A DNA stretch of 64,000 bases. Origin: a virus. The translations under genes were made by a program, and so were the position numbers. The notes under the pieces are model-generated. The model searched no databases, was not told where the DNA came from, and worked only from the letters and a program-made list of their open reading frames with translations. The stretch spans positions 21,651-85,650 of the IMG/VR virus record IMGVR_UViG_3300025011_000030; one strand, written 5' to 3'. Positions 1 through 64,000 of this stretch are shown one piece after another; positions within the stretch are counted from its first letter, which is position 1; every line of letters begins with the position of its first letter.

Positions 1-128
1 TTTTTAATTCGGTTAGAGCATTCAGCTTGGAAGGAGCCGGGTATTGAAACTACGAATAAGGAGTTTTATAACAAGCGAAATAAGAACTGTAAAACTCTCA
101 AGCGAAACAGATAGCTGAACAGGTTAAA
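1..128 (+). other. Possible structured RNA segment, unidentified
   Basis: No open frame of note is seen here. Paired arms are visible: GAGTTTTA (about 62-69) with TAAAACTC (about 91-98), and an outer TTCAGCT near 21 with AGCTGAA near 113. A terminator-like hairpin follows at 130-163. The 5' end may lie outside the window. It could be an RNA gene, a leader, or chance pairing. Confidence 0.25.
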
Positions 129-129
129 A

Positions 130-163
130 AGTCGCTCACTTAAAAAAGTGGGTGACTTTTTTT
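130..163 (+). terminator. Rho-independent terminator
   Basis: The arms AGTCGCTCACTT and AAGTGGGTGACT form a stem with one mismatch around an A-rich loop, followed by a run of seven T. The loop carries the CTTAAAAA half of the recurring promoter-like element, so termination and re-initiation may overlap here. Confidence 0.75.
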
Positions 164-168
164 ATATG
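139..168 (+). promoter_or_regulatory. CTTAAAAA / TATATG promoter-like element 1
   Basis: CTTAAAAA at 139 and TATATG at 163 match the spacing of the recurring two-part element found before about ten genes in this window. The small gene at 207 with an AAGGAGGG site follows. It overlaps a terminator hairpin, so the match alone is weaker here than at copies without a hairpin. Confidence 0.45.
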
Positions 169-206
169 TTATTCAAACGGGTTAATAAGGAGGGAGTATT
201 AAAAAA

Positions 207-329
207 ATGGTAGTTGGTAAGGTTATTAACGGAGTACCTATGCTTCATTTCACTAAGTCTAAATGTTGGGTGCCATTACACATGTTAAAGGAGATAACTG
301 ATGTCAGACAGGTCAACTCGGTATTTTAG
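207..329 (+). CDS. Small hypothetical protein (40 aa)
   Basis: This ATG frame has an AAGGAGGG site about 13 bases upstream and encodes 40 residues with no recognised domain. It overlaps the next gene by 29 bases, which is long for translational coupling but not unusual in phages. The first gene after the promoter-like element at 139-168. Function unknown. Confidence 0.5.
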   Translation: MVVGKVINGVPMLHFTKSKCWVPLHMLKEITDVRQVNSVF

Positions 330-657
330 TAACAAACAGGAAAAGCGAGTCACTCAGCGACATCAGCCTCACGGTAGCTCTAAAGTAGCTAACAGCGGTG
401 CCCGGCCGTTAGATAAGGGTGACGTACGATTTAAGCATGTTCTTACCGAGTGTAAAACGTTAATCAAACCACAGAAATCACGTTCAATAAAGAAAGAATG
501 GTTAACACAGGTTCGGGAGGAGGCTTTTGCTGTCGGTAAAGAACTTTCGGTATTGGTTTTTGATTTCGGTGACGGTGATGATTTTTACGCTGTTCATCCC
601 GACGACTTTATTAGTTTATATGAAGCTTGGGTAGAAGTTAATAAAGGAGTTGAGTAA
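301..657 (+). CDS. PD-(D/E)XK nuclease-like protein, possible Holliday junction resolvase
   Basis: 118 residues. Visible motif: E14, then G-A at 33-34, D41 in KGDV, and E50-C-K52, which fits the E...D...ExK core of the PD-(D/E)XK nuclease fold seen in small archaeal-type and phage resolvases. A downstream SIKKEWL segment is also typical of this phage group by memory. The start is ATG at 301 with AAGGAG upstream. Neighbours are replication and repair genes, which fits a role in branch resolution or DNA processing. The family call is by motif only; the exact substrate is unknown. Confidence 0.6.
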   Translation: MSDRSTRYFSNKQEKRVTQRHQPHGSSKVANSGARPLDKGDVRFKHVLTECKTLIKPQKSRSIKKEWLTQVREEAFAVGKELSVLVFDFGDGDDFYAVHPDDFISLYEAWVEVNKGVE

Positions 658-658
658 T

Positions 659-886
659 ATGAGCGAAGTATGTACAGCATGTCACCGTAAACTCAAAGAT
701 CCGGAGAGTATTGCTCGCGGTATGGGCCCTGTTTGTTACCAGAAATTCGTGGGTAGCCCTATTCGGTTAACTATTAAACAGTTAGATCCCGAACAGGTGC
801 CGGCGGTGTTTACGTCAAAGATTTTGCCTGAAGATTTACCGTTGATTCGCTTATGCCGGTTATTACAAGATAAATTTGGAGGTTGA
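659..886 (+). CDS. DUF6011-like small zinc-binding protein
   Basis: 75 residues. The N-terminus has CxxCHRKLKDPESIARGMGPVC, split here as a CxxC pair, a PESI segment and a GPVC motif, the signature I associate with DUF6011 proteins common in phages. The ATG at 659 is preferred over TTG at 650 because AAAGGAG lies 10 bases before it. It starts 2 bases after the preceding stop. Role unknown, probably nucleic-acid or protein binding through zinc. Confidence 0.6.
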   Translation: MSEVCTACHRKLKDPESIARGMGPVCYQKFVGSPIRLTIKQLDPEQVPAVFTSKILPEDLPLIRLCRLLQDKFGG

Positions 887-890
887 TATT

Positions 891-1976
891 TTGATATCAT
901 TAGCTTTGAAATACCGTCCAAAAACTTTTGAGGATGTAGTGGGTCAGGAAAACACTATTAAAATACTAATGAACCAGCTGCAGAACAAAGATACTCGTCA
1001 AGGTTATTTATTCACAGGTTCTGCCGGGACTGGAAAAACCACGGTGGCCAGAATATTTGCCAACGCTATCAACGAGGGTAAAGGTTCACCTATTGAGCTA
1101 GATGCTGCAAGTAATAACGGTGTAAACGAAGTAAGAGAACTCCGTGAAAACTGTAAGTTTAAGCCCATTGACAGCCCATATAAAGTTTATATTATTGACG
1201 AAGTTCACATGTTATCAACAGGTGCATTTAATGCCTTGTTAAAAACATTGGAAGAGCCTCCTGCTCATGCCGTGTTTATTTTATGCACTACAGACCCGCA
1301 GAAAATACCGGCAACTATCATCAGCAGGACTCAACGATTTGGTTTTAAGAGAATACCCACCGAACAAGTGACTGCACGACTTCGTTATATTTTGGATGTT
1401 GAATCTGTTGGTTGTGTAAAGTGCCCAAAAACTGAAGAGTATCATGCTACTTGTTTAGAGTGCGAAGAGCCTGATATTTACTATGTTGAACTTGATGCGA
1501 TTGAGTTTATTGCTAAGTTAGCTAACGGAGGTATGCGAGATGCTATAAGTCTTATGGATACCTGCCTTTCCTACAAGAACAGGCTGTTGGTCAACGATGT
1601 ATCTGAAATTTTAGGTACGGCTAACTATACTGATTGCATAGATCTTTTATACAACTTGAACGATCGGGAAGTTAATACAGTTATTGAAATGATCGAAGAC
1701 CTGTATCAGGAAGGTAAGGATCTTAAGTTATTTGTTAAGACAATGACTGACTTCCTGTTAGACTATCAAAAGTATGTGCTATTTAATGGTTTGCAATATT
1801 GTACAATACCGTCAATGTATGTACAGGATCTTGAACGGTTACGGGATGTTTTGTCCAATGATTTTCTGCAAAATACTTTCAAATCGTTTGTTAAGTTAGT
1901 ACAAACGGTTAAATACGAAAGTGATCCTAAAATGTTGATTGAATGCGAGCTGTTACTACTTTGTAACGCCGGCTAG
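891..1976 (+). CDS. dnaX: DNA polymerase III gamma/tau-like clamp loader ATPase
   Basis: 361 residues. It opens with the DnaX hallmark KYRPKTFEDVVGQ, then Walker A GSAGTGKT (about residues 43-50), Walker B IIDEVHM, an SRC-like segment ISRTQRF, and the lid helix NGGMRDAISLMD. It would load the sliding clamp onto DNA with the two downstream gene products. The usual zinc module between Walker A and B is missing; four cysteines sit instead in an insert near residues 180-195. No tau C-terminal extension is visible. Start TTG at 891, with GGAGG 8 bases upstream. First of three consecutive clamp-loader genes. Confidence 0.9.
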   Translation: MISLALKYRPKTFEDVVGQENTIKILMNQLQNKDTRQGYLFTGSAGTGKTTVARIFANAINEGKGSPIELDAASNNGVNEVRELRENCKFKPIDSPYKVYIIDEVHMLSTGAFNALLKTLEEPPAHAVFILCTTDPQKIPATIISRTQRFGFKRIPTEQVTARLRYILDVESVGCVKCPKTEEYHATCLECEEPDIYYVELDAIEFIAKLANGGMRDAISLMDTCLSYKNRLLVNDVSEILGTANYTDCIDLLYNLNDREVNTVIEMIEDLYQEGKDLKLFVKTMTDFLLDYQKYVLFNGLQYCTIPSMYVQDLERLRDVLSNDFLQNTFKSFVKLVQTVKYESDPKMLIECELLLLCNAG

Positions 1977-1993
1977 ACTGCGAGGTGAAATTG

Positions 1994-2785
1994 TTGATAG
2001 GACAGAAAAAATTATTAGATCATTTACGTTCGTTAATTGAGCATACAGGTATGCCGGCACTATTAATATTAACAGGGCCTAAAGGTCAGGGTAAATACAC
2101 ATTAGCCAAAGAAGTCGCAGCATTATTTGATGCAGATGTATACGAGCCGGAAGCACTGAAAGTTGACGACATAAGAGCTTTAATTGAAGATACGTTTACG
2201 GTTAACCGACGGAAGATTTACATTTTACGCGATGCTCACGAAATGACGGTTCAGGCTCAAAACGCTCTACTTAAAACAGCTGAAGAGCCGCCGGTCAACT
2301 GTACTATAATAATGACGGTGAGTTTAGTCACTAAAATATTACCTACTATTTATTCCAGGTCGGTTCAGCTGAGTTTGGACTTGTATTCAAAAGAGGAACT
2401 GAAACAGTTTACGGATAACGAGGTATTGTTAACCGTATGCAGTAACCCTGGACAAATAAAGGAATTCCTAGAAATAGATTTCGTTGCGATGTTCGACAAT
2501 TGCCTGAAGATACTAAAGAGTGTGGGTAAAGTCACTCATGCAAATACTTTTAACATTTTAAAGTTTGTTGATGTTGAAAAATTGCATTTGTTTATGCTGG
2601 TACTTAAACATATCTATGCAGCTCAGTTACCTTTAGTAGACAAAAGTAAAGCTCCTTTTTTAGCTAAGAGCATTGAAATACTGCACAGGTATTCAGCTTT
2701 ATTAACTAATAAGTCTATCAATAAGAATCATGCTTTAGAAATGATGTTTATTGATCTTAAGGAGGCTGAATACATTGGAATTTAA
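1994..2785 (+). CDS. holB: DNA polymerase III delta'-like clamp loader subunit
   Basis: About 263 residues. AAA+ protein with a P-loop GPKGQGKYT, a degenerate Walker B LRDAHEM, and the QNALLKTAEEPP and YSRS segments diagnostic of delta'/gamma proteins. It is the expected stator of the clamp loader next to the dnaX-like gene. TTG at 1994 is chosen because GAGGTG (1982-1987) then has normal spacing; GTG 1985 and TTG 1991 are alternatives. The end overlaps the delta gene by 11 bases, indicating coupling. Confidence 0.82.
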   Translation: MIGQKKLLDHLRSLIEHTGMPALLILTGPKGQGKYTLAKEVAALFDADVYEPEALKVDDIRALIEDTFTVNRRKIYILRDAHEMTVQAQNALLKTAEEPPVNCTIIMTVSLVTKILPTIYSRSVQLSLDLYSKEELKQFTDNEVLLTVCSNPGQIKEFLEIDFVAMFDNCLKILKSVGKVTHANTFNILKFVDVEKLHLFMLVLKHIYAAQLPLVDKSKAPFLAKSIEILHRYSALLTNKSINKNHALEMMFIDLKEAEYIGI

Positions 2786-3680
2786 GCAGCTGAAAAAAGA
2801 ACTTGATTCTGGTAAGGTTCGACCTTTTTACATTTTCACAGGTGAAGAAAAGGAAGTACTTAGGAAGTACATTAAGCGCATAAGTCCCGATGTACAGACA
2901 GCTCAGTCCTTAGCCAGTATTGCCGGTAAGTTAAGCAGTCGCGGCCTGTTTGCCCGTAAACAGACTTTCGTTATACATAACGATAAAGAGGCCGTCAAGG
3001 TTGAGTTGAGCACGTTATTGAAGCTCATAGGTAACAATACGGTAATACTTGTGTACGACAGTATTGACGGACGAATTAAGTTTTTCAAAGAAGCTAAGGA
3101 CTATATCACCGAGTTTAAAAAGTTCACCGAAGCTCAATTAGCTGCAACGGTTAAACGTCTTTTAGGAACAGATGTAGAACCTAAAATATCTTTGATGTTG
3201 AGTTTGTACTGTGGTAACGATGTCGCCCGGTTAGAACTTGAATGTCATAAATTAAGAAGCTTAGGGTTACCTATAACCGAACAGTTAGTTGACGAGTTAG
3301 TGATACCGCCGGTCGAAGACGAGATTTTTAAAATGACCGAAAGTATTGCTAAAAAGGACGCCGTTATGGCTTGGTGCTTATACGATAACCTTCGGCAGTT
3401 GAAGGAAAGTCCTATTAAAATGATTAGTATACTCTATACCAAGTTTCGCGAAATATTTTTGGTACAGAGTATGCTTGACAGGGAAAATACAGAGGTATGC
3501 TCTAAGACAGGGTTGGTTTTTTGGCAGGTTAATAAAGCCCGTGAGTTAGCTAACAGGTTCAGCCTGACTGAGCTACTAAGGCACTTAAAATCCATTCAAA
3601 AAGCCGAGGTAGATATAAAGACAGGTCGTATTGAGGATATAGTTGCTTGGGAAAGCTTGTTGCTTAGCATTCTAAAATAA
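2775..3680 (+). CDS. holA: DNA polymerase III delta-like clamp loader subunit
   Basis: 301 residues. The N-terminus (FKQLKKELDSGKVRPFYIFTGEE) and the overall layout match HolA: an AAA+ fold without a working P-loop, a middle DEIFKMTESIAKKD helix, and a C-terminal helical collar domain. It would open the clamp. TTG at 2775 lies 9 bases after AAGGAGG. It is the third adjacent clamp-loader gene. Recognition is by family pattern, since delta subunits diverge strongly. Confidence 0.75.
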   Translation: MEFKQLKKELDSGKVRPFYIFTGEEKEVLRKYIKRISPDVQTAQSLASIAGKLSSRGLFARKQTFVIHNDKEAVKVELSTLLKLIGNNTVILVYDSIDGRIKFFKEAKDYITEFKKFTEAQLAATVKRLLGTDVEPKISLMLSLYCGNDVARLELECHKLRSLGLPITEQLVDELVIPPVEDEIFKMTESIAKKDAVMAWCLYDNLRQLKESPIKMISILYTKFREIFLVQSMLDRENTEVCSKTGLVFWQVNKARELANRFSLTELLRHLKSIQKAEVDIKTGRIEDIVAWESLLLSILK

Positions 3681-3695
3681 AAGGAATTGGTTACC

Positions 3696-4385
3696 GTGGT
3701 AAATACAGCTGAGTGTAAGAACTCTAATATACATCCATCGTTAAATTTTAGAATAGACGACTATGATTTGCAGTTAGTTATAAGGGCGAAAACTGACGAA
3801 CGGTCGTTTGATAATTTGTTTAACCGACCCAAGTCGCAGAAGATACGTCAGGTTATGGCTCGGAGGTATTGGGCTCCCGGAGCAGACTTTGACGATCTGT
3901 TGCAAATAGCTAACATAGGGTTCTGGTTTGCCGTTCGTGACTTTAACCCTGAAAGGGATACTAAGTTTCTAATTTTTATGAAGATTTGCATAAAAAGACT
4001 TCTTATAACATTCTTAAAGTTTTCAACCAGGCAAAAACAAATGCCGTTAAATTTTTCACGTTCTTACGATGCTTGTATTTACGACGGTTCAACCGAAACA
4101 TTGTTAAATAAAGTTCCAGATTACGATGCAGACCCTATTGCATGTATATTGAAGGTAGCCGACTGTAACGACCTCTTGGTCGTTCTTTCGGAATTCCTTA
4201 GTACTTTAGAATACGATATCCTGATAATGCGGTATATTGAGGGTTTAGATTACGAACAAATTGCACACATTCGGCGGTGCTCGATTAAGCGAGTCAACAA
4301 TGCCCTTCAACGAGTCAAGAAAAAGGCATTAAAGCACAAAGCCAAGGTATTAAATGATTGCTATTTTATACAAAGAGGAAGGTGA
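3696..4385 (+). CDS. RNA polymerase sigma factor, SigH-like
   Basis: 229 residues. Region 2 is seen around FDDLLQIANIGFWFAVRDF and the following helix KICIKRLLITFLKF; the RQKQMPLNFS segment matches the SigH/Spo0H type. Region 4 is LSTLEYDILIMRYIEGLDYEQIA followed by an HTH helix with RVNNALQRVKKK. It should direct RNA polymerase to a subset of phage promoters; the recurring CTTAAAAA/TATATA elements are the obvious candidates (inference). GTG at 3696 is 10 bases after AAGGA. It overlaps no upstream gene and ends 8 bases before the next start. Confidence 0.85.
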   Translation: MVNTAECKNSNIHPSLNFRIDDYDLQLVIRAKTDERSFDNLFNRPKSQKIRQVMARRYWAPGADFDDLLQIANIGFWFAVRDFNPERDTKFLIFMKICIKRLLITFLKFSTRQKQMPLNFSRSYDACIYDGSTETLLNKVPDYDADPIACILKVADCNDLLVVLSEFLSTLEYDILIMRYIEGLDYEQIAHIRRCSIKRVNNALQRVKKKALKHKAKVLNDCYFIQRGR

Positions 4386-4392
4386 CTATTAC

Positions 4393-4815
4393 TTGGGTTG
4401 GTTAGCTTTTGTCTGTTCCATATTAGGGTATTATTTCCTCATAAAGAAAAGTCATTGGGTATTCCCTATATGGACAGTATCCAACATTGGATGGGTAGTG
4501 CTTGCGGTTTATAATAAGGATTTACCGCAGTTGGCTTTATTTAGTATTTATATTGTTATCAACTTTTATGGTTGGTACAAGTGGGCACAGGGTTCTACAA
4601 TTATTATCGGTGCGGTTTATCAGAATTCTAAAAATGGCGTATTTTATAGAGTATTGGGAATCGACGGCGAACAAGTTGTTTATATGTGCGAAGATACTCA
4701 ACTATATTCAAGACCTGTTAAAGAGTGGTTCGGTAAAAACCGCAAAGGGGAAGTAAGATTCAAACATGCACCTATTCACAACGATAAAGTTCCAAAAGTT
4801 TGTTCCTGGAACTAA
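4393..4815 (+). CDS. PnuC-like membrane protein fused to a DUF1653-like domain
   Basis: 140 residues. The first ~70 residues form three hydrophobic segments ending in NFYGWYKW, reminiscent of the core of PnuC-type nicotinamide riboside/mononucleotide transporters but much shorter. The remainder (GAVYQNSKNGVFYRVLGID ... RPVKEWFG) resembles the soluble DUF1653 family. TTG at 4393 sits 8 bases after AGGAAGGTG. Transport is only a guess; a truncated PnuC may need to multimerise. Placed between the sigma factor and nucleotide metabolism genes. Confidence 0.55.
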   Translation: MGWLAFVCSILGYYFLIKKSHWVFPIWTVSNIGWVVLAVYNKDLPQLALFSIYIVINFYGWYKWAQGSTIIIGAVYQNSKNGVFYRVLGIDGEQVVYMCEDTQLYSRPVKEWFGKNRKGEVRFKHAPIHNDKVPKVCSWN

Positions 4816-4843
4816 ATCAGTTCAACAAAGGGAGTGGTAACTC

Positions 4844-5671
4844 ATAAGTAAGGCAGATACAATTTTTATAAACATGTGTCAGAATATATTAAATAACGGA
4901 GTAACTTCAGAAGGACAAAAGGTGAGGCCGAAATGGAATGACGGAACTCCGGCACATACCGTTAAAATTTTCGGAGTGATAAATCGGTACAACCTTGCAG
5001 AGGAATTTCCAATCACTACACTCAGGCCCACTAATTTAAAAGCTGTAATAGACGAAATACTTTGGATTTGGCAAAAGAAATCGAATAACGTTAATGAACT
5101 TAATACTCGAATTTGGGATAGCTGGGCCGACTTTGACGGTTCAGTAGGTAAGACATACGGTTACCAGCTGGGTATTAAGCATAGATACCTAGAAGGGGTA
5201 TTTGATCAGGTTGACAGGGTATTATACGATTTAAAGCATAATCCTTATAGTAGAAGGATAATAACCAACATGTATAATCACCATGACCTACATGAAATGA
5301 ACTTATATCCATGCTGTTATAGCATGACATTTAATGTTATAGGTGATACATTAAGTGCCATTTTAAATCAGCGATCACAAGATGTGCTAGTCGCTAATAA
5401 TTGGGATGTATGTCACCATGCAATTGTTTTGTTAATGTTTGCACAGGTGACCGGCTTTAAAGTGGGTGAGTTAATTCATGTGATTGCTGATACGCACATT
5501 TACGACAGGCATGTTGAGGCCGTGAAGGAGCTTATTCAGCGAGAAACATATCCTGCACCCAGTTTACTTGTTAACCCTGATGTGAGAAATTTCTACGATT
5601 TTTCAGTTGACGATTTTGTACTATTGAATTACAAAAGTGGTCCTCAAATTAAAATTCCTGTAGCTGTTTAA
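4844..5671 (+). CDS. thyA: Thymidylate synthase (ATA start)
   Basis: 275 residues. ThyA converts dUMP to dTMP with methylene-tetrahydrofolate. The frame shows the expected FPITTLRPT, ELLWIWQ-like EILWIWQKKSNN, NPYSRRI, the catalytic cysteine in LYPCCYSMTF, and QRSQDVLVANNWD. The N-terminus aligns with the usual MSKAD start only if ATA at 4844 is the initiation codon: it follows AAAGGGAG by 9 bases, an in-frame stop lies at 4838, and the next ATG at 4874 would cut conserved residues. Followed after 13 bases by dCMP deaminase, whose product feeds it. Confidence 0.93.
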   Translation: MSKADTIFINMCQNILNNGVTSEGQKVRPKWNDGTPAHTVKIFGVINRYNLAEEFPITTLRPTNLKAVIDEILWIWQKKSNNVNELNTRIWDSWADFDGSVGKTYGYQLGIKHRYLEGVFDQVDRVLYDLKHNPYSRRIITNMYNHHDLHEMNLYPCCYSMTFNVIGDTLSAILNQRSQDVLVANNWDVCHHAIVLLMFAQVTGFKVGELIHVIADTHIYDRHVEAVKELIQRETYPAPSLLVNPDVRNFYDFSVDDFVLLNYKSGPQIKIPVAV

Positions 5672-5684
5672 AGGAGGGTCTGAA

Positions 5685-6173
5685 TTGATATTATTAAGTG
5701 GTATTCAACTAACTCACATGCTGTTGGCTATTGAATCTTCGAAATTAAATACCTTTTGTTATAGAGGTCAGACAGGTGCCGTTATTGTAGCCGAAGATGG
5801 TGCAGTCGTTTTCGCTTATAATCGTATGCCGGTTAGTATTGATCACCGAATGTGTGTACCTGAAAAATGTCCTAGGGAAGGACAGAAACGGGGTGACTGG
5901 TCTAGTCAAAAAGTTTGCCCTGTTATTCACGCTGAAAGAGGTGCTATTTACAATGCAGCGAAGACAGGTTTAAAAACTGCAGGTGCCGCGATGTATTGCA
6001 CATATAAACCGTGTATGGAATGTGCAGTAGCTATCAGTGAGGCTGATATCGAGACTGTATATTTCCTCAAAGATTATAAGCCTGAGGAAGAAAAGGATAC
6101 CTACGATGAAGTAGAAGTGTTCTGCTCGCGAGCCTTAATACGTTTGTATCATGCACAACTACCGAGGTATTAA
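5685..6173 (+). CDS. Deoxycytidylate deaminase (dCMP deaminase)
   Basis: 162 residues. Zinc-dependent CDA fold: HAE in VIHAERGAIYNA supplies a zinc ligand and the catalytic glutamate, and PCMEC supplies two cysteine ligands. CVPEKCPREGQ is a typical insert of ComEB-type dCMP deaminases. It makes dUMP for the adjacent ThyA. TTG at 5685 follows AAAGGAGGGT. Part of a dTMP-supply pair, probably co-transcribed with thyA. Confidence 0.88.
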   Translation: MILLSGIQLTHMLLAIESSKLNTFCYRGQTGAVIVAEDGAVVFAYNRMPVSIDHRMCVPEKCPREGQKRGDWSSQKVCPVIHAERGAIYNAAKTGLKTAGAAMYCTYKPCMECAVAISEADIETVYFLKDYKPEEEKDTYDEVEVFCSRALIRLYHAQLPRY

Positions 6174-6180
6174 GTTTCAC

Positions 6181-6209
6181 TTGTATATTATATCATAATA
6201 TGTTACACT
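6181..6209 (+). promoter_or_regulatory. Sigma-A-type promoter, extended family B
   Basis: TTGTAT at 6181-6186, 17 bases, TACACT at 6204-6209 with TG just upstream. The spacer ending AATATGT is nearly identical to those at 18624 and 56887. The predicted transcript would start at the hairpin 6210-6243. Confidence 0.65.
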
Positions 6210-6243
6210 ATCAGGTAACAGGTTGTAAAACTTGTTACCTGAT
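6210..6243 (+). repeat. Inverted repeat / 5' mRNA stem-loop
   Basis: ATCAGGTAAC (6210-6219) pairs with GTTACCTGAT (6234-6243); pairing can extend inward to about 14 bp. Its position right after the -10 box means it could be an mRNA-stabilising stem or a repressor operator. Confidence 0.55.
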
Positions 6244-6265
6244 ATTAGTTAGAGGAGGTCAACCA

Positions 6266-6601
6266 ATGACTCAAACAATTAAAATTAACACTAGCTTTTT
6301 AAGTCAGTTAGCACAGGTTAAGTCCGTTGAAACTCCGTCCAGAAGAGCTAAAACAGAACGCACTGTTACGTCGAACAACGCGAGAAAATCTACAGTTATA
6401 ACTGAAAATGATTTCTTGTCTACTCTTACGTTCAACCCTAACTGGCGGGATAAGCCTGAATTATTAGTACCAACTGCCGGGGTATGTATGCGCCCTCCTC
6501 GAAAACGTAACCTTTACTGTGCCGACTGCAAGTATCACGAAGGTTGCACCAACGACGGTAAATGTGAACCGGCAGGTGCACCACCCAAGAAGAGAAAATA
6601 G
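6266..6601 (+). CDS. Hypothetical protein with C-terminal cysteine cluster
   Basis: 111 residues starting at ATG 6266 after GGAGGTCAA. No recognised domain in the first 75 residues; the C-terminus has CxDCKYHEGC and a further cysteine that could bind zinc, ending in a basic PKKRK tail. It has its own promoter (6181) and terminator (6616), so it is transcribed alone. Function unknown. Confidence 0.7.
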   Translation: MTQTIKINTSFLSQLAQVKSVETPSRRAKTERTVTSNNARKSTVITENDFLSTLTFNPNWRDKPELLVPTAGVCMRPPRKRNLYCADCKYHEGCTNDGKCEPAGAPPKKRK

Positions 6602-6615
6602 TATAGAGGTAAAAT

Positions 6616-6650
6616 AAGGTCGCCTACTTAAAAATAGGTGACCTTATTTT
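6616..6650 (+). terminator. Terminator overlapping promoter-like element 2
   Basis: AAGGTCGCCTA pairs with TAGGTGACCTT, followed by a T-rich stretch. CTTAAAAA lies in the loop. Confidence 0.7.
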
Positions 6651-6655
6651 ATATA
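6627..6655 (+). promoter_or_regulatory. CTTAAAAA / TATATA promoter-like element 2
   Basis: CTTAAAAA at 6627 and TATATA at 6650-6655, 23 bases apart, just upstream of the transglycosylase gene. Confidence 0.5.
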
Positions 6656-6700
6656 TTGAGTGTCGCGAGAAAATTAAAATTTGAAGGGAGTCGTAACTAT

Positions 6701-7276
6701 GTGAGGAAATCTGTATTTCTACTAAGTTTGTTAATTGTTTTAATAGGGTTTCAAAGTTCTTCAACTCCGGAATTACTATCAACACCTGTAGCTCGTAAAA
6801 CTGTTTCGGTTAGTCGCGAGCCTACTAACTATCTAAGTATACCGTTAGAACCTCGTTATCAAGCACTTGTTAAACAATTAAGCGATACGAATGGGTTAGA
6901 CTTTTTGTTGGTGGTAGCTATTGCAGGTGCTGAGACAGGTGAAACGTACGATGTTAATACGGTGGGCGTCACAGGTGATTTGGGTTTATTTCAGCTGAAC
7001 CCGAATTATTGTCAATACTTCGCAGAACAAGCTGAAGTAGTCAATGAACCGTTAGAGGCCGTACCTAATATCAAAATGGCTCTTTGTGAACTGACTCGGT
7101 TAAGGGACTTCTGGCAAGACAAAGGTAAACAGGGAGTTGACTTAGAGAACTGTATTTTGTCTAGCTATAATAAGGGAATTGCTGGGTTTAATCGGTACGG
7201 TTATGCAGTACAGTATATATCCAAAGTAAATCGTGTTCGTACAGCATTAGTAGAGGAGGTTTCAAATGAATCCTAA
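6701..7276 (+). CDS. Secreted lytic transglycosylase-like protein (SLT fold)
   Basis: 191 residues. The N-terminus KSVFLLSLLIVLIGF is a hydrophobic signal or anchor. The catalytic-domain motifs are AGAETG (catalytic Glu), GDLGLFQLNP and a later SYNKG, the order of the goose-lysozyme/SLT family that cleaves peptidoglycan. GTG at 6701 lies 10 bases after AAGGGAG. Located far from the lysis genes at 49.6-50.8 kb, so it may serve cell-wall remodelling (for example during conjugation-like transfer) rather than lysis; that is inference. Confidence 0.7.
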   Translation: MRKSVFLLSLLIVLIGFQSSSTPELLSTPVARKTVSVSREPTNYLSIPLEPRYQALVKQLSDTNGLDFLLVVAIAGAETGETYDVNTVGVTGDLGLFQLNPNYCQYFAEQAEVVNEPLEAVPNIKMALCELTRLRDFWQDKGKQGVDLENCILSSYNKGIAGFNRYGYAVQYISKVNRVRTALVEEVSNES

Positions 7277-7914
7277 TTGGTTAAATCTTTGCCCGTCTTG
7301 TAAAAACGCTTGCAATGAGGTTCCTGTTCAAGAATACACTCAGTACGAGTTAGACCAGCCTAAAGCTGTACAGTATCATTTCGGTCGTATGTTAGATAAT
7401 ATAAAGACTCCATTAATTCGCCGAGTTACTGCAGGTACTAGAAACATGTCCGGCATACATATTTAAGGTTCCGGCATCCTCTAGCGGCAAGTATCATCCT
7501 CCATTTAGTTTGGGCCGAGAAGGTTTGATTCGGCATATCAAGGCGGCGGTTAAAATTGCAATAGCTCTTTTGGAGCACCCTTACTATGGGTTCACTCAGT
7601 ACGAAAAAGACTTAATCGTTGGAGGATTGTTAATTCATGACTGCGTCAAATCAGGTTTTGATTATGATGAATCAACTGGTAAGGTGCATACTATTGATGA
7701 GCATCCTATGTTAGTTGAACAGTTGATTAACGTTGACGGTTTAGTTGATGTTGATAAGTTAGTAGTGCAAACACTTGTTCAGGCTGTACGTGGGCATATG
7801 GGCCCTTGGCATAAAAACAAAATGCCAGAGCCTAAAACCCGGTTGGAAAGATTTGTACATCATTGTGATTATATTTGTAGTCGTAAAATCTTTTTGGACT
7901 TTGATTTTTCGTAG
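7266..7914 (+). pseudogene. HD-domain phosphohydrolase, frameshifted
   Basis: ATG at 7266 opens a frame with two N-terminal CxxC-like cysteines, which stops at 7466. A +1 shift near 7430-7440, where GCAGGTAC has one G more than expected, restores VLETCPAYIFK then VPASSSGKYHP, an HD-protein lead-in. The second part has GLIRH, LIHDCVKSG and GHMGPW, the HD metal-site pattern. Predicted role: metal-dependent nucleotide phosphohydrolase. The break may be a sequencing error or a real mutation; both halves look under selection. Confidence 0.6.
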
Positions 7915-7930
7915 AGAGGTGACCGAATTA

Positions 7931-8479
7931 ATGCACGTATGTATAGCAGGCCCAATGGGCTCTGGAAAGTCTACCACAGCTAAGATTATACAAGATACTC
8001 TACTGTTTGACGACGTGATACTGTTAAACCAAACGACAGGTATTAAAACTCTTATGGACGAGCTTAACTATCAAAAGTTACCTTCTCGTAAAGTTTATCA
8101 GGACGTTATGGAATATTTTCGTGAACTATGTGGGCCGGATTGTCATTGTAGGAGAACAGTTCAACAAGTAGAGAAGGCTGCCGGTAAGATTTGTGTGGTT
8201 GACGATGTTCGCCAACATAACGAAATGGCTGTATTCAAGGAGCACGGTTTCGTTTCAATTGGTATTACCGCGCCGGATAATTTAAGAGCCAACAGGTTAT
8301 TTAATCGGGACGGGTACGACCAAACCCAGTTTTTTACTCACCCAAAAGAGTACGAGGCTATGCAAGTGGTTAAATCTTGTGATTTCGAAGTTACTAATAA
8401 CGGTTCCATAGCCCAATTAAAAGCACACGTTCGACGTATTTTAAACTTAATTCCCAAACGTGACCTCAGTACATCATGA
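7931..8479 (+). CDS. P-loop deoxynucleoside monophosphate kinase-like protein
   Basis: 182 residues. P-loop GPMGSGKST at residues 7-15, a Walker-B-like VVDDVRQHNE and a late RLFNRDGYD segment. This layout matches phage dNMP kinases and adenylate-kinase-like proteins; neighbours (ThyA, dCMP deaminase, NrdD) support nucleotide metabolism. ATG at 7931 follows GAGAGGTGA. The stop overlaps the RNase H start (ATGA). Confidence 0.6.
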   Translation: MHVCIAGPMGSGKSTTAKIIQDTLLFDDVILLNQTTGIKTLMDELNYQKLPSRKVYQDVMEYFRELCGPDCHCRRTVQQVEKAAGKICVVDDVRQHNEMAVFKEHGFVSIGITAPDNLRANRLFNRDGYDQTQFFTHPKEYEAMQVVKSCDFEVTNNGSIAQLKAHVRRILNLIPKRDLSTS

Positions 8480-8898
8480 CGGTTTTAGGTTATTTTGACG
8501 GCGCTAACAAAGGTCAACCAGGCCCTGCCGGGATAGGTGCTCTTATAATCAAGGACGGAGTTATGATATGGGAAAAGGCGGAGTATATCGGTCTTAAAAC
8601 TAATAACGAAGCTGAGTATATGGCTTTGTTAGCTGTACTCAAACAAGCTGTATATCTTGGTATTAAAGAAATAACTATTCGCGGCGATAGTTTATTAGTA
8701 GTTAATCAGGTCAATCGAAAGTGGAAGTGTGAAACGCCACATTTAAAACCTTTGTTGAAACAAGCTTGGGAATATTTAGCATATATTCCTCGTTATAAGC
8801 TAAAATGGATTCCTCGTACCCAAAATACTTATGCCGATGCTCTTAGTAAACGAGGCCGCATTGAGTTAGCACCTAAGGAGGTTGGCGAGTTTGCCTGA
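8476..8898 (+). CDS. rnhA: Ribonuclease HI
   Basis: 140 residues, the usual length for RNase HI. The four acidic metal ligands are visible: D8 (YFDGA), E47 (NNEAEY), D71 (RGDS) and D121 (YADALS). It removes RNA from RNA-DNA hybrids such as Okazaki primers. The start ATG overlaps the preceding stop by ATGA, and the end overlaps nrdD by 8 bases, so the three genes are translationally coupled. Confidence 0.9.
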   Translation: MTVLGYFDGANKGQPGPAGIGALIIKDGVMIWEKAEYIGLKTNNEAEYMALLAVLKQAVYLGIKEITIRGDSLLVVNQVNRKWKCETPHLKPLLKQAWEYLAYIPRYKLKWIPRTQNTYADALSKRGRIELAPKEVGEFA

Positions 8899-11071
8899 AA
8901 TTAAAGTATTGAAGAGGGATGGAAAAACATTAGCTCCATGGGAACCGGAGAAAATAACTAGAGCTGTAGAAAAAGCTTTTAAGGCTGTTAAAGTCCCAAT
9001 CACTAAAGATAAATTAAACGTTATTACTTTTAGGGTGAATAGTACATTAGCGAGCGTTAATGCAATTAAGCCCAAGACTCGCCCACTTGTTATTGAAATT
9101 GAGTCCATTCAAAATACTGTTGAATATACTTTACGTGATATGGGTTACTGGGAAGTGGCTCGGGCTTATATTGTATACCGAGAACAAAGGGCTGATATTC
9201 GCCGAGGTAAGAATTTATTGCTAGACGTCATACAGGAAATTGATATTGAAGCCACCAAAGATAATGCTAATGTAGGTAACACCATGGCTGGAAAGGTATT
9301 ACAAATCTCAGAGGCTGCCTCGTCTTATTTTTATAGTAAGCGGGTTATCCCTGAAGTATTTAGTACAGCTCACGATTCGGGTGATATTCACATACACGAT
9401 AAAGCCTGGTACGGTAAAGGAATTAATTGTTGTCAAATACCGTATACCAAATTAGCTCGTGAGGGATTTAATACGGGTCACGGTTTTATTCGGCCGGCAC
9501 ATAGTTTAAAGACGGCTGCTATGCACGCTAGTATTATTATTCAAGCTAACCAGAACGAGATGTACGGAGGTCAGAGCTACCCTGATTTTGATAATCAGTT
9601 TGTCGCTACAGGTGTTCTTGACTATCAGCGAGGTAAAATACGTCGTGACTTACAATACGGTGCCGGCCTGGCAGGTAAGCAACTTGAAGAATTAAATACT
9701 ACAGATGTTGACGTACAGGTAGAAAAAATACTTGACCACAAAGGTTTTCAAGCTATGGAAGCTCTAATTTATAACCTCAATACAATGCATAGCCGAGGAG
9801 GAGGACAAATTCCGTTTTCCTCGATAAATATTGGTGACGTACAAAGTGAAGATGCTGCTAAAGTTTGTGAATGGATTTTGAAAGCTTTTGAGGCAGGTTT
9901 AGGGAAGGGTGAGCAACCTATATTCCCTAATATTTGTTTCAAAATTAAAGCTGGAGTTAACATGTATCCAACAGACCCATATTATCTATTGTTTAAGTTA
10001 GCTCAACGGGTATGTGCGAAACGACTTAACCCGAGCTGGGTTTTCTGTGATAGTAGTTTCAACAAAGGTGGCGACATTTCGTATATGGGTTGCAGAACTC
10101 GTGTAGTAGCCGATCGTCACGGAGAGTCTACTACAATAGAGCGAGGTAACATCTCATTTACTACTGAAAATTTACCTCGTTTAGCGCTAAAAGCTCTAAA
10201 TAAGTTTCCTACTGACCAGCAGGCGAGGATTGAGTACTTCTTTGAACTGCATAATAACATGTTGGAGCTCATTGTGCAGCAACTCCTACACAGGTTTCAC
10301 TATATTTGTAATACGTTGAAAGCCAAAGATTTTCCATTCTTACTGGGTCAGCATTTATACCGGGATGCTGAGTTGTTGAAACCTGATGACAGTATTTACA
10401 TGGCAGCTCGGCACGGTACTCTTACGTTAGGCTTTATTGGTCTAGCCGAATGTCTGACAGCCCTTGTGGGTAGTCATCACGGTGAGGACGAGAATGCTTT
10501 ATTTTTAGGACATAAGATTATATCAAGAATTCGGGGAGTAGCTGATGCTGCTTGTAACCAGTATGACCTTAATTTTTCAGTTATTGCTACGCCGGCCGAA
10601 GGGTTATCCGGTCGGTTCACTAAGCTGGATAAGGCCCACTTTGGACATGTAGTTGGAGTGACAGATAAGGACTATTATACAAATAGTTATCATTTGCCGG
10701 TAAGTTACAATACAAGTTTCCAACACAAAATAGCTACAGAAGGGCCGTTTCATAAGTACTGTAACGGAGGTCATATAAGCTATGTAGAGCTTCAAAGTAT
10801 GCCTCCTGAATACAATTTGGAAGTTGTAGAACAAATCGTAATGAGTATGGCTGCCAGTGATATGGGCTATGCTGCAATTAACTATCCAGTTGATTATTGT
10901 AACTCTTGTGGTACATCTAATAACGTTATACCTCACAGTCAGCCGTGCCCTATTTGTGGGGAAATTGAAAACATTGACAGAGTTAGACGAATCACAGGTT
11001 ACCTTAGTACATTAAACCGTTTTAATGATGCGAAAGTAACTGAGGAAAGCGACCGTAAAGTTCACGTATAA
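8891..11071 (+). CDS. nrdD: Anaerobic ribonucleoside-triphosphate reductase, large subunit
   Basis: 726 residues. N-terminal ATP-cone (VLKRDGKTLAPWEPEKI), then the NrdD core with AWYGKGINCCQI and RGGGQIPFSSIN, a C-terminal four-cysteine zinc site (NSCGTS ... CPICGE) and the glycyl-radical loop RRITGYLSTLNRFN. It reduces NTPs without oxygen and needs a radical-SAM activase (NrdG). TTG 8891 is chosen because AAGGAGG ends at 8881. The matching nrdG lies 19 kb away and is interrupted by a stop codon. Confidence 0.95.
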   Translation: MPEIKVLKRDGKTLAPWEPEKITRAVEKAFKAVKVPITKDKLNVITFRVNSTLASVNAIKPKTRPLVIEIESIQNTVEYTLRDMGYWEVARAYIVYREQRADIRRGKNLLLDVIQEIDIEATKDNANVGNTMAGKVLQISEAASSYFYSKRVIPEVFSTAHDSGDIHIHDKAWYGKGINCCQIPYTKLAREGFNTGHGFIRPAHSLKTAAMHASIIIQANQNEMYGGQSYPDFDNQFVATGVLDYQRGKIRRDLQYGAGLAGKQLEELNTTDVDVQVEKILDHKGFQAMEALIYNLNTMHSRGGGQIPFSSINIGDVQSEDAAKVCEWILKAFEAGLGKGEQPIFPNICFKIKAGVNMYPTDPYYLLFKLAQRVCAKRLNPSWVFCDSSFNKGGDISYMGCRTRVVADRHGESTTIERGNISFTTENLPRLALKALNKFPTDQQARIEYFFELHNNMLELIVQQLLHRFHYICNTLKAKDFPFLLGQHLYRDAELLKPDDSIYMAARHGTLTLGFIGLAECLTALVGSHHGEDENALFLGHKIISRIRGVADAACNQYDLNFSVIATPAEGLSGRFTKLDKAHFGHVVGVTDKDYYTNSYHLPVSYNTSFQHKIATEGPFHKYCNGGHISYVELQSMPPEYNLEVVEQIVMSMAASDMGYAAINYPVDYCNSCGTSNNVIPHSQPCPICGEIENIDRVRRITGYLSTLNRFNDAKVTEESDRKVHV

Positions 11072-11086
11072 CTTCAGGTTCAACAG

Positions 11087-11115
11087 CTTAAAAAGTGAGT
11101 AGGTGATTTTATATA
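11087..11115 (+). promoter_or_regulatory. CTTAAAAA / TATATA promoter-like element 3
   Basis: CTTAAAAA at 11087 and TATATA at 11110-11115. No terminator hairpin overlaps it, which supports a promoter reading. A set of hairpins (11117-11240) follows. Confidence 0.55.
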
Positions 11116-11116
11116 T

Positions 11117-11240
11117 TAAGTAGCTGACAGCTAACAAACTGACTGAAGGGAGTCGGTTATCATGTAACCTTATGCTGAAAGTATAGAAAAATGTTGTTTC
11201 AGCGAACTGAGGGCCGGGACTGTACACCCGGCCTTCCATA
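11117..11240 (+). ncRNA. Structured leader or small RNA candidate
   Basis: Four successive hairpins can be drawn: TAGCT-GAC-AGCTA, AACTGACT with AGTCGGTT (its loop holds a GAAGGG Shine-Dalgarno-like site), GCTGAAA with TTTCAGC, and GGCCGGG with CCCGGCC. The first two flank an ATG-TAA start-stop pair at 11161. Together with the upstream promoter-like element this suggests an RNA element controlling the gene at 11280; no known family is recognised. Confidence 0.35.
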
Positions 11241-11279
11241 TTAACTAAAAACTATTAAAATTGAACGAAAAGAGGTGTT

Positions 11280-11546
11280 ATTACGAATATTAATAAAGTT
11301 TTGGATGAAGACGGTGACGAAGTAGAACAGCCTGAAGAAATAGTAACTCAGGAAATGGCCACAGGTGAATCGCCCAGGATGCTTACTTTATACGGTTATA
11401 ATACATTTGAGTTAGTTAATGAGTTAAAGCGGCGCGAAGAAGTTAGCTCGGTGAACGTTTTACCGGGTACTGACTACATGTTAACATCCGGTAGTCGTAG
11501 TATTAAAAATACCGGGCCGGCAATTATTTTAGTAATAATAGATTAG
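11280..11546 (+). CDS. Hypothetical protein with non-ATG start
   Basis: About 88 residues, acidic N-terminus, hydrophobic C-terminal end; no domain recognised. The frame is open back to AGAGGTG at 11271, where the only sensible starts are ATT 11280 or ACG 11283 (giving MTNINK-like N-terminus); TTG 11301 is 24 bases from the site. Follows a structured leader region. Confidence 0.55.
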   Translation: MTNINKVLDEDGDEVEQPEEIVTQEMATGESPRMLTLYGYNTFELVNELKRREEVSSVNVLPGTDYMLTSGSRSIKNTGPAIILVIID

Positions 11547-11584
11547 AAACTTATTAGTAATAAAAACGGAAGAAGGTTGAATGA

Positions 11585-12052
11585 ATGCGTTACGAAGGAA
11601 GAATTGTGAAATTAAGTGACGGTTTAGTAGTTATACCACATACTTATTACAGTAGAACAGACGACTACAGTTGCTCAGTATTAAAAAACAGTGATAAACG
11701 TGAACTATTTGTTGGTGATACAGTTATACTATCTACAGTTGAGTTACGTCGTGGCAACATACTGATTTTTTCACAATTGGGTGACATGGACAGCGATATT
11801 AAACAGGCTTGTAACAAATACTCAAGAGTACCTTTGTCACAGATTGTAGAAGAAGGACGTCGAGTATTAAAGCTACTTGAATCGTTAAACCTCGCTTCAG
11901 CCGAGTATTATTACGAAATGATTAAAGGCATTATTGAAAACTATTACGACGCCGGTCGTGAGGTAAGTGAACGTCAACGAAATGCACTGACTATGGTAGT
12001 ATGCCGGTATAGCTTACGCTGTACTCTTAAATTAGTAAAGCAAACTCAGTAA
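11585..12052 (+). CDS. Hypothetical protein (155 aa)
   Basis: Starts at ATG 11585 after GAAGAAGG. The first 60 residues look beta-rich; the second half is helical with no motif I can name. Followed immediately by a strong terminator, so it ends the transcript begun upstream. Function unknown. Confidence 0.7.
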   Translation: MRYEGRIVKLSDGLVVIPHTYYSRTDDYSCSVLKNSDKRELFVGDTVILSTVELRRGNILIFSQLGDMDSDIKQACNKYSRVPLSQIVEEGRRVLKLLESLNLASAEYYYEMIKGIIENYYDAGREVSERQRNALTMVVCRYSLRCTLKLVKQTQ

Positions 12053-12059
12053 TAGCAAC

Positions 12060-12092
12060 GGCCCTGTCGCCTACAGCGAAGGGCCTTTTTAA
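12060..12092 (+). terminator. Rho-independent terminator
   Basis: GGCCCT-G-TCGC pairs with GCGAAGGGCC around CTACA, followed by TTTTT. Confidence 0.85.
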
Positions 12093-12128
12093 TTTTAAAA
12101 ATAATTCACAAATTTCATTAAAAAGTTC

Positions 12129-12157
12129 TTGTCTGAGGAACAGTTTAGGAGTATAAT
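12129..12157 (+). promoter_or_regulatory. Sigma-A promoter
   Basis: TTGTCT, exactly 17 bases, TATAAT at 12152-12157. A close-to-consensus promoter for the single gene at 12211. Confidence 0.85.
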
Positions 12158-12210
12158 AGCTACAAGAGGAAAACAAAAAACTTAAAAAAAAAACAGGGAG
12201 GTCAAATAAC

Positions 12211-12897
12211 ATGATGGTAAACGTAACCTGCAAGCGTACAGGATTAGAAGGTATTGCAGTAGTAAATATAGACGGTTCTGCAACAATATCATTTGAAAAC
12301 GGTTCAGTTAAAACCGCAACAGCTAGTACATTTAAGCGTTGGTACAAAAAATCGGCCGTGATTGACAGTTCCGAATTTGTAGCTGTTGAAGCTACTGACG
12401 TTGAAGTTCAACTCGAAATACAGCCAGAAGTTGAAGTAGCCGAAGTTGAAGTAGCCGAAGTTGAAGTAGCCGAAGTTGAAGTAGCCGAAGTTGAGGTTAC
12501 CGTTGAGGTTGCAGCGCCGATCGCGGTTGAATCACAAATTCAGGCCCAGTTAGTGGTTGCACCTGTAGTAGTAACCGAAGTTCCAATAAACTTAACTCAA
12601 CCGACCGAAGTTATAATCAGCTTAGTTGGAACCGAAACTCACGTCACTAAAAAAGAAATCGTACATGTTATCCAGCGAGTACAGTTTGGCGAAAACATTA
12701 TTGAGCTACAGTCACAGCAAGGTTTTATTCATGTAGTAAAATTAGTTGACCGGGAAGGTAACTTAATTCACCGCAGTAATAAGGCTAGTTTAAAAGACCT
12801 GTTCGCAACTTACTTCGGTTACGACGAAGCCACTTCAAAGGCATACCGCAAAGAAATAACTAAAGTTCGTAAGCAAGCTGAAAAAACCGTACATTAA
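12211..12897 (+). CDS. Two-domain protein with Val-Glu repeat linker (paralogue of 55766)
   Basis: 228 residues. An N-terminal ~45-residue domain ends ATASTFKRWYK; the C-terminal ~80-residue domain contains VHVIQRV, GFIHVVKLVDREGNL and a final KVRKQAE helix. Between them lies an acidic linker with VEVAE repeated four times. Both end domains recur in the protein at 55766 with an unrelated Ala-Lys-Glu linker. Strong promoter, GGAGGTCAA site and its own terminator imply independent high expression. Function unknown; ATG 12214 is an alternative start. Confidence 0.85.
   Translation: MMVNVTCKRTGLEGIAVVNIDGSATISFENGSVKTATASTFKRWYKKSAVIDSSEFVAVEATDVEVQLEIQPEVEVAEVEVAEVEVAEVEVAEVEVTVEVAAPIAVESQIQAQLVVAPVVVTEVPINLTQPTEVIISLVGTETHVTKKEIVHVIQRVQFGENIIELQSQQGFIHVVKLVDREGNLIHRSNKASLKDLFATYFGYDEATSKAYRKEITKVRKQAEKTVH
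12427..12495 (+). repeat. 15-bp tandem repeat inside gene
   Basis: Four copies of GAAGTTGAAGTAGCC plus a partial copy, in frame, encoding the VEVAE linker. Copy number probably varies by slippage. Confidence 0.95.
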
Positions 12898-12904
12898 AAC
12901 TTCT

Positions 12905-12929
12905 ACCAGGTTTCGGCCTGGTTTTTTTT
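12905..12929 (+). terminator. Rho-independent terminator
   Basis: ACCAGG, loop TTTCGG, CCTGGT, then eight T. Confidence 0.9.
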
Positions 12930-12930
12930 A

Positions 12931-12971
12931 CTTAAATTTGAGTTGCATATTACTATATAATATGTTAGAAT
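12931..12971 (+). promoter_or_regulatory. Overlapping promoter elements
   Basis: CTTAAATT (12931) with TATATA (12954-12959), and TTGCAT (12943-12948)-N17-TAGAAT (12966-12971), overlap upstream of the gene at 13005. Two polymerase forms may use the same region. Confidence 0.55.
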
Positions 12972-13004
12972 GTATTTACTCGGTTAAAAACGAAGAGGGT
13001 TAAG

Positions 13005-13211
13005 TTGATTGGCACCGATTTGTACGAAAATCAAGGCGAAAAGTACGTCATATATGAACTTGAGTATTTGTGCAAGTACTATGAAATCGATGGATTAACG
13101 ACAATATCTTTAGCTCTTGGTTGGACTGGAGATTCTGTTAAAAGTAAATTAAAGAAAATACGTAAGCAAGGTTTATACAAGTATTACAAAAACTTAAATA
13201 AATACCAATGA
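13005..13211 (+). CDS. Small hypothetical protein, possible HTH
   Basis: 68 residues from TTG 13005 after GAGGG. The ITSLALGWTGDSVKSK-like segment (LTTISLALGWTGDSVKSKLKK begins near residue 30) could be a helix-turn-helix, and the C-terminus is lysine and tyrosine rich. A DNA-binding regulator is possible but not established. Confidence 0.6.
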   Translation: MIGTDLYENQGEKYVIYELEYLCKYYEIDGLTTISLALGWTGDSVKSKLKKIRKQGLYKYYKNLNKYQ

Positions 13212-13223
13212 AGGAGGTTAAAA

Positions 13224-13352
13224 ATGTTCAACGAAATTTCAGGTATTGTACCTTTTACATGTATGCTCTTACCGTTGTTACTGGTTGCCAGTATTTTAGC
13301 CTTAGACAACTGCTGTGCCGGTCGTAAGATTCGTAGAAGGAGGTTATTTTAG
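13224..13352 (+). CDS. Small single-span membrane protein
   Basis: 42 residues, ATG with AAGGAGG 5 bases upstream. One hydrophobic span (PFTCMLLPLLLVASILAL) followed by a basic tail RKIRRRRLF, giving a cytoplasmic C-terminus by the positive-inside rule. Its end carries the ribosome binding site of the next gene. Function unknown. Confidence 0.65.
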   Translation: MFNEISGIVPFTCMLLPLLLVASILALDNCCAGRKIRRRRLF

Positions 13353-13353
13353 T

Positions 13354-13650
13354 TTGTACGAACATGTTATTAAGCGCCCTGACGGAGTTAAAGTTTGTAT
13401 ACGAGTGATGCGTAATAGTAGTGCCACCTTCTATGTTGACAACATAGGAGTTATTCCTAAAGGTAAGCGTAAGTCCGTCTATGTGTTAGATCAGTTTAGC
13501 GATTACCGGTACAGAAGACTACCCTTAAACGAGCGCGAAAATTATAAGTTACAAAAGTTTTTAGAGGTAGCTACTTTGGAGGAGTTAAATCAGGCTTTAG
13601 AGGCTGCTTGGCTGTCAATCAAACCTCAGCCGTTAGTTTCAAAAGTATAG
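13354..13650 (+). CDS. Hypothetical protein (98 aa)
   Basis: TTG at 13354 lies 10 bases after GGAGG, which itself is inside the previous gene; start and previous stop are 1 base apart, so the two are coupled. Mixed alpha/beta composition with a basic PKGKRKS stretch. No domain recognised. Confidence 0.65.
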   Translation: MYEHVIKRPDGVKVCIRVMRNSSATFYVDNIGVIPKGKRKSVYVLDQFSDYRYRRLPLNERENYKLQKFLEVATLEELNQALEAAWLSIKPQPLVSKV

Positions 13651-13666
13651 TCAGTGATTTTATACT
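13638..13666 (+). promoter_or_regulatory. Promoter candidate TTCAAA-N17-TATACT
   Basis: The stretch GTGATTTTATA resembles element 3 almost base for base, and the -35/-10 spacing is 17. It overlaps the end of the preceding gene and precedes 13752. Confidence 0.45.
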
Positions 13667-13751
13667 ACTGTGCCGTTTGAACGACCTGTTTGGGCTATTA
13701 TGAGGCAGCTAACAGGTCGTTAATCTAATTAATAAACATGGAGGTAACAAG

Positions 13752-13919
13752 ATGACTAGGAAAAAAGACCCGATTTCAAGTTTCAGGTCACTTTTGTATA
13801 CGACTGCTAAGTTACTGGGCGATGTGAATGCGGTGCGTAAGGGTAAAGTTGGCGAGCGAATATGTCGTAGAGCGGCGGGTAAGGTAACCGGAAAGCTGCT
13901 GGGTAAACTTTTTAAATAG
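13752..13919 (+). CDS. Small basic protein (55 aa)
   Basis: ATG with GGAGG 8 bases upstream. About a quarter of residues are Lys or Arg; the C-terminal half has glycine-lysine steps (GKVTGKLLGKLFK) that would form an amphipathic helix. Could bind nucleic acid or membrane. Function unknown. Confidence 0.55.
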   Translation: MTRKKDPISSFRSLLYTTAKLLGDVNAVRKGKVGERICRRAAGKVTGKLLGKLFK

Positions 13920-13952
13920 AACCTTAAAATCGTTATAGAAATGGGGATTGAT

Positions 13953-15037
13953 GTGAGTAAATTTGAATTGTCAATTTCACCTGACTATGTTCCTAATTGG
14001 ACGGTCGTTGACGGTGTTCGTGAGCTTTTCCAGAATGCATTAGACCAACAAACACTGTTACCAAATAATGAAATGTTTTTCAGTTACGAAAACGAAATTT
14101 TAAGAGTAGGTAACAAAAGTTCTGTATTGGGTATAAACACACTGTTATTAGGAGCTTCTACCAAGCGCGAGGACGCAATACCATCGGTAAGTTCGGTGAA
14201 GGCTACAAGATAGCTACGTTGGTATTACTTAGACACGGTAAGCAAGTCACGTTCTATAACTACGGTAATAAGGAAGTTTGGAAACCGCGGTTCGTTAACT
14301 CCAAAAGATTTGGGGCTCGGATCTTAACGTTTTTCGTTGATAAAAAATACTTTTGGCAGTCTGTACCTGACAATAACTTAATCATTGAGGTCACCGGGAT
14401 CACTCAAGAAGAATATTGGGACATTGTGAACTCTAACTTACATTTACAGACGTTAGATCCGGACCGAGTGATAGAAACCGAGTTTGGCCGTATTATAGAA
14501 GACCCAAAGCTCACCGGGAATGTGTATGTCAACGGGCTGTTTGTTTGTGACTATGCACCGTACAAGCTGTCATATGACTTTAAGTCGGCACATATCAATA
14601 TTGACCGTGACCGGAAGTTAGTATCGAACTTTGATTTGGAATGGCTGGCTTCGCGAATGTGGGCTACTGTGGGCGGCCCTAAGGTTGTAAAAATGGCTCG
14701 TGAAGGATATGCCGATGTTAAATATGTGGGTAGTATGCCGGCTGAAGGTAACCTTTTTACAAGTGCTTTGTTTGATTTTCGTTGTGAACACGGTGAAAAG
14801 GCTGTTCCGGTAACTACTCAGGACGAAATGGAAAAAGTCGCTCAAGGTTATAAGCCGGTCATTGTTAGTTCGGCATATATGAAGTTAATAACTTCGTGCT
14901 CGTTATACCGTGAGCCTGACGCACCGAAGGTCACCGTTAAAGGGCGTCTTCATAAATGGTTAGAAGGTGTTGAGACTCGCTTGTATACAGAGGAAATTGC
15001 AGAGTTTAGAGCTATTTTAGTAGATATTAGCGAATAA
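13953..15037 (+). pseudogene. GHKL-type ATP-binding protein, frameshifted
   Basis: GTG 13953 (or ATG 13941) opens MSKFELSISP..., with the GHKL N-box E-L-F-Q-N-A-L-D. The frame breaks near 14184, where GCAATACC appears to have lost one A; the next frame continues TIGKFGEGYKIATLVLLRHG, which holds the GxxGxG lid of the GHKL (gyrase/HSP90/MutL) ATPase fold. The 272-residue remainder includes NSKRFGARILTFF. Restored length about 360. Role unknown; a phage ATP-dependent switch or remodeller. The one-base loss may be a sequencing error. Confidence 0.6.
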
Positions 15038-15055
15038 CAGAGTAAGTTAATATTA

Positions 15056-15090
15056 AGTTAAGTATGGAAAACCATCCTTAACTTTTTTTA
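15056..15090 (+). terminator. Rho-independent terminator
   Basis: AGTTAAG pairs with CTTAACT, inner TGG/CCA pairing, then seven T. Confidence 0.75.
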
Positions 15091-15092
15091 TT

Positions 15093-15121
15093 CTTAAAAA
15101 TGCAGTCGCTTTTTTTATATA
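15093..15121 (+). promoter_or_regulatory. CTTAAAAA / TATATA promoter-like element 4
   Basis: CTTAAAAA at 15093, TATATA at 15116-15121. It lies after, not within, a separate terminator hairpin and precedes the helicase gene. Confidence 0.55.
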
Positions 15122-15157
15122 TTAAATTAAAACTGTACAGAAGTAGGTGGTTATTTT

Positions 15158-16550
15158 TTGACGAACTATGAGGATTTTTTAGAAAGTAAGAAGTTGTCTG
15201 TGGTCAGTTGCGGGTTTTCTGTAAATGAGTACAGTATTAATCCTAGTTTAAAATTGTTTTAGTCAGACATTGTTAGGTGGGCCCTCTACAAAAAGGAAAA
15301 GCTGCTATATTCGCCGGTACAGGGTTAGGTAAGACTTTAATGCAGTTAGAATGGGCAAACAAAATACATCAAACTACGAACGGTGATATTCTTATTTTAG
15401 CGCCGTTGGCAGTGAGTCGTCAAACGGTGCGAGAAGGGATTAAATTTGGAATAGAAGTTACGAGTTGTCGTTCTCAGGCCGATGTAGTACCGGGAGTTAA
15501 TATTACGAACTACGAAATGTTGCATATGTTTGAATTAGACAAATTTATTGCAGTAGTTTTAGACGAATCGTCTATTCTTAAATCTTTTACGGGAAAAGTT
15601 AGGACTCAAATAATTGAAGCATTTAAACAAACTCCATACAGGTTGGCCTGTACAGCCACCCCGGCACCTAACGACCTGATGGAGCTTTGCAACCATGCCG
15701 AGTTCCTGGGCGTTATGACAAGAGCAGAGATGTTGGCTACATGGTTCGTCCATGACGGGGTGATACGTCTAAATGGCGACTGAAGGGTCATGTGACAGAG
15801 AGTTTTTGGATTTGGGTTGCTTCATGGGCTGTCATGTTACAGAACCCTTCAGATTTAGGTTACGAGGACAGTGAATACATGTTACCTCCACTTAACATTA
15901 TACCTATTGTAGTACCTGTAAAAGGACGTAAAGCTACGACAATGACAGCTCGCAGGGAAGCTCGTAAAGCCAGTCTAGACCAACGGGTAGCTGCTTGTGC
16001 CAAAATTGTCAACTCTTCCAATGATTTGTCTTGGATTATATGGTGCGAATTAAACGAAGAGAGCAGTAAATTAACGTCGGCTATTACAGGTGCAGTTGAA
16101 ATTGCAGGAAGTCACGATGCACTGTATAAAGAAAAGAGTATGGAGGATTTCTCCATTGGTAACATAAGCCGTATTGTCAGAAAGCCTAAAATATGTGGGT
16201 ACGGTATGAACTTTCAAATCTGTCACAATATGGCATTTGTAGGACTGTCGGATAGTTTTGAAAAGTATTATCAAGCAATTAGGCGCTGCTGGAGATTTGG
16301 ACAGTTGAATCCTGTTAACGTGTATGTCATAACATCTTCATTAGAGGGTGCAGTAGTTAATAACATTAAACGTAAAGAAGCTGAGTTCAACAAAATGTTA
16401 TCGGGAATGATAGCAGCAACTCAGGAAATAACTAAATCAAATATACAAAATACTATTAAGGAAAGTTTACAATATATTCCGGTAGCGCCAATGTTACTAC
16501 CGAGCTGGATTAAAACAGAACAGGAGTTTTGTAATGACAAACGTTATTGA
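15158..16550 (+). pseudogene. DEAD/SNF2-type helicase, interrupted by TAG and two frameshifts
   Basis: TTG 15158 opens MTNYEDFLESKKL. TAG at 15260 stands where phage homologues have Gln (LKLF-Q-SDIVRWAL). A one-base loss near 15285 precedes Walker A GTGLGKT, motif II VLDESSILK and motif III TATPAP. A second loss in a G run near 15745 separates GDTSKWRLKGHV. The last part (252 residues) carries motif VI, YYQAIRRCWRFGQ. Intact length would be about 460 residues. It would act as an ATP-dependent DNA translocase; it overlaps the methyltransferase start by 17 bases. As read it encodes no functional protein. Confidence 0.75.
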
Positions 16551-17511
16551 TCGAGTATTAGAATCACGATATGCATTATACCACGGCGACTGTATTGAAG
16601 TACTGAAAGGCATCCCAAGTAACTCAGTACACTATTCAATATTTTCACCTCCATTTGCGAACCTATATACGTACAGTAATAGTGACCGGGATATGGGTAA
16701 CTGTGTTAATGATGCTCAGTTTGTGCAGCACATGAACTTTTTAGCTCCAGAAGTTTATCGGGTAATAATGCCGGGTAGGTTGGTTTCAGTACATTGTATG
16801 GACTTACCGTTGATGAAATCAAAAGACGGTATGTTAGGTTTAAAAGATTTCCCGGCTACTCTTAGAGAAATATTCGAAGCTGCAGGCTTTATTTACCACT
16901 CAAAAGTTACAATATGGAAAGACCCTGTCGTAGAGATGCAAAGAACAAAGTCACTCGGTTTATTACACAAGCAGCTCAAGAAAGATAGCTGCCGTAGTCG
17001 TCAAGGTACGCCGGATTATATCATAACTTTGTATAAGCCGGGTGACAATCCGGAACCTGTTACACATACCAATGAAAGTTTCCCTGTCACCATATGGCAG
17101 CAGTATGCTAGCCCTGTCTGGATGGATATTCGGCAAGGCGATACGTTACAGCGACAAAGTGCCCGGGATGAGCACGATGAAATGCACATTTGTCCTCTTC
17201 AACTTGAAGTGATACGTCGCTGTATAGCTTTATGGACGAATGAAACTGACATTGTACTAGACCCTTTCAGTGGTATTGGAAGCACAGGACACGAGGCTGT
17301 GAAATACGGTCGTAATTACGTGGGGATTGAGTTAAAGACAAGTTATTTCAAACAGTCTACAGGAAATCTTAAAATGGCTGTTAATGAGTATAACAAGCTG
17401 CAGCAAGACCCGTTGAAGTTACTGACTATTTTAGAAGGTTACGAGCAACATGTGAATTCTCAATCAACTAAAATATATAAGGTAACTAGAAATCAGCGAA
17501 CTTTATTTTAA
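16534..17511 (+). CDS. DNA methyltransferase (N6-adenine or N4-cytosine, beta-class order)
   Basis: 325 residues. Motif IV SPPF near residue 38 and motif I DPFSGIGSTG near residue 250, so motif IV precedes motif I. It transfers a methyl group from SAM to an exocyclic amino group; SPPF is more often N4-cytosine, but adenine enzymes also use it. No restriction partner is next to it. It overlaps the helicase, suggesting a joint role in DNA modification or protection. ATG 16534 after CAGGAG. Confidence 0.85.
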   Translation: MTNVIDRVLESRYALYHGDCIEVLKGIPSNSVHYSIFSPPFANLYTYSNSDRDMGNCVNDAQFVQHMNFLAPEVYRVIMPGRLVSVHCMDLPLMKSKDGMLGLKDFPATLREIFEAAGFIYHSKVTIWKDPVVEMQRTKSLGLLHKQLKKDSCRSRQGTPDYIITLYKPGDNPEPVTHTNESFPVTIWQQYASPVWMDIRQGDTLQRQSARDEHDEMHICPLQLEVIRRCIALWTNETDIVLDPFSGIGSTGHEAVKYGRNYVGIELKTSYFKQSTGNLKMAVNEYNKLQQDPLKLLTILEGYEQHVNSQSTKIYKVTRNQRTLF

Positions 17512-17517
17512 CTGTTA

Positions 17518-17546
17518 CTTAAAATAGGCTCTTGTATATTTATATA
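17518..17546 (+). promoter_or_regulatory. CTTAAAAT / TATATA promoter-like element 8
   Basis: CTTAAAAT at 17518 and TATATA at 17541-17546. A TTGTAT box (17532) lies inside but has no -10 at 17 bases; CTCTTG and CAAGAG also form an inverted repeat around the AT-rich core. Confidence 0.5.
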
Positions 17547-17596
17547 TAATATGCAAGAGCTTTTATTGTTAGCTAAATTATCGGAGGTGACTGTTC

Positions 17597-17770
17597 TTGA
17601 ACTTCTTCATTGGGATTGGAGTTGGGTTAGTGGCTGGAGTGCTGATAGGTATGTTTATTATGGCTGTAACAATAAAGGTTAGAGAGTATGAACTTTGTCC
17701 TAGGTGTAAAACACCGTTAGACGACAAAGATGTTTGCACAACTTGCGGTTACATTTATTTAGGGAGGTGA
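17597..17770 (+). CDS. Membrane-anchored zinc-ribbon protein
   Basis: 57 residues, TTG start with GGAGGTGA upstream. One N-terminal membrane span rich in Gly, Val and Ile, then CPRCK and CTTCGY, a four-cysteine zinc ribbon. Its stop overlaps the ribosome binding site of the next gene. Role unknown. Confidence 0.65.
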   Translation: MNFFIGIGVGLVAGVLIGMFIMAVTIKVREYELCPRCKTPLDDKDVCTTCGYIYLGR

Positions 17771-17777
17771 CGTTATA

Positions 17778-17915
17778 ATGGAAGACCGCTGTAAATGTAT
17801 TAAGTGCGGTGCAATTATGGAGGATACCGATATTGAAGGTGCTTCGCCGGCCGACGATGTGAACTGGTGCTGTACTTGTCCTGATTGCGAAAATACGTGC
17901 GACGATTGTCGTTAA
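17778..17915 (+). CDS. Small cysteine-rich protein
   Basis: 45 residues, ATG after GGGAGGTGA. Ten cysteines in CxC, CxxC pattern through the chain (CKCIKC, CCTCPDC, CDDC), likely two zinc sites. Acidic middle. Function unknown. Confidence 0.6.
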   Translation: MEDRCKCIKCGAIMEDTDIEGASPADDVNWCCTCPDCENTCDDCR

Positions 17916-17927
17916 GGAGGTTGAACC

Positions 17928-18134
17928 GTGAGTAATTATCGTACTGCAGCTAGAAAATTTGTTCAAGCCAGTTACGGAGGTTACTGTAACTTGGTCAGGG
18001 CCCAATGTCTTGAGCCTATACCGTTTGTTAAGTTTACTGAAGTATTAAAGTCACTTTCACATTTGTCTAAAAAAGAACGTAACGTCAAATATATTGAGGT
18101 TACTAGAACGGAGGGACATAATGTCAGACGCTGA
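17928..18134 (+). CDS. Hypothetical protein (68 aa)
   Basis: GTG 17928 after AAGGAGG. Helical, basic C-terminus; no domain recognised. Overlaps the next gene by 14 bases. Confidence 0.6.
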   Translation: MSNYRTAARKFVQASYGGYCNLVRAQCLEPIPFVKFTEVLKSLSHLSKKERNVKYIEVTRTEGHNVRR

Positions 18135-18612
18135 TTGGGATATGGAGTACAGCTTGGCCGGGAAGTTAGAGCAGGAGATTAAAGACCTGTGCTTAACGAA
18201 AGGTATTAACTGTCCTGAAATCAAACCTTTTGCACGTTCAACAGAACTGCAGTTAATACTAACAGCTTTAAAGGAAACCGCTCGTCCGAAGCACGATTTC
18301 AAAACATCTGAGGACTGCAATTGTACTGAGGCGGGCTGTATGATTTGTGATGGTGGGTTAGCTTTATGTAAGGTCTGTGGGTTGTTAGAAGGAGCCTTGA
18401 CTACAGATTGCCCAGGTCATAAAGTACCGTACTGTATGGGAGAAATGATTTACGGTGGCCTGTTAGATTACCGGGAAGCTGAAGGTGGTTGGGCAGCAGC
18501 GAAAAACCCTACCAATCAAACGTGGGAAAAGGCCCATAAAAGGGAACAGCTTAGAAGAAACCAATTAGCTAAAGCCCGTGCAATACAGCGAGCCGTGCGA
18601 AGAGTTTTATAA
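18121..18612 (+). CDS. Zinc-finger-like phage protein
   Basis: 163 residues, ATG 18121 after GGAGGG. Helical N-terminus; the centre has a cysteine-rich stretch ending in CKVCGLLEGALTTDCPG, a motif I know from many phage proteins of unknown function; the C-terminus is a basic helix (QLRRNQLAKARAIQR). Possibly nucleic-acid binding. Confidence 0.65.
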   Translation: MSDADWDMEYSLAGKLEQEIKDLCLTKGINCPEIKPFARSTELQLILTALKETARPKHDFKTSEDCNCTEAGCMICDGGLALCKVCGLLEGALTTDCPGHKVPYCMGEMIYGGLLDYREAEGGWAAAKNPTNQTWEKAHKREQLRRNQLAKARAIQRAVRRVL

Positions 18613-18623
18613 TTAAAAAGGTC

Positions 18624-18652
18624 TTGTATATTATATAATAATATGTTACTAT
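18624..18652 (+). promoter_or_regulatory. Sigma-A-type promoter, extended family B
   Basis: TTGTAT, 17 bases, TACTAT with TG upstream of the -10 box. Spacer ends AATATGT as at 6181 and 56887. Confidence 0.7.
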
Positions 18653-18681
18653 ATAGTTGACTTTGAAAGGAGGTCAATTTA

Positions 18682-19056
18682 GTGCGGTTATGGCATGAGA
18701 CTCTAATCCCTGTATTGCCGAATAATCAGTTGAGCGGTCAGCACCGGGAATGTGCAGCTCTACGAGGTAACGGTTGGGGACGGAAACACAGCACGGTAGA
18801 CTATGTATTTAAACATGACCCGTTATTATTGTTTGAATATCACCGGAAAGTGATGGCCGAAATGATAAAAAGAGGATTTAAAGTAGATCCTTTATGGCAG
18901 AGTTTTCGATACAGAGGTAAATACTGTGCCGGTTACGTAACTCCTTATTACGGGCCGTTGATGGATTATCCAATTTATCCCGAGCATAACGACAGTTATT
19001 TAACCGAGTGCATTGAGAACTTGAAGAATAAAGGAATTGCTGTTGTTTTGCAGTAA
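18682..19056 (+). CDS. DenV-like pyrimidine dimer glycosylase family protein (TIGR02328-like)
   Basis: 124 residues. N-terminus MRLWHETLIPVLPNNQL, then GQHRECAALRGNGWG and DYVFKH, the signature of the TIGR02328 relatives of T4 endonuclease V (Pyr_excise family), which cut at UV dimers. A catalytic N-terminal Thr as in DenV is not present after the start (residue 2 is Arg), so activity on dimers is unproven. Own promoter at 18624; GTG start with GGAGGTCAA. Confidence 0.75.
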   Translation: MRLWHETLIPVLPNNQLSGQHRECAALRGNGWGRKHSTVDYVFKHDPLLLFEYHRKVMAEMIKRGFKVDPLWQSFRYRGKYCAGYVTPYYGPLMDYPIYPEHNDSYLTECIENLKNKGIAVVLQ

Positions 19057-19108
19057 ACAGAACCTGTACGACGGGTAAACGTTTAATTGGAGAGGAGGTC
19101 AAAGGTAG

Positions 19109-19330
19109 TTGGTAAAGGAAGTAAAAACTTATTCAGCTGTCGCCTTAAACGGGCGACAGTTTACCCACAAAAGTAAGCGCTACTATACTCATGTAGTCGT
19201 TGTCAGCGATAACGGTGATCAGTGGGCCGAACGTTATTGTACTAAACAGTACACAGCTGAACGTGAGGCTGTTAGGTGCCGAAAGGAATACGAGAATGTT
19301 GAGGTAATAGAACTGCGAATTATTAGTTAG
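19109..19330 (+). CDS. Hypothetical protein (73 aa)
   Basis: TTG directly after an in-frame stop, with GGAGGTCAA upstream. Beta-rich N-terminus and a helical YTAEREAVRCRKEYE stretch. No domain recognised. Confidence 0.6.
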   Translation: MVKEVKTYSAVALNGRQFTHKSKRYYTHVVVVSDNGDQWAERYCTKQYTAEREAVRCRKEYENVEVIELRIIS

Positions 19331-19343
19331 GAGGAACTGGGTT

Positions 19344-19454
19344 ATGTACTACGAAAATATTTACTGTCACCTGTGCGGTCAGTTAGTATGTCAAACCTGC
19401 GGGTGCTGTGCTAATCCCGGCTGCGAAATTTGTAGTTGTCCGGGAGGTGAATGA
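19344..19454 (+). CDS. Very small cysteine-rich protein (36 aa)
   Basis: ATG 19344 after GGAGG. Nine cysteines in CxxC and CxC arrangement within 36 residues, suggesting a compact zinc-binding unit. The end carries the ribosome binding site of the next gene. Confidence 0.55.
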   Translation: MYYENIYCHLCGQLVCQTCGCCANPGCEICSCPGGE

Positions 19455-19456
19455 CG

Positions 19457-19630
19457 TTGAGTAAACAGGTGCAAAGTAGTTTAGAAGCTTTAATTTTATA
19501 CGTCGGTAGTATAACTGATCGTAAACGCCGCAACAAGCTGGCTGAGGCTCTGTACGTGTTTGTAGAGAATATGCATCAAACCCATAAAAGTTTTTGTAAC
19601 GAGGTTGATTTATTATTTAAACGGAGGTGA
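19457..19630 (+). CDS. Small helical protein (57 aa)
   Basis: TTG 19457 with GGGAGGTGA upstream, 2 bases after the preceding stop. Predominantly helical with a basic middle (DRKRRNK) and basic C-terminus. Function unknown. Confidence 0.55.
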   Translation: MSKQVQSSLEALILYVGSITDRKRRNKLAEALYVFVENMHQTHKSFCNEVDLLFKRR

Positions 19631-19636
19631 TTATTA

Positions 19637-19912
19637 ACGGCAGTTGCATTGTTCTTTCCGGGTATGTTTGTTGTTCATACAGAGAATACAGGTATAAAAA
19701 TCCCACCTGACCCCAATAACTACGAAAAGCACGAATACCCTCATTGGGCAGTGTTTATAACTATTCACTGTGGTCATGCTTTTGATTATACAGTGTTGGA
19801 GGAAAATGCTAGAATTATTGCCAGTATACCTGACGATAAAATTAAGGAAATAACTTTAGACGATTTAAAGGAGCTGGGTTGTGACGTAGAACCCAACATG
19901 ACTTGGGACTGA
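19637..19912 (+). CDS. Hypothetical protein with probable ACG start
   Basis: 91 residues from ACG 19637. The stop TGA at 19628 closes the frame just upstream; GGAGG (19623-19627) is 9 bases before ACG but 21 before the TTG at 19649. Contains a proline-rich IPPDPNNYEKHEYPHW segment and an acidic C-terminus. No domain recognised. Confidence 0.55.
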   Translation, partial: TAVALFFPGMFVVHTENTGIKIPPDPNNYEKHEYPHWAVFITIHCGHAFDYTVLEENARIIASIPDDKIKEITLDDLKELGCDVEPNMTWD

Positions 19913-19945
19913 ACTACTTTTAGACAAATTGGAGGTTGACTATTT

Positions 19946-20494
19946 ATGTGCGAGTATTGTACTGAGCCATCAGGTACTAGCCGAACAGAGTTTGCCGGTG
20001 GCGATGGAATTATGTATAACGAAAACGACGGTAAACATTATCTTGTTATAGAGCACTTTAGACGTGAAATTAACCAGCTAGAAATTAGCCATTGTCCTCA
20101 GTGTGGTCGGAAGTTAGATAGTACAGAAGCGCCGGTAAACGTTGCTTCGGTTACTGTAAAGGAAAACCTTGAAATTATAAAAGAAATTATGTTGAATCAA
20201 ATACGTGCACTACAAAAACGCTTTGGGTTACCTTCATTAAATTCTCCCATACAAACATTAACTTCCAGGTATGTGCTTGAAGACGTACCTTCAGTAAGTA
20301 CCGAAAAAGTGTTCAAGTGTTACGGTTGCGGAGGTATGGAGTTTCACGAGGATGGATTGCAGGTAAACATATTAAATTCAAAGGTTGAAGTTAGTTTAGC
20401 CAGTAACTTTGCAAGTTCAAACCAACTTAAAGTTTTGATTTGTAACGGTTGTGGGCATGTTAATTTATTTTGTAAGAACGCGACTTTAGGTTAA
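19946..20494 (+). CDS. Hypothetical protein with two zinc-finger-like cysteine pairs
   Basis: 182 residues, ATG after GGAGG. Cysteine pairs at CEYC, CPQCGRKL (a zinc-ribbon knuckle), CYGCGGMEF and CNGCGHV. The C-terminal pair brackets a beta-rich stretch, consistent with a zinc ribbon. Probably nucleic-acid or protein binding; no family recognised. Confidence 0.65.
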   Translation: MCEYCTEPSGTSRTEFAGGDGIMYNENDGKHYLVIEHFRREINQLEISHCPQCGRKLDSTEAPVNVASVTVKENLEIIKEIMLNQIRALQKRFGLPSLNSPIQTLTSRYVLEDVPSVSTEKVFKCYGCGGMEFHEDGLQVNILNSKVEVSLASNFASSNQLKVLICNGCGHVNLFCKNATLG

Positions 20495-20518
20495 TCAACG
20501 AACGGAGGTATGGTAGAG

Positions 20519-21151
20519 GTGAGTGAACAAAATACCGTAAAAGTAACCAGTTTACCGAAATGTGACTTCTGTACTAAATTGGCTAACTATGACGGCGCTA
20601 CAAAGCAGGGCCCTTGGGCTTATATGTGCGATAAGCATTTTAACCAGTACGGTAAGGGGTTAGGAATGGGAGTTGGGCAACGATTAATATTATTAGGTCA
20701 ACATTATACTGAAGAGGAGTTAGATGCCTTAGAAGTTGAATGTTCGCAATGTACTGTCGAAACTAACGTTATTTGTCACGGTTGCGGTGAATGCGAAAGT
20801 TATGTTGAGTCGCCGTTTCTAAAATTCAAAAATAAAATCTTAGCTATGAAACCTGGGCCGGAGTTAGACGCCTTAGTAGTTGCTAAAGTTATGCCGGATG
20901 TGTCTTTTAAACAATACTCAACTATTTCTAGTATACCGTATTCAGTTGATATAACTGCTGCGCATGAAATAGCCCTTAAGTTGAACTATAAACTTATCCT
21001 CACTAAAGTAGATAGTGAAATATGGTTAGCCGAATTCGGTGAATACAATAGGAATTTCAGTACAGGTCAAATTATAGGTAAGACAGGTGCCGAGGCTATA
21101 TGTAAAGCCGCGTTGATCATGTGCGAAATGAAAAGATTGCAGCTGAATTAA
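20519..21151 (+). CDS. Phage protein with N-terminal zinc-binding part and ABA-sandwich-like C-terminus
   Basis: 210 residues. First part has CDFC, MCDKHF, a known small phage zinc motif, and a CSQC/CHGCGEC segment. From LDALVVAKVMPD through YSVDITAAHEIA, IWLAEFGEYN and AICKAALIM the pattern fits the phage ABA sandwich domain. GTG 20519 is preferred over ATG 20510 by spacing from GGAGG. Likely a fusion of two modules; function unknown. Confidence 0.6.
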   Translation: MSEQNTVKVTSLPKCDFCTKLANYDGATKQGPWAYMCDKHFNQYGKGLGMGVGQRLILLGQHYTEEELDALEVECSQCTVETNVICHGCGECESYVESPFLKFKNKILAMKPGPELDALVVAKVMPDVSFKQYSTISSIPYSVDITAAHEIALKLNYKLILTKVDSEIWLAEFGEYNRNFSTGQIIGKTGAEAICKAALIMCEMKRLQLN

Positions 21152-21153
21152 GA

Positions 21154-21490
21154 ATGGAAAGGATAACCGTACATCAACTAATAGAACTATCACCAGGGCA
21201 AACAAAAAAAACTTCGGGAATTATGGGAACCTAAACTATACGATGTTTATACGTTTGGTTATGGTATGTTCCTCTTCCAATTGTCGAGACCCGAAGGTTT
21301 CAACAAAAACGAAGCGTTACCTCTTTTGTCAACAGGTCAGATGTTTAAGTTACTGGAGTGTAAGTCCGTTGAATTGAACTACAGTACTGAGTCACATCCC
21401 GTTATTTGTTTAAACGACGGCACCCAATTTAGTGCGCTCGTTCTTGTAGACGCTCTTTGGTTAGCCGTGAAGTATGTAATAGGTAGTTGA
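21154..21490 (+). pseudogene. Hypothetical protein, frameshifted at an A8 run
   Basis: The first frame stops at 21234 after 26 residues. One A fewer in the run of eight A at about 21202-21209 would join it to KLRELWEPKLYDVYTFGYGMF and the remaining 74 residues. Possible sequencing error, mutation or slippage on A8. Function unknown. Confidence 0.5.
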
Positions 21491-21492
21491 CT

Positions 21493-21582
21493 TTGGAAGG
21501 ATTAAACGATGGCGATTTTGTTGAACTACCTGTCAACTTTCCATTGAGGAAATTGATCAAAAGCCACTTACCAGGAAACTAA
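21493..21582 (+). CDS. Very small open frame, doubtful
   Basis: 29 codons from TTG with no good ribosome binding site, located directly after the frameshifted gene. It could be a genuine peptide or another displaced piece of the neighbouring gene. Confidence 0.2.
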   Translation: MEGLNDGDFVELPVNFPLRKLIKSHLPGN

Positions 21583-21602
21583 ATAAGTGAGGAAATAAAA
21601 CA

Positions 21603-21863
21603 ATGCATGAACTTATAAATTTTATAAAAACTAAAGTTGAATATTCAGAACATTTTGTTAATGTGAATAAAATTATTGCCATGGCTGCTTACGAGCAGTA
21701 CGGGATAATGCACATAGCGCATATTAACTGTTTTAGCTTAAAAGTTTTTAAACAATTTAGAAACAATTATCCTCGATCAGAGATTAGATTAATAGTGTCG
21801 TACGAGGATAACGAAGACATAGACATAGACATAGACATATATACTATACCTACAGCTAGTTAG
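21603..21863 (+). CDS. Hypothetical protein with Asp-Ile repeat tail
   Basis: 86 residues, ATG after a weak GAGG. The C-terminus has (ID)n from a GACATA microsatellite (four copies near 21818-21838). No recognised domain. Followed by a terminator. Confidence 0.6.
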   Translation: MHELINFIKTKVEYSEHFVNVNKIIAMAAYEQYGIMHIAHINCFSLKVFKQFRNNYPRSEIRLIVSYEDNEDIDIDIDIYTIPTAS

Positions 21864-21885
21864 CCGCCTCAGGGCGGTTTTTTTA
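21863..21885 (+). terminator. Rho-independent terminator
   Basis: CCGCC, loop TCAG, GGCGG, then seven T. Confidence 0.9.
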
Positions 21886-21918
21886 ACTTTTAACCAGGTA
21901 GACAAACAAAAACAACTC

Positions 21919-21947
21919 TTGTCTATTTTCTAAATGTATTATATAAT
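21919..21947 (+). promoter_or_regulatory. Sigma-A promoter
   Basis: TTGTCT (21919-21924), 17 bases, TATAAT (21942-21947). Drives the gene at 21990. Confidence 0.85.
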
Positions 21948-21989
21948 AATACATGCAAGACAAATTAAATTAACAGGAGGTCAAACTTA

Positions 21990-22301
21990 ATGGCACAGTT
22001 ACATCACGTGAGTTTTGTTGTAAGTACTGGTTGGGTGAAAGAGAACGACGAGGAAGTTTATTACGTATTACGTGACATGATGAACGATTTTGCAGAAGAC
22101 GAAGGAAATGCCTGCACTGAGGAAGAACTGGTTGATTTTGAAGCCGGAAATTGGTTGGTTGAATACCTGTTTCGCGACGGCGAAGTTATGTACACAGCAG
22201 GCCGGGATGGGCAGATGTTAGCTAATCAGCCTCACTGGTCAAGTGATAAAATCCAGGATATTGAACCGGAGAAAATTGAGTTGTATAAAAGCCTAATATA
22301 G
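21990..22301 (+). CDS. Acidic hypothetical protein (103 aa)
   Basis: ATG after GGAGGTCAA, with its own consensus promoter. Strongly acidic, tryptophan-containing; the mix resembles small phage DNA mimics or host-takeover proteins, but no family is recognised and that is only an impression. Confidence 0.7.
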   Translation: MAQLHHVSFVVSTGWVKENDEEVYYVLRDMMNDFAEDEGNACTEEELVDFEAGNWLVEYLFRDGEVMYTAGRDGQMLANQPHWSSDKIQDIEPEKIELYKSLI

Positions 22302-22400
22302 TACAGAACAACAAGGGGCTTAGTCCCCTGCCGAGCGTCCAAGAGGGCGTTGGGTAGAGGATTAAAAAAAGAATTTTAATGACGAAGGAGGTCAAAACAA

Positions 22401-22527
22401 ATGACATTAGAATTTAAAAAACACATCGCTAAAGAATTAAAAAAAAGTAAGTGGGATTTACGTGCCGGCTAATAAGGTTGAAGAGTATCATGTTATACTG
22501 TTAGAGCAACGTAAAATGGGTAAATAA
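22401..22527 (+). pseudogene. Small protein, possibly frameshifted
   Basis: ATG 22401 after GGAGGTCAA gives 23 lysine-rich residues ending at 22472. In the next frame VEEYHVILLEQRKMGK continues to 22527; a single surplus base near 22453 would join them. Either a 23-residue peptide or a 42-residue gene with an error. Confidence 0.35.
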
Positions 22528-22536
22528 ATACATCGA

Positions 22537-22563
22537 AGCACCCACCAAAAGGGTGCTTTTTTT
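22537..22563 (+). terminator. Rho-independent terminator
   Basis: AGCACCC, loop ACCAAAA, GGGTGCT, then seven T. Confidence 0.9.
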
Positions 22564-22603
22564 AAATTTGTCGAAAATTGTGCCGGCGAGACTAAAAAAT
22601 CAC

Positions 22604-22633
22604 TTGTCTAACTCAATCACTAAAGAGTATATT
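22604..22633 (+). promoter_or_regulatory. Sigma-A-type promoter of the terminase/structural region
   Basis: TTGTCT, 18 bases, TATATT. Located 50 bases before the small terminase gene, making it the likely structural-operon promoter. Confidence 0.6.
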
Positions 22634-22685
22634 AACCTCTAAGTAATATAACAGTACTCGTTTAAAATAAAGAGGGTAGAGAGCA

Positions 22686-23591
22686 ATGGAAGCAGGAAGC
22701 GCGAAAAGAGACCAGGCTTTTGAACTATTCAAAAAACATAACGGCAATATAACTAATCAGCAAATAGCCGACATAGTAGGGGTTAAGCGAGCCACAGTAT
22801 GCGGTTGGCGATATAAATTCCAATGGAACGAAAAACTAAACATAACAACAAAACAATATAAGGCAAATGAGCCACTAATAAATATAGACCCGGATGACAT
22901 ACCTATAGGTACTAATAACTTGAACGAGAAACAAAGATTATTTTGCCTTTATTATGTTAAAAGCTTTAATGCTACCCAAGCAGCTATTAGAGCTGGGTAC
23001 TCTAGGAACTCAGCTTACACAATAGGACATGACCTCTTAGGAAAACCCAGAATCATTTCCTGTATTCGTGAAATAAAAAGTAAAATGCGTAAAGAGGTAT
23101 TCGTAGATAGTACAGATGTGTTAGATAAACATTGTAAAATAGCTTTCGCCGACATGACTGATTTTGTTGAGTTTGGGCAAAAGGCCGACCCAGTACCACC
23201 TGACCAGTCACCCGGCACTAATACGCCGCCTCAGGTCAGTAACTACGTGCATTTGAAGTCAAGTGATGAAGTTGACGGTTCGCTGATTCAAAGTATAAAA
23301 GTAGGTAAAGACGGTGCTGTGACTGTTAAGCTACAAGACAAGTCTAAGTCGCTGGATACTTTAACAAGGTATATGGATTTAACACCTGATAGGCATAAGC
23401 GGCACATTGAGGAAGAAAAACTCGCACTCTCAAAAGAGCAGTTTGCATTAACTAAACTGAAGGTAATGAAAGAGTTACAGCTCGCCAACGAGCCTGCTCG
23501 TGATGCGAGTAATATGACTGATGAAGAACGGAGGGCGAGAATAGATGCCCTTATCGCCAGAAGAAGAGCTGGAGCTGCAGCAACTTCTTGA
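22686..23591 (+). CDS. terS: Terminase small subunit
   Basis: 301 residues. An N-terminal HTH (ITNQQIADIVGVKRATVCGW) is followed by a second DNA-binding region NEKQRLFCLYYVKSFNATQ and AAIRAGYSRNSAYTIG, the Terminase_2 signature, then a coiled C-terminus. It recognises the packaging site and recruits the large subunit. ATG 22686; the end overlaps terL by 47 bases. Confidence 0.93.
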   Translation: MEAGSAKRDQAFELFKKHNGNITNQQIADIVGVKRATVCGWRYKFQWNEKLNITTKQYKANEPLINIDPDDIPIGTNNLNEKQRLFCLYYVKSFNATQAAIRAGYSRNSAYTIGHDLLGKPRIISCIREIKSKMRKEVFVDSTDVLDKHCKIAFADMTDFVEFGQKADPVPPDQSPGTNTPPQVSNYVHLKSSDEVDGSLIQSIKVGKDGAVTVKLQDKSKSLDTLTRYMDLTPDRHKRHIEEEKLALSKEQFALTKLKVMKELQLANEPARDASNMTDEERRARIDALIARRRAGAAATS

Positions 23592-25110
23592 AGAAGAAGC
23601 TCAGCATATGGGCCGGCAATGTTTACTTGACTTTACCTTATATACATACCTGGCCTACGAGGTTAATTGGCATCATGAGGTACTGTGCGATTATTTAGAT
23701 AAGTTTGTTTCCGGCGAGGTTAAACGCCTTATGATATTCTTACCTCCCAGGAACGGCAAAAGTGAGCTTGTTTCTCGGCGATTACCGGCATATATACTGG
23801 GCAAAGACCCGGATGCAAGTATTATAGCCACTAGCTATACAGCCGATTTGTCTAGTATGATGAACAGGGATGTGCAACGTATACTGGACAGCAATGATTA
23901 TTCTAATTTATTCCCGGAAACTCGGTTATTTGGGTCAAACGTTAGGACGGTTGCTAAGGGTAGTTATTTAAGAAACTCGGACATTTTTGAGGTAGTAGGC
24001 CATAAAGGCGTTTATAAAAGCGCAGGTGTAGGTGGGGCTATTACTGGTATGGGCTGTAAGTACGGTATTATAGACGACCCTATTAAAAACAGGGCTGAAG
24101 CCGAGTCAATCACTTACCGTAACGCACTTTGGGCCTGGTATACGTCAACATTCTACACCAGGCTCGAGAAGGATGCTCGAGTACTAATAACCTTAACTCG
24201 CTGGCACGAGGATGATTTAGCTGGTAGGCTTTTAAAGTTAGCTCACGAAAACCCTGACGCCGACCAGTGGGAAGTGATAACATTCCCGGCGTTAGCTGAA
24301 GAAATTAAGCATTCAGCCGACATAAGACAAACAGGTGAGGCATTATGGCCGGGTAAATACCCACTGAAAGAGCTCAGTACAATGAAGGCGACAATGGGTA
24401 GTTACGAGTGGAATGCCTTAATGCAGCAGCGGCCCAGCTCTGTTGGAGGTAACATCATACAAAGACAGTGGTGGAAGTATTGGCACTTCAGGGGTCAGAA
24501 CTTACCTCCGGTCACCGTTAAAACACCTGACGGCGAGTACATTTTAATTGATTCTGAAGAGCTGCCACTTAGTTTTGACGAGTTAATACAGTCTTGGGAT
24601 ATGGCCTTCAAAGATACTAAAGCCAGTGCCTATGTAGTAGGGCAGGTTTGGGCTCGCAGTAAAGCCCGTAAGTACTTACTTGACCAACTCCGAGATAAGA
24701 TGGACTTTGTTAAAACCATACAGGCGGTTAAAACCCTAACAACTAAATGGCCTAAAGCTGTGGGTAAACTTGTAGAGGATAAAGCCAACGGGCCTGCCGT
24801 TATATCGGCCTTAAAGCGCGATGTACAAGGTTTAATTGAGGTACAGCCTGACGGTACTAAAGAGGCTAGAGCGTTTGCTGTATCGCCTCAAATCGAGGCC
24901 GGCAACGTGTATTTACCGCACCCAATGATATTTAACTGGGTAGGCGATTTTCTAGAAGAGGTTACAAATTTTCCTAACAGTGTATACAAAGATCAGGTTG
25001 ATGCAATGACCCAGGCATTAAGTCGCTTGGGTAAAAATACTACTCCGGCAAAAGATGCACTGGCCGGCGTAAATAACCCGCGTAGTAGGGCTTCACAGAT
25101 GCATTGGTAA
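23545..25110 (+). CDS. terL: Terminase large subunit
   Basis: 521 residues. ATPase part with FLPPRNGKSE (Walker A, about residues 66-73), YGIIDDP (Walker B) and a TRWHEDDL coupling segment; nuclease part with SWDMAFK and later DQVDAMTQAL acidic residues. It drives DNA into the prohead and cuts it. The overlap with terS implies coupled translation. The packaging strategy (cos or pac) cannot be read from this sequence. Confidence 0.95.
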   Translation: MPLSPEEELELQQLLEEEAQHMGRQCLLDFTLYTYLAYEVNWHHEVLCDYLDKFVSGEVKRLMIFLPPRNGKSELVSRRLPAYILGKDPDASIIATSYTADLSSMMNRDVQRILDSNDYSNLFPETRLFGSNVRTVAKGSYLRNSDIFEVVGHKGVYKSAGVGGAITGMGCKYGIIDDPIKNRAEAESITYRNALWAWYTSTFYTRLEKDARVLITLTRWHEDDLAGRLLKLAHENPDADQWEVITFPALAEEIKHSADIRQTGEALWPGKYPLKELSTMKATMGSYEWNALMQQRPSSVGGNIIQRQWWKYWHFRGQNLPPVTVKTPDGEYILIDSEELPLSFDELIQSWDMAFKDTKASAYVVGQVWARSKARKYLLDQLRDKMDFVKTIQAVKTLTTKWPKAVGKLVEDKANGPAVISALKRDVQGLIEVQPDGTKEARAFAVSPQIEAGNVYLPHPMIFNWVGDFLEEVTNFPNSVYKDQVDAMTQALSRLGKNTTPAKDALAGVNNPRSRASQMHW

Positions 25111-25163
25111 ACTTACTATAAATGCAAAAGTTCCTATTTGTTTAAATATTGGAGTTGGTTGAA

Positions 25164-25352
25164 ATAGCTAAATACGTTATTGATGGTATATTATTTCAAC
25201 ATAAATTTGGAATTATCCCTTACCCTGAACAGCAAAGTAACGATACTGCCGACAACAAAAACGCCTCAGCTGACATGGAGATCTATAAAACATTTCACCA
25301 CAGTGCATTAATGGCCTGTGGTGGAGGCGGTGGTGGTGGAGGTGGTAGCTAG
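25164..25352 (+). CDS. Small protein with oligoglycine tail, possible ATA start
   Basis: About 62 residues ending in a run of ten or more glycines encoded by GGTGGAGGC-like repeats. ATA 25164 (ATA GCT) sits 9 bases after TTGGAG; TTG 25149 overlaps that site. No domain recognised. The glycine tail may arise from repeat expansion. Confidence 0.45.
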   Translation: MAKYVIDGILFQHKFGIIPYPEQQSNDTADNKNASADMEIYKTFHHSALMACGGGGGGGGGS

Positions 25353-25745
25353 CTGTTAACGAGTACTAATAGCTTATAAGTTCCTATTCGTTTATAGTAG
25401 TCTAGTGCTTAAAATGGCTAAGGTGTAGGTTTTACCCCGGGTAAAACATTGCACAAAACAGGTTTTAACCTGTTTTTGCTGTAGGAACGACGAAATCTTG
25501 CATTGAAAACGGTCGTTCCATGTAGGAACTACATACGAATTAGACCATTTCCTTAGGAAATATACCGATAATTATACGAGTTCCTTAGGAAATATATAGC
25601 ATAAACAAGTGAGTTTCCTGTGTTCCTGCACAAAAAGTAGCCCTTTTTATTAGGTTGGTGTTTTACCCGGGGTAAATACCATACTTTTGCTGGTTTAATA
25701 TTAAACGTTACTTTAGAATATGAAATGACAAGGGAGGTCACTACA
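25353..25745 (+). other. Non-coding region dense in palindromes
   Basis: 393 bases with no gene. It holds GTTTTACCCCGGGTAAAAC (25429-25447) and a near copy at 25660-25677, AACAGGTT/AACCTGTT with T5 (25457-25477), GGAACGAC/GTCGTTCC (25483-25519), and TTCCTTAGGAA twice (25549-25559, 25581-25591). AAGTTCCTAT repeats at 25133, 25378 and, varied, 25967. Possible operator cluster, packaging site or origin. Confidence 0.6.
25457..25477 (+). terminator. Terminator-like hairpin
   Basis: AACAGGTT and AACCTGTT around TT, followed by TTTTT. Ends the terminase transcript region. Confidence 0.55.
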
Positions 25746-25964
25746 ATGTACCCTATTATGCAGGTTGTTCACCGTTCAATAAACAGTGATTTGTTAAAAG
25801 TATTGAAAGCTAATAAACATACCTGCAAACGAGTTTATGACTCAGCTGGTATGTATTGTACTTATACGAACTGTCCTAAAGAAGAACTAAAAAGAATAGC
25901 TGTTGAACTTGGTTACAAGATCAGAGAAACTGAGCTTGAAATAAGTGAGATTACTCGTACATAA
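25746..25964 (+). CDS. Hypothetical protein (72 aa)
   Basis: ATG after GGGAGGTCAC. Contains two cysteine-threonine stretches and a helical ELKRIAVELGYKIRE part. No domain recognised. Confidence 0.6.
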   Translation: MYPIMQVVHRSINSDLLKVLKANKHTCKRVYDSAGMYCTYTNCPKEELKRIAVELGYKIRETELEISEITRT

Positions 25965-26097
25965 TAAGTTCCATATAAACGTCGTTAAAAACTGTGGGTG
26001 CTTAAGGGTATTACCCGCTATAATCGAAACCGTATACGGGCAAGCTACAGCGCAGGCTGAATGATTAAAATACTATTTAGAGCCACTATTACCTCAG

Positions 26098-26127
26098 CTT
26101 AAAAAGAGTCATACTTCTTTTTATATA
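26098..26127 (+). promoter_or_regulatory. CTTAAAAA / TATATA promoter-like element 5
   Basis: CTTAAAAA at 26098 and TATATA at 26122-26127. No hairpin overlaps it; it precedes the HAD gene by about 35 bases. Confidence 0.6.
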
Positions 26128-26161
26128 ATGTAGTGAAACTTATATGAAGGGAGTAGTTGAA

Positions 26162-26878
26162 TTGACTGTAGACAAACAAAAAAATCCTTCGGTGGGTGCT
26201 GTAAGTAAAAGAGTTTACATTATAGCTATTGACTTTGATGGTTGTATATGTAAGAACGGTTGGCCTGATGCTTCTAAAGGTGAACTTATTTCATCAACGG
26301 TGAACCGTATGCATGAGCAACTAAAGAAAGAACCCAATACTGAGTTTGTTCTTTGGACTTGCCGGGCAGGTAACGACTTGGAAAGTGCCAAGGAATTTAT
26401 CGTTAAGCATAATTTACCCATTTTTATTTTTAACGAACCTCACCCGTCAGTATTCCCTTGGATGACAGGTGCAGAGAAGTGCCGTAAGATATTCGCTCAC
26501 GAGTATTGGGATGATAGGGCTGTAACTGTTAAAGAGGTAGAGGCTACTTCAAAAACAAAACTCGCTCAACTACTTAGCGTTGCTCGTGGGTTATACGTTC
26601 TTCGGGATGAGCCTAACACTATTGACCCTTATATTTGGTTAGCTGCTCAGCTGTTAGGTATTAACGAAAGGTTAGTTAACTACGATCAACGGCATATGGC
26701 TAAAATAAAAGCTCAATACGACACAATAATTGCACTAACTGAAGAGCAAATTAAAGCCGTTTTAAATAGTTGCGAACTTGACAAGGAAACAAGCTTAGTT
26801 GATGACCTTATCAAAATTAAGGTTTTGCTGATGTACCGTCACGAATTTGAACAGTTACCGGAATTTAACGGTTGTTAA
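26162..26878 (+). CDS. HAD-like phosphatase with C-terminal extension
   Basis: 238 residues. HAD motif I IDFDGCIC, then VLWTCRAGNDLESA (motif II region) and WDDRAV (motif IV acidic pair). The first ~120 residues match small phage/bacterial HAD hydrolases acting on nucleotide or sugar phosphates; the remaining ~110 residues are helical and unassigned. TTG 26162 with AAGGGAG upstream. Confidence 0.7.
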   Translation: MTVDKQKNPSVGAVSKRVYIIAIDFDGCICKNGWPDASKGELISSTVNRMHEQLKKEPNTEFVLWTCRAGNDLESAKEFIVKHNLPIFIFNEPHPSVFPWMTGAEKCRKIFAHEYWDDRAVTVKEVEATSKTKLAQLLSVARGLYVLRDEPNTIDPYIWLAAQLLGINERLVNYDQRHMAKIKAQYDTIIALTEEQIKAVLNSCELDKETSLVDDLIKIKVLLMYRHEFEQLPEFNGC

Positions 26879-26896
26879 TTGAGGAGTGAATATTAG

Positions 26897-27109
26897 GTGC
26901 TAACCAAACTATTACAGGCTAAAGTGAGCGACCTCGAGAATGAGGTAACCACTTTAAAGAACCAGGTGATTGGACTGGAAAAACAGAGTAATCACTATCG
27001 TAGCGAGTTAAAGTCTTTCACCGAGCAGGTGTTAGCCAACTTGGCTGTAGTGATAGCTAACTCTAAAGATACTGTTAAACGAGATTCAGCGATTATACTT
27101 AGACAGTAG
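26897..27109 (+). CDS. Coiled-coil protein (70 aa)
   Basis: GTG after GAGGAG. Regular heptads (VSDLENEVTTLKNQVIGLEK) predict a coiled coil over the first half. Function unknown. Confidence 0.6.
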   Translation: MLTKLLQAKVSDLENEVTTLKNQVIGLEKQSNHYRSELKSFTEQVLANLAVVIANSKDTVKRDSAIILRQ

Positions 27110-27151
27110 TCTGGTTATTTTGTTGCAAGGTTTTAGTAGGGAGGAAGTAGC

Positions 27152-27331
27152 TTGAGCGAATTAAAGCCCTGTCCTTTTTGTGGCGGTGAAGCGAAGATTA
27201 ATAAAATGCCTTATGGAGATACCTATAAAGTTACTTGTTATGGTTGTGGTATAACTATTGGGTTTACTTATAGTCATATTCACCCAAAGACGAAGGAAGA
27301 AGCTGTGACTGCGTGGAATACGAGAAATTAG
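27152..27331 (+). CDS. Lar-like restriction alleviation family protein
   Basis: 59 residues. Starts LKPCPFCGG, followed by a CYGCG pair and a closing EEAVTAWNTR, the full signature of the Lar-type zinc-ribbon family. Lar of Rac prophage eases EcoK restriction, but many family members are untested, so anti-restriction is a family-level guess. TTG with GGGAGG upstream. Confidence 0.75.
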   Translation: MSELKPCPFCGGEAKINKMPYGDTYKVTCYGCGITIGFTYSHIHPKTKEEAVTAWNTRN

Positions 27332-27334
27332 TAC

Positions 27335-27368
27335 CAAAAAAGCAGTAGGCTTTTAGTAGCCTACTGCT
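27335..27368 (-). terminator. Terminator of the minus-strand gene (possibly bidirectional)
   Basis: AGCAGTAGGC (27341-27350) pairs with GCCTACTGCT (27359-27368). The A6 run at 27335-27340 reads as T6 on the minus strand, giving a standard terminator in that direction. Confidence 0.8.
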
Positions 27369-27377
27369 ATAATTTGC

Positions 27378-27548
27378 TTACATGTATCCTCCACTCTTAC
27401 GGGTTACTTTTACTTCTTTAGGTATAACTGGAGCGACTGGCTGTGATACAATAACTTGCTCTTTAGGTATAACTGGCACTGACGGTTGAGCTACTACAGG
27501 AGTGATTTCTGTTCTATTTACAACCGGGATAACTTTTACATTTTTCAT
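27378..27548 (-). CDS. Pro/Val-rich small protein, only minus-strand gene
   Basis: 56 residues. ATG (complement 27546-27548) with GGGAGGTCAA upstream. The chain contains PVIPKE twice and ends VTRKSGGYM; low complexity and probably disordered with a basic end. It has a full promoter (27588-27616) and terminator on its own strand, so it is a complete unit opposed to the surrounding operon. Function unknown. Confidence 0.75.
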   Translation of the reverse strand: MKNVKVIPVVNRTEITPVVAQPSVPVIPKEQVIVSQPVAPVIPKEVKVTRKSGGYM

Positions 27549-27587
27549 ATTGTTGACCTCCCTTTAATTTGTTTTCCTCTTTCTACT

Positions 27588-27616
27588 ATTATAATCGTTA
27601 TTGAGGAAATAGACAA
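27588..27616 (-). promoter_or_regulatory. Sigma-A promoter on the minus strand
   Basis: On the minus strand TTGTCT (27611-27616), exactly 17 bases, TATAAT (27588-27593). Confidence 0.85.
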
Positions 27617-27716
27617 TAGTTTTTTTAAATATTTTTGAATAGTAACAGCGAGTAAGAGGTTAATTCCTCTTACTCTTTCACTTTGTAACACGTTACCCTA
27701 ATAAGGAGGTGATATC

Positions 27717-29927
27717 ATAGCAACTCAACAAATTTCACTACAGGAAATAGGTGCAGCTACCCGATCACTATTTAACCGCATGTCCGATACAGAGTACCTA
27801 TCCATACTAAAGTGGCCGTATTGTTTTACTATTTATGATAAGATGCGCCGCTCAGACGCCCAAATACAGGCGTTACTTTATTGTTTGGAGTTACCTTTGA
27901 GATCAACCAGGTGGTATGTAGAGCCGTATGATAAGAACGACCCTAAGTCGGTGCAGATAGCCGAGTACATTGAGGAAAACTTATTCTCCGGCCCACCTAA
28001 AGGGCTAAGTACCCATTGGGACGATTTTATCCGGCTTACTTGTTTAATGTTTCCATTTGGGCATAGCGTATTTGAGAAGGTTTATGAGGTTGATAATAAA
28101 GGATACGCTAAATGGAAGAAATTCGCCGAAAGACCTCAGGAAACAATAAAAGACTTTACCTATGATGAAAAAGGTGGACCGATATTTATTGAGCAGTATG
28201 CAGCCGGGACTTCTTTTGTGCAAATACCTGTAGAGAACAGCTTAATTTTTACTCACCGTAAAGAAGGTGGGAGGCTACACGGTATCTCGGCTTTACGAGC
28301 ACCGTATAAACACTGGTTTATCAAAGACTTCCTACTTAAAATCAGTAACATTGGTATTGAGAAGAACTATGTAGGAACGCCTGTCGCCAGGCTACCTGAA
28401 AATATAGTTGAAGGCGACAAGGAAGAAGCTGAAAAGATAGTAAGTAACTTGCGGTCAGGTCAGGATGCTGGGGTAGTATTACCTTATGGATTTACCCTTG
28501 ATATGTTTGAAGGTAAGCGAACCGCAGTAGAAGTTCTACCTTACATTCAGTATCAGGATGAAATGATTGCAAAGGCTTTTCTAGCACATTTCCTTCAGTT
28601 AGGTACTGGGAGCGTCGGTAGTTTCGCGTTAGGTAAAGACCAAAGTGACTTCTTTTTAATGTCTCTAAACGCCCAAGGTAACTATATTTGTAACACGATT
28701 AATAGCTATGCCATACCGCAGTTAGTTGACTATAACTGGGATGTAGAAGGTTACCCGAAACTTCGCTGTGATAAAGTAGGTGGTCGCGATACTACAGGTT
28801 TAATTACAGGTGTATCCTCGCTTGTAGCTCAACAAATTATACTGCCGGATCAGGGACTAGAAGAATTTATGCGCGACGTGCTAGCCTTACCCGAGGTTGA
28901 CGAGGATACTATACGAGGCGGCCCAGCTGAAGCATTTGCACAAACTGTTGATGCCGATGGAAACTCTATAAATCCTCAACCTAACAAGCCTGCAGCGAAA
29001 AAGCCTGTTACTCCAGAAGACGGACCACCGAAACTTGATCATAAAGTCGTACCTGTTGACGAGGATGAATCAATAAAGGCTACTGAATGTGGTTGCGGAG
29101 GTAAGCAACTTTCGGATAATGCCGGTATAAAATGGCGCAGGGATTTGACTGTATACGAAAAGCGAATAAAGTTCGCCGATATTAAAGACGAGTTTGATAC
29201 CTCGGAGGCCGAGTTTGTTAAACAGGGAACAAGTATATTAGGCGAACAGTTTGCTCCGTTTTTAAAACAATTAGCCATACTTATTCAAGAAGGTAAGTGG
29301 GAAGAAATAAGTAACTTAACTATTAACAATGGGCCGTTACTCACCTATGTTGAAAGTTACCTTACAGGGTTATTCAACTTCGGTGTCGGTCAGACAGCTG
29401 ATGAACTAGATACTGAAGCACCTGATACTGTGCCTGACGTCAACAAACAACTAATCGCAGTCAGGTCGGCCACAGTAGCAGAGAAGACTATTGTACTCCT
29501 TCGTAGCAAAGTGATTTTTGATACTTTAAATAGTGTTGAGTCTGGAACTAAGCCGAAGGATGCTGTTAAGCAGGCTGAACAAGGGTTGAAAGATGTAATG
29601 AAGAAAGAGTTAGACGGTCATGCAACGGTTCAAACTGCATGGGCCATAAACTCAGGTCGTCATTTTGTTGCAGGTGATAGTGGCGTAAAGGTTGCACAGT
29701 ACTCAGCCATTTTGGACGACCGTACTTGTGCACTATGCCGTGAATTGGACGGGCAGATATTTGACGTAACTTCAAAAGAGTTTAAGAAGTTTACTCCTCC
29801 GGTGCATAATCGGTGCCGGTGCATATTTGCTTATATAATGCCTGACGAAGCTAACCCACCCGACCCGAATTTCAAACCACCTTCAGACGACATAGTTCAA
29901 CGTCATGGAAGCTTTGTACCTAAATAA
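27717..29927 (+). CDS. Portal protein (Mu gp29/DUF935-like) fused to a MuF-type domain; ATA start
   Basis: 736 residues. The first ~430 residues follow DUF935 portals (RSDAQIQALLYCLELPLRST, WKKFAERPQ, AFLAHFLQLGTG). The last ~180 residues carry the MuF/gp7 head-morphogenesis signature: AWAINSGRHF, ILDDRTCALCRELDGQIF, PPVHNRCRC. It forms the DNA gate of the capsid and probably carries the minor head protein with it. AAGGAGGTGA (27703-27712) places initiation at ATA 27717; the first ATG is 27780. In-frame stop at 27702. Confidence 0.9.
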   Translation: MATQQISLQEIGAATRSLFNRMSDTEYLSILKWPYCFTIYDKMRRSDAQIQALLYCLELPLRSTRWYVEPYDKNDPKSVQIAEYIEENLFSGPPKGLSTHWDDFIRLTCLMFPFGHSVFEKVYEVDNKGYAKWKKFAERPQETIKDFTYDEKGGPIFIEQYAAGTSFVQIPVENSLIFTHRKEGGRLHGISALRAPYKHWFIKDFLLKISNIGIEKNYVGTPVARLPENIVEGDKEEAEKIVSNLRSGQDAGVVLPYGFTLDMFEGKRTAVEVLPYIQYQDEMIAKAFLAHFLQLGTGSVGSFALGKDQSDFFLMSLNAQGNYICNTINSYAIPQLVDYNWDVEGYPKLRCDKVGGRDTTGLITGVSSLVAQQIILPDQGLEEFMRDVLALPEVDEDTIRGGPAEAFAQTVDADGNSINPQPNKPAAKKPVTPEDGPPKLDHKVVPVDEDESIKATECGCGGKQLSDNAGIKWRRDLTVYEKRIKFADIKDEFDTSEAEFVKQGTSILGEQFAPFLKQLAILIQEGKWEEISNLTINNGPLLTYVESYLTGLFNFGVGQTADELDTEAPDTVPDVNKQLIAVRSATVAEKTIVLLRSKVIFDTLNSVESGTKPKDAVKQAEQGLKDVMKKELDGHATVQTAWAINSGRHFVAGDSGVKVAQYSAILDDRTCALCRELDGQIFDVTSKEFKKFTPPVHNRCRCIFAYIMPDEANPPDPNFKPPSDDIVQRHGSFVPK

Positions 29928-29945
29928 AAAGAAGGTTATAACAAA

Positions 29946-30413
29946 ATGATTAAGTATGCTGACATTATTAGTGATTCAATCGTCGACGGCCCAGGTATTA
30001 GGGTCGTCGCTTTTCTTTAAGGTTGTCCTAGAGTTTGTGAGGGTTGTCATAACCTTACCCTCTGTTCAACCGAAGGTGGTATACTAACTACCGAAGAAGA
30101 ATTCGCCGAACTACTGCTGAGTAAATTAACTCCTCTGCATACTGGAGTAACTTTCAGTGGCGGTGATCCGTTAATGCAGGCCGAGGCATTAAATAATGTA
30201 ATAAAATTTTTACGTTTTCGACAAACAGGACTTGACATATGGGTTTATACCGGGTATATTTACGACGAGGTAAAGGATCTACCTGTGATGCAGATGATTG
30301 ACGTATTGGTTGATGGGCCGTTTATTGCAGAGAAGAAAAGCTTGAACTGTGCTTTTCGGGGATCGTCTAACCAACGAGTCATTGAAATTAAATCCGGAAA
30401 ACTGTTATTTTAA
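29946..30413 (+). pseudogene. nrdG: Anaerobic ribonucleotide reductase activase, interrupted by in-frame TAA
   Basis: ATG 29946 gives MIKYADIISDSIVDGPGIRVVAFL, then TAA at 30018, then GCPRVCEGCHNL in the same frame, the CxxxCxxC radical-SAM cluster site, followed by TFSGGDPL and LVDGPFIAEKK. The stop stands where family members have Gln (FLQGC). Full length would be 155 residues, normal for NrdG, which makes the glycyl radical on NrdD. Without readthrough or correction it is inactive. It is embedded between head genes, 19 kb from nrdD. Confidence 0.85.
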
Positions 30414-30429
30414 AGAGGAGGTGAACTTT

Positions 30430-32079
30430 TTGGGTGCAGATGTTGACGGTAAAAATTCAAACAAACGATATAAAGGGAAGTTACAATATCTTCTTAAATT
30501 AGGAGTTGACCCTGTAGTCGCTGCTAGAAAAGCTAGAGGGTATGCCGGAGGTAAAACATCGCCTAAAGCTGGGAAGACTGAAGGTGAACTTGAAGCCGAA
30601 GGTATTACTGCAGGTGAAGATGAGCAGGTTGCCGTGCCGTATAGTACAGCCAACGACTTACCGAGTACAGTTAAGGATGCACTACCTCCCAAAGCGCAAA
30701 AGATATGGATGAAGGCTTATAATTCAGCTACTGAAGACGAAGCTCACGATGCCGATAGTTGCACTATTATCGCTTGGGAAGCTATTAACGAGGCGGGTTA
30801 TACTAAGCAGGCCGAAGGTTGGGTTAAGGCAAGTGACCGTGTAGGTAAAATTCACGGAATGATTGCTCTACAGGAGGCTATGCTCACACCGGCCCCTTCA
30901 GGGTTGCAGTATTCAGCTTCTTCTATGATTGAAATTATGCGAACAGGTCAATGGGATCATCCATTGTACGGTATATTGACAATCACGTCCGAAAGCATGG
31001 ACGGTTTTATAGCTAACTTCTACAATAACGTTAGAGGAATAGACTTGGCTGTAGATAAGGAGCACGAACCGGAAGCTGGAGCATTAGGGTGGTTCAAGAA
31101 ACTTTGGAAAGTACCCAGTGACGACGGTGAAGGTTCTTTCAGCCTTATGGCAGAGATTCAATGGACTTGGCAAGGTGAGCAACTTATTCGCGATGGAGTT
31201 TACCGTTATTTCAGTCCTGAGTTTGACTTTGAATGGACTGACCCGGAAACAGCTAATACTTATAGTAACGTGCTATTCGGTGGTGCTTTGACTAACCGCC
31301 CGTTTATAAAACGTATGGATCCTATTATATTAAGTGAAGACATGATTAATAACCTTGGGTTCGTATTTAATAGGACGAGCGGTAAACAAACAAGTGTTCC
31401 CGGTAGTAACCCGCCTGACAAGGGTTCAGGTAAACAAACCAAAGGAGGAGATGTAGACGTGAAATTATCTAAAGAGCATTATCAGGCCCTTGGATTAAGC
31501 GAAGGTGCTACTGATGAACAAATTCTCGAAGCTATTAAAGCGAAAACTGCAGTCCCACCGACAGGCTTAAAGTTAAGTACCGAACATTTAACCGTTCTCG
31601 GTTTAAGCGAAGGTGCTACTGATGAGCAAGTATTGAATGCCATTAAGGCTGTGAATACCGAAAAGCAAGAAACAGTTCAACTTTCTGAAACTGTTAGACA
31701 TCTTAACGAAAAAATGACTGCCCTACAAGGTCAAACCGAACTGTTGAACAAAGAAAATATCAGGCTGGCTGAAGCTGCGAAAGAAGCTCGTTGGGAAAAA
31801 GTATCTCAAGACGCTTTTCGTGACGGTCGTATGACTGTGACATTAGCTGAAAAGTTTAAGCCGTTATTTGTAGCTAATCCGGATTCTATTGAGCCCATCA
31901 TTGCTAGTTTACCCAAGGTTATTGCAGGCGAAACAGGTACTTCCGGAGCTGCCGGCAGTGCTGCAGGTAGTACTACAAAGTTATCCGAAAGTCAGGATAA
32001 TGTTGCAAAACAACTGGGCCTGAGTGAGGATGCCATGTTGAAAAATGTACCGGCTTATATGAAACCTCAAGGGGAGTAA
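30430..32079 (+). CDS. Mu I-like prohead protease/scaffold with N-terminal ChaB domain
   Basis: 549 residues. Residues about 75-145 (DLPSTVKDALPPKAQKIWMK, then AW and GW positions) fit ChaB. The Mu gpI protease follows (LAVDKEHEPEAGALGWFKKL, RYFSPEFDFEW, LFGGALTNRPF). The C-terminal scaffold contains two copies of a ~28-residue repeat built on LGLSEGATDEQ. It would process and shape the prohead. TTG 30430 after GAGGAGGTGA. Confidence 0.85.
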   Translation: MGADVDGKNSNKRYKGKLQYLLKLGVDPVVAARKARGYAGGKTSPKAGKTEGELEAEGITAGEDEQVAVPYSTANDLPSTVKDALPPKAQKIWMKAYNSATEDEAHDADSCTIIAWEAINEAGYTKQAEGWVKASDRVGKIHGMIALQEAMLTPAPSGLQYSASSMIEIMRTGQWDHPLYGILTITSESMDGFIANFYNNVRGIDLAVDKEHEPEAGALGWFKKLWKVPSDDGEGSFSLMAEIQWTWQGEQLIRDGVYRYFSPEFDFEWTDPETANTYSNVLFGGALTNRPFIKRMDPIILSEDMINNLGFVFNRTSGKQTSVPGSNPPDKGSGKQTKGGDVDVKLSKEHYQALGLSEGATDEQILEAIKAKTAVPPTGLKLSTEHLTVLGLSEGATDEQVLNAIKAVNTEKQETVQLSETVRHLNEKMTALQGQTELLNKENIRLAEAAKEARWEKVSQDAFRDGRMTVTLAEKFKPLFVANPDSIEPIIASLPKVIAGETGTSGAAGSAAGSTTKLSESQDNVAKQLGLSEDAMLKNVPAYMKPQGE

Positions 32080-32139
32080 GCTTTGTTTCTTCTCTTACCG
32101 TAATATAAATTTAATTTAGCATCAAGGAGGTTATACCTA

Positions 32140-33171
32140 ATGGCTTTAGCTACTGGTAAAGATCGTAAAAGTAAAGACGGTAACATGTTAGCTTTGACTG
32201 TGAAGGCTAACAGTGCAATTTATAAAGGAGCTGCGGTATGTGTAGGTGCGGACGGGTATCTTATTCCCGGTGCAGATACTGCCGGGCTGATTTTCGCTGG
32301 AATAGCTTATGAGTCATTGACAGGTGATGGTGCATTGAAATGCCGAGTTGAACGGAGAGGTTTATTCCTGTTTAGTATTGCTGCAGCTACCATCGCCAAC
32401 ATTGGTGACGCTGTATTCTTGGTTGACGATGATACTGTTGGTGTAGCGGCTACTACAGATAATGACATTTACTGCGGGGTTATTGCTGCTTATGAATCGT
32501 CTACTACAGTATGGGTAGATATTTATCCGGCATTGTTGCAGACTGATGTGGCTGTACACATCGCCGATACTGCTGATGCTCACGATGCTAGTGCAATTTC
32601 GTTAGTTGATGTTGGTACATTTACCGCAGAAACTGAAGTTGAAGGTGCTTTGCAGGAGATTTACCAAGAACTTATTTCAGCTCAAAAGGTTATTCCTATT
32701 CCGTTGAATTCATTCACCTTGGAGGACGGGACTGCTATAACAAAGTATTCTGCAGGCGGAGCAACTCCCGGATTTCAGCAGTTAGCCAATAAAGAGGTTG
32801 TACTAACCTGGGACGGTAACGCTACTCAAACCCCAATTGCCGTCACGGTGCCTTTTGTAGATCCTGGCATCGACGATGCTGCTGCTTGTGTAGTTCACCT
32901 ATTAGCTAGGATGGCCGGAGCAGCTGATACTCCTGTAATTGTGCATGAGGCTTATTTTGGCGCTGGTGATACTGATTGTGCTGGTACAGACCCGGAAGTA
33001 ACTGCTGCAACTTTAGCTGAGTATACCTGCACTATCGCGCACGGAGACGTACCTGCTGCACCGTCAAGCTTGACATTGATTTTAACCCCTACTGCCGGGC
33101 AGATGGCGACTGATGAACTATATATCTATGCTGCTTGGTTAGAGGTAACAAGTAAACTGAAAACTAGCTAA
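32140..33171 (+). CDS. Capsid decoration protein with fibre-like extension
   Basis: 343 residues. First ~130 resemble DUF2190 decoration proteins (AIYKGAAVCV, AGIAYES, GDAVFLVDDDT). Then comes a phage-fibre motif, HIADTADAHDASAISL followed by VGTFTAETEVEGALQEIYQEL, and a ~150-residue beta-rich end. It probably coats the capsid and displays an appendage. ATG after AAGGAGG. Confidence 0.7.
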   Translation: MALATGKDRKSKDGNMLALTVKANSAIYKGAAVCVGADGYLIPGADTAGLIFAGIAYESLTGDGALKCRVERRGLFLFSIAAATIANIGDAVFLVDDDTVGVAATTDNDIYCGVIAAYESSTTVWVDIYPALLQTDVAVHIADTADAHDASAISLVDVGTFTAETEVEGALQEIYQELISAQKVIPIPLNSFTLEDGTAITKYSAGGATPGFQQLANKEVVLTWDGNATQTPIAVTVPFVDPGIDDAAACVVHLLARMAGAADTPVIVHEAYFGAGDTDCAGTDPEVTAATLAEYTCTIAHGDVPAAPSSLTLILTPTAGQMATDELYIYAAWLEVTSKLKTS

Positions 33172-33227
33172 TTAGTATTTAAAGAAATAAGCTTTTATTT
33201 TCATAATTTATTAGGGGAGTGATACAA

Positions 33228-34118
33228 ATGGCTGTAGTAACAAGTGATTATTTAGTTGCTGCTTATCAAGGTCTTTCAGCTATTTACAATGAGACCTTTG
33301 AAGCAACTGTTCCCGAATGGCCTAAAATTGCTATGGAAGCTCCTTCGGATACAGAGTCCGAAGTTTATAACTGGGTCGCTGAAGTACCTGGTATGAAGGA
33401 ATGGGTTGACGAGAGAACGTTAGAAGGACTCAAGCAGTTTAGCTTCACTATTAAGAACAAAGACTGGGAATCCACTATTGCCGTTGACCGTAACACTATG
33501 GAAGACGACAAACTGGGTCAAATCAAGCCACGTATTCAGGACTTGGCAATGGCAGCTAAAACTCACCCGGACGAGTTAGTATTTAACCTGTTAGCTAACG
33601 GGTTCACTACTATTTGTTTTGACGGTCAATACTTCTTCGACGACGATCATCCACTAGCCGACGGTACTACCCAAAGTAATAAATTAACTTTGGCCCTTGA
33701 TGCTACTGGGTTACAAACTGCACTGAGTACAGGCCGTCGCCTTAAGGGTTATACCGGCAGACCGTTGAACATTGTTTTTGATACTTTGTGCGTTCCTCCT
33801 GAACTTGAAATGGCTGCCCGTAAACTTTTGTTCGCCGATGTTAACGACGCCGGTGCTACCAACATTATGAAGGGTATCCTTCCGAACCTTGTAGTTAATC
33901 CGTGGTTGACTGACCCGTCTGATTGGTATATTCTTTGTACCAAGAGACCATTGAAATCTGTTATTTTACAGATGCGCAAACGTCCCGAATTCATTTCTTT
34001 GGATAGGCCGGACGACTACACTGCATTTATGAAGAAGCAGTTCCTTTATGGAGTAGATTCCAGATACAATGTGGGCTTCGGTATGTATCAACTGGCTGTA
34101 GGATCACATGCAGCATAA
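33228..34118 (+). CDS. Major capsid protein (Mu gpT-like)
   Basis: 296 residues. N-terminus with NETFEATVPEWPKIAMEAPSDTESE, then GLKQFSFTIKNKDWE, FDDDHPLADGT and PPELEMAARKLL match the Mu gpT major head subunit family. Forms the icosahedral shell. ATG 33228 after GGGGAG. Followed by a strong terminator-like hairpin, so its transcript can end here. Confidence 0.92.
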   Translation: MAVVTSDYLVAAYQGLSAIYNETFEATVPEWPKIAMEAPSDTESEVYNWVAEVPGMKEWVDERTLEGLKQFSFTIKNKDWESTIAVDRNTMEDDKLGQIKPRIQDLAMAAKTHPDELVFNLLANGFTTICFDGQYFFDDDHPLADGTTQSNKLTLALDATGLQTALSTGRRLKGYTGRPLNIVFDTLCVPPELEMAARKLLFADVNDAGATNIMKGILPNLVVNPWLTDPSDWYILCTKRPLKSVILQMRKRPEFISLDRPDDYTAFMKKQFLYGVDSRYNVGFGMYQLAVGSHAA

Positions 34119-34141
34119 GCATTTTTATATTTAAACTGTAC

Positions 34142-34174
34142 AAAGGGAACCTAACTATAATGAGGTTCCCTTTT
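34142..34174 (+). terminator. Terminator after the capsid gene
   Basis: AAAGGGAACCT pairs with AGGTTCCCTTTT around AACTATAATG. Would attenuate transcription into the connector genes. Confidence 0.75.
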
Positions 34175-34211
34175 AACTAAATTTTAAGTCTACGAAAGGG
34201 AGGGTACATAA

Positions 34212-34391
34212 GTGTTATATTTTATTCGTGCCATTTCTCCTAACGGTTTTTGGAGAGCCGGTATTCATTTTACCCATAAAGGTATTAATGTAGATGCGTC
34301 TTTGTTAACCGATGCCCAGTTCACTGCCATTATGGACGAGCCCATGTTAATCGTTACCGAAATACCTCAAAAGGTTGCTGACGAGGATTAA
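34212..34391 (+). CDS. Mu gp35/HI1506-like small head protein
   Basis: 59 residues, GTG after GGGAGGG. The pattern IRAISPNGFWRAGIHF ... LTDAQFTAIMDEPMLIV matches the small Mu gp35/HI1506 domain, which lies between capsid and connector genes in Mu-like clusters, as here. Confidence 0.6.
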   Translation: MLYFIRAISPNGFWRAGIHFTHKGINVDASLLTDAQFTAIMDEPMLIVTEIPQKVADED

Positions 34392-34412
34392 ACTGTATTG
34401 AGGTGATTCATT

Positions 34413-34838
34413 TTGGCTTATCATTCTCAGAGTGACGTTGAAGCTTTACTTAAACAATTAAATTTCACGTTTACTGACGTTTCTAAAATAACTTTAACCC
34501 AGCTTCAGCAGTATATTGTAGATACTGATTTGTATGTTGATAACAGGTTGGCACGTATTTATGCAGTGCCGGTAACAGATGCTGAGGCTATGACGATTCT
34601 ACGGCCTGTAGCAGCTCAATTAACGGCTTCAAAATGTTGGCGCATACTATATGCGGCTCAACAAGGTGAAAGTAATAAAGCTAAAGAGTGGGAGCGACTG
34701 TCTGAGACAGTGTTAAAACAAATAATTTCTGCTGAAATGCTGTTCGGTAAAGCTGTTAAATCAAGTTCACATGTTACTCCATGGTCGGCTTTATCCGAAT
34801 CAACTCCTATATGGAAAATGTCTACTGATCAGTGGTGA
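34413..34838 (+). CDS. Head-tail connector, Mu gp36/DUF1320-like
   Basis: 141 residues. VEALLKQLNFTFTDV, IVDTDLYVDNRLARIYAVPVTD and the helical LRPVAAQLTASKCWRIL match DUF1320-type adaptor proteins that sit beneath the portal. TTG after GAGGTGA. Gene order supports the call. Confidence 0.75.
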   Translation: MAYHSQSDVEALLKQLNFTFTDVSKITLTQLQQYIVDTDLYVDNRLARIYAVPVTDAEAMTILRPVAAQLTASKCWRILYAAQQGESNKAKEWERLSETVLKQIISAEMLFGKAVKSSSHVTPWSALSESTPIWKMSTDQW

Positions 34839-34844
34839 TAGGTT

Positions 34845-35369
34845 ATGCTAAATCTTAGATTTGAAGTGGCAGGCGATGTTCAACTCTCCCGAATGCTTGA
34901 TCGAGTGAGTGGTGATTTGTCTAACATGAGGCCCGCTTGGGACAGGATACACGAAAACTTTCTTCGAGGTGAGCACGGTACTTTCGCCATGGAGGGAGCT
35001 TTCGGTGGTAAGGCTAAATGGGCTTCATTGAGTCCTAAGTACAAACTATGGAAAGAAAGTCGCTATCCTGGGCAGCCTATTTTAGTTTTAACAGGTTCGT
35101 TACGAGCGAGTTTAACGCAATCAAGCGACCCTGATCATATATATGAACCTACCGATGCAGGAGTTTCTATTGGTACAAAGATACGTACTCCCAATGGCAG
35201 ATGGAACCTTGGGTTTCTTCATCAAAAGGGAACCAGTAAAATGCCGGAACGTCCTCCGGTTGAATTAACAGCCCAACAGAAAAACGATTGGGTGAATATT
35301 ATGCATGAATGGCTTTGGGACGATGTAATACCGTGGCAGAGACAGAACGAAATGAGGCCGCCGAGGTGA
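34845..35369 (+). CDS. Virion morphogenesis protein, Mu gpG-like
   Basis: 174 residues. WASLSPKYKLWKESRYPGQPILVLTG-type segment, then SLRASLT and a late LGFLHQKGTSKMPERP are the hallmarks of the phage virion morphogenesis (gpG/HK97 gp10-like) family, used in head-tail joining. Confidence 0.8.
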   Translation: MLNLRFEVAGDVQLSRMLDRVSGDLSNMRPAWDRIHENFLRGEHGTFAMEGAFGGKAKWASLSPKYKLWKESRYPGQPILVLTGSLRASLTQSSDPDHIYEPTDAGVSIGTKIRTPNGRWNLGFLHQKGTSKMPERPPVELTAQQKNDWVNIMHEWLWDDVIPWQRQNEMRPPR

Positions 35370-35375
35370 TAAGCA

Positions 35376-35837
35376 GTGCCAAACGCTGAACAGATAACTG
35401 ATGTTTGTAAGTCAATCATCGCTAATAATATCGAAGCAAAGCTGGCAGAGATAAACGAAAAGAACGGTAAAGGAGTAATCACTCCTGTTCCTGTAGAATA
35501 CTTCAGCCGTGAAATAGACGAAAACATGCTAGTCAATTATCCGGCCTGCAAGATTAGCTATTTAAGATTTTCTAAAATTGAGGAATACACCTGGCGACAT
35601 TATTTGAATATAGAGTTTTACCAGGTCAACCACGATCAAGATGCACTTGAAATACAAATCAAAAGGCTTGCATCAGCAGGTCAAAAAATACTTGAAAAAG
35701 AGCTGAATTGGCATGGATACGGGCATGACCCAAAGGTAACTGATGGGTTCATAAGTTCTGTATTGCCCGTAGAGTCAGGATTCCTTCGGGCCTGTCGGTT
35801 GCAGTTTAGTGTAGATACTATCGAGGAGGGATATTGA
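35376..35837 (+). CDS. Tail completion/terminator-like protein
   Basis: 153 residues, GTG start 6 bases after the preceding stop. Size, position and alternating alpha/beta composition fit the tail terminator of siphophages; no strong motif. Overlaps the tail tube gene by one base. Confidence 0.5.
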   Translation: MPNAEQITDVCKSIIANNIEAKLAEINEKNGKGVITPVPVEYFSREIDENMLVNYPACKISYLRFSKIEEYTWRHYLNIEFYQVNHDQDALEIQIKRLASAGQKILEKELNWHGYGHDPKVTDGFISSVLPVESGFLRACRLQFSVDTIEEGY

Positions 35838-36388
35838 TGGCAGTAAATACAAGTTTAATTCATGTTGGGGCCGGTGTTTTGTCCTTAGATGAGGGATTAT
35901 CTACGGCACTGACGGTTGAGGCTACAGAAGAAGGTGGTACTTTAGCTTTTTCAGCAGCCTTGGAAGCTATTGAAATAGATGAGGCTATTGGGCCTGTTGA
36001 AATGTTTATCACTGGTGAAGAATGTACCTTTGCCGTTACCTGTAAAGAAATTGAAGCCGCAAAGGTAAAAATGGCTATGGGTCACGGCACTATCGCGACT
36101 ACTGCTGCCGGGGTAGGTACAAAAGGTAAGGATGTTTTGGAGTTCGGTAGTAGCAGTACAGTGACAAAGCGTACATTAAAGTACACTGTGCCGCGCAAAC
36201 ATAACCCGGCCCTTAACATCGTTGTAGAGCTGTATTATGTTGTCGCTGTTCCTTCGTTGGAAAAGAAATTTACTAAAAAAGGTCAAACCATGATAGCAAT
36301 GACCTTCAAAGCATTGAATGACATGACTAAGATTGCAGGTAAGCGCCTGGGCAAGATAACCTATGAAACTGCCGAAGCAACAAGCTAA
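35837..36388 (+). CDS. Major tail tube protein
   Basis: 183 residues, beta-rich with TCKEIEAAKVKMAMG and TLKYTVPRKHNPALN; size and location before the chaperone/tape region fit the tail tube. No sheath gene is seen nearby, which points to a non-contractile tail. ATG 35837 after GAGGAGGG. Confidence 0.65.
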   Translation: MAVNTSLIHVGAGVLSLDEGLSTALTVEATEEGGTLAFSAALEAIEIDEAIGPVEMFITGEECTFAVTCKEIEAAKVKMAMGHGTIATTAAGVGTKGKDVLEFGSSSTVTKRTLKYTVPRKHNPALNIVVELYYVVAVPSLEKKFTKKGQTMIAMTFKALNDMTKIAGKRLGKITYETAEATS

Positions 36389-36402
36389 GGAGGGCTAAAT
36401 AA

Positions 36403-36735
36403 ATGGCAAGAACTGCATTGGCTGTACAATCCTGTGCCATCACAGGATTGCTCCCTTTATATACCGCTGCTAATGCCCTTGGGCATAGTGTAGCCAATAA
36501 CGGGGAAACTTTTCTTCATGTTAAAAATGGTGATGCTTCCGACATAACGGTAACGCTTGTCAGTATACCTGACCCGTGGGGACGGACTGGTGACAAAGTA
36601 ATTACCGTATCGGCTGCGAGCGAAAAGATGATAGGGCCTATACCGCCGTTACTATTTAATCAGGCAGACGGTACTGTTAATGTTGATTTTTCAGCTGTCA
36701 CCAGTGTAACTTTAACTGCTGTAAAGTTGAGGTAA
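36403..36735 (+). CDS. Small beta-rich virion protein
   Basis: 110 residues, ATG after AAGGAGG. Beta-strand pattern with FLHVKNGDASDITVTLVSIPDPWG resembling small phage decoration or tail proteins. No family named with confidence. Confidence 0.55.
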   Translation: MARTALAVQSCAITGLLPLYTAANALGHSVANNGETFLHVKNGDASDITVTLVSIPDPWGRTGDKVITVSAASEKMIGPIPPLLFNQADGTVNVDFSAVTSVTLTAVKLR

Positions 36736-36739
36736 TGAT

Positions 36740-38617
36740 ATGAGCGATACATTATTAAGAGAGACGCAACCAAAGCCGGGACAGTTACCTGAAATTGTCC
36801 CGGGTCAATATTGGGATCATGATACGGAGCAATACGCAGCTATTAAAGGAGCTCACGGAGCTCCTAGAGTACTTTTATGGGACACGAATGGAGGCCCGTT
36901 ACTAACTACTGAGCAGCCTGGTATCGTTGACGTTACCGACCGAGCTGCCAGGGAGTTAGGTAAGATAAGTGCCGATAATCTTGATATTTCTTTGTCTGAC
37001 TTGCGGGATGCTATTGCCGGAGCAGGTGCAGCGACGAAAACTCTTGCCGATTTAGCCACTCTATTAACTTCGGTTAACGCGAAGGATTTCGCAAGTCAAA
37101 CCACGTTAGCTGCTATTTTAGGTAAGCTTATCTCAGATCCCTCAACATCGGCGAAACAGGACATATTGATTGCTAAAGATTTCGCAACCGAAACGACGCT
37201 TGCGGCAATTGGGTTGCTGATGACTGCCCTTACTGGCAAAGACTTTGCCACACAAACAACATTAGCAGAAATTTCAGCAAAGCTTTTAACTGCTCCTTCT
37301 ACAGAAGCAAAGCAAGATACACTCATCAGCCATGTTGACGGAGTAGAAACTGCACTAACTATATTAAACGCTAAGGATTTCGCCACACAAACGACCCTTG
37401 CAGCAGTATTAGCAAAGATCATTGCAGCACCGGCGACTGAGGCTAAACAGGATACTTTAAATGCGAAAGACTTTGCAACACAGGCTACATTAGCGGCAGT
37501 CTTAGCGAAAATTATAGCCGCCCCAGCTACAGAAGCAAAACAGGATATTCTAAACGCTAAAGATTTTGCTACGCAGACAACATTGGTCGCTATTCTAAAT
37601 AAGATTATAGAGGCACCTGCTACGGAGGCAACGTTAGCATCCGTGCAAGCCACATTAGCACAAGGCGGTATCCCGGCGACAACGCTGGAAACTACACACC
37701 AAAACGCTGCAACGACAAACGGCAATGGTACTGCCGCAACTGTAAGCGGGTATGGGCCAATCGCTTTCCAAATTACCGGAACCCCTGATGGTGCAACAAT
37801 AACTTGGGAAGGTTCTGTGGACGGTACAAATTATACGGCTTTTAGTGCCACGAAAACTGATACAGGTGCGGCAGCGACCACGGCAACTGCCACAGGAATT
37901 TATTCTGCCAACGTATCCGGCTATAAATCCGTGAGGGCGGTAATTTCTACAGCAGGGGCAAGTACGAGTCTAACTGTCAAATCTCTTGCCGTGGGTGTTG
38001 CTAGACCTCTAACTGCCGATGTGATAACAGTCGGTAAAGCCGCCGATAATGCCGCTGTGAGTGGTAATCCTATTCTTTTGGCAGGTAGATATAGCACAAC
38101 CCCAGCAACGAGGGATAACGGCGATGTTGTGACATTAGAAACTGACGCTACTGGTAGTTTACTTACCAAGCTAACTGGTAGTAAAGCTCTGGTAAGAGTT
38201 ATAATGGCAGACTCAACAGTCACCTTGGGAACGTCACAAAGTGAAATAATTAGTATAACTCCAACGGCTGGGTATAAAGCGAAAGTAATTAATATGTTTA
38301 TATATAGCCCAATCCCTACGGGTGGCACTACCGGTACACATGAATTTAACTGTCATTTCGGATCATCAGTAAACCAGAGAGCGTTTAATATTAAAACAGC
38401 GTATAATAAAGAGCTACTTATATCAGGTAATGCGCCATCCTCGACGGTAGATACTAAAACACCAAACAATGACGCTATTATTAATTCAAATATACAAAAA
38501 ATAGAATTTACCGTAGCTGAACCGTTAAAAATACAATATAAAAACGACACTGGTGCAACACAAACATTTTCCCGGAACATCAGATTAGTTGTAATTGAGG
38601 AGGCAATAATAGCATGA
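36740..38617 (+). CDS. Repeat-rich fibre-like protein with Ig-like domain
   Basis: 625 residues. Residues ~110-300 hold six to seven repeats of ~30-45 residues centred on AKDFATQTTLAAVLAKI and PATEAKQD, predicted as a trimeric helical shaft. Then a ~75-residue beta-sandwich (ITGTPDGATITWEGSVDGTNY) and a ~200-residue end domain. The repeats are less similar in DNA than in protein. A fibre between tube and tape genes is unusual. ATG 36740. Confidence 0.7.
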   Translation: MSDTLLRETQPKPGQLPEIVPGQYWDHDTEQYAAIKGAHGAPRVLLWDTNGGPLLTTEQPGIVDVTDRAARELGKISADNLDISLSDLRDAIAGAGAATKTLADLATLLTSVNAKDFASQTTLAAILGKLISDPSTSAKQDILIAKDFATETTLAAIGLLMTALTGKDFATQTTLAEISAKLLTAPSTEAKQDTLISHVDGVETALTILNAKDFATQTTLAAVLAKIIAAPATEAKQDTLNAKDFATQATLAAVLAKIIAAPATEAKQDILNAKDFATQTTLVAILNKIIEAPATEATLASVQATLAQGGIPATTLETTHQNAATTNGNGTAATVSGYGPIAFQITGTPDGATITWEGSVDGTNYTAFSATKTDTGAAATTATATGIYSANVSGYKSVRAVISTAGASTSLTVKSLAVGVARPLTADVITVGKAADNAAVSGNPILLAGRYSTTPATRDNGDVVTLETDATGSLLTKLTGSKALVRVIMADSTVTLGTSQSEIISITPTAGYKAKVINMFIYSPIPTGGTTGTHEFNCHFGSSVNQRAFNIKTAYNKELLISGNAPSSTVDTKTPNNDAIINSNIQKIEFTVAEPLKIQYKNDTGATQTFSRNIRLVVIEEAIIA

Positions 38618-38721
38618 ATATAGGAGACCGTTTTGAGGTTGAAAATGAACAAATGCAAATAGAAATATATGAAGTAATTGAAATTCGTGATGGAGTTATA
38701 ATTTCGAGAAAGGTATCGTAA
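38614..38721 (+). CDS. Very small acidic protein (35 aa)
   Basis: ATG overlaps the previous stop (ATGA); GGAGG lies 12 bases upstream inside the fibre gene. Strand-rich (FEVENEQMQIEIYEVIEI). Function unknown. Confidence 0.45.
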   Translation: MNIGDRFEVENEQMQIEIYEVIEIRDGVIISRKVS

Positions 38722-38724
38722 TTT

Positions 38725-38758
38725 AACCAACTAACGAAGGTGCTGCTGTTAGTTGGTT
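38725..38758 (+). repeat. Perfect 11-bp inverted repeat
   Basis: AACCAACTAAC and GTTAGTTGGTT separated by 12 bases. No T run follows on the plus strand, so it is not an ordinary terminator; it could be an operator or mRNA-end structure upstream of the integrase. Confidence 0.6.
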
Positions 38759-38775
38759 AGTTGACATTAGGTGAA

Positions 38776-38805
38776 CTTAAAATACCTCCAGCTATTATTT
38801 ATACA
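38776..38805 (+). promoter_or_regulatory. CTTAAAAT / TATACA promoter-like element 9 (integrase)
   Basis: CTTAAAAT at 38776 and TATACA at 38800-38805. The predicted transcript start (about 38812) falls inside the right arm of the hairpin at 38807-38817. Confidence 0.5.
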
Positions 38806-38817
38806 TTAGCTGGAGGT
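38784..38817 (+). promoter_or_regulatory. Hairpin sequestering the integrase ribosome binding site
   Basis: ACCTCCAGCTA (38784-38794) pairs perfectly with TAGCTGGAGGT (38807-38817) around a 12-base loop. The right arm contains GGAGG (38812-38816), the integrase Shine-Dalgarno. Transcripts from upstream would hide it; a transcript starting at the local promoter would not carry the left arm. Confidence 0.7.
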
Positions 38818-38824
38818 GATTATT

Positions 38825-39667
38825 TTGTTATTAACCGAATCTTACAAATTATACGATGCTGACAAACGGTTACTTGGTTATTCGCCACATACATTAACAG
38901 CTTACGGGTTACAAATAAAACTACTTATTCGGGATATAGGGGATGTTGAAATTTCAACTGTTACCTACTTACAACTGAAGGAATATTTGATTAAACAAGA
39001 GCATCTTAAGCCGGCTTCAGTTGGTCACCGAATAAGGTTCATTAGATCGTTTTTCAGATATCTGCACGAAGAAGGATTCATGGAACGAAATATTTCGGCC
39101 AAACTTAGGGAACCCAAACAAGGTACTAGGGTTCCAAAGTTTTTAAACGAAGAAGAAGTTGAATTGTTAAGGGATAGCTGTAATACTTTACTTGAAAAGT
39201 CTCTCACTGAATTTTTCTATGCCACAGGATGTAGGATTGGTGAAGTAGCAGGTCTCAACCGAAAGGATATTGATTGGGACTCCCGGTCGGCTATGGTTAT
39301 TGGTAAAGGTGACAAACAACGGGAAGTGTACTTTACTGTCAAGTGCCGAGTATGGTTACAGAAGTATTTACAAAGTCGAACCGATGATTGCGAAGCTTTG
39401 TTTGTTACCGTGCGAAAACCTATTCGCAGAATGTCTATAGCTAGGATTAGAGAAGTCATAAAAGCTGTTGCCCAACATTCTGAAGTTGAGACTAATGTTT
39501 ATCCTCATCGGTGGCGACACACTACAGCCACTGTTATGGTTAACAATGGAGCTCCTATTGAAGTAATACAGTCTAACTTGGGTCACGCTAGACCAACTAC
39601 TACAATGATATATGCGCACTTATCTGGCGAACGTCGCCGTCAAGAGTACAACAGGTATTTTAGGTAA
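38825..39667 (+). CDS. int: Tyrosine recombinase/integrase
   Basis: 280 residues. N-terminal SAM-like arm-binding domain, then the catalytic set: R in TGCRIGEVAGL, H and R in YPHRWRHT, H in LGHARPTT and the Tyr in TMIYAHLS. XerC/D-like size. It catalyses site-specific recombination, for lysogeny or dimer resolution. TTG 38825 after GGAGGTGA. Its place inside the tail module is unusual, and no att-like repeat is apparent beside it. Confidence 0.9.
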   Translation: MLLTESYKLYDADKRLLGYSPHTLTAYGLQIKLLIRDIGDVEISTVTYLQLKEYLIKQEHLKPASVGHRIRFIRSFFRYLHEEGFMERNISAKLREPKQGTRVPKFLNEEEVELLRDSCNTLLEKSLTEFFYATGCRIGEVAGLNRKDIDWDSRSAMVIGKGDKQREVYFTVKCRVWLQKYLQSRTDDCEALFVTVRKPIRRMSIARIREVIKAVAQHSEVETNVYPHRWRHTTATVMVNNGAPIEVIQSNLGHARPTTTMIYAHLSGERRRQEYNRYFR

Positions 39668-39692
39668 ATTAATTTTTTAGGGAGGTAACATA

Positions 39693-40112
39693 ATGATTTG
39701 TGAAACGAACAATACCGTTGAAGGTAAAATTGAATCCATAAAAACCCGCACATCCGATCAAAAAATGACCCGTGAGGGTGTACCAGTCAGTATCGGTGGT
39801 CAGGTATTCGAAATTAAGCCGTTGGTACGCAAGCAGGCTCGGGCTTTTCGTAGAAAATGGGCTGAAATGACAGGGAATTTTATTGGTCTGCAAGATGTAC
39901 AGGTAGAATCACCTGCCGAAGCTATCGCTGCCGCGTTCGATAAGCTAGACAGTGCTGAACCCTTACAACTAGAAACCATTGCATTGGCTATTCCAGAACT
40001 GGTAGGCAAAGAGGACTGGATTGACGATAACGCTACGAATGAGGAATTAGCTGAGGCAATGGTTTTAGCCTTACATATGAACGGCCTGGGAAACCCTACG
40101 AACCCTCGGTAG
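39693..40112 (+). CDS. Tail assembly chaperone (G-like)
   Basis: 139 residues, ATG with GGGAGG upstream. Position just before the tape measure, an acidic helical composition and a programmed frameshift at its end mark it as the short tail assembly chaperone, which keeps the tape measure soluble. Ends at TAG 40110. Confidence 0.8.
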   Translation: MICETNNTVEGKIESIKTRTSDQKMTREGVPVSIGGQVFEIKPLVRKQARAFRRKWAEMTGNFIGLQDVQVESPAEAIAAAFDKLDSAEPLQLETIALAIPELVGKEDWIDDNATNEELAEAMVLALHMNGLGNPTNPR

Positions 40113-40390
40113 AGGGGGAGCAAGTAACTCTTGCAAATGTATACGAAGGTTTTATGACAGCCTTCCCATCGTATACGGTGGAAAAGATAGAAACTGAGCT
40201 TACCGACGAACAAATGACTTTGCTTGTTGAGAGTAGACTAAACAGGGTACAGGGAACCTCCGGTGATACTACGGAAGATCTGGCACTTAATGCTCTTGAT
40301 AGTAAGGGCAAGGTAACACGAATGAACATAGAGGATATGGAAAATATGCCGGGATTTGCGGTTGAAAAGGTGGTGGTGCATCGTGGCTAG
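39693..40390 (+). CDS. Tail assembly chaperone extended product (GT-like, -1 frameshift)
   Basis: G-GGA-AAC at 40088-40094 is a classic slippery heptamer in the correct frame. A -1 slip continues KPYEPSVEGEQVTLANVYEGF and runs to 40390, giving about 232 residues. Lambda G/GT uses the nearly identical GGGAAAG. The downstream part alone has no good start. Confidence 0.8.
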
Positions 40391-43300
40391 TGCAGCTGAT
40401 TTACTTATTAGGATCGTGGGTGATTCAAGAAACGCTGTTGGTGCTTTTTTAGGTTTACGTCAGGAAAGTACAAATACTATGGCAGCAGTTAGAAACGCTG
40501 TGCGAGGTGCTACTAACCAACTTAATACTGATGCTAACGGGGTTAGGCAATCACTCAGTCGAATGTTTAACGATGTAAGCGCCGATCAACTTATCTCTCA
40601 ACTCAGACAAGGTGGTCAGGCTGGTGACGCGGCCGCACAAGAAATTATTCAGTCACTCAATTCTATTCAAAGTGAGACTGACCGCACTGCTGCCGGTATG
40701 GCTATATTTGGTGAATCTTGGAGAGATGTACAGCAACAAGCAGGTCAGGCAGCCGACAGTATGCGCAATTCGTTGTCAGATTTATCCAGAAGAGCTGAAA
40801 CCGAGTCGGAACAGATGCGACAGGCCCTGTCGGGCATATTCGATAATGTGACTGCTGATAATTTAGTTCGCGAGTTAAGGGCCGGAGGTGCCGCCGGTGA
40901 GCGAGCTGCTCGGGAAATATCAGCAGCTCTGGCACAGGTGAATGACGACGTTGACCGTAATCGCCGAGGACTTGTTATTTTCGGTGCGTCCTGGCGGGAT
41001 GTTTCGCAGGATGCCCGTCGTTCTCAGGATGATGCTCAAGACGAACTCCGAGATACTGAAAATCTTTTAGACAGAGCGAAAAGAGCTGCTGTAGGATTGG
41101 CAGGTGCCTTTGCAGGGATACAGATCGCTGGTGTTATGGATGATGCGGCTGCCAGTGCCGGTCATTTGCGAGCAATGCTTGGGTTAGCGAAGGAAGAAGC
41201 AGAGGAGTTCACAAAAATATCTCGTGAAGTATACGGAGGTAACTTTAGCGAGAGTATGCGCGAAGCAAGCGAGGCAACTGTTAGAACCCACCAGTCGCTT
41301 GGTTTAGTGGGTGAAAGTCTTAAACAACAGACCCAAAATGTTTTAATGCTGAATACTGTTTTCGGTGAACTTGGTGCAGACACTCAAACTAATCTTGGAG
41401 CAATAAGGTCAATGACTAAGGCTTGGGAAATGGATTCCAGTCAAGCAACTGACCTTATTTCTAAAGGTTTGCAGGGAGTGGCCGGTAGTGCCGGTGATCT
41501 TTTAGATACTTTAACCGAATACCCAGCTCACTTTAAAGCCCTTGGATTAAACTCACAGGACGCTTTGAAATGGCTTAATATTGGCATGGAAAACGGTGCG
41601 ATGAATACGGATATACTAGCCGATGCCGTAAAAGAGTTTGGGATTAGGGTTAAGACTGAAGGGGAACTTGTAAAAAAAGTAAGTAAAGAAGATGAAGAAG
41701 CATTGAAAGGTATGGCTGATGCCGCTAAAGCTTCTTTTGATAGTACCAATGAATCGGCTAAAGACTCTTATGAGAAAACAAAAGAAGCTTCTACGGAAGC
41801 TTATGAGTCAGCTAAGGATTTAATAGACAAGAGTATTGAACTTACTAAAAATGAGCACGACGAAAAGGTACAAGCGGCTAAGGATTATAAGGATAAACAG
41901 AAAGAATATTATGACGAAATACTCCAAAAAGCGAAGGACAATTATACCAAAATAGTTGAGGCCGCCGAACTGGCTAGAGACGGAGACCTTGCAGCCCTAC
42001 AAGGTCAACTTGACGAAATTGACAAGCAGGAAGAACAACGACAAAGGGATGCTGAGCAGAAAAGTTTGCAGCAGGCTATTAATCAGGCTAAGGACGCTGA
42101 GGCTAGATCTGCGGCAAAAGCTAGACTCGCTGACTGGGTACGAAAGCAAGAAGTAAATGCAAGTAAGGAAAGTATACGTGAACAAATGCAAAAGGTCAGG
42201 GATTCATACGAGCTGAAGAAAAAACAAGCTGAAGAAAACCTGACTAAGTCCGAAAAAACTTACCAGTTAGATACAAAAAATCTTGAAGTTGAAACAAATA
42301 ACAAACTTAGAATAATTGAAAAATCCTATAAAGAACAAGAAATTAAGGCTAAAGAAAATTTAGCTAGTATTAAGCAAACGTATGAAGATCAACAAGCAAA
42401 AGCTAAAGAAACATATGACTCCATAACTACCTATGCGAGCCAGCGATACGAGGCTGAGGAAGCGAACATAGTAAAACTTCAAACTAGCCTGGAAGTAGTT
42501 ACCGACACAAATCCAGCTCGTCAAGCGATACGGGAATTATTTTCTCCGGAAGAAGCAGAGAGACTGATATCCGATTTTGACAAGGGTGGCGAAGCTGGGA
42601 GAGACGCTTTTTATAAGGTTCTTGAAGCCTTAAACCAGGTACAAGATCCGGCCCAACGGTATAATATGGCGGTTGCCTTAATGGGTACACAGGCCGAAGA
42701 TTTGACTGCCGACAAACTGCTGCCCATGATTGATGCTTTTGTAAGTGCTAAGGATACAACTATTGAAACCGCGGGTGCAACCAATTCACTGAATGAGGAG
42801 TATTCTGGATTCAGTAATACCCTTCAGGGTCTGAAAAAGTCTATTGAAGCTTCTGCTATCGGTACGTTGGGTGATATTATAAGCCCGGTTATTGATAGTG
42901 CCGGGTCATTAGGACTTGCTATGTTAGGACTTGGGCCTATTTTTAGTAAACTGAAAGAATGGAAGATTGCTGATGCAATTGTTACAGGAGCCTCTACAGT
43001 CGCCTATTGGGCAAGTGTTGCTGCTATGGTAGCTATGGACTTAGCGAGTAAGGCATTTGGCGTCACTATGGCAGTTTTAACGTCACCTGTGACCGCGGTG
43101 ATTGCGTTGGTAGCAGCGTTGGCTGCAGGGGCTTATTTAATTTATACAAATTGGCAAACGATTGAACAATTTTTTTCTGACATGTGGAATGGTATAAAAA
43201 CCAACAGCGAAACAGCTATTGGTTATATAAAATCCGGTTGGGAAGGTTTTAAAGTATTTTTCGTTGGTTTATGGAGCAATATTTGGAGTCCGGTTAAAGG

Positions 43301-43742
43301 ATTTTTAAACATGATGATTGGCGGGGTAAATTCGTTAATCGGTGGTCTAAACAAACTGCAGGTTACAGTCCCTGACTGGGTTCCCGGTGTTGGCGGTAAC
43401 AGATGGGGAATCAACATTTCAAGAATACCGATGTTAGCTGCCGGAGGTGAAATAATTAATTCCGGTCTTGCTATTGTTGGGGAAAAAGGGCCTGAATTAG
43501 CTTATTTCGGTGCGGGTGCAGGTGTTGTTTCAAATCGGGATACTATTGATATGCTTAAACAGTCGTCGCAAACTGTTAATCATACCGGCACGATTACCGT
43601 TAAAGGTGTTAATGATCGTGGTCAGCTTATAGGAGTTATTGATTTACTTGTTTCGGATAACAGGGAATTAACCCGTCTCGAACGTGCAATGAAGCCGATT
43701 AGGTCAAATGAAAAGGGAAGGACAGGTGGTTACAGTGGCTAA
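40383..43742 (+). CDS. Tail tape measure protein
   Basis: 1119 residues. Long helical protein; Ala/Lys/Glu coiled coil at ~390-700 and a hydrophobic stretch (~880-930: FGVTMAVLTSPVTAVIALVA) followed by the tape-typical TNWQTIEQFFSDMWNGI. Three copies of a ~75-residue unit are seen at ~50, ~140 and ~720. At about 1.5 Angstrom per residue the tail would be near 165-170 nm. GTG 40383 overlaps the chaperone frame by 8 bases. Confidence 0.92.
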   Translation: MASAADLLIRIVGDSRNAVGAFLGLRQESTNTMAAVRNAVRGATNQLNTDANGVRQSLSRMFNDVSADQLISQLRQGGQAGDAAAQEIIQSLNSIQSETDRTAAGMAIFGESWRDVQQQAGQAADSMRNSLSDLSRRAETESEQMRQALSGIFDNVTADNLVRELRAGGAAGERAAREISAALAQVNDDVDRNRRGLVIFGASWRDVSQDARRSQDDAQDELRDTENLLDRAKRAAVGLAGAFAGIQIAGVMDDAAASAGHLRAMLGLAKEEAEEFTKISREVYGGNFSESMREASEATVRTHQSLGLVGESLKQQTQNVLMLNTVFGELGADTQTNLGAIRSMTKAWEMDSSQATDLISKGLQGVAGSAGDLLDTLTEYPAHFKALGLNSQDALKWLNIGMENGAMNTDILADAVKEFGIRVKTEGELVKKVSKEDEEALKGMADAAKASFDSTNESAKDSYEKTKEASTEAYESAKDLIDKSIELTKNEHDEKVQAAKDYKDKQKEYYDEILQKAKDNYTKIVEAAELARDGDLAALQGQLDEIDKQEEQRQRDAEQKSLQQAINQAKDAEARSAAKARLADWVRKQEVNASKESIREQMQKVRDSYELKKKQAEENLTKSEKTYQLDTKNLEVETNNKLRIIEKSYKEQEIKAKENLASIKQTYEDQQAKAKETYDSITTYASQRYEAEEANIVKLQTSLEVVTDTNPARQAIRELFSPEEAERLISDFDKGGEAGRDAFYKVLEALNQVQDPAQRYNMAVALMGTQAEDLTADKLLPMIDAFVSAKDTTIETAGATNSLNEEYSGFSNTLQGLKKSIEASAIGTLGDIISPVIDSAGSLGLAMLGLGPIFSKLKEWKIADAIVTGASTVAYWASVAAMVAMDLASKAFGVTMAVLTSPVTAVIALVAALAAGAYLIYTNWQTIEQFFSDMWNGIKTNSETAIGYIKSGWEGFKVFFVGLWSNIWSPVKGFLNMMIGGVNSLIGGLNKLQVTVPDWVPGVGGNRWGINISRIPMLAAGGEIINSGLAIVGEKGPELAYFGAGAGVVSNRDTIDMLKQSSQTVNHTGTITVKGVNDRGQLIGVIDLLVSDNRELTRLERAMKPIRSNEKGRTGGYSG

Positions 43743-44109
43743 AATTTATCTCGGTACGGTAGGTTCAGCTCAAGCAGCCAAAACATTATTACCACCAAAC
43801 AACCGTCAATTCTCCGAACTGACAAATGACCTAAGACGTGAAGCTACAGTTGCCAGTGGTAAAAAAGTAGTTGACATTATAGCTACTAAAAAAACCTTCA
43901 CGTTCAACTATAACAGTATCACAGGGCCAGACATTGAAATATGGTTAGTGTTCTTAGGTTCAACAACTTGGGAAATTGAGGTTGAACGTAGAAATGGAAC
44001 TTATGATAAATATTCAGTTAGGATGTCTAACGAAACAAGTAATACGTTGCGCAAGAGTGTAGGTGACTGGCTGTATGAAGGAGTTTCCTTTGTATTGGAG
44101 GAAGTTTGA
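43735..44109 (+). CDS. Tail protein downstream of tape measure
   Basis: 124 residues, GTG overlapping the tape stop. Beta-rich; includes NNRQFSELTNDLRREATVAS and FNYNSITGPDIEIWLVFLG. Its position suggests a distal tail or tail-tip protein. Overlaps the next gene by one base. Confidence 0.6.
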   Translation: MAKIYLGTVGSAQAAKTLLPPNNRQFSELTNDLRREATVASGKKVVDIIATKKTFTFNYNSITGPDIEIWLVFLGSTTWEIEVERRNGTYDKYSVRMSNETSNTLRKSVGDWLYEGVSFVLEEV

Positions 44110-45521
44110 TGCTAACGGTTAGTAACGATTACAAAACAGCGGTTAATGCGAGCTCTCGAAGATGGGTTCCAAAAATAGAAGTTTATTTCGATGGCATCAA
44201 TCAACCACCTGTCGTTTTTAACGGTGACGATATTATTGATTGTACTTTTCTTGAGGAGGCAACGGCTGAATCTGATAATCCTCTTGGTTCAGTCAGTGCT
44301 AATGAGGTTACAATTAGTTTTAATAATTCAACTAGGGCTTTTACTCCTACTAATACACTATCACCGTATTATGGCAAGCTCAAACCTAATGTGCTGGTTA
44401 AACCTTACCTGGGCCTGGAATTAACAGGCGCGACGTATGAGTACATACCTCTTGGCGTATTCCGTACAGGTGACTGGAGCAGTCCCAGTTCAAGCGTAGA
44501 GGCAACCGTAACATGTTTTGACAAACTGTATGAAATAGGCGACAAAGGCGTTCCCATGTTGCCAGTCAAACAGGATACAATCATTGGCGAATTGTTTGTG
44601 CTGCTATTTACCGCATTGGGCATAACCAACTACTCAGTTGATGCAAGTCTAAATCAGACTATCCCCATCGGCTGGCTACCGAAAGGAACTGTCCGAAACG
44701 CACTACAAGCGCTGGCTGTGGCCGGGAACTGCAATGTCACAGCAGACCGGTATGGATATATTGTGGTCCGGTCAAATTTTATAACCGGCGCAGCGGTGGA
44801 AACTTGGACAGACGCAAATCAAATATTTACGGCTGAAAATCCACAAAAATACTTGGATACCTACAGTAAGGTAAAGATTAACTACTATCAACCGTATATC
44901 AAACCTACAGCGTCACTGCTCAAAGTAGAGAACCTTAAAATACCCAACGGTGGCTTAACGCTAACAAACATTGCTTTTACTACAGGCCCGGTGGCAACGG
45001 TTGATCAAGTTATACTGTCCGGTGCAGTTAACTCTGCAGTTGACAGTGTCGAGTACGGAGCGTGGGGAATAACCGTCACTATAACCAACACAAGCGCAGA
45101 GGAAACGGTAACCCTTGAAGTAACCGGCAAGGCAATTGACAGTATATCATCAAGCTATGAATTGCAGGAAGATGCGGCAGTAGCTAGTTTCGGGGAGAAA
45201 GTTTTTTCAGTAGAAAACTATTTAATTCAGTCGTTGGACGTTGCAAAGACCTATGCCACGGAGCTATTGCAGTACGTTAAAGACCCACTGGCTAATATAA
45301 GCTTAAGCATCCGGGGAAACCCGGCAGTCGAAGTCGGGGACGTTGTCCAAATCCAAGATGATACCGACAAAATAGGCACCGTCGATTTTGTACCAACCAG
45401 GATAAATATTAACTATGATGGTGCTTTAGATTCTACGGTAGAGGGTAGGAAAGTAACGGCAAATACCCGCTATACTTGGGTATGCGTTTCTCCTGGTTTG
45501 TACGAATATGTAAGTTATTGA
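44109..45521 (+). CDS. Tail tip/hub protein
   Basis: 470 residues. NEVTISFNNSTRAFTP, YIPLGVFRTGDWSSP, EATVTCFDKLYEIGDKGVPML, and a C-terminal GNPAVEVGDVVQIQDD are typical of siphophage tail hub or Tal-like adsorption proteins. Base composition appears more GC-rich from about 44.4 kb on. ATG 44109. Confidence 0.7.
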   Translation: MLTVSNDYKTAVNASSRRWVPKIEVYFDGINQPPVVFNGDDIIDCTFLEEATAESDNPLGSVSANEVTISFNNSTRAFTPTNTLSPYYGKLKPNVLVKPYLGLELTGATYEYIPLGVFRTGDWSSPSSSVEATVTCFDKLYEIGDKGVPMLPVKQDTIIGELFVLLFTALGITNYSVDASLNQTIPIGWLPKGTVRNALQALAVAGNCNVTADRYGYIVVRSNFITGAAVETWTDANQIFTAENPQKYLDTYSKVKINYYQPYIKPTASLLKVENLKIPNGGLTLTNIAFTTGPVATVDQVILSGAVNSAVDSVEYGAWGITVTITNTSAEETVTLEVTGKAIDSISSSYELQEDAAVASFGEKVFSVENYLIQSLDVAKTYATELLQYVKDPLANISLSIRGNPAVEVGDVVQIQDDTDKIGTVDFVPTRININYDGALDSTVEGRKVTANTRYTWVCVSPGLYEYVSY

Positions 45522-45534
45522 GAGGTGAATTAAT

Positions 45535-46197
45535 ATGGCGGTTTTACTTACGGATGAAGGTGGTAAACCAATACCACAATATCAAAATGCGGCCGGCACT
45601 GCTTTTGAGGCAGTAAAAGGCGCAGATGGTCATATGAGTGCCCGGTCAGATGATGGGAAAATAGTCACTCTTGGAGCTACAACTGATGAGGATACAGCCA
45701 ACACTGTCATTGGTAGACTGAAAAAATTAATCTCGCTCATACCGGCGGCACTAACTGCAGGAGGTAACTTAAAAACTGCAATACAAGAAGCCTTGCCAGC
45801 AGGGACGAATGTGGTTGGTAAGATGGGTATTGATCAAACAACGCCAGGGACAACAAACGGGGTACAGGTTATAGCGGCGCTGCCCGCAGGGACAAATAAT
45901 ATTGGTGATGTTGATATTGCCAGCAAACCAGCCTACAGCTTTTTAAATGTCACCACAGACGTACAGGTAAAAAGTAGTGCAGGTAAACTTCGCAAGGTGA
46001 TCGTTGGCAAGGTGACAGTTGCCGGTGACTTAGCTTTATACGACAGCCTAACAGAAACGGGAACCGTCATAGCCACATTAGGCCTAGAAACTACCGGAAA
46101 CCCTAAGGATCTTGAATTAGATGCCACATTCGCCACGGGACTGTACGCCGGATTTGATGGAACATTAGCCGGGAATATAACTTTTGTCTATGAATAG
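45535..46197 (+). CDS. Tail tip/fibre-related protein
   Basis: 220 residues, ATG after GAGGTG. N-terminus IPQYQNAAGTAFEAVKGADG resembles the start of the protein at 36740 (HDTEQYAAIKGAHG), hinting at a shared virion-anchoring module. The C-terminal half is beta-rich. Confidence 0.55.
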   Translation: MAVLLTDEGGKPIPQYQNAAGTAFEAVKGADGHMSARSDDGKIVTLGATTDEDTANTVIGRLKKLISLIPAALTAGGNLKTAIQEALPAGTNVVGKMGIDQTTPGTTNGVQVIAALPAGTNNIGDVDIASKPAYSFLNVTTDVQVKSSAGKLRKVIVGKVTVAGDLALYDSLTETGTVIATLGLETTGNPKDLELDATFATGLYAGFDGTLAGNITFVYE

Positions 46198-46208
46198 AGG
46201 TGTAGGTA

Positions 46209-46541
46209 TTGGCCGAACTCTATAGCGCAAATAAACTAACCAACGGTGGCGCAGAGACAGGCAACACGACGGGTTGGACAACCTCTGGAGTAGCAGTTGT
46301 TACTGGCGGCACGGAAGGAACCAAATGCTTTAATTTGACCGCTGATGCCGATATGTCTCAAACAGTTAACTCCGGGGGAATACAACCACCGGACGTAAAA
46401 GCATCGTTTACTTTTCTTCCGGAGTTTGAACCTACAGAGGGCGATCCTAAGATATATGCCTGTGTTGCTGTAGAGCATGAGTATGCCGATAACAGTACGG
46501 ACTCGTTTACGGTGCCTTGTCGGTTTGATGCGGGGGTGTAG
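46209..46541 (+). CDS. Carbohydrate-binding-module-like tail protein, part 1 (ends in TAG)
   Basis: 110 residues from TTG 46209 after GAGGTG. Opens NGGAETGNTTGWTT, the start of CBM4/9-like jelly-roll domains. TAG at 46539-46541 ends it, but the next 181 residues lie in the same frame and complete the fold. Receptor (glycan) binding is the likely role of the joined protein. Confidence 0.65.
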   Translation: MAELYSANKLTNGGAETGNTTGWTTSGVAVVTGGTEGTKCFNLTADADMSQTVNSGGIQPPDVKASFTFLPEFEPTEGDPKIYACVAVEHEYADNSTDSFTVPCRFDAGV

Positions 46542-46544
46542 GGT

Positions 46545-47090
46545 GTGATATGGGTATCAGGCGAACTAAATAACCTGCAAATAGAATGGCTGGCGATCGA
46601 AGCCGTATGCCCTGTAAGCGACAGCAAAGAACTTCTCAGCACTAAAATAAAAGCCGTCACCAAGGATTTAACGGGCGGCGGGTATTTTGACGATTTTCAA
46701 ATTCGCCTTAATTTAACAAATGAAAAACTAACCGGCAGTGAAAAGATATTCCTGCCTATTGAGGAATCGGCGGGAGACATTGAATTGCCTGTTTTCGGGG
46801 CTGTGGTTGATGCTCAAATTATCGCGGCACATATTGTACCTAAATCGACAATTACAGGTAATACAGGCAGTCCTATGACGCTGGAACTGGTTAACAAGAA
46901 TACAGGAGATACTATCTGCACTAAAACATTTATTACAGGCACAGACGCAACAGCTTATGAAGTAACAGACTTCGGTCCCGTAGATGCGGGTGCAGGGGAG
47001 ATAGATTTCGGGTACGGAGTGTCGCTTAGAAAAGCCGGGGGCATGACCTTACCGGAGTGCCTAATCGTAGTGGAATGGGATTTGAGGTGA
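46545..47090 (+). CDS. Carbohydrate-binding-module-like tail protein, part 2
   Basis: 181 residues in the same frame as the preceding part, one codon after its TAG. Contains GGGYFDDFQIRL, the usual end of the CBM jelly roll, and a second beta domain. Either made by readthrough, from GTG 46545, or lost. Confidence 0.55.
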   Translation: MIWVSGELNNLQIEWLAIEAVCPVSDSKELLSTKIKAVTKDLTGGGYFDDFQIRLNLTNEKLTGSEKIFLPIEESAGDIELPVFGAVVDAQIIAAHIVPKSTITGNTGSPMTLELVNKNTGDTICTKTFITGTDATAYEVTDFGPVDAGAGEIDFGYGVSLRKAGGMTLPECLIVVEWDLR

Positions 47091-47094
47091 TAAT

Positions 47095-49557
47095 TTGAGT
47101 TGGCCGAAGTATAACCACGACCTAAAAAATACGGGTTTGAGTACCTACAAAGTAGTTGACCCGCCAGTACAAAAACTTTGGGAATTTACGACTGGAGGTG
47201 CTATAAATCAACCTCCCGTAATCGGCCCTGATGGTACAATTTATTTTGGTTCCAGTGATGGCTATCTTTATGCAGTATACCCTATTAGTGGGGTGCAGAA
47301 GTGGCGGTTTCAACTAGGAACCGATTCTCCCGCAGCGGTAATAGGTGCCGATGGAACGATATATACCAGAAACCAAAGCACGATCTACGCATTAAACCCT
47401 AGCGGCACTGTAAAATGGTTTTTTGATAACGTAGGTTATGTGATGCTTGACACTATCCCAATGACCATAACAGCCGACGAAACGTATCTCCTTATTCCTG
47501 TCTATGACAGCGGTCTGGAAGTTGGAAATGTCTGGCGCTTAGACATAGTATCAGATCCAAAGGCGATAAGCATTATCTACCATTGGTACGACAAAGTATT
47601 TACACCAGCAATAGGATCTGACGGAACGGTGTATATAACCAGTGATGAACACGAACTTGCTGCATTAAATCCAGACGGTTCAGCTAAATGGGAATTTCCA
47701 GTACCTTATTACACAACGAATTCTCCAGCGATAGGCCAGGATGGTGCAATTCATTTTGGAGCCGGAACTGTCCTATACGCAATCAACCAAGATGGTACTA
47801 AAAAGTGGGAACTCAATTTATATGTAGGACTTCAAAGTCCGTCTATCGGCCCTGATGGTACTATATATATCGCTAGTTCAAGATACTTACACGCAATTAG
47901 CCCTGACGGTACTCAGAAATGGGAGTATTATTTATCTTGGTCATGGAGAAACCTATCTATTGACTCTGACGGCGTCGTTTATACTATCAGAGGTGAGTCT
48001 GGAATTGCTGTTGAAGCTATCTATCCCCAAGGTACCAGTAAGTGGAGTTTAACCCTTAATGCCGCGATGTCTTACGCTCCAGTGATCGCATCTAATGGTT
48101 TTTTATATGTAGGTTCTGCGAATGGTAAACTGTACGCTATGGGTCCTCCCAGCTTTATAGTCTTAAATTGTAATCCGAGCAGTGGTACACCAATTGGTAC
48201 TGAGCAATCGCTGGAACTTAGCTTTAGCGAATCTATCGACGCAAATACTGTAAATCTGTCTTCTGTCCAGTTGAATAGTTCGTTTAAGTGGACTTACGAC
48301 GATATAGAGAAAAAACTTACATTACTTGGTGCTACCGGTGAGTGGACAGCTAACTCACATTTAACGCTCAGCCTAACTTCTGCACTAAAGGACATATATG
48401 GTAGACCTCTGGCCAATCCTACATCATACGAATGGGATGTTATTGGCTCATCACCGGCGACATATTACGTCAGGACCGATGGGGACGATGCTAACAACGG
48501 CCTGGGACCGGAACAGGAAAACGCTTTTCAGACCATTTCCCACGCAATTAATATAGCAGTAGCTAACGGTGCAAATGGGATAAAAATCTATATAGCCCCT
48601 GGAACATATAGTGAGTATATACAACCTTCCGGTTATCCTCACTACAATAATTTGATTGTCGAAGGCGACACCAGTGGAAAGTTATTTGACTTATCAAGTG
48701 GTTCCGTTATAGCTAATTATATTTATTGTAATCATGGTGGTGGGCAGGATTCGGTTGTTACCTACAAAAACATTATCGTTATCAACTCCGTGTATAGTTC
48801 GGATGATAATGGAGAAAATTGCAGTCTGACTTTAATTAATATAGTTACAAAAAATGGTGGCTTCTATCTAAACTCTGATACAACATATGTTTTAGCGGTT
48901 AACTGTACCTCTTGGAATGGGTTTTTTACAGGCGATGGTGATTTTTATAACTGCATAACTCCTTATGGGTTTTACCCTGGATTGGCTAGAATCTATAATT
49001 GCATGGCTCCAAATGTTTACCCTTCCAGTGGAAGTATAGTAGAGGAACATATATACGAATCACCACAATTTATAGATAGGGCCAGTAATGACTTTCGCTT
49101 AGTTGAGGGTAGTCCTGGTAGGGATAGTGGGGTGGAGGTTGAAAATTATTCGCCCGATATTTACGGAGGTTTACGTATTTCAACACCGGATCGCGGGGCT
49201 GCAGAGGTAGTAGCTCCACTTGTCTCAGACCCACCAATTATTCTAGGCCCGATGCCCATTAGGTGCGCTAAGCCTATGGTGGTGCTACAGGCACCTGTGC
49301 CGGTCGGGAATTGGTTGCTACATTTCAAAATAGAGAGCTTTTCAGATGCGGAGGGAACTATCCCAATAGCAGTAGTAGACAGCAGTATTAACCCTGAGCT
49401 ATTTGAGTACAGCACAGATGGCGGTTTAATATGGACAGCTTTTCCGGAGACTGGTTTACCGCAGGACAAATACGGGGCGTTGGTTAGGGCGAGGTGCGAG
49501 GTAGGCCCAAGACAGCAAGTCTGGTTAAAAGCCAGTGTAGGAGCAGAGGACGCATAA
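47095..49557 (+). CDS. PQQ-like beta-propeller and beta-helix receptor-binding protein
   Basis: 820 residues. Residues ~25-350 contain repeated IGPDGTIYFGSSDGYLYA-type blades with KW.F spacers, as in PQQ/Kelch-like propellers. Then an Ig-like domain (~350-450), a right-handed beta-helix starting YYVRTDGDDANNGLGPEQ (~455-700) and an end domain. TTG 47095. Likely the tail receptor-binding protein; no signal peptide. Confidence 0.75.
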   Translation: MSWPKYNHDLKNTGLSTYKVVDPPVQKLWEFTTGGAINQPPVIGPDGTIYFGSSDGYLYAVYPISGVQKWRFQLGTDSPAAVIGADGTIYTRNQSTIYALNPSGTVKWFFDNVGYVMLDTIPMTITADETYLLIPVYDSGLEVGNVWRLDIVSDPKAISIIYHWYDKVFTPAIGSDGTVYITSDEHELAALNPDGSAKWEFPVPYYTTNSPAIGQDGAIHFGAGTVLYAINQDGTKKWELNLYVGLQSPSIGPDGTIYIASSRYLHAISPDGTQKWEYYLSWSWRNLSIDSDGVVYTIRGESGIAVEAIYPQGTSKWSLTLNAAMSYAPVIASNGFLYVGSANGKLYAMGPPSFIVLNCNPSSGTPIGTEQSLELSFSESIDANTVNLSSVQLNSSFKWTYDDIEKKLTLLGATGEWTANSHLTLSLTSALKDIYGRPLANPTSYEWDVIGSSPATYYVRTDGDDANNGLGPEQENAFQTISHAINIAVANGANGIKIYIAPGTYSEYIQPSGYPHYNNLIVEGDTSGKLFDLSSGSVIANYIYCNHGGGQDSVVTYKNIIVINSVYSSDDNGENCSLTLINIVTKNGGFYLNSDTTYVLAVNCTSWNGFFTGDGDFYNCITPYGFYPGLARIYNCMAPNVYPSSGSIVEEHIYESPQFIDRASNDFRLVEGSPGRDSGVEVENYSPDIYGGLRISTPDRGAAEVVAPLVSDPPIILGPMPIRCAKPMVVLQAPVPVGNWLLHFKIESFSDAEGTIPIAVVDSSINPELFEYSTDGGLIWTAFPETGLPQDKYGALVRARCEVGPRQQVWLKASVGAEDA

Positions 49558-49607
49558 TGTACTTCCGAACGAACAGGGATTATTTTATTCTGGTTACCGA
49601 GGGGTGA
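49557..49607 (+). CDS. Tiny open frame before holin gene
   Basis: 16 codons (ATG overlapping the preceding TAA). No ribosome binding site of note. May be translated by coupling, or be meaningless. Confidence 0.2.
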   Translation: MYFRTNRDYFILVTEG

Positions 49608-49612
49608 GGTGA

Positions 49613-49813
49613 GTGGAAACTGAAGCTTTAAAAATGGCATCAAGTCAAGGTTTTTTCGCGTTTCTTTTTGTTTGTCTACTTTTTTATGTCCTAAAAGAAA
49701 ACGCAAGGCGCGAGTCACAATATCAAAAGACAATTGATACACTAGCACAAAAATTTGATATTGTCGATAAAATTGAGAAAGATGTGGTGGAAATTAAGAC
49801 TCATGTAATGTAG
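49613..49813 (+). CDS. BhlA/UviB-like holin-associated protein
   Basis: 66 residues. N-terminal span QGFFAFLFVCLLFYVL, then a charged coiled helix, the layout of the BhlA/UviB family that permeabilises membranes. GTG with GAGGTGAG upstream. Adjacent to amidase. Confidence 0.75.
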   Translation: METEALKMASSQGFFAFLFVCLLFYVLKENARRESQYQKTIDTLAQKFDIVDKIEKDVVEIKTHVM

Positions 49814-49828
49814 AAGGGAGTAAAATCA

Positions 49829-50041
49829 ATGAAAACGGAGTTCACTAAGATGGATTGGTTTCTTGCTATTTGCATGGCCCTCTGTTTACTGGTCTATTTG
49901 TATAGCTGTGTAAACGGTGAACCGGCCGAACAGGTTAAGGATTTGATGCAGTATTTTGGGATTGGTTTAGGGTTGACTGCTGGCAAGACAGTCGTCAACA
50001 ATATTGTCACCAGTAGTAAGGAGGACGATAAAAATGTATGA
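49829..50041 (+). CDS. Small membrane protein, putative holin
   Basis: 70 residues, ATG with AAGGGAG. Two hydrophobic segments (FLAICMALCLLVYLYS and a weaker FGIGLGLTAGK) and a charged tail. Part of the lysis cassette; the end overlaps the amidase by 8 bases. Confidence 0.6.
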   Translation: MKTEFTKMDWFLAICMALCLLVYLYSCVNGEPAEQVKDLMQYFGIGLGLTAGKTVVNNIVTSSKEDDKNV

Positions 50042-50801
50042 CGGTACTTTTGATCCCGGTCACGGTGGAAGAGACCCTGGAGCAATTGGTAAGGGTAAAA
50101 CTAAAGAGGCTGCCATTAATTTAATTACGGCCCGAAAGGTAAGGGATTTACTATTACCTGTGATGACTATTAAATTAACCCGAAATGACGATATTCATTT
50201 AGGCAATAATCCCAACGAAGATTTGAAGGCCAGGGTTGACATTGCCAACCGAAATAATTCTGATATATTCGTATCATTCCATTGTAACAGTAACGTAAAT
50301 GCTTCGGCGCACGGTGCCGAGGTTTACACCACTAGAGGTGAGACAAAAGCAGACCCACTTGCCACAGCTATTATTAACCGAATGGAATTAGCGTTTCCTG
50401 AATTAACATTCAGGAAGGATTTCGCTGATGGAGATCCGGATAAAGAAGCCGGGTTCTACGTCATTAAAAATACCAAAATGCCGGCAGTACTAATTGAGTT
50501 GGCTTTTATATCAAACCCAACGGAAGAAGCCTTGTTAAATAACACTCAATTTCAGGATAGAGCGGCACGGGCTATAGCTGACGGTATTTGCGACTATTTG
50601 GGGATTAAACTACCTGTATCACCGTCAACTAAGGAAAAGGTAACTCTTAACGATGTTAACGTTATTGTTTTTGGAAAACAGTTAAAAGGTTTTTTATTTA
50701 ACGATCATGCATATGTGCAGGTTACGGAGTTAGCCAATGCTGTAGGTGTTACTGAGCCGGTTATTTGGAAACCTGAAATCAATACTGTCGTTATAGGGTA
50801 G
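50034..50801 (+). CDS. N-acetylmuramoyl-L-alanine amidase (endolysin)
   Basis: 255 residues. Amidase_3 core: first zinc His in FDPGHGGRDPG, second His in FVSFHCNSN, catalytic Glu in VLIELAFISN. The last ~55 residues (TLNDVNVIVFGKQLKGFLF...) resemble a stalk- or copper-amine-oxidase-type wall domain. No signal peptide, so export depends on the holin. ATG 50034 after AAGGAGG. Confidence 0.9.
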   Translation: MYDGTFDPGHGGRDPGAIGKGKTKEAAINLITARKVRDLLLPVMTIKLTRNDDIHLGNNPNEDLKARVDIANRNNSDIFVSFHCNSNVNASAHGAEVYTTRGETKADPLATAIINRMELAFPELTFRKDFADGDPDKEAGFYVIKNTKMPAVLIELAFISNPTEEALLNNTQFQDRAARAIADGICDYLGIKLPVSPSTKEKVTLNDVNVIVFGKQLKGFLFNDHAYVQVTELANAVGVTEPVIWKPEINTVVIG

Positions 50802-50827
50802 TCGTTCAACGAGTGGAGGTTATTTTA

Positions 50828-50995
50828 ATGCCTGACCGTTCATGCCCCTGGTGGGCGGTGAAGTTAGACTATTATAAGTATATCACGTATAACAAAGTAC
50901 CCATAAGAAACTGTGGTAACTGTAGGTGGTATGATAATAGTCCTTATAAATGTTGCTGTCATCCTTTTATTGAACAACTACGAAGAACAAATTAA
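50828..50995 (+). CDS. Small cysteine-rich protein (55 aa)
   Basis: ATG after GGAGG. Cysteines in CGNCRWYDN and CCCHP, similar to other small phage zinc proteins. Function unknown. Confidence 0.6.
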   Translation: MPDRSCPWWAVKLDYYKYITYNKVPIRNCGNCRWYDNSPYKCCCHPFIEQLRRTN

Positions 50996-51024
50996 TCTGA
51001 CTCGTAATACAAAATAGTGTTAAT

Positions 51025-51136
51025 GGACAGACATTATTTAAAATTTACGCGCATATGCTCTTAGTGAGCCTCGGCTCGCTAAGGGTCGGGCATAAAGTCT
51101 GCATTGGTAAAAGACCTGTTAACTGCAGGTCTTTTT
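51025..51136 (+). ncRNA. Structured RNA candidate with terminator
   Basis: Nested stems: outer CAGAC/GTCTG (near 51029 and 51097), TATGC/GCATA, and an inner CTTAGTGAGC/GCTCGCTAAG hairpin with CTCG loop, followed by the terminator at 51109-51136. No protein frame. No obvious promoter directly upstream. No known RNA family recognised. Confidence 0.4.
51109..51136 (+). terminator. Rho-independent terminator
   Basis: AAAAGACCTG pairs with CAGGTCTTTT, then T run. Confidence 0.85.
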
Positions 51137-51168
51137 ACTGTTTTAAGCGTTAAATTGTTTAAAACTTG

Positions 51169-51197
51169 TTGACTTTCCTGAGGAAATGGATTATACT
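51169..51197 (+). promoter_or_regulatory. Sigma-A promoter
   Basis: TTGACT, exactly 17 bases, TATACT. Close to consensus; directs the gene at 51238. Confidence 0.85.
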
Positions 51198-51237
51198 ATG
51201 TAGTGTAAGTGAATATAAAAACAGGGAGGTCAAGTAA

Positions 51238-51645
51238 ATGCAGATTAGTTTATTTCGTGACGATGTAGGTATGACCTGTGAATATTGCGGGCACCAACAC
51301 ATTAAGAATGTTTACGTGGTTCAAGACGGTGAGGTAACAATGCGAGTGGGTAGTGAATGTGTACTAAAAATTGCTAAGGTTAACGACTACGGTATCAAAG
51401 TATTAAAGAAACATCGAAATAAAATTCGTTCACTCGAAATATGGTTAAAACTGTGTAAGGCAAAAGACTACGATAAAATCAGTAAAAAATACTATAACGG
51501 CACTACAGGTGGTATGACAGACGAACAATTTAAAGCTCACATGGAGTGGTTAGCTACTGAGCGACTACCATTGAGTATTAAAAATGAGCTAAAAGAAATT
51601 AACAAACAATTTAAGGAAATTAAAATTAGAACTAAAAAAGCTTAA
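51238..51645 (+). CDS. Small zinc-finger protein with basic helical tail
   Basis: 135 residues. CEYCGHQHIKNVYVV and VGSECVLKIAK give a probable zinc knuckle, followed by lysine-rich helices (about 25 per cent Lys in the second half). ATG after GGAGGTCAA, own promoter and terminator. Likely nucleic-acid binding; no family named. Confidence 0.65.
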   Translation: MQISLFRDDVGMTCEYCGHQHIKNVYVVQDGEVTMRVGSECVLKIAKVNDYGIKVLKKHRNKIRSLEIWLKLCKAKDYDKISKKYYNGTTGGMTDEQFKAHMEWLATERLPLSIKNELKEINKQFKEIKIRTKKA

Positions 51646-51653
51646 TTTGTAAC

Positions 51654-51680
51654 AGCCCACTAATAATGTGGGCTTTTTTA
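51654..51680 (+). terminator. Rho-independent terminator
   Basis: AGCCCAC, loop TAATAAT, GTGGGCT, then six T. Confidence 0.9.
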
Positions 51681-51684
51681 TTCT

Positions 51685-51713
51685 TTGTATTACCGTTAAA
51701 TATTACCTGTAAT
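51685..51713 (+). promoter_or_regulatory. Promoter candidate TTGTAT-N17-TGTAAT
   Basis: Spacing is correct and it follows a terminator; the -10 box is imperfect. Confidence 0.4.
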
Positions 51714-51773
51714 ACCGGCTCTAAAATCTACATATACTCAAAAGTAACTTCAAAACAAAAGGAGGTCAACATT

Positions 51774-52121
51774 ATGGCCGGCATGAAAGAAAAGCTGACA
51801 GTTGTGTCTATACGATTGTATCCTAGTCAAGTTGTTTGGGTAAAAGAACGGTCTGAATTAAGTAGTTACGTTAGGGAGTTAATTGAACAGGAAATCACCA
51901 GTTTTTGCACTAAACCAGAACCTAATAAAACTCTAATACCTGTAGTGCCGAAAGTTAAAACTGTTAAGACCGTATATAAGGTGATGGATGAAATATGTCA
52001 TCTTCCGGCACTATTCAACAATCAGCTACCAACCGAACCAGCTACTCCAGTTGAACCCGCTATACCCAAAAAAGCTGTTTGGGTATTTCCTGAACCTATT
52101 AAACCAAAGGAGGTCGGTTAA
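51774..52121 (+). CDS. Ribbon-helix-helix-like protein with Pro-rich tail
   Basis: 115 residues. TVVSIRLYPSQVVWVKER then SSYVRELIEQEI fits a ribbon-helix-helix DNA-binding unit; the remainder is rich in Pro, Val and Lys and probably disordered. ATG after GGAGGTCAA. May regulate the membrane/ATPase genes that follow, as in plasmid accessory regulators (inference). Confidence 0.55.
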   Translation: MAGMKEKLTVVSIRLYPSQVVWVKERSELSSYVRELIEQEITSFCTKPEPNKTLIPVVPKVKTVKTVYKVMDEICHLPALFNNQLPTEPATPVEPAIPKKAVWVFPEPIKPKEVG

Positions 52122-52250
52122 ATGTTTGTTGAGTTTTCACTTGTTCAAACTGTTCAGAATATTGCATGGTTAACTGGAGTTATATTGTCTGGGTACGGTA
52201 TAGCCGAATTATTGATTTCAGGGTTAGAGAGTTATATAAAGAGTCGGTAA
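52122..52250 (+). CDS. Small membrane protein (42 aa)
   Basis: ATG directly abutting the preceding stop; AAAGGAGG upstream. One span (IAWLTGVILSGYGIAELLI). First of three small membrane proteins before the large ATPase. Confidence 0.55.
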   Translation: MFVEFSLVQTVQNIAWLTGVILSGYGIAELLISGLESYIKSR

Positions 52251-52388
52251 GTTATTTCATAAATGACCAAACTACCAACCCAAAGCCTATAACGATTTTA
52301 ATTCCAGCAGCTAATGGAGGCATCTACTTCACCTTCCTTATTTTTTTTGTTATTGTATAGTATTAACCAAGAAAGGGTGATTATATAC

Positions 52389-52697
52389 GTGACGAAATTT
52401 AAAAAATTTAACTCTTTTTTATTAGCTATTTATTATACACTTCTTCCGTATACTGTTCAGGCGTCAGCCGGTTTAGATGGAGCTTCACGGCTAATTGATA
52501 AGCTCCAATCGGCTGCCCTGTGGTTTGGTTTAGCTTTAGGTATTTGGGGAATATATGAATGGATGATGGGCTCGCCGGGTGGGTTAGATAGGTTCAAACG
52601 GGCCGTACTTGGCTATGTTGCCATACTGTTGATGCCGTTATTGTTTTTTGAGCTTCGGGACTCGTTTAGTATAAAAACATTTCGCGGTAATAAGTAG
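52389..52697 (+). CDS. Membrane protein, pilin- or VirB2-like layout
   Basis: 102 residues. N-terminal hydrophobic segment ending TVQASAG, a possible cleavage site, then two spans (ALWFGLALGIWGIYEWM and AVLGYVAILLMPLLFF). Size and layout recall VirB2/TrbC-type pilins but no sequence signature confirms this. GTG after AAGGGTGA. Confidence 0.5.
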   Translation: MTKFKKFNSFLLAIYYTLLPYTVQASAGLDGASRLIDKLQSAALWFGLALGIWGIYEWMMGSPGGLDRFKRAVLGYVAILLMPLLFFELRDSFSIKTFRGNK

Positions 52698-52705
52698 GTG
52701 ATAAC

Positions 52706-53008
52706 ATGTTTAAAGGGCTATTTGAAAAGGTAAATACGTGGTTTACGGGCAAGGTAGACGCAGCCGTTAACAATGCTGTAAACAAAACAAGTCAGGCCGT
52801 TACTGACAAAGCTGCTGAGATAGCTACGAGTAAGGTTGAGACTTTGTGGGATTGGGTTGTTCATTTTGTCGTGACCGGAGAATCGGTTCTAACCATTATC
52901 ACGATTGTATTCATACTTTTATGGATGTTGGGTATGGATAGATTTGGTATGTATGCAAAATGGCTTTTCGGTATTTACTTCCTAATTTGGGTGGTGATAT
53001 CAGCTTGA
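52706..53008 (+). CDS. Membrane protein with amphipathic N-terminus
   Basis: 100 residues. A long amphipathic helix (VDAAVNNAVNKTSQAVTDKA) precedes two spans (SVLTIITIVFILLWML and WLFGIYFLIWVVI). The stop overlaps the start of the ATPase gene, so the two are likely made together. Confidence 0.6.
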   Translation: MFKGLFEKVNTWFTGKVDAAVNNAVNKTSQAVTDKAAEIATSKVETLWDWVVHFVVTGESVLTIITIVFILLWMLGMDRFGMYAKWLFGIYFLIWVVISA

Positions 53009-55665
53009 TTAAGTCGAAGTTAATTTCAACAACAAAAAAGTTTTTCAACCTTGTTTCCGACGACTACATTATCTACCAACTCAAACCAGATACTTCGGTG
53101 CGTAACCAGCGCACTGAAGATATCACAAAGATAGTTGCCGGCCTATTTAAAATTCCAAATCAACGTATTAAAATCAAACCTTTTAAATTTTTCAAAAAAG
53201 GTCACTCCTTTATAACGGTACAGCGACAAGATCAAATATCCTTTAAAGCCGTATTTACCCAAGGTTCTATTACTTTTTATTTGGTAATACCTAAGGATAA
53301 AAAGAACGAAATAATTCGTAAATGTGAGGCTATTTGGCCACATGCGACTATACTGCCCGTGACGACTGACGTATTACCTACTTTTGAACTAACTAAAACC
53401 ATGGCTGCGAGTATGTATTATCGCAAACACGATATATTTTCTATGATTTGCGATAACCGGGATAACTTACCGTTACCTTCGTTACTAACCAGTATACGGG
53501 ATTTAGAAGTTGAAACGGATAAGGCCGTTTTAGATGTACTGTTTATACCTACCAACCGAAGAGACTGGCAACGTAAAGCTGAAGGTGCTCTGACTAAATT
53601 AGAAAAAGGAACCATACCCACTAGAACAGGGCAGCAATTACCTGAAAAACTATTTGAAATAGTTAATTCAATTATGAACAGCATTCGTTACGGGTTACTT
53701 GATTTGACTGCCATGAGTAACGAGGATAAAAAGGCTATTCAACAAATGAAAGCAGAAGAAACTCGTTGGTCGGAAGGTCGTAAACTGTATGACGAAATGT
53801 TACCTGAATCAAAGAAAAAAGTTGGCGAGGATGTTTTAAATACGTGGGTAAGAGTTGCAGCACAAAGCAATGACCCTTTGAAGGCCCAACGCATAGTTCG
53901 TACGATGGTTAACGCTTGGAAAGATATTGCCGGAGATAACGAGTTTGACCGTCAGGATATTCCTCGTCGTTATGTATTGAAATTCTTGGCTCAAATAACA
54001 CATAATCAACCGACTCCGGGAAAACGATTGTGCAACGTACTTAGTGTAAAGGAAGCTAGTAAGTTGATTCAGTTACCTGGTTACGAGCTACAGCAGCAAT
54101 TCCCGGAAATTCAGGCCATACGAGTCAAAGAAGTAACTATCCCTAACGAACTGTTCGTAGATAAAGGTATTCGCATTGGGTACGTGACTGAAAAGGGTAG
54201 TACTAAGTTGGTTCGCATACCTGTTACACCGAATTCCAGTATATCAACGAGTGCTATTTACGACGCCTTATGTACACATAGCTTCGGTCAAGGTAAACAA
54301 GGTACAGGAAAAACCGAGGGTTTCGGTTCTACTTGGTGCCACGACATGGTAGTAAACGGCTTTACAGCTATTATAATTGATACAGCCGACGGTCAAATGA
54401 TTCGTGATTTTGAAGACAGTTTACCTGAGGACTTTCCAGAACAGAAAATCATTCATCTTAACTGCGATAACAAATCGTACCCAGTATCTTTAAATTGGAG
54501 TGACGTATTGGGCAGGGAGTTTAAGTGCACAAAAGGTGACCAAGAGCTACAAGCTGTAGAAATTCAAGAACGTATTACAGCCCGTTTTATTGAGTTTATC
54601 AACGGCGAAGCTACTACCGAATTTTCGGATCTAATGCGACAGTTCTTAGTTAGTGCCACAAAGGCAGCAACTACTCGAAAAAACTGGTCGTTTCAGGATA
54701 TTGATTTAGTACTTGTATCCCCGTCTTTTAGAGAGGAACTATTAAACAGTGCTAAGATACAGAATATGCCGGAAGTAGCCGAGGACTTGAAAAGGTTACA
54801 GGTCATGGCCGAAAAAGGTAGTGCGAGTAACACCGTTGATGGTATTATTTCTAGAATACGGATGTTAAGTAACAACAAGCTATTGGCGAACATGTTTTAT
54901 CAGCCGGCAAAACTCAACTCACGAGGAAAACCTATTCTCGATTTTAGAAAATACATGGACAATAAGCCCACAGGTGACCCTGCTTTCGATAAGTACGGTT
55001 ATGTCGTAACTATTCAAGCTAGTTACGATGCGTGGCAAGAAAATCAACCTCTTATATTAGGTTTCTTTGAAGATAAAATTAACTTCAATGTATTCAGTCG
55101 TATTGAGCTAGAACAAAAAGACAGAGTTCCGGTCATTAAATGGATTGATGAGCCACATAAAGTTATTAACTCGGTAGCCAAATACTATAAGGGAAGTAAC
55201 GTAGAGTTCCGGAAGTATAGGTGCAAGAATTTATTCACCGGGCACAGTATTGAACAAATGGGAGATGCAGCCAACAGCTTACTTGACGGCGGAGCTCAAA
55301 TAACCAGTTATAAAACAGAACGTTTAAGTGAACTTGAAAGGTTTGCTCACTTGTTTGACCCGTACACCGACGCTAAAGAGCTATACGCCGGACTTCCAGA
55401 TAAATGGGTAGCTGTTAATAAAGTAAGGTTACCGAGCGGAGCTAACTGCCCAGCATTTATAGCTAGGATGATGCCACCACCGAAAAAAGTTAAAGACCGT
55501 TCCTCACGTCGGGAAGACTGTTCTAAGCAGTTTGGTCGACCTTGGAAAGAGGTAACTAAGGAGATACTCGATCGTAAACTACATTATCAAAAATTGGACG
55601 CCCAATGGTATGAACAAAAAGCTGAGGAAAAAGAAGCTGAAAAACAAGCTAAAAAAGCCAAGTAG
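53005..55665 (+). CDS. VirD4/HerA-like ATPase (DNA translocase)
   Basis: 886 residues. Residues ~1-410 are an unassigned N-terminal region. Then HSFGQGKQGTGKT (Walker A, near residue 430), FTAIIIDTADG, and VPVIKWIDEPHKVI (Walker B DE), the order of the VirD4/TraG/HerA-FtsK superfamily. A late FTGHSIEQMG segment fits sensor/arginine-finger regions. C-terminus is lysine-glutamate rich. TTG 53005. Likely a hexameric, membrane-associated DNA pump of the small membrane-protein module. Confidence 0.75.
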   Translation: MIKSKLISTTKKFFNLVSDDYIIYQLKPDTSVRNQRTEDITKIVAGLFKIPNQRIKIKPFKFFKKGHSFITVQRQDQISFKAVFTQGSITFYLVIPKDKKNEIIRKCEAIWPHATILPVTTDVLPTFELTKTMAASMYYRKHDIFSMICDNRDNLPLPSLLTSIRDLEVETDKAVLDVLFIPTNRRDWQRKAEGALTKLEKGTIPTRTGQQLPEKLFEIVNSIMNSIRYGLLDLTAMSNEDKKAIQQMKAEETRWSEGRKLYDEMLPESKKKVGEDVLNTWVRVAAQSNDPLKAQRIVRTMVNAWKDIAGDNEFDRQDIPRRYVLKFLAQITHNQPTPGKRLCNVLSVKEASKLIQLPGYELQQQFPEIQAIRVKEVTIPNELFVDKGIRIGYVTEKGSTKLVRIPVTPNSSISTSAIYDALCTHSFGQGKQGTGKTEGFGSTWCHDMVVNGFTAIIIDTADGQMIRDFEDSLPEDFPEQKIIHLNCDNKSYPVSLNWSDVLGREFKCTKGDQELQAVEIQERITARFIEFINGEATTEFSDLMRQFLVSATKAATTRKNWSFQDIDLVLVSPSFREELLNSAKIQNMPEVAEDLKRLQVMAEKGSASNTVDGIISRIRMLSNNKLLANMFYQPAKLNSRGKPILDFRKYMDNKPTGDPAFDKYGYVVTIQASYDAWQENQPLILGFFEDKINFNVFSRIELEQKDRVPVIKWIDEPHKVINSVAKYYKGSNVEFRKYRCKNLFTGHSIEQMGDAANSLLDGGAQITSYKTERLSELERFAHLFDPYTDAKELYAGLPDKWVAVNKVRLPSGANCPAFIARMMPPPKKVKDRSSRREDCSKQFGRPWKEVTKEILDRKLHYQKLDAQWYEQKAEEKEAEKQAKKAK

Positions 55666-55701
55666 TTTTTAATAACTTAAAAATTTTCTTTTAGAAACCT
55701 C

Positions 55702-55730
55702 TTGTCTATACTAAGTTATTATGTTACTAT
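55702..55730 (+). promoter_or_regulatory. Sigma-A promoter
   Basis: TTGTCT, 17 bases, TACTAT with TG upstream. Precedes 55766. Confidence 0.75.
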
Positions 55731-55765
55731 GTTTCTAATTATATTGAACAGGGAGGTTAATTAAT

Positions 55766-56836
55766 ATGTCGTTGTTTATTAGTAAGCGCACAGGTAAAGA
55801 AGTATCAGTTGTTAATTCGGAAGGTCAAAATGTTACAATCAGTGAAAACGGTGTTGAAAAGACTATTACGGCAAGCTCATTCAAACGTTGGTATAAAGCC
55901 GTTGAAGAGGCGAAGGAGGAATCTACCGTGAACACTGTGACAGAAGCTGAACAGTTAAACGAGGCGAACGAAGTTACTGAACCGGCGAACGAAGTTATTC
56001 GTAACGAATCAACTGCTGAAGATACTTCAAAAACCGATACTGAATCCGTTGATATACCTTCGGCACCTGCTGTACCTCCCACTGAGTTAACTGACGAGGA
56101 AAAGGCCGCTGCGAAAGCTAAGAAAGAAGAGGAAAAGGCCGCTGCGAAAGCTAAGAAAGAAGAGGAAAAGGCCGCTGCCAAATTAGCTAAGGAAGTAGAG
56201 GAAAAGGCCAAAACAGAACAAGCCAAGCAAACGTTACAAAGTCAGTCTGAGCTTGAAATTAAGCTAATTTCCAGTGAACCGTTAGTAAGTCCTAGCGGCG
56301 TTCGCCATGTAGTACAAAAAATAGCTTTGGGCCCTGAACATGTTATTGAACTGAAATCACAGTTAGGTTTTATTCATGTCGTCAAGTTACTTGACAAGGA
56401 AGGTAACTTAGTTTACAAGAGTCCTAAGTCTAGCTTACGCGGTTTATTTAGCTTCATTGGTGCGCCGGCAGAAACAATCAAAGAACTTGTCAGTGCAATT
56501 TCTAAAGTCCGTAAAGCAGCCGAAGCTGAAATGGCTCTTACTCCGGAACAGGCTGAGCAGTTAGAAGCTAAGCGTCAGGCGACTAAAGCCAAAAAAGCAG
56601 AGGAAAATGCTAAGAAGGAAGCTGAAAAAGCGCAGAAGGCTAAAGAAAAAGCCGCAGCGAAAGCCAAAAAAGACGCAGAAAAGGCCGCAGCGAAGTTGGC
56701 TAAAGAGGCAGAGGAAAAGGCTAAGAAAGAAGCTGACGATGCTGCCGCGAAATTGGCTGCCAAAGAAACTACTCAGGCAACAAAAACCGAAACCGAAACT
56801 GATTCAACCACAGGTACACAGACAGACGTATTTTAA
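55766..56836 (+). CDS. Two-domain protein with Ala-Lys-Glu linkers (paralogue of 12211)
   Basis: 356 residues. N-terminal domain ends ITASSFKRWYK; a charged linker with repeated EEKAAAKAKKE; the conserved C-terminal domain (VRHVVQKIALGPEHVIEL, GFIHVVKLLDKEGNLVY, KVRKAAE); then a second long Ala/Lys/Glu tail and a Thr-rich end. Both folded parts match 12211. ATG after GGGAGG; own promoter and terminator. Function unknown. Confidence 0.85.
   Translation: MSLFISKRTGKEVSVVNSEGQNVTISENGVEKTITASSFKRWYKAVEEAKEESTVNTVTEAEQLNEANEVTEPANEVIRNESTAEDTSKTDTESVDIPSAPAVPPTELTDEEKAAAKAKKEEEKAAAKAKKEEEKAAAKLAKEVEEKAKTEQAKQTLQSQSELEIKLISSEPLVSPSGVRHVVQKIALGPEHVIELKSQLGFIHVVKLLDKEGNLVYKSPKSSLRGLFSFIGAPAETIKELVSAISKVRKAAEAEMALTPEQAEQLEAKRQATKAKKAEENAKKEAEKAQKAKEKAAAKAKKDAEKAAAKLAKEAEEKAKKEADDAAAKLAAKETTQATKTETETDSTTGTQTDVF
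56096..56179 (+). repeat. 33-bp tandem repeat inside gene
   Basis: Two full identical 33-bp units (starting GAGGAAAAGGCCGCTGCG) plus a partial third, in frame, encoding the EEKAAAKAKKE linker. Confidence 0.9.
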
Positions 56837-56844
56837 TGACATGC

Positions 56845-56874
56845 AAAAACCAGTCTTATATGCTGGTTTTTTTT
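56845..56874 (+). terminator. Rho-independent terminator
   Basis: AAAACCAG pairs with CTGGTTTT around TCTTATATG, then more T. Confidence 0.85.
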
Positions 56875-56886
56875 ATTCAACAGGTA

Positions 56887-56915
56887 TTGTATATTATATA
56901 TTAATATGTTATTAT
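56887..56915 (+). promoter_or_regulatory. Sigma-A-type promoter, extended family B
   Basis: TTGTAT, 17 bases, TATTAT with TG upstream; spacer ends AATATGT. Confidence 0.7.
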
Positions 56916-56954
56916 ATTTGTGAGGGCAACGACCCTACAAAGGAGGTCAATTAA

Positions 56955-58664
56955 ATGGTAAACGTACAACTTCGTAAAGCTAATAAGCTAAAAGCTCCCG
57001 AAGCTTTATTCGTTAATTTTCCGTACGACATGCAAAAGGTCGAAAAAATTAAGTCACTGCCGGTACGGTTTTATGACCCAGGCACTAAGTCGTGGGAAGT
57101 GCCTGTACACGAAATTAATGACGTGATTCAACTGTTCGACGGTGAGCGATTAACTATTACCGGGAAAGTAACTACCAAATGTAAGAGTGCTTCAGTAGCT
57201 CAACCGACTGTAGTAGTTCCGTTGAATACGACTAAGATTGAAAAGCTTATCAGCGAGCACCCATTCAAAGTTAAACCGTTTGATCATCAGTTAGAAGGTT
57301 TCCGTCATGCATTAAGTACTCCCAAATTCCTACTCGGCGACGAACAAGGTTTAGGAAAAAGTATGCAGGCTATTCATACAGCGATCGCCCGTAAAAACGA
57401 ATTCAAATACTGCTTGGTTATTTGCGGAGTTAATACGTTGAAATGGAACTGGATGGAGGAAATAAAAATACATAGTAACGAAAACGGTCATATCATAGGT
57501 AGTAAGCGCGACAGCCGAGGCCGAATTCAGGACGGTTCTGTAAAAGAGCGAGTCGCCGATTTAGACCGTGATATCCCGGCACTGTTTTTAATCACTAACA
57601 TCGAAACATTAAGGAACGTTAAAATACAGGAAAAACTGAAGCAGATGTGCGACGACGGCATTATAGGAATGGTTATATTCGACGAGTGCCATGCTTCTAA
57701 GAACCCAACGTCACAGCAGGGCAAAGCTATTCACAAGTTAAATGCTACTTACAAAATGGCAATGACCGGCACTCCGTTAATGAACAACCCGATGGATTTA
57801 TATAATTTGTTAAAATGGCTTGGAGCTGAAACCCATAATTTTTACCAGTTTAGAGCTCGTTACTGTATAATGGGTGGTTACGAGGGTCGTGAAATAGTAG
57901 GTTATAAGAACATGAACGAGTTAAGAGACAGAGTATCTGCTGTTATGTTACGTCGTAAAAAAGATGAAGTACTTAACTTACCTCCTAAAATTAAGACCAC
58001 CGAATACGTTGAAATGACAGCTAAGCAGGCCCAGCTATACCGCGAGGTCAAAGAAGTAATCATGCAGAATATTGACGAAGTAGTTTTAAGCGATAACCCA
58101 TTGGCACAGTTGTTAAGACTTCGCCAAGTAACCGGGCATACCAGTATATTAAGTCAAAAAATTAGCGAATCGGCTAAAATGGATAGGCTTAAAGAACTTG
58201 TTCAGGAAGTAACTGAAAGTGGTGGTAAGGTTATTGTGTTTAGTAACTGGACTCAAATAACCAACATTATTGAAAAGGAGTTAGCTAGTTATAACCCGGC
58301 CGTGATCACAGGTGAAATTAAAGACAGGCAGGGAATGGTTAATAAATTCCAAAACGACCCAACTTGTAAAGTCATTGTCGGCACAGTAGGTGCAATGGGC
58401 ACAGGTTTAACATTAACTGCAGCTAATACAGTTATATTTATTGATAAGCCTTGGAACCCTGCCCGCACAGAGCAATCCGAAGATAGAGCGCATAGAATTG
58501 GAACTACAGGCACGGTCAGTATTATCAGCCTCGTAACCCGCGATACTATTGACGAAAGGATTGAAGAAATTTTAGTTGAAAAAGGTGATTTAGTAGAAGC
58601 TCTTATTGAAGGTAAAATGAACAAACTAAGTAAAAAAGAGTTGGTTGACCGCCTGTTAAGTTAA
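56955..58664 (+). CDS. SNF2-family DNA helicase/translocase
   Basis: 569 residues. A ~100-residue HARP-like lead (YDPGTKSWEVPVHE), then Q-motif FDHQLEGFRHAL, motif I GDEQGLGKS, motif II IFDECHASKN, motif III MTGTPLMNNP, motif V GTVGAMGTGLTLTAA and motif VI QSEDRAHRIG. It remodels DNA using ATP, possibly fork reversal or annealing as in SMARCAL1-like enzymes. Own promoter; ATG after GGAGGTCAA. Confidence 0.92.
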   Translation: MVNVQLRKANKLKAPEALFVNFPYDMQKVEKIKSLPVRFYDPGTKSWEVPVHEINDVIQLFDGERLTITGKVTTKCKSASVAQPTVVVPLNTTKIEKLISEHPFKVKPFDHQLEGFRHALSTPKFLLGDEQGLGKSMQAIHTAIARKNEFKYCLVICGVNTLKWNWMEEIKIHSNENGHIIGSKRDSRGRIQDGSVKERVADLDRDIPALFLITNIETLRNVKIQEKLKQMCDDGIIGMVIFDECHASKNPTSQQGKAIHKLNATYKMAMTGTPLMNNPMDLYNLLKWLGAETHNFYQFRARYCIMGGYEGREIVGYKNMNELRDRVSAVMLRRKKDEVLNLPPKIKTTEYVEMTAKQAQLYREVKEVIMQNIDEVVLSDNPLAQLLRLRQVTGHTSILSQKISESAKMDRLKELVQEVTESGGKVIVFSNWTQITNIIEKELASYNPAVITGEIKDRQGMVNKFQNDPTCKVIVGTVGAMGTGLTLTAANTVIFIDKPWNPARTEQSEDRAHRIGTTGTVSIISLVTRDTIDERIEEILVEKGDLVEALIEGKMNKLSKKELVDRLLS

Positions 58665-58682
58665 GGCGGTCTTCGCCTTTTA
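58647..58682 (+). terminator. Terminator-like alternative hairpins
   Basis: GACCGCC/GGCGGTC and AAGGCG/CGCCTT share bases and exclude each other; followed by TTTT. The first arm lies in the end of the helicase gene. Confidence 0.5.
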
Positions 58683-58709
58683 CAAAAGTATGTGCGGAGG
58701 TTATCTATT

Positions 58710-58973
58710 GTGCAGCAAATTAAAAGCAATCTTCAACAAGTACTGAATGACCTAAGAAACATTGTTAATTTAGCTCAAAAGAAAGACATTGACGAAGAGC
58801 TAATTATTCAACTTAAAGCTTGTTGGGCTGACATTGCATGGGTTAATAAAAATTTAAACTTAACCGAGTGCCGTAAATGCTTTCACGACGACCAATTCAG
58901 TAACGAATGTAATGACTGTAGCAAGGGCAGCCGTTTTAAAGTTAAGGAGGAACATATTCATGAAACAAATTAA
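58710..58973 (+). CDS. Helical protein with cysteine cluster
   Basis: 87 residues. GTG after GGAGG. Helical first half, then CRKCFHDDQFSNECNDC, a plausible zinc site. Overlaps the next gene by 14 bases. Function unknown. Confidence 0.6.
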   Translation: MQQIKSNLQQVLNDLRNIVNLAQKKDIDEELIIQLKACWADIAWVNKNLNLTECRKCFHDDQFSNECNDCSKGSRFKVKEEHIHETN

Positions 58974-59295
58974 CGGAATTAATTACTTGAGAATCGGTGA
59001 GGTTGCTAAGATAATTGACAGAACTGTGATTACAATTAAGAACTGGTACGCTTGGGCCGAATCCCAGTCAGCAGCTATTCAGGCAGCTAACCCATTACCT
59101 GAAATTTGTATTTTAGATGTTAGAGGTACACGGTATTTCGCAGAAACTGACATCCCTATGTTAATTGAATTTAGGGACAACATTGTACCCGGCTCGTTAA
59201 GCGATTTCAATGTTACCTTATGGGGGCAAAGAGGCAAAAGCATATTAGAACGCGGTACCGGCAAAACTAAACAGCTACAGGCCGAAACTAAATAA
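58960..59295 (+). CDS. MerR-like winged-helix DNA-binding protein
   Basis: 111 residues. NYLRIGEVAKIIDRTVITIKNW is a MerR/excisionase-type HTH; a TRYFAETDIPMLIEFRD wing and helix follow. No effector domain. Could be a phage regulator or excisionase-like architectural protein. ATG after AAGGAGG. Confidence 0.65.
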   Translation: MKQINGINYLRIGEVAKIIDRTVITIKNWYAWAESQSAAIQAANPLPEICILDVRGTRYFAETDIPMLIEFRDNIVPGSLSDFNVTLWGQRGKSILERGTGKTKQLQAETK

Positions 59296-59301
59296 CTCAG
59301 T

Positions 59302-59336
59302 GCCCTACTTAAAAAGTAGGGCCTTACTTTTTATAT
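59302..59336 (+). terminator. Terminator overlapping promoter-like element 6
   Basis: GCCCTAC pairs with GTAGGGC around TTAAAAA, then CTTACTTTTT. Confidence 0.7.
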
Positions 59337-59337
59337 A
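59308..59337 (+). promoter_or_regulatory. CTTAAAAA / TATATA promoter-like element 6
   Basis: CTTAAAAA at 59308, TATATA at 59332-59337; within a terminator-like hairpin. Confidence 0.5.
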
Positions 59338-59370
59338 ATCAACTGAATAACATTGAAGGAGGTTTCTATT

Positions 59371-59850
59371 ATAGCTATTGTTATTGATAAAGAAGATGTT
59401 AAAAGTATGCCGGCAACTAATTCAGTTGAAACGGTTGCAGTGAAAATCGCTTCACCACCGTCAGTAGTATTAAGTGCATCAGTCCTTTCGAGGTATATTG
59501 ACTTAAAGTCTCGGGAAAAAGTATTAAAGGTTGACATTGATGTACTAAACAAGGGAATTAAGGCCGTGATGAAAGAAAAAGATCTTGCACGTTTCGAGGA
59601 CGGTCAGTTTATAGCCACTTATAGTACATCGTGCAAAGCTGTACCGGACGAAGAAAAAATGATTGCAAGGTTGAAAGAATTAGGCTTTACTGAAGCCATT
59701 AAAATCAAAGAAGTAGTTGATGCCGAAGTGGTAGAGAGCTTGATGTATCACGGAAAGATTACTGCAGCTGAAATGGCTGACTGTGTATCCGAGGGGCCGC
59801 CGGTAGCGACTTTGCGGGTAACTCGTAAAAAAGAAAAGAAAGGAACATAA
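59371..59850 (+). CDS. Hypothetical protein with ATA start
   Basis: 159 residues from ATA 59371 (ATA GCT ATT). AAGGAGG (59356-59362) lies 8 bases upstream; the TTG at 59353 overlaps that site and cannot serve. Central helical part (REKVLKVDIDVLNKGIKAVMK) and a strand-rich second half. The gene sits in a replication region; function unknown. Confidence 0.65.
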   Translation: MAIVIDKEDVKSMPATNSVETVAVKIASPPSVVLSASVLSRYIDLKSREKVLKVDIDVLNKGIKAVMKEKDLARFEDGQFIATYSTSCKAVPDEEKMIARLKELGFTEAIKIKEVVDAEVVESLMYHGKITAAEMADCVSEGPPVATLRVTRKKEKKGT

Positions 59851-59851
59851 T

Positions 59852-60064
59852 ATGGCAACAGTCGTTGAGTTTAAAAGTGAAATTGGCGTCAGTGTAGAAA
59901 TTGAAGGAACATGGTATAAATTTAACTGTGGTTTGGTAGTTAAACCGGACAAAGGTGATAACATGGAAGAAGTCAAGAAAAAGGCTTGGAACACCGTCGA
60001 GTCCGAAATTTCCAAACAGGTTAAAGAACAGCTTGCAGCACTGAAGGAAGCTGCGAAAAAGTAA
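59852..60064 (+). CDS. Small hypothetical protein (70 aa)
   Basis: ATG 2 bases after the preceding stop. Strand-rich first half, amphipathic helical second half (VESEISKQVKEQLAALKEAAKK). Function unknown; ends in a terminator. Confidence 0.65.
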   Translation: MATVVEFKSEIGVSVEIEGTWYKFNCGLVVKPDKGDNMEEVKKKAWNTVESEISKQVKEQLAALKEAAKK

Positions 60065-60087
60065 GGGCGTTTGCCCTTACTTTTTTC
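60061..60087 (+). terminator. Rho-independent terminator
   Basis: GTAAGGGC, loop GTTT, GCCCTTAC, then six T. Confidence 0.9.
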
Positions 60088-60108
60088 TACATAGAGGGAG
60101 GTTAATTA

Positions 60109-60489
60109 ATGTCGAGTTTAGCTATACAAGAAAATAGTTCAAGCTACTATATGGTTAGCGACTTTAATTCAATGGGTATCACTCATTATATATTACCCAG
60201 TCGTTTATTAGCTGTTCAGGCTTATGCTAAATGTGAATTTGTACCGTCATTTACTGCCAGAGTATTCTACAGTATGTTATTGTACGAATTGTCTACATTC
60301 GCAGAACAACTAAATTGGCGTCGTGACGGTTATTTGTACGTTAAGCGCAACCACGAAAGTATTACACGTGATTTAGGGTTAGAATTGGCCGAAATTGAAT
60401 TGGCCGTTGAGGAACTCACTAAATTAAATCTTCTAATGGAATACAAAAGGACTGACGGTAACTTTTACTTTTTAGGTCGCTTGAAGTAG
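60109..60489 (+). CDS. Winged-helix-like protein before replication initiator
   Basis: 126 residues, ATG after GGGAGG. The segment RVFYSMLLYELSTFAEQ ... YLYVKRNHESITRDLGLELAEIELAVEEL resembles the winged-helix core of RepA_N initiators, so it may be a shortened relative of the next gene. Function unproven. Confidence 0.5.
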   Translation: MSSLAIQENSSSYYMVSDFNSMGITHYILPSRLLAVQAYAKCEFVPSFTARVFYSMLLYELSTFAEQLNWRRDGYLYVKRNHESITRDLGLELAEIELAVEELTKLNLLMEYKRTDGNFYFLGRLK

Positions 60490-60524
60490 CTAAATTTAAA
60501 CGTGTTAGGAGGTTGTGCTTTAAA

Positions 60525-61589
60525 ATGCTTAAACTGCCGGACGATATTGTATTACCTGAAAATTTGAACTATTTTAAAGATACCGATCAACTTTACGAAC
60601 AGTATATTAAGTTTCCAAAGGACTTATTATGTAACCCTAATTATCCTAAACTAACTTCGCACGCTAAACTTATTTACATGTTACTACTTGAGCGAGTAGC
60701 TCTATCCGTATTAAACGGGTGGGTTTATAAAGATGGAATTGTGTACGTTATCTACCAAAAACAAGAGCTTGCCAACATTTTAGAACTATCTTACGATACA
60801 ATAACAAAGACATTTAAGGAACTTGAAAAGCATCAGCTAATCTACCAACATAAGCTAAAATCAGGTTCTCCTAACGTACTTTTTTTAGCTAAACTACAAA
60901 GTTCAAAAAATGTAACATCTATGGACTGTCCTGCAACATCCGGGACAGTATCCCGTAACATTATGGATACTGTCCTGCAACATCCGGGACAGTATCCCGT
61001 AACATCAGTAACAAGTAACCTTAATAATAAACCTTTAGTTAATACTATTAATTTAAATAATAAAAACATTTCTGCTACCGCAGGAAATAAAAACATTTTA
61101 AACCAAACTACTTTGTTTAATAAACCTCAAACAGTTCCAATCAGTAATCTTTCTAAGTATGAACAAATATCGGTTGACCATATAGCTCATGCCCGACAAA
61201 CAGGTGATTGGTCGGCTGTTACTTTTAGGGATCTTACTTACTACTATGCGGCGCAGCATTTGAAAATTCTTAATGTGGTTATAAGTATTGATTTTCGTAA
61301 CGATGTAGGTAAAATTCGTGACTTTATAAATTTATATAATATAGCAATACCTGATGTGTGTTATTACATTGACCAGCTCCTTGAAAAGTACAGTAAAAAA
61401 GCTGACAGGTCAAAGGTACTACTGCCAGGAGCACTAAAGGTAGAATCTTTGACAAAAATATTTATAAAGTCGATTCGCAGTACATTAGAACGGGAACAGC
61501 GAGATAAGCAGTTTGAACTTGAAACCGAAGCATATTATAAAACACTTACTCCGGAACAATTAGACAGAGCGTTAAATGAAGTTTACTAG
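60525..61589 (+). CDS. Replication initiator (RepA_N-like)
   Basis: 354 residues. QYIKFPKDLLCNPNYPKLTSHAKLIYMLLLERV, then DGIVYVIYQKQELANIL and TKTFKELEKHQLI match the RepA N-terminal winged-helix domain of Bacillota plasmid initiators. Two 37-bp palindromic repeats lie inside the gene near codon 135-160, the place of the origin iterons in RepA_N plasmids. Followed by helicase loader and helicase genes. ATG 60525 is 12 bases after GGAGG. Confidence 0.75.
   Translation: MLKLPDDIVLPENLNYFKDTDQLYEQYIKFPKDLLCNPNYPKLTSHAKLIYMLLLERVALSVLNGWVYKDGIVYVIYQKQELANILELSYDTITKTFKELEKHQLIYQHKLKSGSPNVLFLAKLQSSKNVTSMDCPATSGTVSRNIMDTVLQHPGQYPVTSVTSNLNNKPLVNTINLNNKNISATAGNKNILNQTTLFNKPQTVPISNLSKYEQISVDHIAHARQTGDWSAVTFRDLTYYYAAQHLKILNVVISIDFRNDVGKIRDFINLYNIAIPDVCYYIDQLLEKYSKKADRSKVLLPGALKVESLTKIFIKSIRSTLEREQRDKQFELETEAYYKTLTPEQLDRALNEVY
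60925..61005 (+). repeat. Two 37-bp direct repeats, each with an inner palindrome
   Basis: Identical copies at 60925-60961 and 60969-61005, 44 bp apart, so the same DNA is read in different frames of the protein. Each contains ACTGTCC facing GGACAGT. Candidate iterons of the replication origin. Confidence 0.85.
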
Positions 61590-61602
61590 GATGTGATTCA
61601 TT

Positions 61603-62277
61603 TTGAACAAATGTCAGGCCGAAACATACTGTAAAAGTTACCCGGCTAAGTGCGACCGTTACTGTGTTGGATATGTACAAATGTATAATATTTATTCAAT
61701 GAGTAACATCCCGGTGCGCTACCAGTACGAAATCCCGTTGACCAAGCCAGGTAAAGATCAGGACGTTTACTTGTCATTAGCTGAATATCGCCGAAATGTT
61801 TTAGCAAACGTTAGATCAGGCCGAGGGTTGTTCTTATACGGTAAATGCAAGGGCAACGGTAAAACGACTTGGGCCTGTAAAATAATGAACGAGTATTTCA
61901 GGCATGTAGCATTGAAAAATAACCTCCGGTGCCGCGGGCTGTTTGTTAGTGTACCTCAATTTTTACAAAGTATACGTGACTCTATGGACAGTAAAGATTT
62001 AAGTATTCACGATTTTATGGATAACATACTTAGTGCAGACTTAGTGATATGGGACGACATAGGTGCAGAAAAGTCTAGCGAATGGGTTCGTGAAAGGTTA
62101 TTGTCCTTTATCAACTACCGGGAAGCTAATGGCCGATGTCAAATTTATACTAGCAATTTACCGCTGACTGAATTAGTATTAGACGAATGTTTAGGTGAAC
62201 GAGTGGTCAGTCGTATTAAGGGTCAGTGCCATATTCTTGAATTTAAAGGTGCCGATAGACGAGGTGTATGCGAATGA
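61603..62277 (+). CDS. dnaC: DnaC-like helicase loader (AAA+)
   Basis: 224 residues. Four N-terminal cysteines (CQAETYC, CDRYC) suggest zinc. Walker A GKCKGNGKTTW (near residue 80), Walker B VIWDDIGAE, and LNL-like TSNLPLTEL and RVVSRI as in DnaC/IstB proteins. It would place the adjacent DnaB helicase at the origin. TTG 61603. Confidence 0.85.
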   Translation: MNKCQAETYCKSYPAKCDRYCVGYVQMYNIYSMSNIPVRYQYEIPLTKPGKDQDVYLSLAEYRRNVLANVRSGRGLFLYGKCKGNGKTTWACKIMNEYFRHVALKNNLRCRGLFVSVPQFLQSIRDSMDSKDLSIHDFMDNILSADLVIWDDIGAEKSSEWVRERLLSFINYREANGRCQIYTSNLPLTELVLDECLGERVVSRIKGQCHILEFKGADRRGVCE

Positions 62278-63620
62278 TTGAACTACAGGTATTAAACAAG
62301 CTTATAAAAGATAAATCTACGATGCTGGTTAGACAGCACGGTATTGGAGTAGAGCATTTCATAACGTATAAAACTGAAGTTGAGTTTTTGTTTGATCATT
62401 ACGAGAAGTATGGTACGATCCCGGACAGAGAAACAGTCGCTGACAAGTTTAACGACTTTCAATTTATTGATGTCAATGAAACCGACAAATATTTGATTGA
62501 ACGACTTCAAGAGCAATATACTTATTCAATGATGGTGCCGGTTGTACATAAGATTGCTGAGCTAGTACAAACAGATGCTAACAGTGCCGCCGTATATGCT
62601 CGTAATGCTATAAATGAGGTATTTCAATCCGTTGGGCAGTATAAGACAGGGTATGACCTAATTAGAAACGCTAAAGACCGCGCTATTGAGTATCAACATC
62701 GGCTAGATGTAAAAGGTTTATTGGGTATTAGCTCAGGGGTTGAACCTTTAGACAATATTTTGCACGGCTGGCTAGACGAGGATTTGATTGCAATTATTGG
62801 GAGGCCCAATCAAGGTAAATCGTGGCTACTTCAGTTTTTCCTTATGATAGCTTGGCGAAGCGGTAAAAGGGTTTTGATGTATAGCGGTGAAATGAGTAAA
62901 ATGATTGTAGGGTTTCGCTTTGATACGTTGAATGCTAACTTTAGCAACCTGGCATTAATGTGCGGAGTTCCTAATATAGGTACTATACAAGATCCCAAAG
63001 ATATGCAGCATTATGAGGAATACACTAATAACCTGTCTGCCGGTGAAGTGCCGTTTATTGTAGTAACGCCTCGGGATTTAGGCGGTAACAGGTTAGATAT
63101 ACCCACTTTACACGGCCTTATTGAAGTACATAAGCCTGACATCATTGGAATAGACCAAGTCAGCCTTATGGATGATTACAGGTCTAAGCGAAATGATAAC
63201 GATGCTACTAGAATAATGCGAGTTTCTCAAGATTTGTATGTTACGAGTGAAAAATACGGTATACCCATTTTAGCTCCAGGCCAAGCATTAAAATCCAAGG
63301 AAAGAGGTAAAAAGAGTAAAAAAGGTGATGAACAGCCGCCTCCGCAGCAGAATGTTGAAATGGATACTCCGGAGCTGGAAGATGCTTACGGTTCAGACGG
63401 GTTACCTCAAAACGCTACTCGTGTTCTAACAATACGGCAACACGATGTTACCCTTAAAATCTCAGTTAAAAAGAACCGTTACGGAGTAAATAACCAGGAC
63501 GTTTTGTTACTTTGGGACATAGATAAGGGAATAATGAAACCTTTTCTAAAAGTCGATAATAACAATAACGATACGGCATCAGGTATCGGTAACGTAGGTG
63601 CCGGAGAAGAATTATTTTAA
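62274..63620 (+). CDS. dnaB: Replicative DNA helicase (DnaB-like)
   Basis: 448 residues. N-terminal helical domain, then ISSGVEPLDNILHGW, Walker A GRPNQGKSW, GEMSKMIVGFR, Walker B DIIGIDQVSLMDD and a C-terminal arginine region. It unwinds DNA at the fork. ATG 62274 is preferred over 62268 by spacing from GAGGTG and overlaps dnaC by 4 bases. Confidence 0.92.
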   Translation: MIELQVLNKLIKDKSTMLVRQHGIGVEHFITYKTEVEFLFDHYEKYGTIPDRETVADKFNDFQFIDVNETDKYLIERLQEQYTYSMMVPVVHKIAELVQTDANSAAVYARNAINEVFQSVGQYKTGYDLIRNAKDRAIEYQHRLDVKGLLGISSGVEPLDNILHGWLDEDLIAIIGRPNQGKSWLLQFFLMIAWRSGKRVLMYSGEMSKMIVGFRFDTLNANFSNLALMCGVPNIGTIQDPKDMQHYEEYTNNLSAGEVPFIVVTPRDLGGNRLDIPTLHGLIEVHKPDIIGIDQVSLMDDYRSKRNDNDATRIMRVSQDLYVTSEKYGIPILAPGQALKSKERGKKSKKGDEQPPPQQNVEMDTPELEDAYGSDGLPQNATRVLTIRQHDVTLKISVKKNRYGVNNQDVLLLWDIDKGIMKPFLKVDNNNNDTASGIGNVGAGEELF

Positions 63621-63634
63621 TTTAGTAGGTATAA

Positions 63635-63663
63635 AAGCTCACTTAAAAAGTGGGCTTTTTTTA
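63635..63663 (+). terminator. Terminator overlapping promoter-like element 7
   Basis: AAGCTCACTT pairs with AAGTGGGCTT, then a T run. Confidence 0.75.
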
Positions 63664-63670
63664 TTATATA
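63642..63670 (+). promoter_or_regulatory. CTTAAAAA / TATATA promoter-like element 7
   Basis: CTTAAAAA at 63642, TATATA at 63665-63670, just upstream of the last, partial gene. Confidence 0.5.
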
Positions 63671-63693
63671 ACAATTAAGTGAGGTGAGTGCTC

Positions 63694-64000
63694 TTGGAAC
63701 ACAACGTGAGTAAGCCAAATAAGCCTGTTAACTATATGACTCGGAAATTTACCGAGGAGTTGGTAAAAAATGAACGTAGAATGCATACTAAAGCTCTTTG
63801 TAATAGGCGCAGGTCATTTGCAAACAGTCTTATTCATGTTGTAGTTAGAGAGCATTATGCCGACGGTGAAATAGTTACTCCAGGGTGCAAAATTGACCGA
63901 CTTCAGGAATTGTGGGATTTAGGTGGTACAGGCATACGTTACGGTAACAATGACCTTCCAGTTAAAACCCACAAAAGGCCCTTTAAAAAAAAAAGCAATC
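63694..64000 (+). CDS. Hypothetical protein, cut by window end
   Basis: 102 residues visible from TTG 63694 after GAGGTGAG, open at the window end. Basic, with an RRMHTKALCNRRRSFANSL helix and a PVKTHKRPFKKKS stretch. No domain recognised in the visible part. Confidence 0.55.
   Translation, partial: MEHNVSKPNKPVNYMTRKFTEELVKNERRMHTKALCNRRRSFANSLIHVVVREHYADGEIVTPGCKIDRLQELWDLGGTGIRYGNNDLPVKTHKRPFKKKSN

Follow-up and report, generated by a model that had tools for sequence, protein, structure and literature searches.

infC is the textbook case of a gene with a non-canonical start codon. Ribosome profiling in Staphylococcus aureus has placed the starts of infC, ccpN and citZ at AUA and that of cvfC1 at AUU, and the corresponding reporters for ccpN, citZ and cvfC1 yielded about 10% of the level obtained with AUG; in rich medium the ccpN reporter reached as much as 30% (PMC13009471). 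Weak pairing at the third position is disfavoured by IF3 in vitro (PMC10158994). The pncA gene (bbe22) of Borrelia burgdorferi has an AUU start that databases had missed, the longer N-terminus having been confirmed by structure (PMC13398362). As regards phages, the passages on initiation codons in the report of Campylobacter phage vB_CcoM-IBB_35 give 8.2% ATA, 4.2% ATT and 3.1% ATC for its annotation (PMC3322345), and the recorded start of yoqL in Bacillus phage SPbeta, at 89368, is an ATT codon. A guide to phage annotation lists TTG, CTG, ATT and ATC as alternative starts, and ATA is absent from this list (PMC8785237). The usual gene finders ignore ATA starts. The AUH starts that are known are isolated ones (infC, ccpN, Borrelia pncA, SPbeta yoqL), and we found no paper with evidence that ATA is used recurrently in the core genes of phages (portal, ThyA, DHFR, RuvC, DNA polymerase). 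What is new here is a start-by-start comparative case for repeated ATA use in certain clostridial-type phages, including in portal and nucleotide-metabolism genes.

Results

The window analysed here is a stretch of 64,000 nucleotides, corresponding to positions 21651–85650 of an 85,650-bp virus record (G000), and coordinates refer to the window unless otherwise stated. The thyA gene (4844–5671, + strand, as are all features of this locus) encodes a thymidylate synthase of 275 aa, identified by alignment with its relatives and by a full-length match to PF00303 (E 1.2e-83, 280.8 bits; residues 7–275 against profile positions 2–266 of 266). The catalytic Cys of the Pro-Cys motif is present, P156 and C157 being invariant in the ThyA alignment. 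The 5' end of the gene (4844–4858) reads ATA AGT AAG GCA GAT. It is preceded by a Shine–Dalgarno (SD) sequence, AAAGGGAG (4827–4834; anti-SD duplex −11.5 kcal/mol), which is separated from the ATA (4844–4846) by a nine-base spacer, TGGTAACTC (4835–4843). The spacer holds an in-frame TAA (4838–4840), so that a thyA start farther upstream is ruled out. From this stop to the first in-frame ATG (4874–4876, internal codon 11) the codons are CTC ATA AGT AAG GCA GAT ACA ATT TTT ATA AAC, with no ATG, GTG or TTG among them. Direct reading thus bears out every element on which the sequence-only reading had built its claim of an ATA start, namely the SD, the nine bases, the ATA at 4844, the stop at 4838 and the lack of a canonical codon until 4874.

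When ThyA relatives from 80 bacterial and 30 viral loci (29, and one added by a second scan) were compared, a canonical start was found at the codon homologous to 4844 in 106 of the 110. The bacterial codon was canonical in 80/80 (ATG 71, TTG 6, GTG 3); the viral codon was ATG in 20, TTG in five, GTG in one and ATT in two, two further loci being unaligned there. Both ATT codons belong to the nearest relatives, L001 and L002 (78% and 79% protein identity), whose frames are open. In a maximum-likelihood ThyA tree these two group with the window in one clade of three members (support 98/97), and the whole of this known clade lacks a canonical start, with ATA in the window and ATT in L001 and L002; the thyA ATA itself was found in one record only. 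A 4-bp hairpin in the SD–ATA interval was no better than that of shuffled sequence (z −0.66), and its sequence is not common to L001 and L002. The homologous starts of the relatives, the clade, the SD and the further ATA starts described below all support ATA 4844 as the probable start codon.

Further candidates were sought in G000 by inspecting ORFs that have no SD-backed canonical start. At least four of its approximately 112 ORFs appear, from their sequences, to start at ATA: thyA, the portal gene, a tgt/DpdA-like gene and a gene at 59371. The portal gene (27717–29927, + strand), whose product matches Portal_Mu (E 2.4e-46), has the SD TAAGGAGGTGAT (27702–27713, + strand) with the ATA at spacing 7; this ATA aligns with the ATG at the homologous codon of L044 (65% identity), the ATG of L039–L041 lies one codon downstream of its position, and homology reaches upstream beyond the first ATG, at 27780. 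The tgt/DpdA-like gene (PHROG 887) lies to the left of the window, at 12841 of G000, where AGGAGGTG is followed by ATA, and its product, from residue 1 onward, aligns with the annotated starts of Streptococcus phages MS1 (3417) and Dp-1 (3793). The fourth gene (59371–59850, + strand), of 159 aa and with a weak Gam-like match, has the SD AAGGAGGT (59356–59363, + strand) with ATA at spacing 8; its ATA start is probable and short of firm, because a search found no relatives and an in-frame TTG, itself without an SD, lies six codons upstream. Three other candidates were rejected: dnaX (876–1976), where a well-placed TTG adjoins the ATA; the tape measure gene, which has a GTG behind its ATC; and a holin-like ORF, which has a GTG.

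Several other features of the phage were observed in passing. Frameshifts seem to split three genes (7266–7914, 13941–15037 and 15277–16550), by eye an HD-domain, a GHKL-ATPase-like and a SNF2-helicase-like gene respectively, which points to assembly indels or gene decay. A 94-codon ORF (19631–19912) lies behind a very strong SD, GGAGGTGAT (−17.7 kcal/mol), and has no suitably placed ATG, GTG, TTG or ATH, the codon at spacing 8 being ACG (19637), followed by GCA. QueD-like and QueE-like ORFs (by eye) accompany the tgt/DpdA-like gene (PHROG 887) in L031 (5668–6809, 12841–13644), a set of genes whose sequences suggest 7-deazaguanine DNA modification in the phage. A tyrosine-recombinase-like gene (38816–39667) lies amid structural genes, and the phage may, judging from this gene, be temperate. 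ARAGORN found no tRNA genes in the phage record.

ATA candidates were also found in other phages. The record of L002 (G002) shares almost nothing besides thyA with G000, yet has ATA candidates of its own, the clearest being a RuvC-like gene that begins ATA AAA ATC GTT GGT ATA GAC GCT AGT and whose first canonical codon falls behind the GIDAS motif. Among genes whose N-termini are known, G011 contributes DHFR, a C5-methyltransferase and the PHP end of DnaE, and G008 contributes a guanylate kinase whose next canonical codon comes only after the P-loop, 61 codons in. FolD (G011) and aspartate/ornithine carbamoyltransferase (G008) also fit, each with a poorly placed in-frame upstream ATG. Separately, the annotated start of yoqJ in SPbeta (NC_001884; 88434–89105), at 88590, omits a conserved-looking VCFTGHRP stretch, and an ATA with an SD at 88434 may be its true start.

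The general tendency was assessed by an enrichment test confined to ORFs without an SD-backed ATG, GTG or TTG, in which the codon lying 6–9 nt past the strongest SD (with a threshold of −10 kcal/mol or lower) was scored against counts expected from the codon frequencies of the same stretches. Pooled over 14 viral contigs, with thresholds that were set during the analysis and ORF lists that include false ORFs, ATA occurred at this spacing 34 times against 4.99 expected (Poisson 1.5e-17). The excess was found only there, ATA occurring three times at spacing 3–5 (3.9 expected) and once at 10–12 (3.1 expected), and it was weaker for ATT (10 versus 5.3) and ATC (5 versus 2.0). Twenty scrambled anti-SD probes gave between one and 17 ATA matches, fewer than 10 in 18 of the 20. 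By record, observed and expected ATA counts were 6 and 0.52 in G000, 4 and 0.41 in G002, 4 and 0.24 in G003, 3 and 0.23 in G005, 7 and 0.85 in G008, 5 and 0.88 in G011 and 3 and 0.67 in G010; of the six sites counted in G000, two are weak and apparently false, one (30195) lying within an RNase H gene and the other (46814) being a small ORF. By the same test the ATA excess was absent in G004, G009, G013, G015 and G017, and a control set of T4, lambda, SPO1, phiC2, SPbeta and E3, together with about 200 kb from each of two clostridial chromosomes, gave 5 versus 3.2 when pooled. Random IMG/VR viral contigs, searched with one exact SD string, gave no general ATA excess (16/67 versus 9/33 long ORFs, the AAT control being uneven, as an AAT with a G after it creates an ATG), which argues that ATA starts are not a feature of all phages. 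The mean SD energy was −13.4 kcal/mol for 29 ATA sites, which had been preselected at −10 or below, and −12.7 kcal/mol for 190 ATG sites, and an SD of at least 8 nt was present in 3/3 ATA and 4/23 ATG genes of G000; the SDs of ATA genes are not clearly stronger than those of ATG genes.

Discussion

We consider it very probable that ATA 4844 is the start codon of thyA, where the SD places the ribosome and fMet-tRNA would read the codon, and that ATA is a weak extra start codon which recurs across this and other clostridial-type phages. The position of the start, its conservation, and the enrichment and spacing of ATA starts are what the sequences themselves attest. The sequence-only reading had considered thyA only; ATA starts now appear to be a trait of this phage and of several others. 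In the mechanism that we propose, the SD would place the 30S subunit, and with it the ribosome, at the AUA of thyA, where the initiator fMet-tRNA would read AUA with a third-position mismatch to give the N-terminus fMet-Ser-Lys-Ala-Asp. IF3 would be expected to lower the rate of initiation at AUA and hence to keep the yield of ThyA below the AUG level, and expression may, by analogy with infC, be both reduced and dependent on the level of IF3. In these phages an SD of normal to high strength would then allow ATA, and less often ATT or ATC, to act as one more weak start codon. The infC starts, the AUA reporters of S. aureus and the in vitro behaviour of IF3 together make AUA initiation of reduced yield plausible in this kind of host, which we infer to be clostridial from the nearest bacterial ThyA relatives. 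A search for the host by way of prophages found only a broken portal relic (approximately 70% identity) in one Bacillota genome without an ATA excess. ATA may have been kept because weak or IF3-linked expression is selected, because host ribosomes tolerate AUA, or because selection against ATG-to-ATA mutation is weak.

A different cause for the same start is conceivable and, in our judgement, unlikely: the hosts may initiate efficiently at AUA, through a relaxed IF3 or an altered initiator tRNA, so that ATA would be near-neutral rather than a low-expression device. Some phages show a strong ATA excess and others that have related ThyA or portal genes (G004, G009, G013, G017) show none, as though it tracked the host; the viral records searched gave no IF3 gene, and a filter for gene families specific to ATA phages passed only homing-endonuclease-like and integrase-like ones. 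On the other hand, the bacterial genome samples that were tested have no ATA excess. It is likewise doubtful, at present a tentative proposal, that in some clostridial-type phages ATA is a regular fourth start codon, used by several percent of genes of all kinds with near-normal efficiency owing to altered start-codon proofreading in the hosts.

That ThyA starts at ATG 4874 and is ten residues shorter seems to us improbable. This ATG is the first canonical in-frame codon, but no SD was found ahead of it, in contrast to the good SD nine nt ahead of the ATA, and it lies ten codons into a conserved N-terminus. Codons 2–10 of thyA differ between the window and L001, and between the window and L002, by three synonymous and two non-synonymous changed codons of the nine, and much of the protein sequence between the ATA and ATG 4874 is kept, partly via synonymous changes; this conservation and the lack of an SD make a start at 4874 unlikely. 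None of the relatives that align at codon 1 starts at this position.

Less probable still is an assembly or sequencing error that hides a true ATG, the G-to-A artefact which the sequence-only reading had named as its alternative. In its favour, three genes of the window are split, which suggests indel errors or else decay, and the thyA ATA is known from a single record. An ATG-to-ATA error would, however, leave the ATT of the two nearest relatives unexplained, and a clade of three without any canonical start makes such an artefact unlikely. The artefact is contradicted not only by these two contigs but by at least three more ATA starts in the phage, and the portal ATA recurs identically in a second IMG/VR assembly, possibly of the same sample (L038; 0 mismatches in 8208 bp); the excess is, moreover, specific to ATA behind an SD. 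Loss of a start codon by mutation is a frequent first step in gene decay, but a dead or dying thyA from which no ThyA is made is equally hard to credit when 275 codons are open with a full Pfam match, the whole clade (78–79% protein identity) has ATA or ATT with open frames, and the trait is common to essential structural genes such as portal.

If a weak ATA start recurs as we propose, many proteins of phages from such hosts will have been annotated too short, at times without catalytic residues, and should ATA prove to be a regular fourth start, standard gene finders would truncate or miss such genes. Phages that have related genes but differ in being rich or poor in ATA starts offer a natural test of what determines start-codon stringency.

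The described systems each share part of this pattern. B. burgdorferi pncA differs in being a spirochete plasmid gene with AUU rather than AUA (PMC13398362). For vB_CcoM-IBB_35, a phage of another host phylum, the passages on initiation codons offer percentages only, without start-by-start comparative or experimental support (PMC3322345). SPbeta yoqL has, like thyA here, a non-canonical AUH start, whereas SPbeta as a whole has no clear ATA excess (2 versus 0.53 expected). In a Bacillota genome, ABC-F-like (L300, 6847) and HTH-regulator-like (L310, 15290) genes seem to have ATT starts with a strong SD, and ATH starts may therefore be under-annotated in chromosomes too. All 38 infC loci that we compared in Bacillota, clostridial and other, start at ATT (25), ATC (nine) or ATA (four) with strong SDs. 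As in infC, an AUH codon replaces ATG, GTG or TTG behind a strong SD, and the AUH start of thyA is, as would be expected of an infC-type gene, common to its whole clade, here of three sequences only. infC, however, is a single chromosomal gene autoregulated by its own product, whereas several unrelated phage genes are involved here, none of them encoding IF3. No IF3 gene was found in the viral records searched, so thyA may resemble infC at the start codon and yet not be an autoregulated gene of the infC type. The S. aureus genes ccpN and citZ (AUA) and cvfC1 (AUU) are similar in their AUH starts, theirs having an extended SD (PMC13009471). In S. aureus, though, a handful of chromosomal genes is concerned, whereas in the phages described here ATA is the apparent start of several percent of ORFs.

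Follow-up and report, generated by a model that had tools for sequence, protein, structure and literature searches.

A recurring element in phages whose replication genes resemble those of Dp-1 is very probably a phage promoter, in about half of its copies combined with a terminator-like hairpin

A short element, in which CTTAAAA is followed at a nearly constant distance by TATATA, recurs along the genome of an uncultivated virus, and the copy at 11087..11115 raises the question whether such copies are promoters, terminators or both, and which factor would read them. The window analysed here comprises 64,000 bases (bases 21,651-85,650 of the 85,650-base virus record, hereafter G000); coordinates refer to the window unless they are marked as record positions. 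It belongs to a tailed phage, with terminase, portal, major head and tape-measure proteins and an integrase, and also codes for three clamp-loader subunits, thymidylate synthase and an anaerobic ribonucleotide reductase. The gene content of G000 is similar to that of the Streptococcus phages Dp-1 and MS1, and its gene relatives suggest that the hosts are probably Firmicutes. Among phage records, nothing close to the first 20 kb of the window was found at the DNA level, and no Rfam family was detected in the window. A contig from another assembly (L165) spans both ends of the record and overlaps by about 133 bases, so that the record is very probably circular and probably represents a complete genome; the sample of this contig also contained near-copies (L162, L168, L175, L188) of one of the related phages described below (G002).

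Copies of the element in G000 and related phages

The initial annotation had listed ten copies, all on the plus strand and with a distance of 23-24 bases between the two parts. All ten were confirmed in the sequence, at 139..168, 6627..6655, 11087..11115, 12931..12959 (the variant CTTAAAT), 15093..15121, 17518..17546, 26098..26127, 38776..38805, 59308..59337 and 63642..63670. Each lies on the plus strand, and TATATA starts 23 or 24 bases after the start of CTTAAAA or CTTAAAT. The annotation had described TATATA for every copy; this applies to eight of the ten, the copies at 139 and 38776 having TATATG and TATACA, respectively. Two further copies precede the window, at record 5630 and 11014, which brings G000 to 12. 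When the full record was searched with the strict pattern CTTAAAA...TTTATA, as the annotation had proposed, ten matches were obtained on the plus strand and none on the minus strand or with the reversed control, compared to a mean of 0.20 and a maximum of 2 (both strands summed) in 300 dinucleotide shuffles of the record. With G000 left out of the training set, a weight matrix gave 12 plus-strand places scoring 14 bits or more and none on the minus strand, whereas 30 shuffles averaged 0.57 per strand; one of these places (record 20810) is coding, and the copy at 38776 scored only 12.4 bits. None of the 12 copies lies wholly within a plus-strand ORF of at least 100 amino acids, with an ORF-free share of only 15% of the record, and the few relaxed intragenic matches (record 7964, 30243 and 39018) were excluded from the copies. 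The motif is thus repeated ahead of phage operons beyond chance, as is typical of promoters that depend on a phage sigma factor.

Relatives with the element were obtained from a clamp-loader search, in which 80 of 163 loci were kept and four (L020, L077, L079 and L080) contained the element. The records behind three of these loci are G001 (67.8 kb), G002 (92 kb) and G004 (a 17 kb fragment). Two more phages, G006 and G008, were added via a search with the sigma factor described below and are hence not independent of its presence. In total, 46 copies were curated by hand (G000, 12; G001, 10; G002, 13; G004, 4; G006, 5; G008, 2), which occupy a single strand per phage and are mostly intergenic. 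Their consensus starts with CTTAAAAA; some 8 unconstrained bases, a T-run and a further 1-2 bases lead to TATATA, with a spacer of 16 bases between TTAAAA and TATATA in 39/46; the occurrence of CTTAAA in all 46 is fixed by the search pattern. Leave-one-genome-out matrices with a threshold of 14 bits gave 12, 11, 15 and 3 plus-strand matches in G000, G001, G002 and G004, respectively, and 0, 0, 1 and 0 on the minus strands; the corresponding shuffle values per strand were 0.57, 0.13, 0.37 and 0. These counts include coding and doubtful matches. Three matches had been dropped by hand before arriving at the 46 copies, namely G000 record 30243 and G002 39383, both coding, and G002 57927, a CTTAAAT variant at an ORF end that scored 22.1 bits and is possibly real. 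The G004 copy at 4939 was kept despite a long ORF around it (the PolA-like part begins at 5005), and a GTTAAAA copy behind the sigma gene of G000 is outside the 46.

The start of the next ORF is mostly found 40-85 bases downstream of the copies, and several slots recur in different phages: behind the large helicase gene (59308 in the window), at the sigma/SSB and SSB/PolA junctions and ahead of the clamp loader (139, ahead of an operon that includes a SigH-like gene). The copy at 63642 is located behind DnaB. Within the structural region of G000, the sole copy is that at 38776, ahead of the integrase gene. G001 has no copy before 33,918, in a stretch that holds terminase, portal and tape measure, and the region 35,750-72,069 of G002 is without copies except for the coding match at 39383 and the doubtful one at 57927; the terminase gene of G002 lies among copies. 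Since the structural regions are almost free of copies, the element fits a predicted middle rather than a late class of promoters. For the structural genes, no motif of late promoters was recognised in a by-eye look at one listing.

Terminator-like hairpins around the element

Each copy was folded over a span from 12 bases before the C to 20 bases from the C. The folding energies were bimodal, with 25/46 copies at -12 kcal/mol or below and 21/46 at -6.8 kcal/mol or weaker. The 25 copies have a G+C-rich hairpin with the -35 as its loop and the T-run of the promoter behind it, which is the form of an intrinsic terminator and is not found in the other 21. In the window, such hairpins are located on the plus strand at 126..161 (copy 139, -20.0 kcal/mol) and 6610..6651 (copy 6627, 17 pairs, -22.6 kcal/mol), and further ones surround the -35 of the copies at 59308 (59299-59324, -14.4 kcal/mol) and 63642 (-13.2 kcal/mol). 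The copy at 12931 is directly preceded by a separate terminator-like hairpin (12905-12922) that ends just 5' of it. From the five copies that the annotation had listed as free of terminators, 11087, 15093 and 26098 are indeed without a strong hairpin, but 17518 and 38776 have strong ones around the -10.

Exchange of the flanks between sites of one phage led to a loss of pairing (score 16.3 versus 8.6, sd 0.46), which argues for site-specific stems and a shared loop and tail. Among the hairpin-free copies with TATAT at offset 23, T was found at offsets 19 and 20 in 16/17; since the T-run is kept without a hairpin, it appears to be a part of the promoter that is borrowed as U-tract. A stop codon within 10 bases upstream was more frequent in hairpin-free copies (10/21) than in copies with a hairpin (3/25; Fisher p 0.01). 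By analogy to tR2 of E. coli, for which ribosome blocking of the terminator is described in PMC4824070, a ribosome near the stop codon would block a terminator at such a site anyway.

The hairpin and T-run in 25/46 copies could be taken to mean that the copies are terminators only, with a preferred loop sequence. We consider this scarcely credible and rejected it, as -35, T-run, -10 and spacing are retained in the 21/46 copies without a strong hairpin, TATATA is conserved although it is downstream of the hairpin, and an ORF start mostly follows at the short distance given above. The initial annotation had viewed terminator and promoter as either/or, whereas about half of the copies are apparently both at once. 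Termination itself is predicted for the copies with a hairpin.

The hairpins of the second layout, at 17526..17562 (plus strand, -18.5 kcal/mol, T-rich tail behind) and from 38783 to about 38818-38826 (plus strand, -19.6 kcal/mol), enclose the -10 and not the -35. At these two sites, read-through RNA would contain both arms of the hairpin, and RNA born at the promoter would be without the 5' arm. As the 3' arm at 38776 contains the likely ribosome site of the integrase gene, the hairpin may mask this site in read-through RNA and leave it free in promoter-born RNA. The lysozyme gene e of T4 is regulated by a read-through hairpin that masks the ribosome site. The hairpin logic of copy 38776 would be alike, with a different promoter class and a different gene.

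Candidate readers of the element

The SigH-like factor encoded at 3687..4385 on the plus strand (given as 3696 in the initial annotation) had been proposed as the natural reader. Its sigma regions 2 and 4 score over the Pfam cut-offs, and the operon of its gene sits behind copy 139, but a clear orthologue was found neither in G001, G002 and G004, which bear the motif, nor in MS1 and Dp-1; a search of the records of these five relatives gave a single match, which was weak and to another sigma. In addition, the protein clusters with bacterial SigH in a sigma tree, and Bacillus SigH-type promoters (AGGA...GAAT type) were no more frequent in the record than expected (2 on the plus strand compared to about 2.1). 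With no such orthologue in the relatives searched and no excess of SigH-type promoters, we rejected this factor, whose role as reader we regard as highly improbable. Thus, the proposal of a phage-sigma regulon stands in so far as phage promoters with a phage sigma are the best reading, and the sigma named for it is probably the wrong one.

A second sigma-like gene is located left of the window (record 1581-2198), between the DnaB/primase and SSB/PolA genes, and is homologous to Dp-1 gp69 and MS1 gp74, both of which are annotated as sigma factors. A profile built from MS1 and Dp-1 only detected this gp69-like sigma in G001, G002, G004 and G000 with E values of 2e-15 to 1e-9 (1,080 ORFs), and a profile of G001, G002 and G004 alone detected the G000 protein at 7e-41. 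The sigma occurs wherever the motif clusters, in 6/6 motif phages, two of which were found through the sigma, and its presence in all relatives is also expected from common descent. In a tree of 18 sigmas, the gp69-like proteins of the six motif phages and of a further phage, G012, fall into a single clade with 100/100 support, separate from SigH. The G000 protein has no match in Pfam, where Sigma70_r2 was found in 2/6 members of the family, and it hits phrog_351 at 4e-4, which is a weak recognition of the sigma family. Its predicted model (pLDDT 79.8, pTM 0.52) matches mainly sigma factors, with a VIA Z of about 10, a value attainable by helical proteins, and Foldseek gave no match at E <= 0.001. 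Based on these associations, the gp69-like sigma would be a better candidate reader than the SigH-like factor.

Searches of larger collections gave the following picture. A DNA-pattern search of genome_contigs returned 51 stretches with one match each and no second relaxed match in any of them, which is background, and the gp69-like alignment query found nothing in this collection. In viral_contigs, the pattern search returned 25 stretches, 17 of which were motif phages or near-copies thereof; the remaining eight matched once each, and their records contained no gp69-like sigma. No relative was found in viral_contigs with the sigma and a 901-aa protein as queries, and no gp69-like match was found in G016 and G019, two fragments with copies of G002 sites. 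Four contigs (L171, L173, L177 and L184, one of 154 kb) have one site in common, with the same hairpin and TATATAA layout and without a gp69-like sigma; this site is a chance match or a stray copy.

The 300 bases upstream of the sigma gene itself were free of CTTAAAA-type copies in 11/11, which argues that this gene would be transcribed by the host polymerase first. A 10-of-12 match to a sigma-A-type promoter was found upstream of the gene in 5/11, but only 1/11 beats 95% of the shuffles. Downstream, a TATAT-like -10 is present within 60 bases of the gene end in 10/11 compared to 60/457 other plus-strand ORF ends, a pattern that was defined post hoc, and more distant phages likewise have a TATATA-like -10 just 3' of the sigma gene. 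Operator-like ATTAC-n-GTAAT palindromes were seen by eye ahead of the gene for the gp69-like sigma in G001, G002 and G004, and also in leftward promoters of MS1 (L018 16606 and 16989). G001 has further sigma-like genes at 49417-50025 and 52246-52884 (L145 9417 and 12246), each directly behind a copy (49344 and 52190); together with the SigH-like gene in the operon behind copy 139, operons with extra sigmas are thus found behind three copies, and the three sigmas of G001 suggest a possible cascade.

The phage G012 contains the sigma of the clade, and no CTTAAAA-type copies at the spacing of the element were found in its whole 55-kb record (four stretches scanned). Instead, it has seven CTTTAA-N16-YTATAT copies compared to 0.01 expected in the two stretches holding them, several of which occupy slots of the CTTAAAA element and three of which have hairpins of -12 kcal/mol or below. 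G000 has a single match to this form, and G001, G002 and G004 have none. In MS1 and Dp-1, the repeated form is ACAAA...TGTATA, with 4 and 5 matches on the plus strand, respectively, and none on the minus strand; one of the Dp-1 matches lies within gp52. At the level of sequence, the dialect shifts along with the phage sigma in G012, MS1 and Dp-1, which are few lineages.

These dialects also bear on whether the sites could be read by the housekeeping sigma-A of the host, either unaided or together with a phage activator of the MotA type at CTTAAAAA. TTAAAA-18-TATATT is an acceptable match for sigma-A, the TATATA-like -10 is near the sigma-A consensus, and several sites score 9 of 12 in a simple sigma-70 scan (e.g. 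6628, 11088 and 15094). Nevertheless, we consider this reading unlikely, as the final T of the sigma-A -10 is not kept (2/46 for the TATATA hexamer and 20/46 for the hexamer two bases on), the -35 of the element is without the G and C of TTGACA, and the dialect follows the phage sigma clade. The A2/T6 pattern of a housekeeping -10 and a TTGACA-like -35 were accordingly not found.

A probable promoter with a putative built-in terminator

The element is very probably a phage promoter. The explanation that we favour, and regard as likely, is a middle promoter of phages with Dp-1-like replication genes that is read by a sigma of the gp69 family and is fused with terminators in about half of its copies; transcription start, recognition by the gp69-like sigma, termination and timing are what we infer here. 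The -35 would be CTTAAAAA, the spacer its 16 bases with the conserved T-run, the -10 TATATA, and the reader host RNA polymerase with the phage sigma of the Dp-1 gp69/MS1 gp74 family. Following transcription of the sigma gene by the host polymerase, the sigma would open a regulon that includes the SSB/PolA slot behind its own gene and the operons with extra sigmas. In about half of the copies, some eight bases on each side of CTTAAAAA would pair, such that the -35 becomes the loop and the T-run the U-tract; the upstream operon would be stopped where the next one starts, and the fused copies would insulate each operon.

The gp28 and gp33/34 promoters of SPO1 are phage-sigma promoters. Phage-sigma promoters are also described in PMC4331800 for phiEco32 gp36 and Salmonella phage 7-11. 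All of these resemble the element in having a phage sigma, copies ahead of operons, host-type transcription first and a non-host motif. The element differs from them in its motif, the presence of both a full -35 and a full -10 separated by a 16-base spacer, its probable Firmicutes hosts and the nesting of many copies in terminators. The annotated promoters of Dp-1 and MS1 share with it a related sigma (gp69/gp74), the gene order and a promoter behind the sigma gene, but have the form ACAAA...TGTATA, and the records do not name gp69 or gp74 as its reader. No title or abstract on the motif or on a -35 in a terminator loop was found in the literature searched, which covered few subscription journals.

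A more speculative idea, which we hold to be rather unlikely, is that the fused copies act as a hand-over switch: polymerase releasing the upstream RNA in the T-run would be captured on the -35/-10 by the phage sigma and restart in place. In PMC6978380, restart at nearby promoters after intrinsic termination is described in vitro and is commoner with added sigma. The two systems have in common a terminator and a promoter close together and a restart aided by sigma, the latter conjectural for the element; the published one is an E. coli in vitro system with separate terminator and promoter, whereas both overlap in the element. If the idea were true, one short sequence would turn host-driven into phage-sigma transcription, operon by operon. 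With its own A-rich -35 as loop and its T-run as U-tract, the promoter would need changes in only about eight flanking bases to gain or lose a terminator.

On this reading, the element would provide this phage group with a defined regulon, and its overlap with a terminator would offer a small, naturally occurring system in which to study how polymerase is recycled once it has terminated. In addition, the sigma family, with its several promoter dialects in common gene slots, would be a natural data set for sigma-promoter co-evolution.

Follow-up and report, generated by a model that had tools for sequence, protein, structure and literature searches.

The gene unit at 51774–55665 of the DNA analyzed here is a real and conserved module, a variant form of the T4SS that recurs in many unrelated phages of spore-formers and had been outlined before for phage SPP1. 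An RHH protein, a 42-aa protein with one transmembrane (TM) helix, membrane proteins A and B and an 886-aa ATPase are encoded in one tight unit (Table 1). An earlier, sequence-only reading had listed the same five closely spaced and partly overlapping open reading frames, and all are present as listed. Its view that they form an undescribed system was too strong, since gp32 with gp31.1 and/or gp31.2 was proposed as a possible trans-membrane translocon in the 2018 re-annotation of SPP1 (PMC6316719). New here are the finding that A is VirB2-like, the conservation of the module, the orientation of B (predicted N-out), the near-restriction to phages of spore-formers and the T4SS core in phage G. 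We regard it as evenly balanced whether this is a reduced T4SS-derived translocon of spore-former (Bacilli) phages, whatever it moves across the envelope, DNA or protein; that it is a translocon with DNA as substrate is rather less probable, and is put forward tentatively.

The window comprises 64,000 nucleotides, bases 21651–85650 of an 85,650-base IMG/VR virus record. The element has terminase, portal, major head protein, tape measure and endolysin genes and is therefore a tailed phage, in agreement with the sequence-only reading. Its replication-type genes include a match to the plasmid-type RepA_N family, which had also been anticipated, together with DnaC-like and DnaB-like proteins, and it encodes a clamp loader, a sliding clamp, PolA and RecA of its own. 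A secreted transglycosylase had been suggested as well; an SLT match was found, but it lies only just over the Pfam cut-off.

Table 1. Genes of the module and its putative additional member, in window coordinates
Feature	Position	Strand	Remarks
RHH-type DNA-binding protein, 115 aa	51774..52121	+	in most phage-type loci relatives lie 5' of the ATPase, ParM being present or absent
42-aa protein, one TM helix	52122..52250	+	strong ribosome site; no family assigned
protein A, 102 aa, pre-pilin-like	52389..52697	+	VirB2/TrbC-like family member
protein B, 100-aa membrane protein	52706..53008	+	two C-terminal TM helices, basic loop
VirD4/VirB4-type ATPase (phrog_5156), 886 aa, without TM helices	53005..55665	+	TTG start
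K/E/A-rich repetitive protein, 356 aa	55766..56836	+	no family match; predicted co-transcribed, putative system member

The ATG of the RHH gene and that of the gene for the 42-aa protein are each preceded by the strong ribosome site AAAGGAGGTC, and the GTG start of protein A by AAAGGGTG. The TTG start of the ATPase overlaps the stop codon of protein B (TTGA); an alternative form would begin at the ATG at 52960 and have 901 aa. Terminator-like stems at 51654–51674 and 56845–56871 flank the unit. They bracket the gene for the 356-aa K/E/A-rich protein too, which is therefore probably part of the same transcription unit. In SPO1 three comparable tiny TM proteins lie ahead of the ATPase. Direct repeats near the module were just Shine-Dalgarno-like and chance matches, with no oriT-like or parC-like iterons, and no obvious iteron or oriT-like array surrounds the RHH gene, which weighs against a translocon.

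The window ATPase matches the phage family phrog_5156, for which no function is annotated, over its full length (E = 6e-134, residues 22–878). Single-sequence searches of Pfam, NCBIfam, PADLOC and the PDB gave nothing useful; Pfam assigned no family, the cut-offs of T4SS-DNA_transf and TrwB_AAD_bind not being reached. No relative turned up either when viral contigs were scanned with the one protein; profiles and fold alone were informative. Using tblastn, relatives were found in 59 phage records, all with identities below 60%. The ATPase of Bacillus phage vB_BboS-125 is 49% identical to that of the window, and those of SPO1 and its relatives, TP-84, GBK2, D6E and phage G are ~20–24% identical. 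Further relatives are borne on Aneurinibacillus and Alicyclobacillus plasmids. Its Walker A motif is GKQGTGKT and its Walker B motif KWIDEPH, and the lysine of the former and the glutamate of the latter are invariant in 13 diverged relatives.

An AF2 model of the ATPase built from a 21-row alignment (pLDDT 79.7) has as its best folds in the PDB those of R388 TrwK/VirB4 (1e-10) and TrwB/VirD4 (4e-7), followed by Cag-beta; the match to HerA is far weaker (1e-4). The phage-type ATPase family was also compared by hhalign with families collected from Bacilli. Distant relatives of T4SS/ICE type match over the full length (4e-52), and VirD4 is the nearest of the named families (2e-13), followed by VirB4 (2e-7) and by HerA (5e-5, probability 68%), while the FtsK motor gave no match (probability 0.7%, E 0.08). 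The fold and profile rankings bear out the sequence-only reading, which had called this a VirD4/HerA-like ATPase of conjugation type, and support its assignment to the VirD4/VirB4 type and not to the packaging or repair ATPases. FtsK/SpoIIIE, packaging and known defence ATPases were ruled out by these two rankings and by the null result with PADLOC. HerA and DptH are distant relatives of the core, and this would fit an ATPase for phage packaging, repair or replication whose membrane-gene neighbors are unrelated to it. We consider that extremely improbable, given that both rankings favor VirD4/VirB4, that the phage has its own terminase and that the linkage of A, B and ATPase is kept across ~20% identity.

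An N-terminal TM segment is present in several of the distant T4SS-type relatives and in most VirD4 proteins, but in none of 43 phage-type ATPases, and the ATPase of the window has no TM helix. In a FastTree tree, whose branches are long and whose deep order is unsure, the phage-type ATPases separate from those of T4SS type, with SPO1 and the CQN-2 plasmid placed between the two groups. The loci of these two carry both A and Replic_Relax.

Gene order was compared in 51 phage-type loci, not all of which are independent, some being near-copies. Protein A is encoded directly ahead of the ATPase in 48 of them, including those of SPO1, TP-84, GBK2, D6E and phage G, as against two of 21 more distant loci. 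Replic_Relax has the opposite distribution, following the ATPase in two phage-type loci and 15 of the distant ones. One distant locus that was scanned has VirB4 and TrbL/VirB6 beside the ATPase. The window copies of A and RHH were seeds of the respective models. Because the A model had been iterated, the result was checked using a model made from the seeds only, on phages outside the model building. This found A in the expected place in LysYB1 (5e-19), Staley (2e-7) and MaeS (5e-6); a match in PJN02 is to a near-copy of a seed, and Terrisporobacter phage TPDSL_ph2 gave a weak match (0.001) with the iterated model only. Taking the counts and the held-out phages together, the A–ATPase arrangement is far beyond chance. 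The window locus has the traits of the phage module, that is a phrog_5156 ATPase with A directly upstream and an RHH gene upstream. Conserved membrane partners had been postulated for the ATPase; they exist, and the outcome named as telling against the idea, a packaging or repair ATPase lacking them, is not what we find.

Protein A of the window has a signal-type N-terminus ending TVQA/SAG, then a TM helix, a short net-basic loop and a second TM helix. This follows the layout common to the family, in which the N-terminus is basic, a hydrophobic, signal-like segment has its end near A-x-A, and a short loop, net positive in 42 of 47 members, connects two TM helices. TrbC/VIRB2 pilin (PF04956) is matched by 16 of 40 members (best 6e-7) and T4SS_pilin (PF18895) by 13 of 40 (best 2e-6), with gp150 of phage G exceeding the cut-off of the latter. 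Six further small membrane proteins, taken from loci of T4SS type, match neither. These matches support membership of A in a VirB2/TrbC-like pilin family, an identity that holds at the level of the family, and the pilin-like layout remarked on earlier is consistent with it. For a translocon it is a weakness that the window protein has no Pfam match alone, and that its AF2 model is poor (pLDDT 68) and found no match in a PDB fold search, which was uninformative.

Mass spectrometry of purified TP-84 particles identified the A protein of this phage (TP84_47) from two or more peptides, but not its ATPase, TP84_48 (PMC5889276). Pilin-like A might then be carried in the particle and insert into the membrane at infection, with the ATPase helping to draw the DNA in. 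We think this very improbable. A membrane protein may co-purify with particles, the module genes lie in the early/replication region away from the tail genes, gp32 of SPP1 is dispensable, and the ATPase would be needed before entry is complete.

The protein B family has two C-terminal TM helices, and the loop between them is positive in 16 of 17 members. By the positive-inside rule the basic loop is predicted to be cytoplasmic, so both ends of the protein would lie outside. In several relatives the N-terminus is an M23 peptidase domain whose HxGxD and HxH motifs are intact. This domain is predicted to lie outside the cell, as expected for a machine that crosses the wall. The match of window protein B to TrbC is weak (E 0.04). 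Protein B ends at its second TM helix and the ATPase starts there, which makes it attractive to regard the two as a VirD4 split into two genes. We do not adopt this reading, B being predicted N-out/C-out where VirD4 is N-in/C-in.

The sequence-only reading had proposed spread by a transfer-like route, and had suggested looking beyond the window for a relaxase and further VirB genes. Searches of the whole 85.6-kb record, which is possibly incomplete, found no VirB4 (PF12846), VirB6/TrbL (PF04610) or PF03432 relaxase, and there was no relaxase of any family among ~38 Pfam-scanned open reading frames. Whole-record searches of 12 related records gave the same result for VirB4, TrbL and PF03432 in 11 of them. 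The module is therefore not a complete conjugation system, and ordinary conjugation by the element alone is unlikely. The exception is phage G, the only one of the 12 with a VirB4-like gene. Its gp153 is VirB6-like, with a TrbL_4 match, and gp155 is VirB4-like, with a match to the VirB4/TraG P-loop; phage G therefore has a VirB2-VirB4-VirB6-VirD4 set, the fullest T4SS core in this analysis.

We suggest that a T4SS-derived translocation module was taken over by phages of spore-forming Bacilli. VirB2-like A and protein B, with its two TM helices and, as predicted, a cytoplasm-facing basic loop and an external N-terminus, would form the membrane part. The VirD4-like ATPase, which no longer has the N-terminal TM anchor seen in true coupling proteins, would dock on A/B and pump. 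The RHH protein would bind a site on the phage DNA and pass the DNA to the ATPase. The likeliest substrate would be the DNA of the phage itself, moved across the membrane of an infected or carrier cell. Family relationships and gene linkage are computed results; the complex and its substrate are what we infer. The computed absence of a VirB6-like channel, VirB4 and relaxase from most carriers counts against such a translocon, which would therefore be smaller than any that has been characterized.

Small membrane proteins are typical of exclusion systems. Early membrane proteins and an ATPase might block or reverse the entry of competing phage or plasmid DNA. In SPP1, gp31.1–gp32 belong to the early unit PE5, exclusion was suggested as one role of such early genes, and gp32, likened to TrwB, VirB4 and FtsK, is non-essential (PMC6316719), a property that also tells against a translocon. 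A full-length ATPase of DNA-pump type with invariant Walker motifs exceeds the needs of known exclusion proteins, however, exclusion would not account for its conserved association with a DNA-binding RHH protein, and PADLOC has no match for the window's proteins. Superinfection or entry exclusion seems to us unlikely, though it deserves serious weight. In the literature we found no experiment on the function of the A-B-ATPase module.

Some of the genetic setting points toward partition. Among 42 phage-type loci with enough upstream sequence, RHH is upstream of the ATPase in 30 and ParM in 14, and the window phage has the plasmid-type RepA_N. The carriers are almost exclusively phages of spore-formers. 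The SPO1 ATPase was found in 68 phage records, with spore-former hosts in all but one, which is listed as Microcystis. SPO1 capsid relatives occur in 634 records, of which 494 are phages of Staphylococcus (343), Enterococcus (69), Listeria (55) or Lactobacillus (27), and none of the 68 ATPase records comes from phages of these four genera. An ATPase relative (E ≤ 1e-10) is present in 66 of 399 genomes of the same class, counting phage-type and T4SS-type together. The near-restriction fits a spore-related role, and just as well a gene pool confined to such hosts. A ParM/RHH partition set with a membrane-bound pump might position the DNA of a phage or prophage-plasmid, in the forespore during sporulation for example. 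We rate segregation or membrane anchoring of this kind as quite unlikely; the window record yielded no ParM, RHH occurs without ParM in 19 of 28 loci, lytic phages retain the module, and the host restriction possibly reflects just a shared gene pool.

As routes of gene transfer, conjugation machines and tailed phages are generally kept apart. That a minimal T4SS-derived DNA pump in spore-former phages moves genomes from cell to cell or into the forespore independently of the virion is rather unlikely, but if true would provide a route for spreading or survival without a virion. The possible meanings are that phage DNA has such a route without a virion, that there is a new mechanism of exclusion, or that phages ride into spores. 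With a conserved set in the model phages SPO1, TP-84, SPP1-like and phage G, these are testable in Bacillus subtilis. The analysis also gives a likely family for a gene that ~70 phage records label hypothetical, MsbA-like or virulence factor.

The ATPase resembles the VirD4/TrwB coupling proteins in profile (2e-13) and fold, and in having both Walker motifs and a RecA-like domain with an all-helical insertion, but it lacks their N-terminal TM pair, and the element lacks a VirB channel and PF03432 relaxase. It is homologous over its full length to those of monoderm conjugative T4SS/ICE of Bacilli (hhalign 4e-52); one example, L120, has VirB4 and TrbL/VirB6, unlike the window. The distant conjugative-type loci differ in that Replic_Relax usually follows the ATPase (15/21) and an A-type gene is mostly absent (19/21). 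Archaeal Ced/Ted are small VirB2 plus ATPase systems that are able to move DNA (PMC9905601). They share with the module a VirB2-like pilin, a VirB4/HerA-like ATPase and small membrane proteins, and CedD gave a weak match (E 0.003) to one distant relative, but they are chromosomal and have their own VirB6-like channel, CedA/TedA. Earlier work on SPP1 gp31–gp32 described neither the resemblance of the first membrane protein to a pilin nor the wider module and its links to ParM and M23. The module is nevertheless like SPP1 gp31, gp31.1, gp31.2 and gp32, a mapping that we inferred through the counterpart in GBK2, which is syntenic with that region (PMC6316719) and has the order RHH, two membrane proteins and a TM-less ATPase.

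In SPO1 and in the L015 sequence the gene that follows the ATPase encodes a Replic_Relax (PF13814) protein, and such a gene is likewise found 3' of the ATPase in the majority of the more distant, conjugative-type loci. Judged by eye from its sequence, the SPO1 protein gp27.3 looks like a winged helix joined to a PD-(D/E)XK nuclease. Protein B, encoded between A and the ATPase, is fused to an N-terminal M23 peptidase in three sequences (L002, L006 and L010), each without a signal peptide. Application of the positive-inside rule predicts that the M23 domain would be extracellular.

Coordinates of features in the window and in the L-numbered sequences
Feature	Sequence	Position	Remark
Replic_Relax protein, SPO1 gp27.3	L004	6919-7743	directly 3' of ATPase
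Replic_Relax protein	L015	8460-9341	directly 3' of ATPase
M23 peptidase-protein B fusion	L002	7012-7737	
M23 peptidase-protein B fusion	L006	7150-7794	
M23 peptidase-protein B fusion	L010	4928-5575	
ATPase relative, Aneurinibacillus plasmid pAT1 (phage-like)	L005	11989-13355	59% identical
Replication genes of window phage	window	876-3680	
Replication genes of window phage	L017	2925-4010	
gp150, gp153-gp156, Bacillus phage G	L009	996-7361	

The replication set of the window phage is unusually complete. From its own genome the phage supplies both a Pol III-type clamp loader, with gamma/tau-like, delta-prime-like and delta proteins, and a beta clamp, and it also codes for PolA, RecA, DnaB and a Toprim primase.

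The ATPase relative on pAT1 is split into two frames, and is adjoined by ParM and an Abi gene. The ATPase and A protein of Microcystis phage MaeS (L184) are similar to those of the Bacillus phage Staley (Slashvirus), despite the listed cyanobacterial host of MaeS, an assignment that is open to question. In jumbo phage G, gp150 (T4SS_pilin-like), gp153 (TrbL/VirB6-like), gp155 (VirB4-like) and gp156 (a coupling-type ATPase) make up a near-complete T4SS core.
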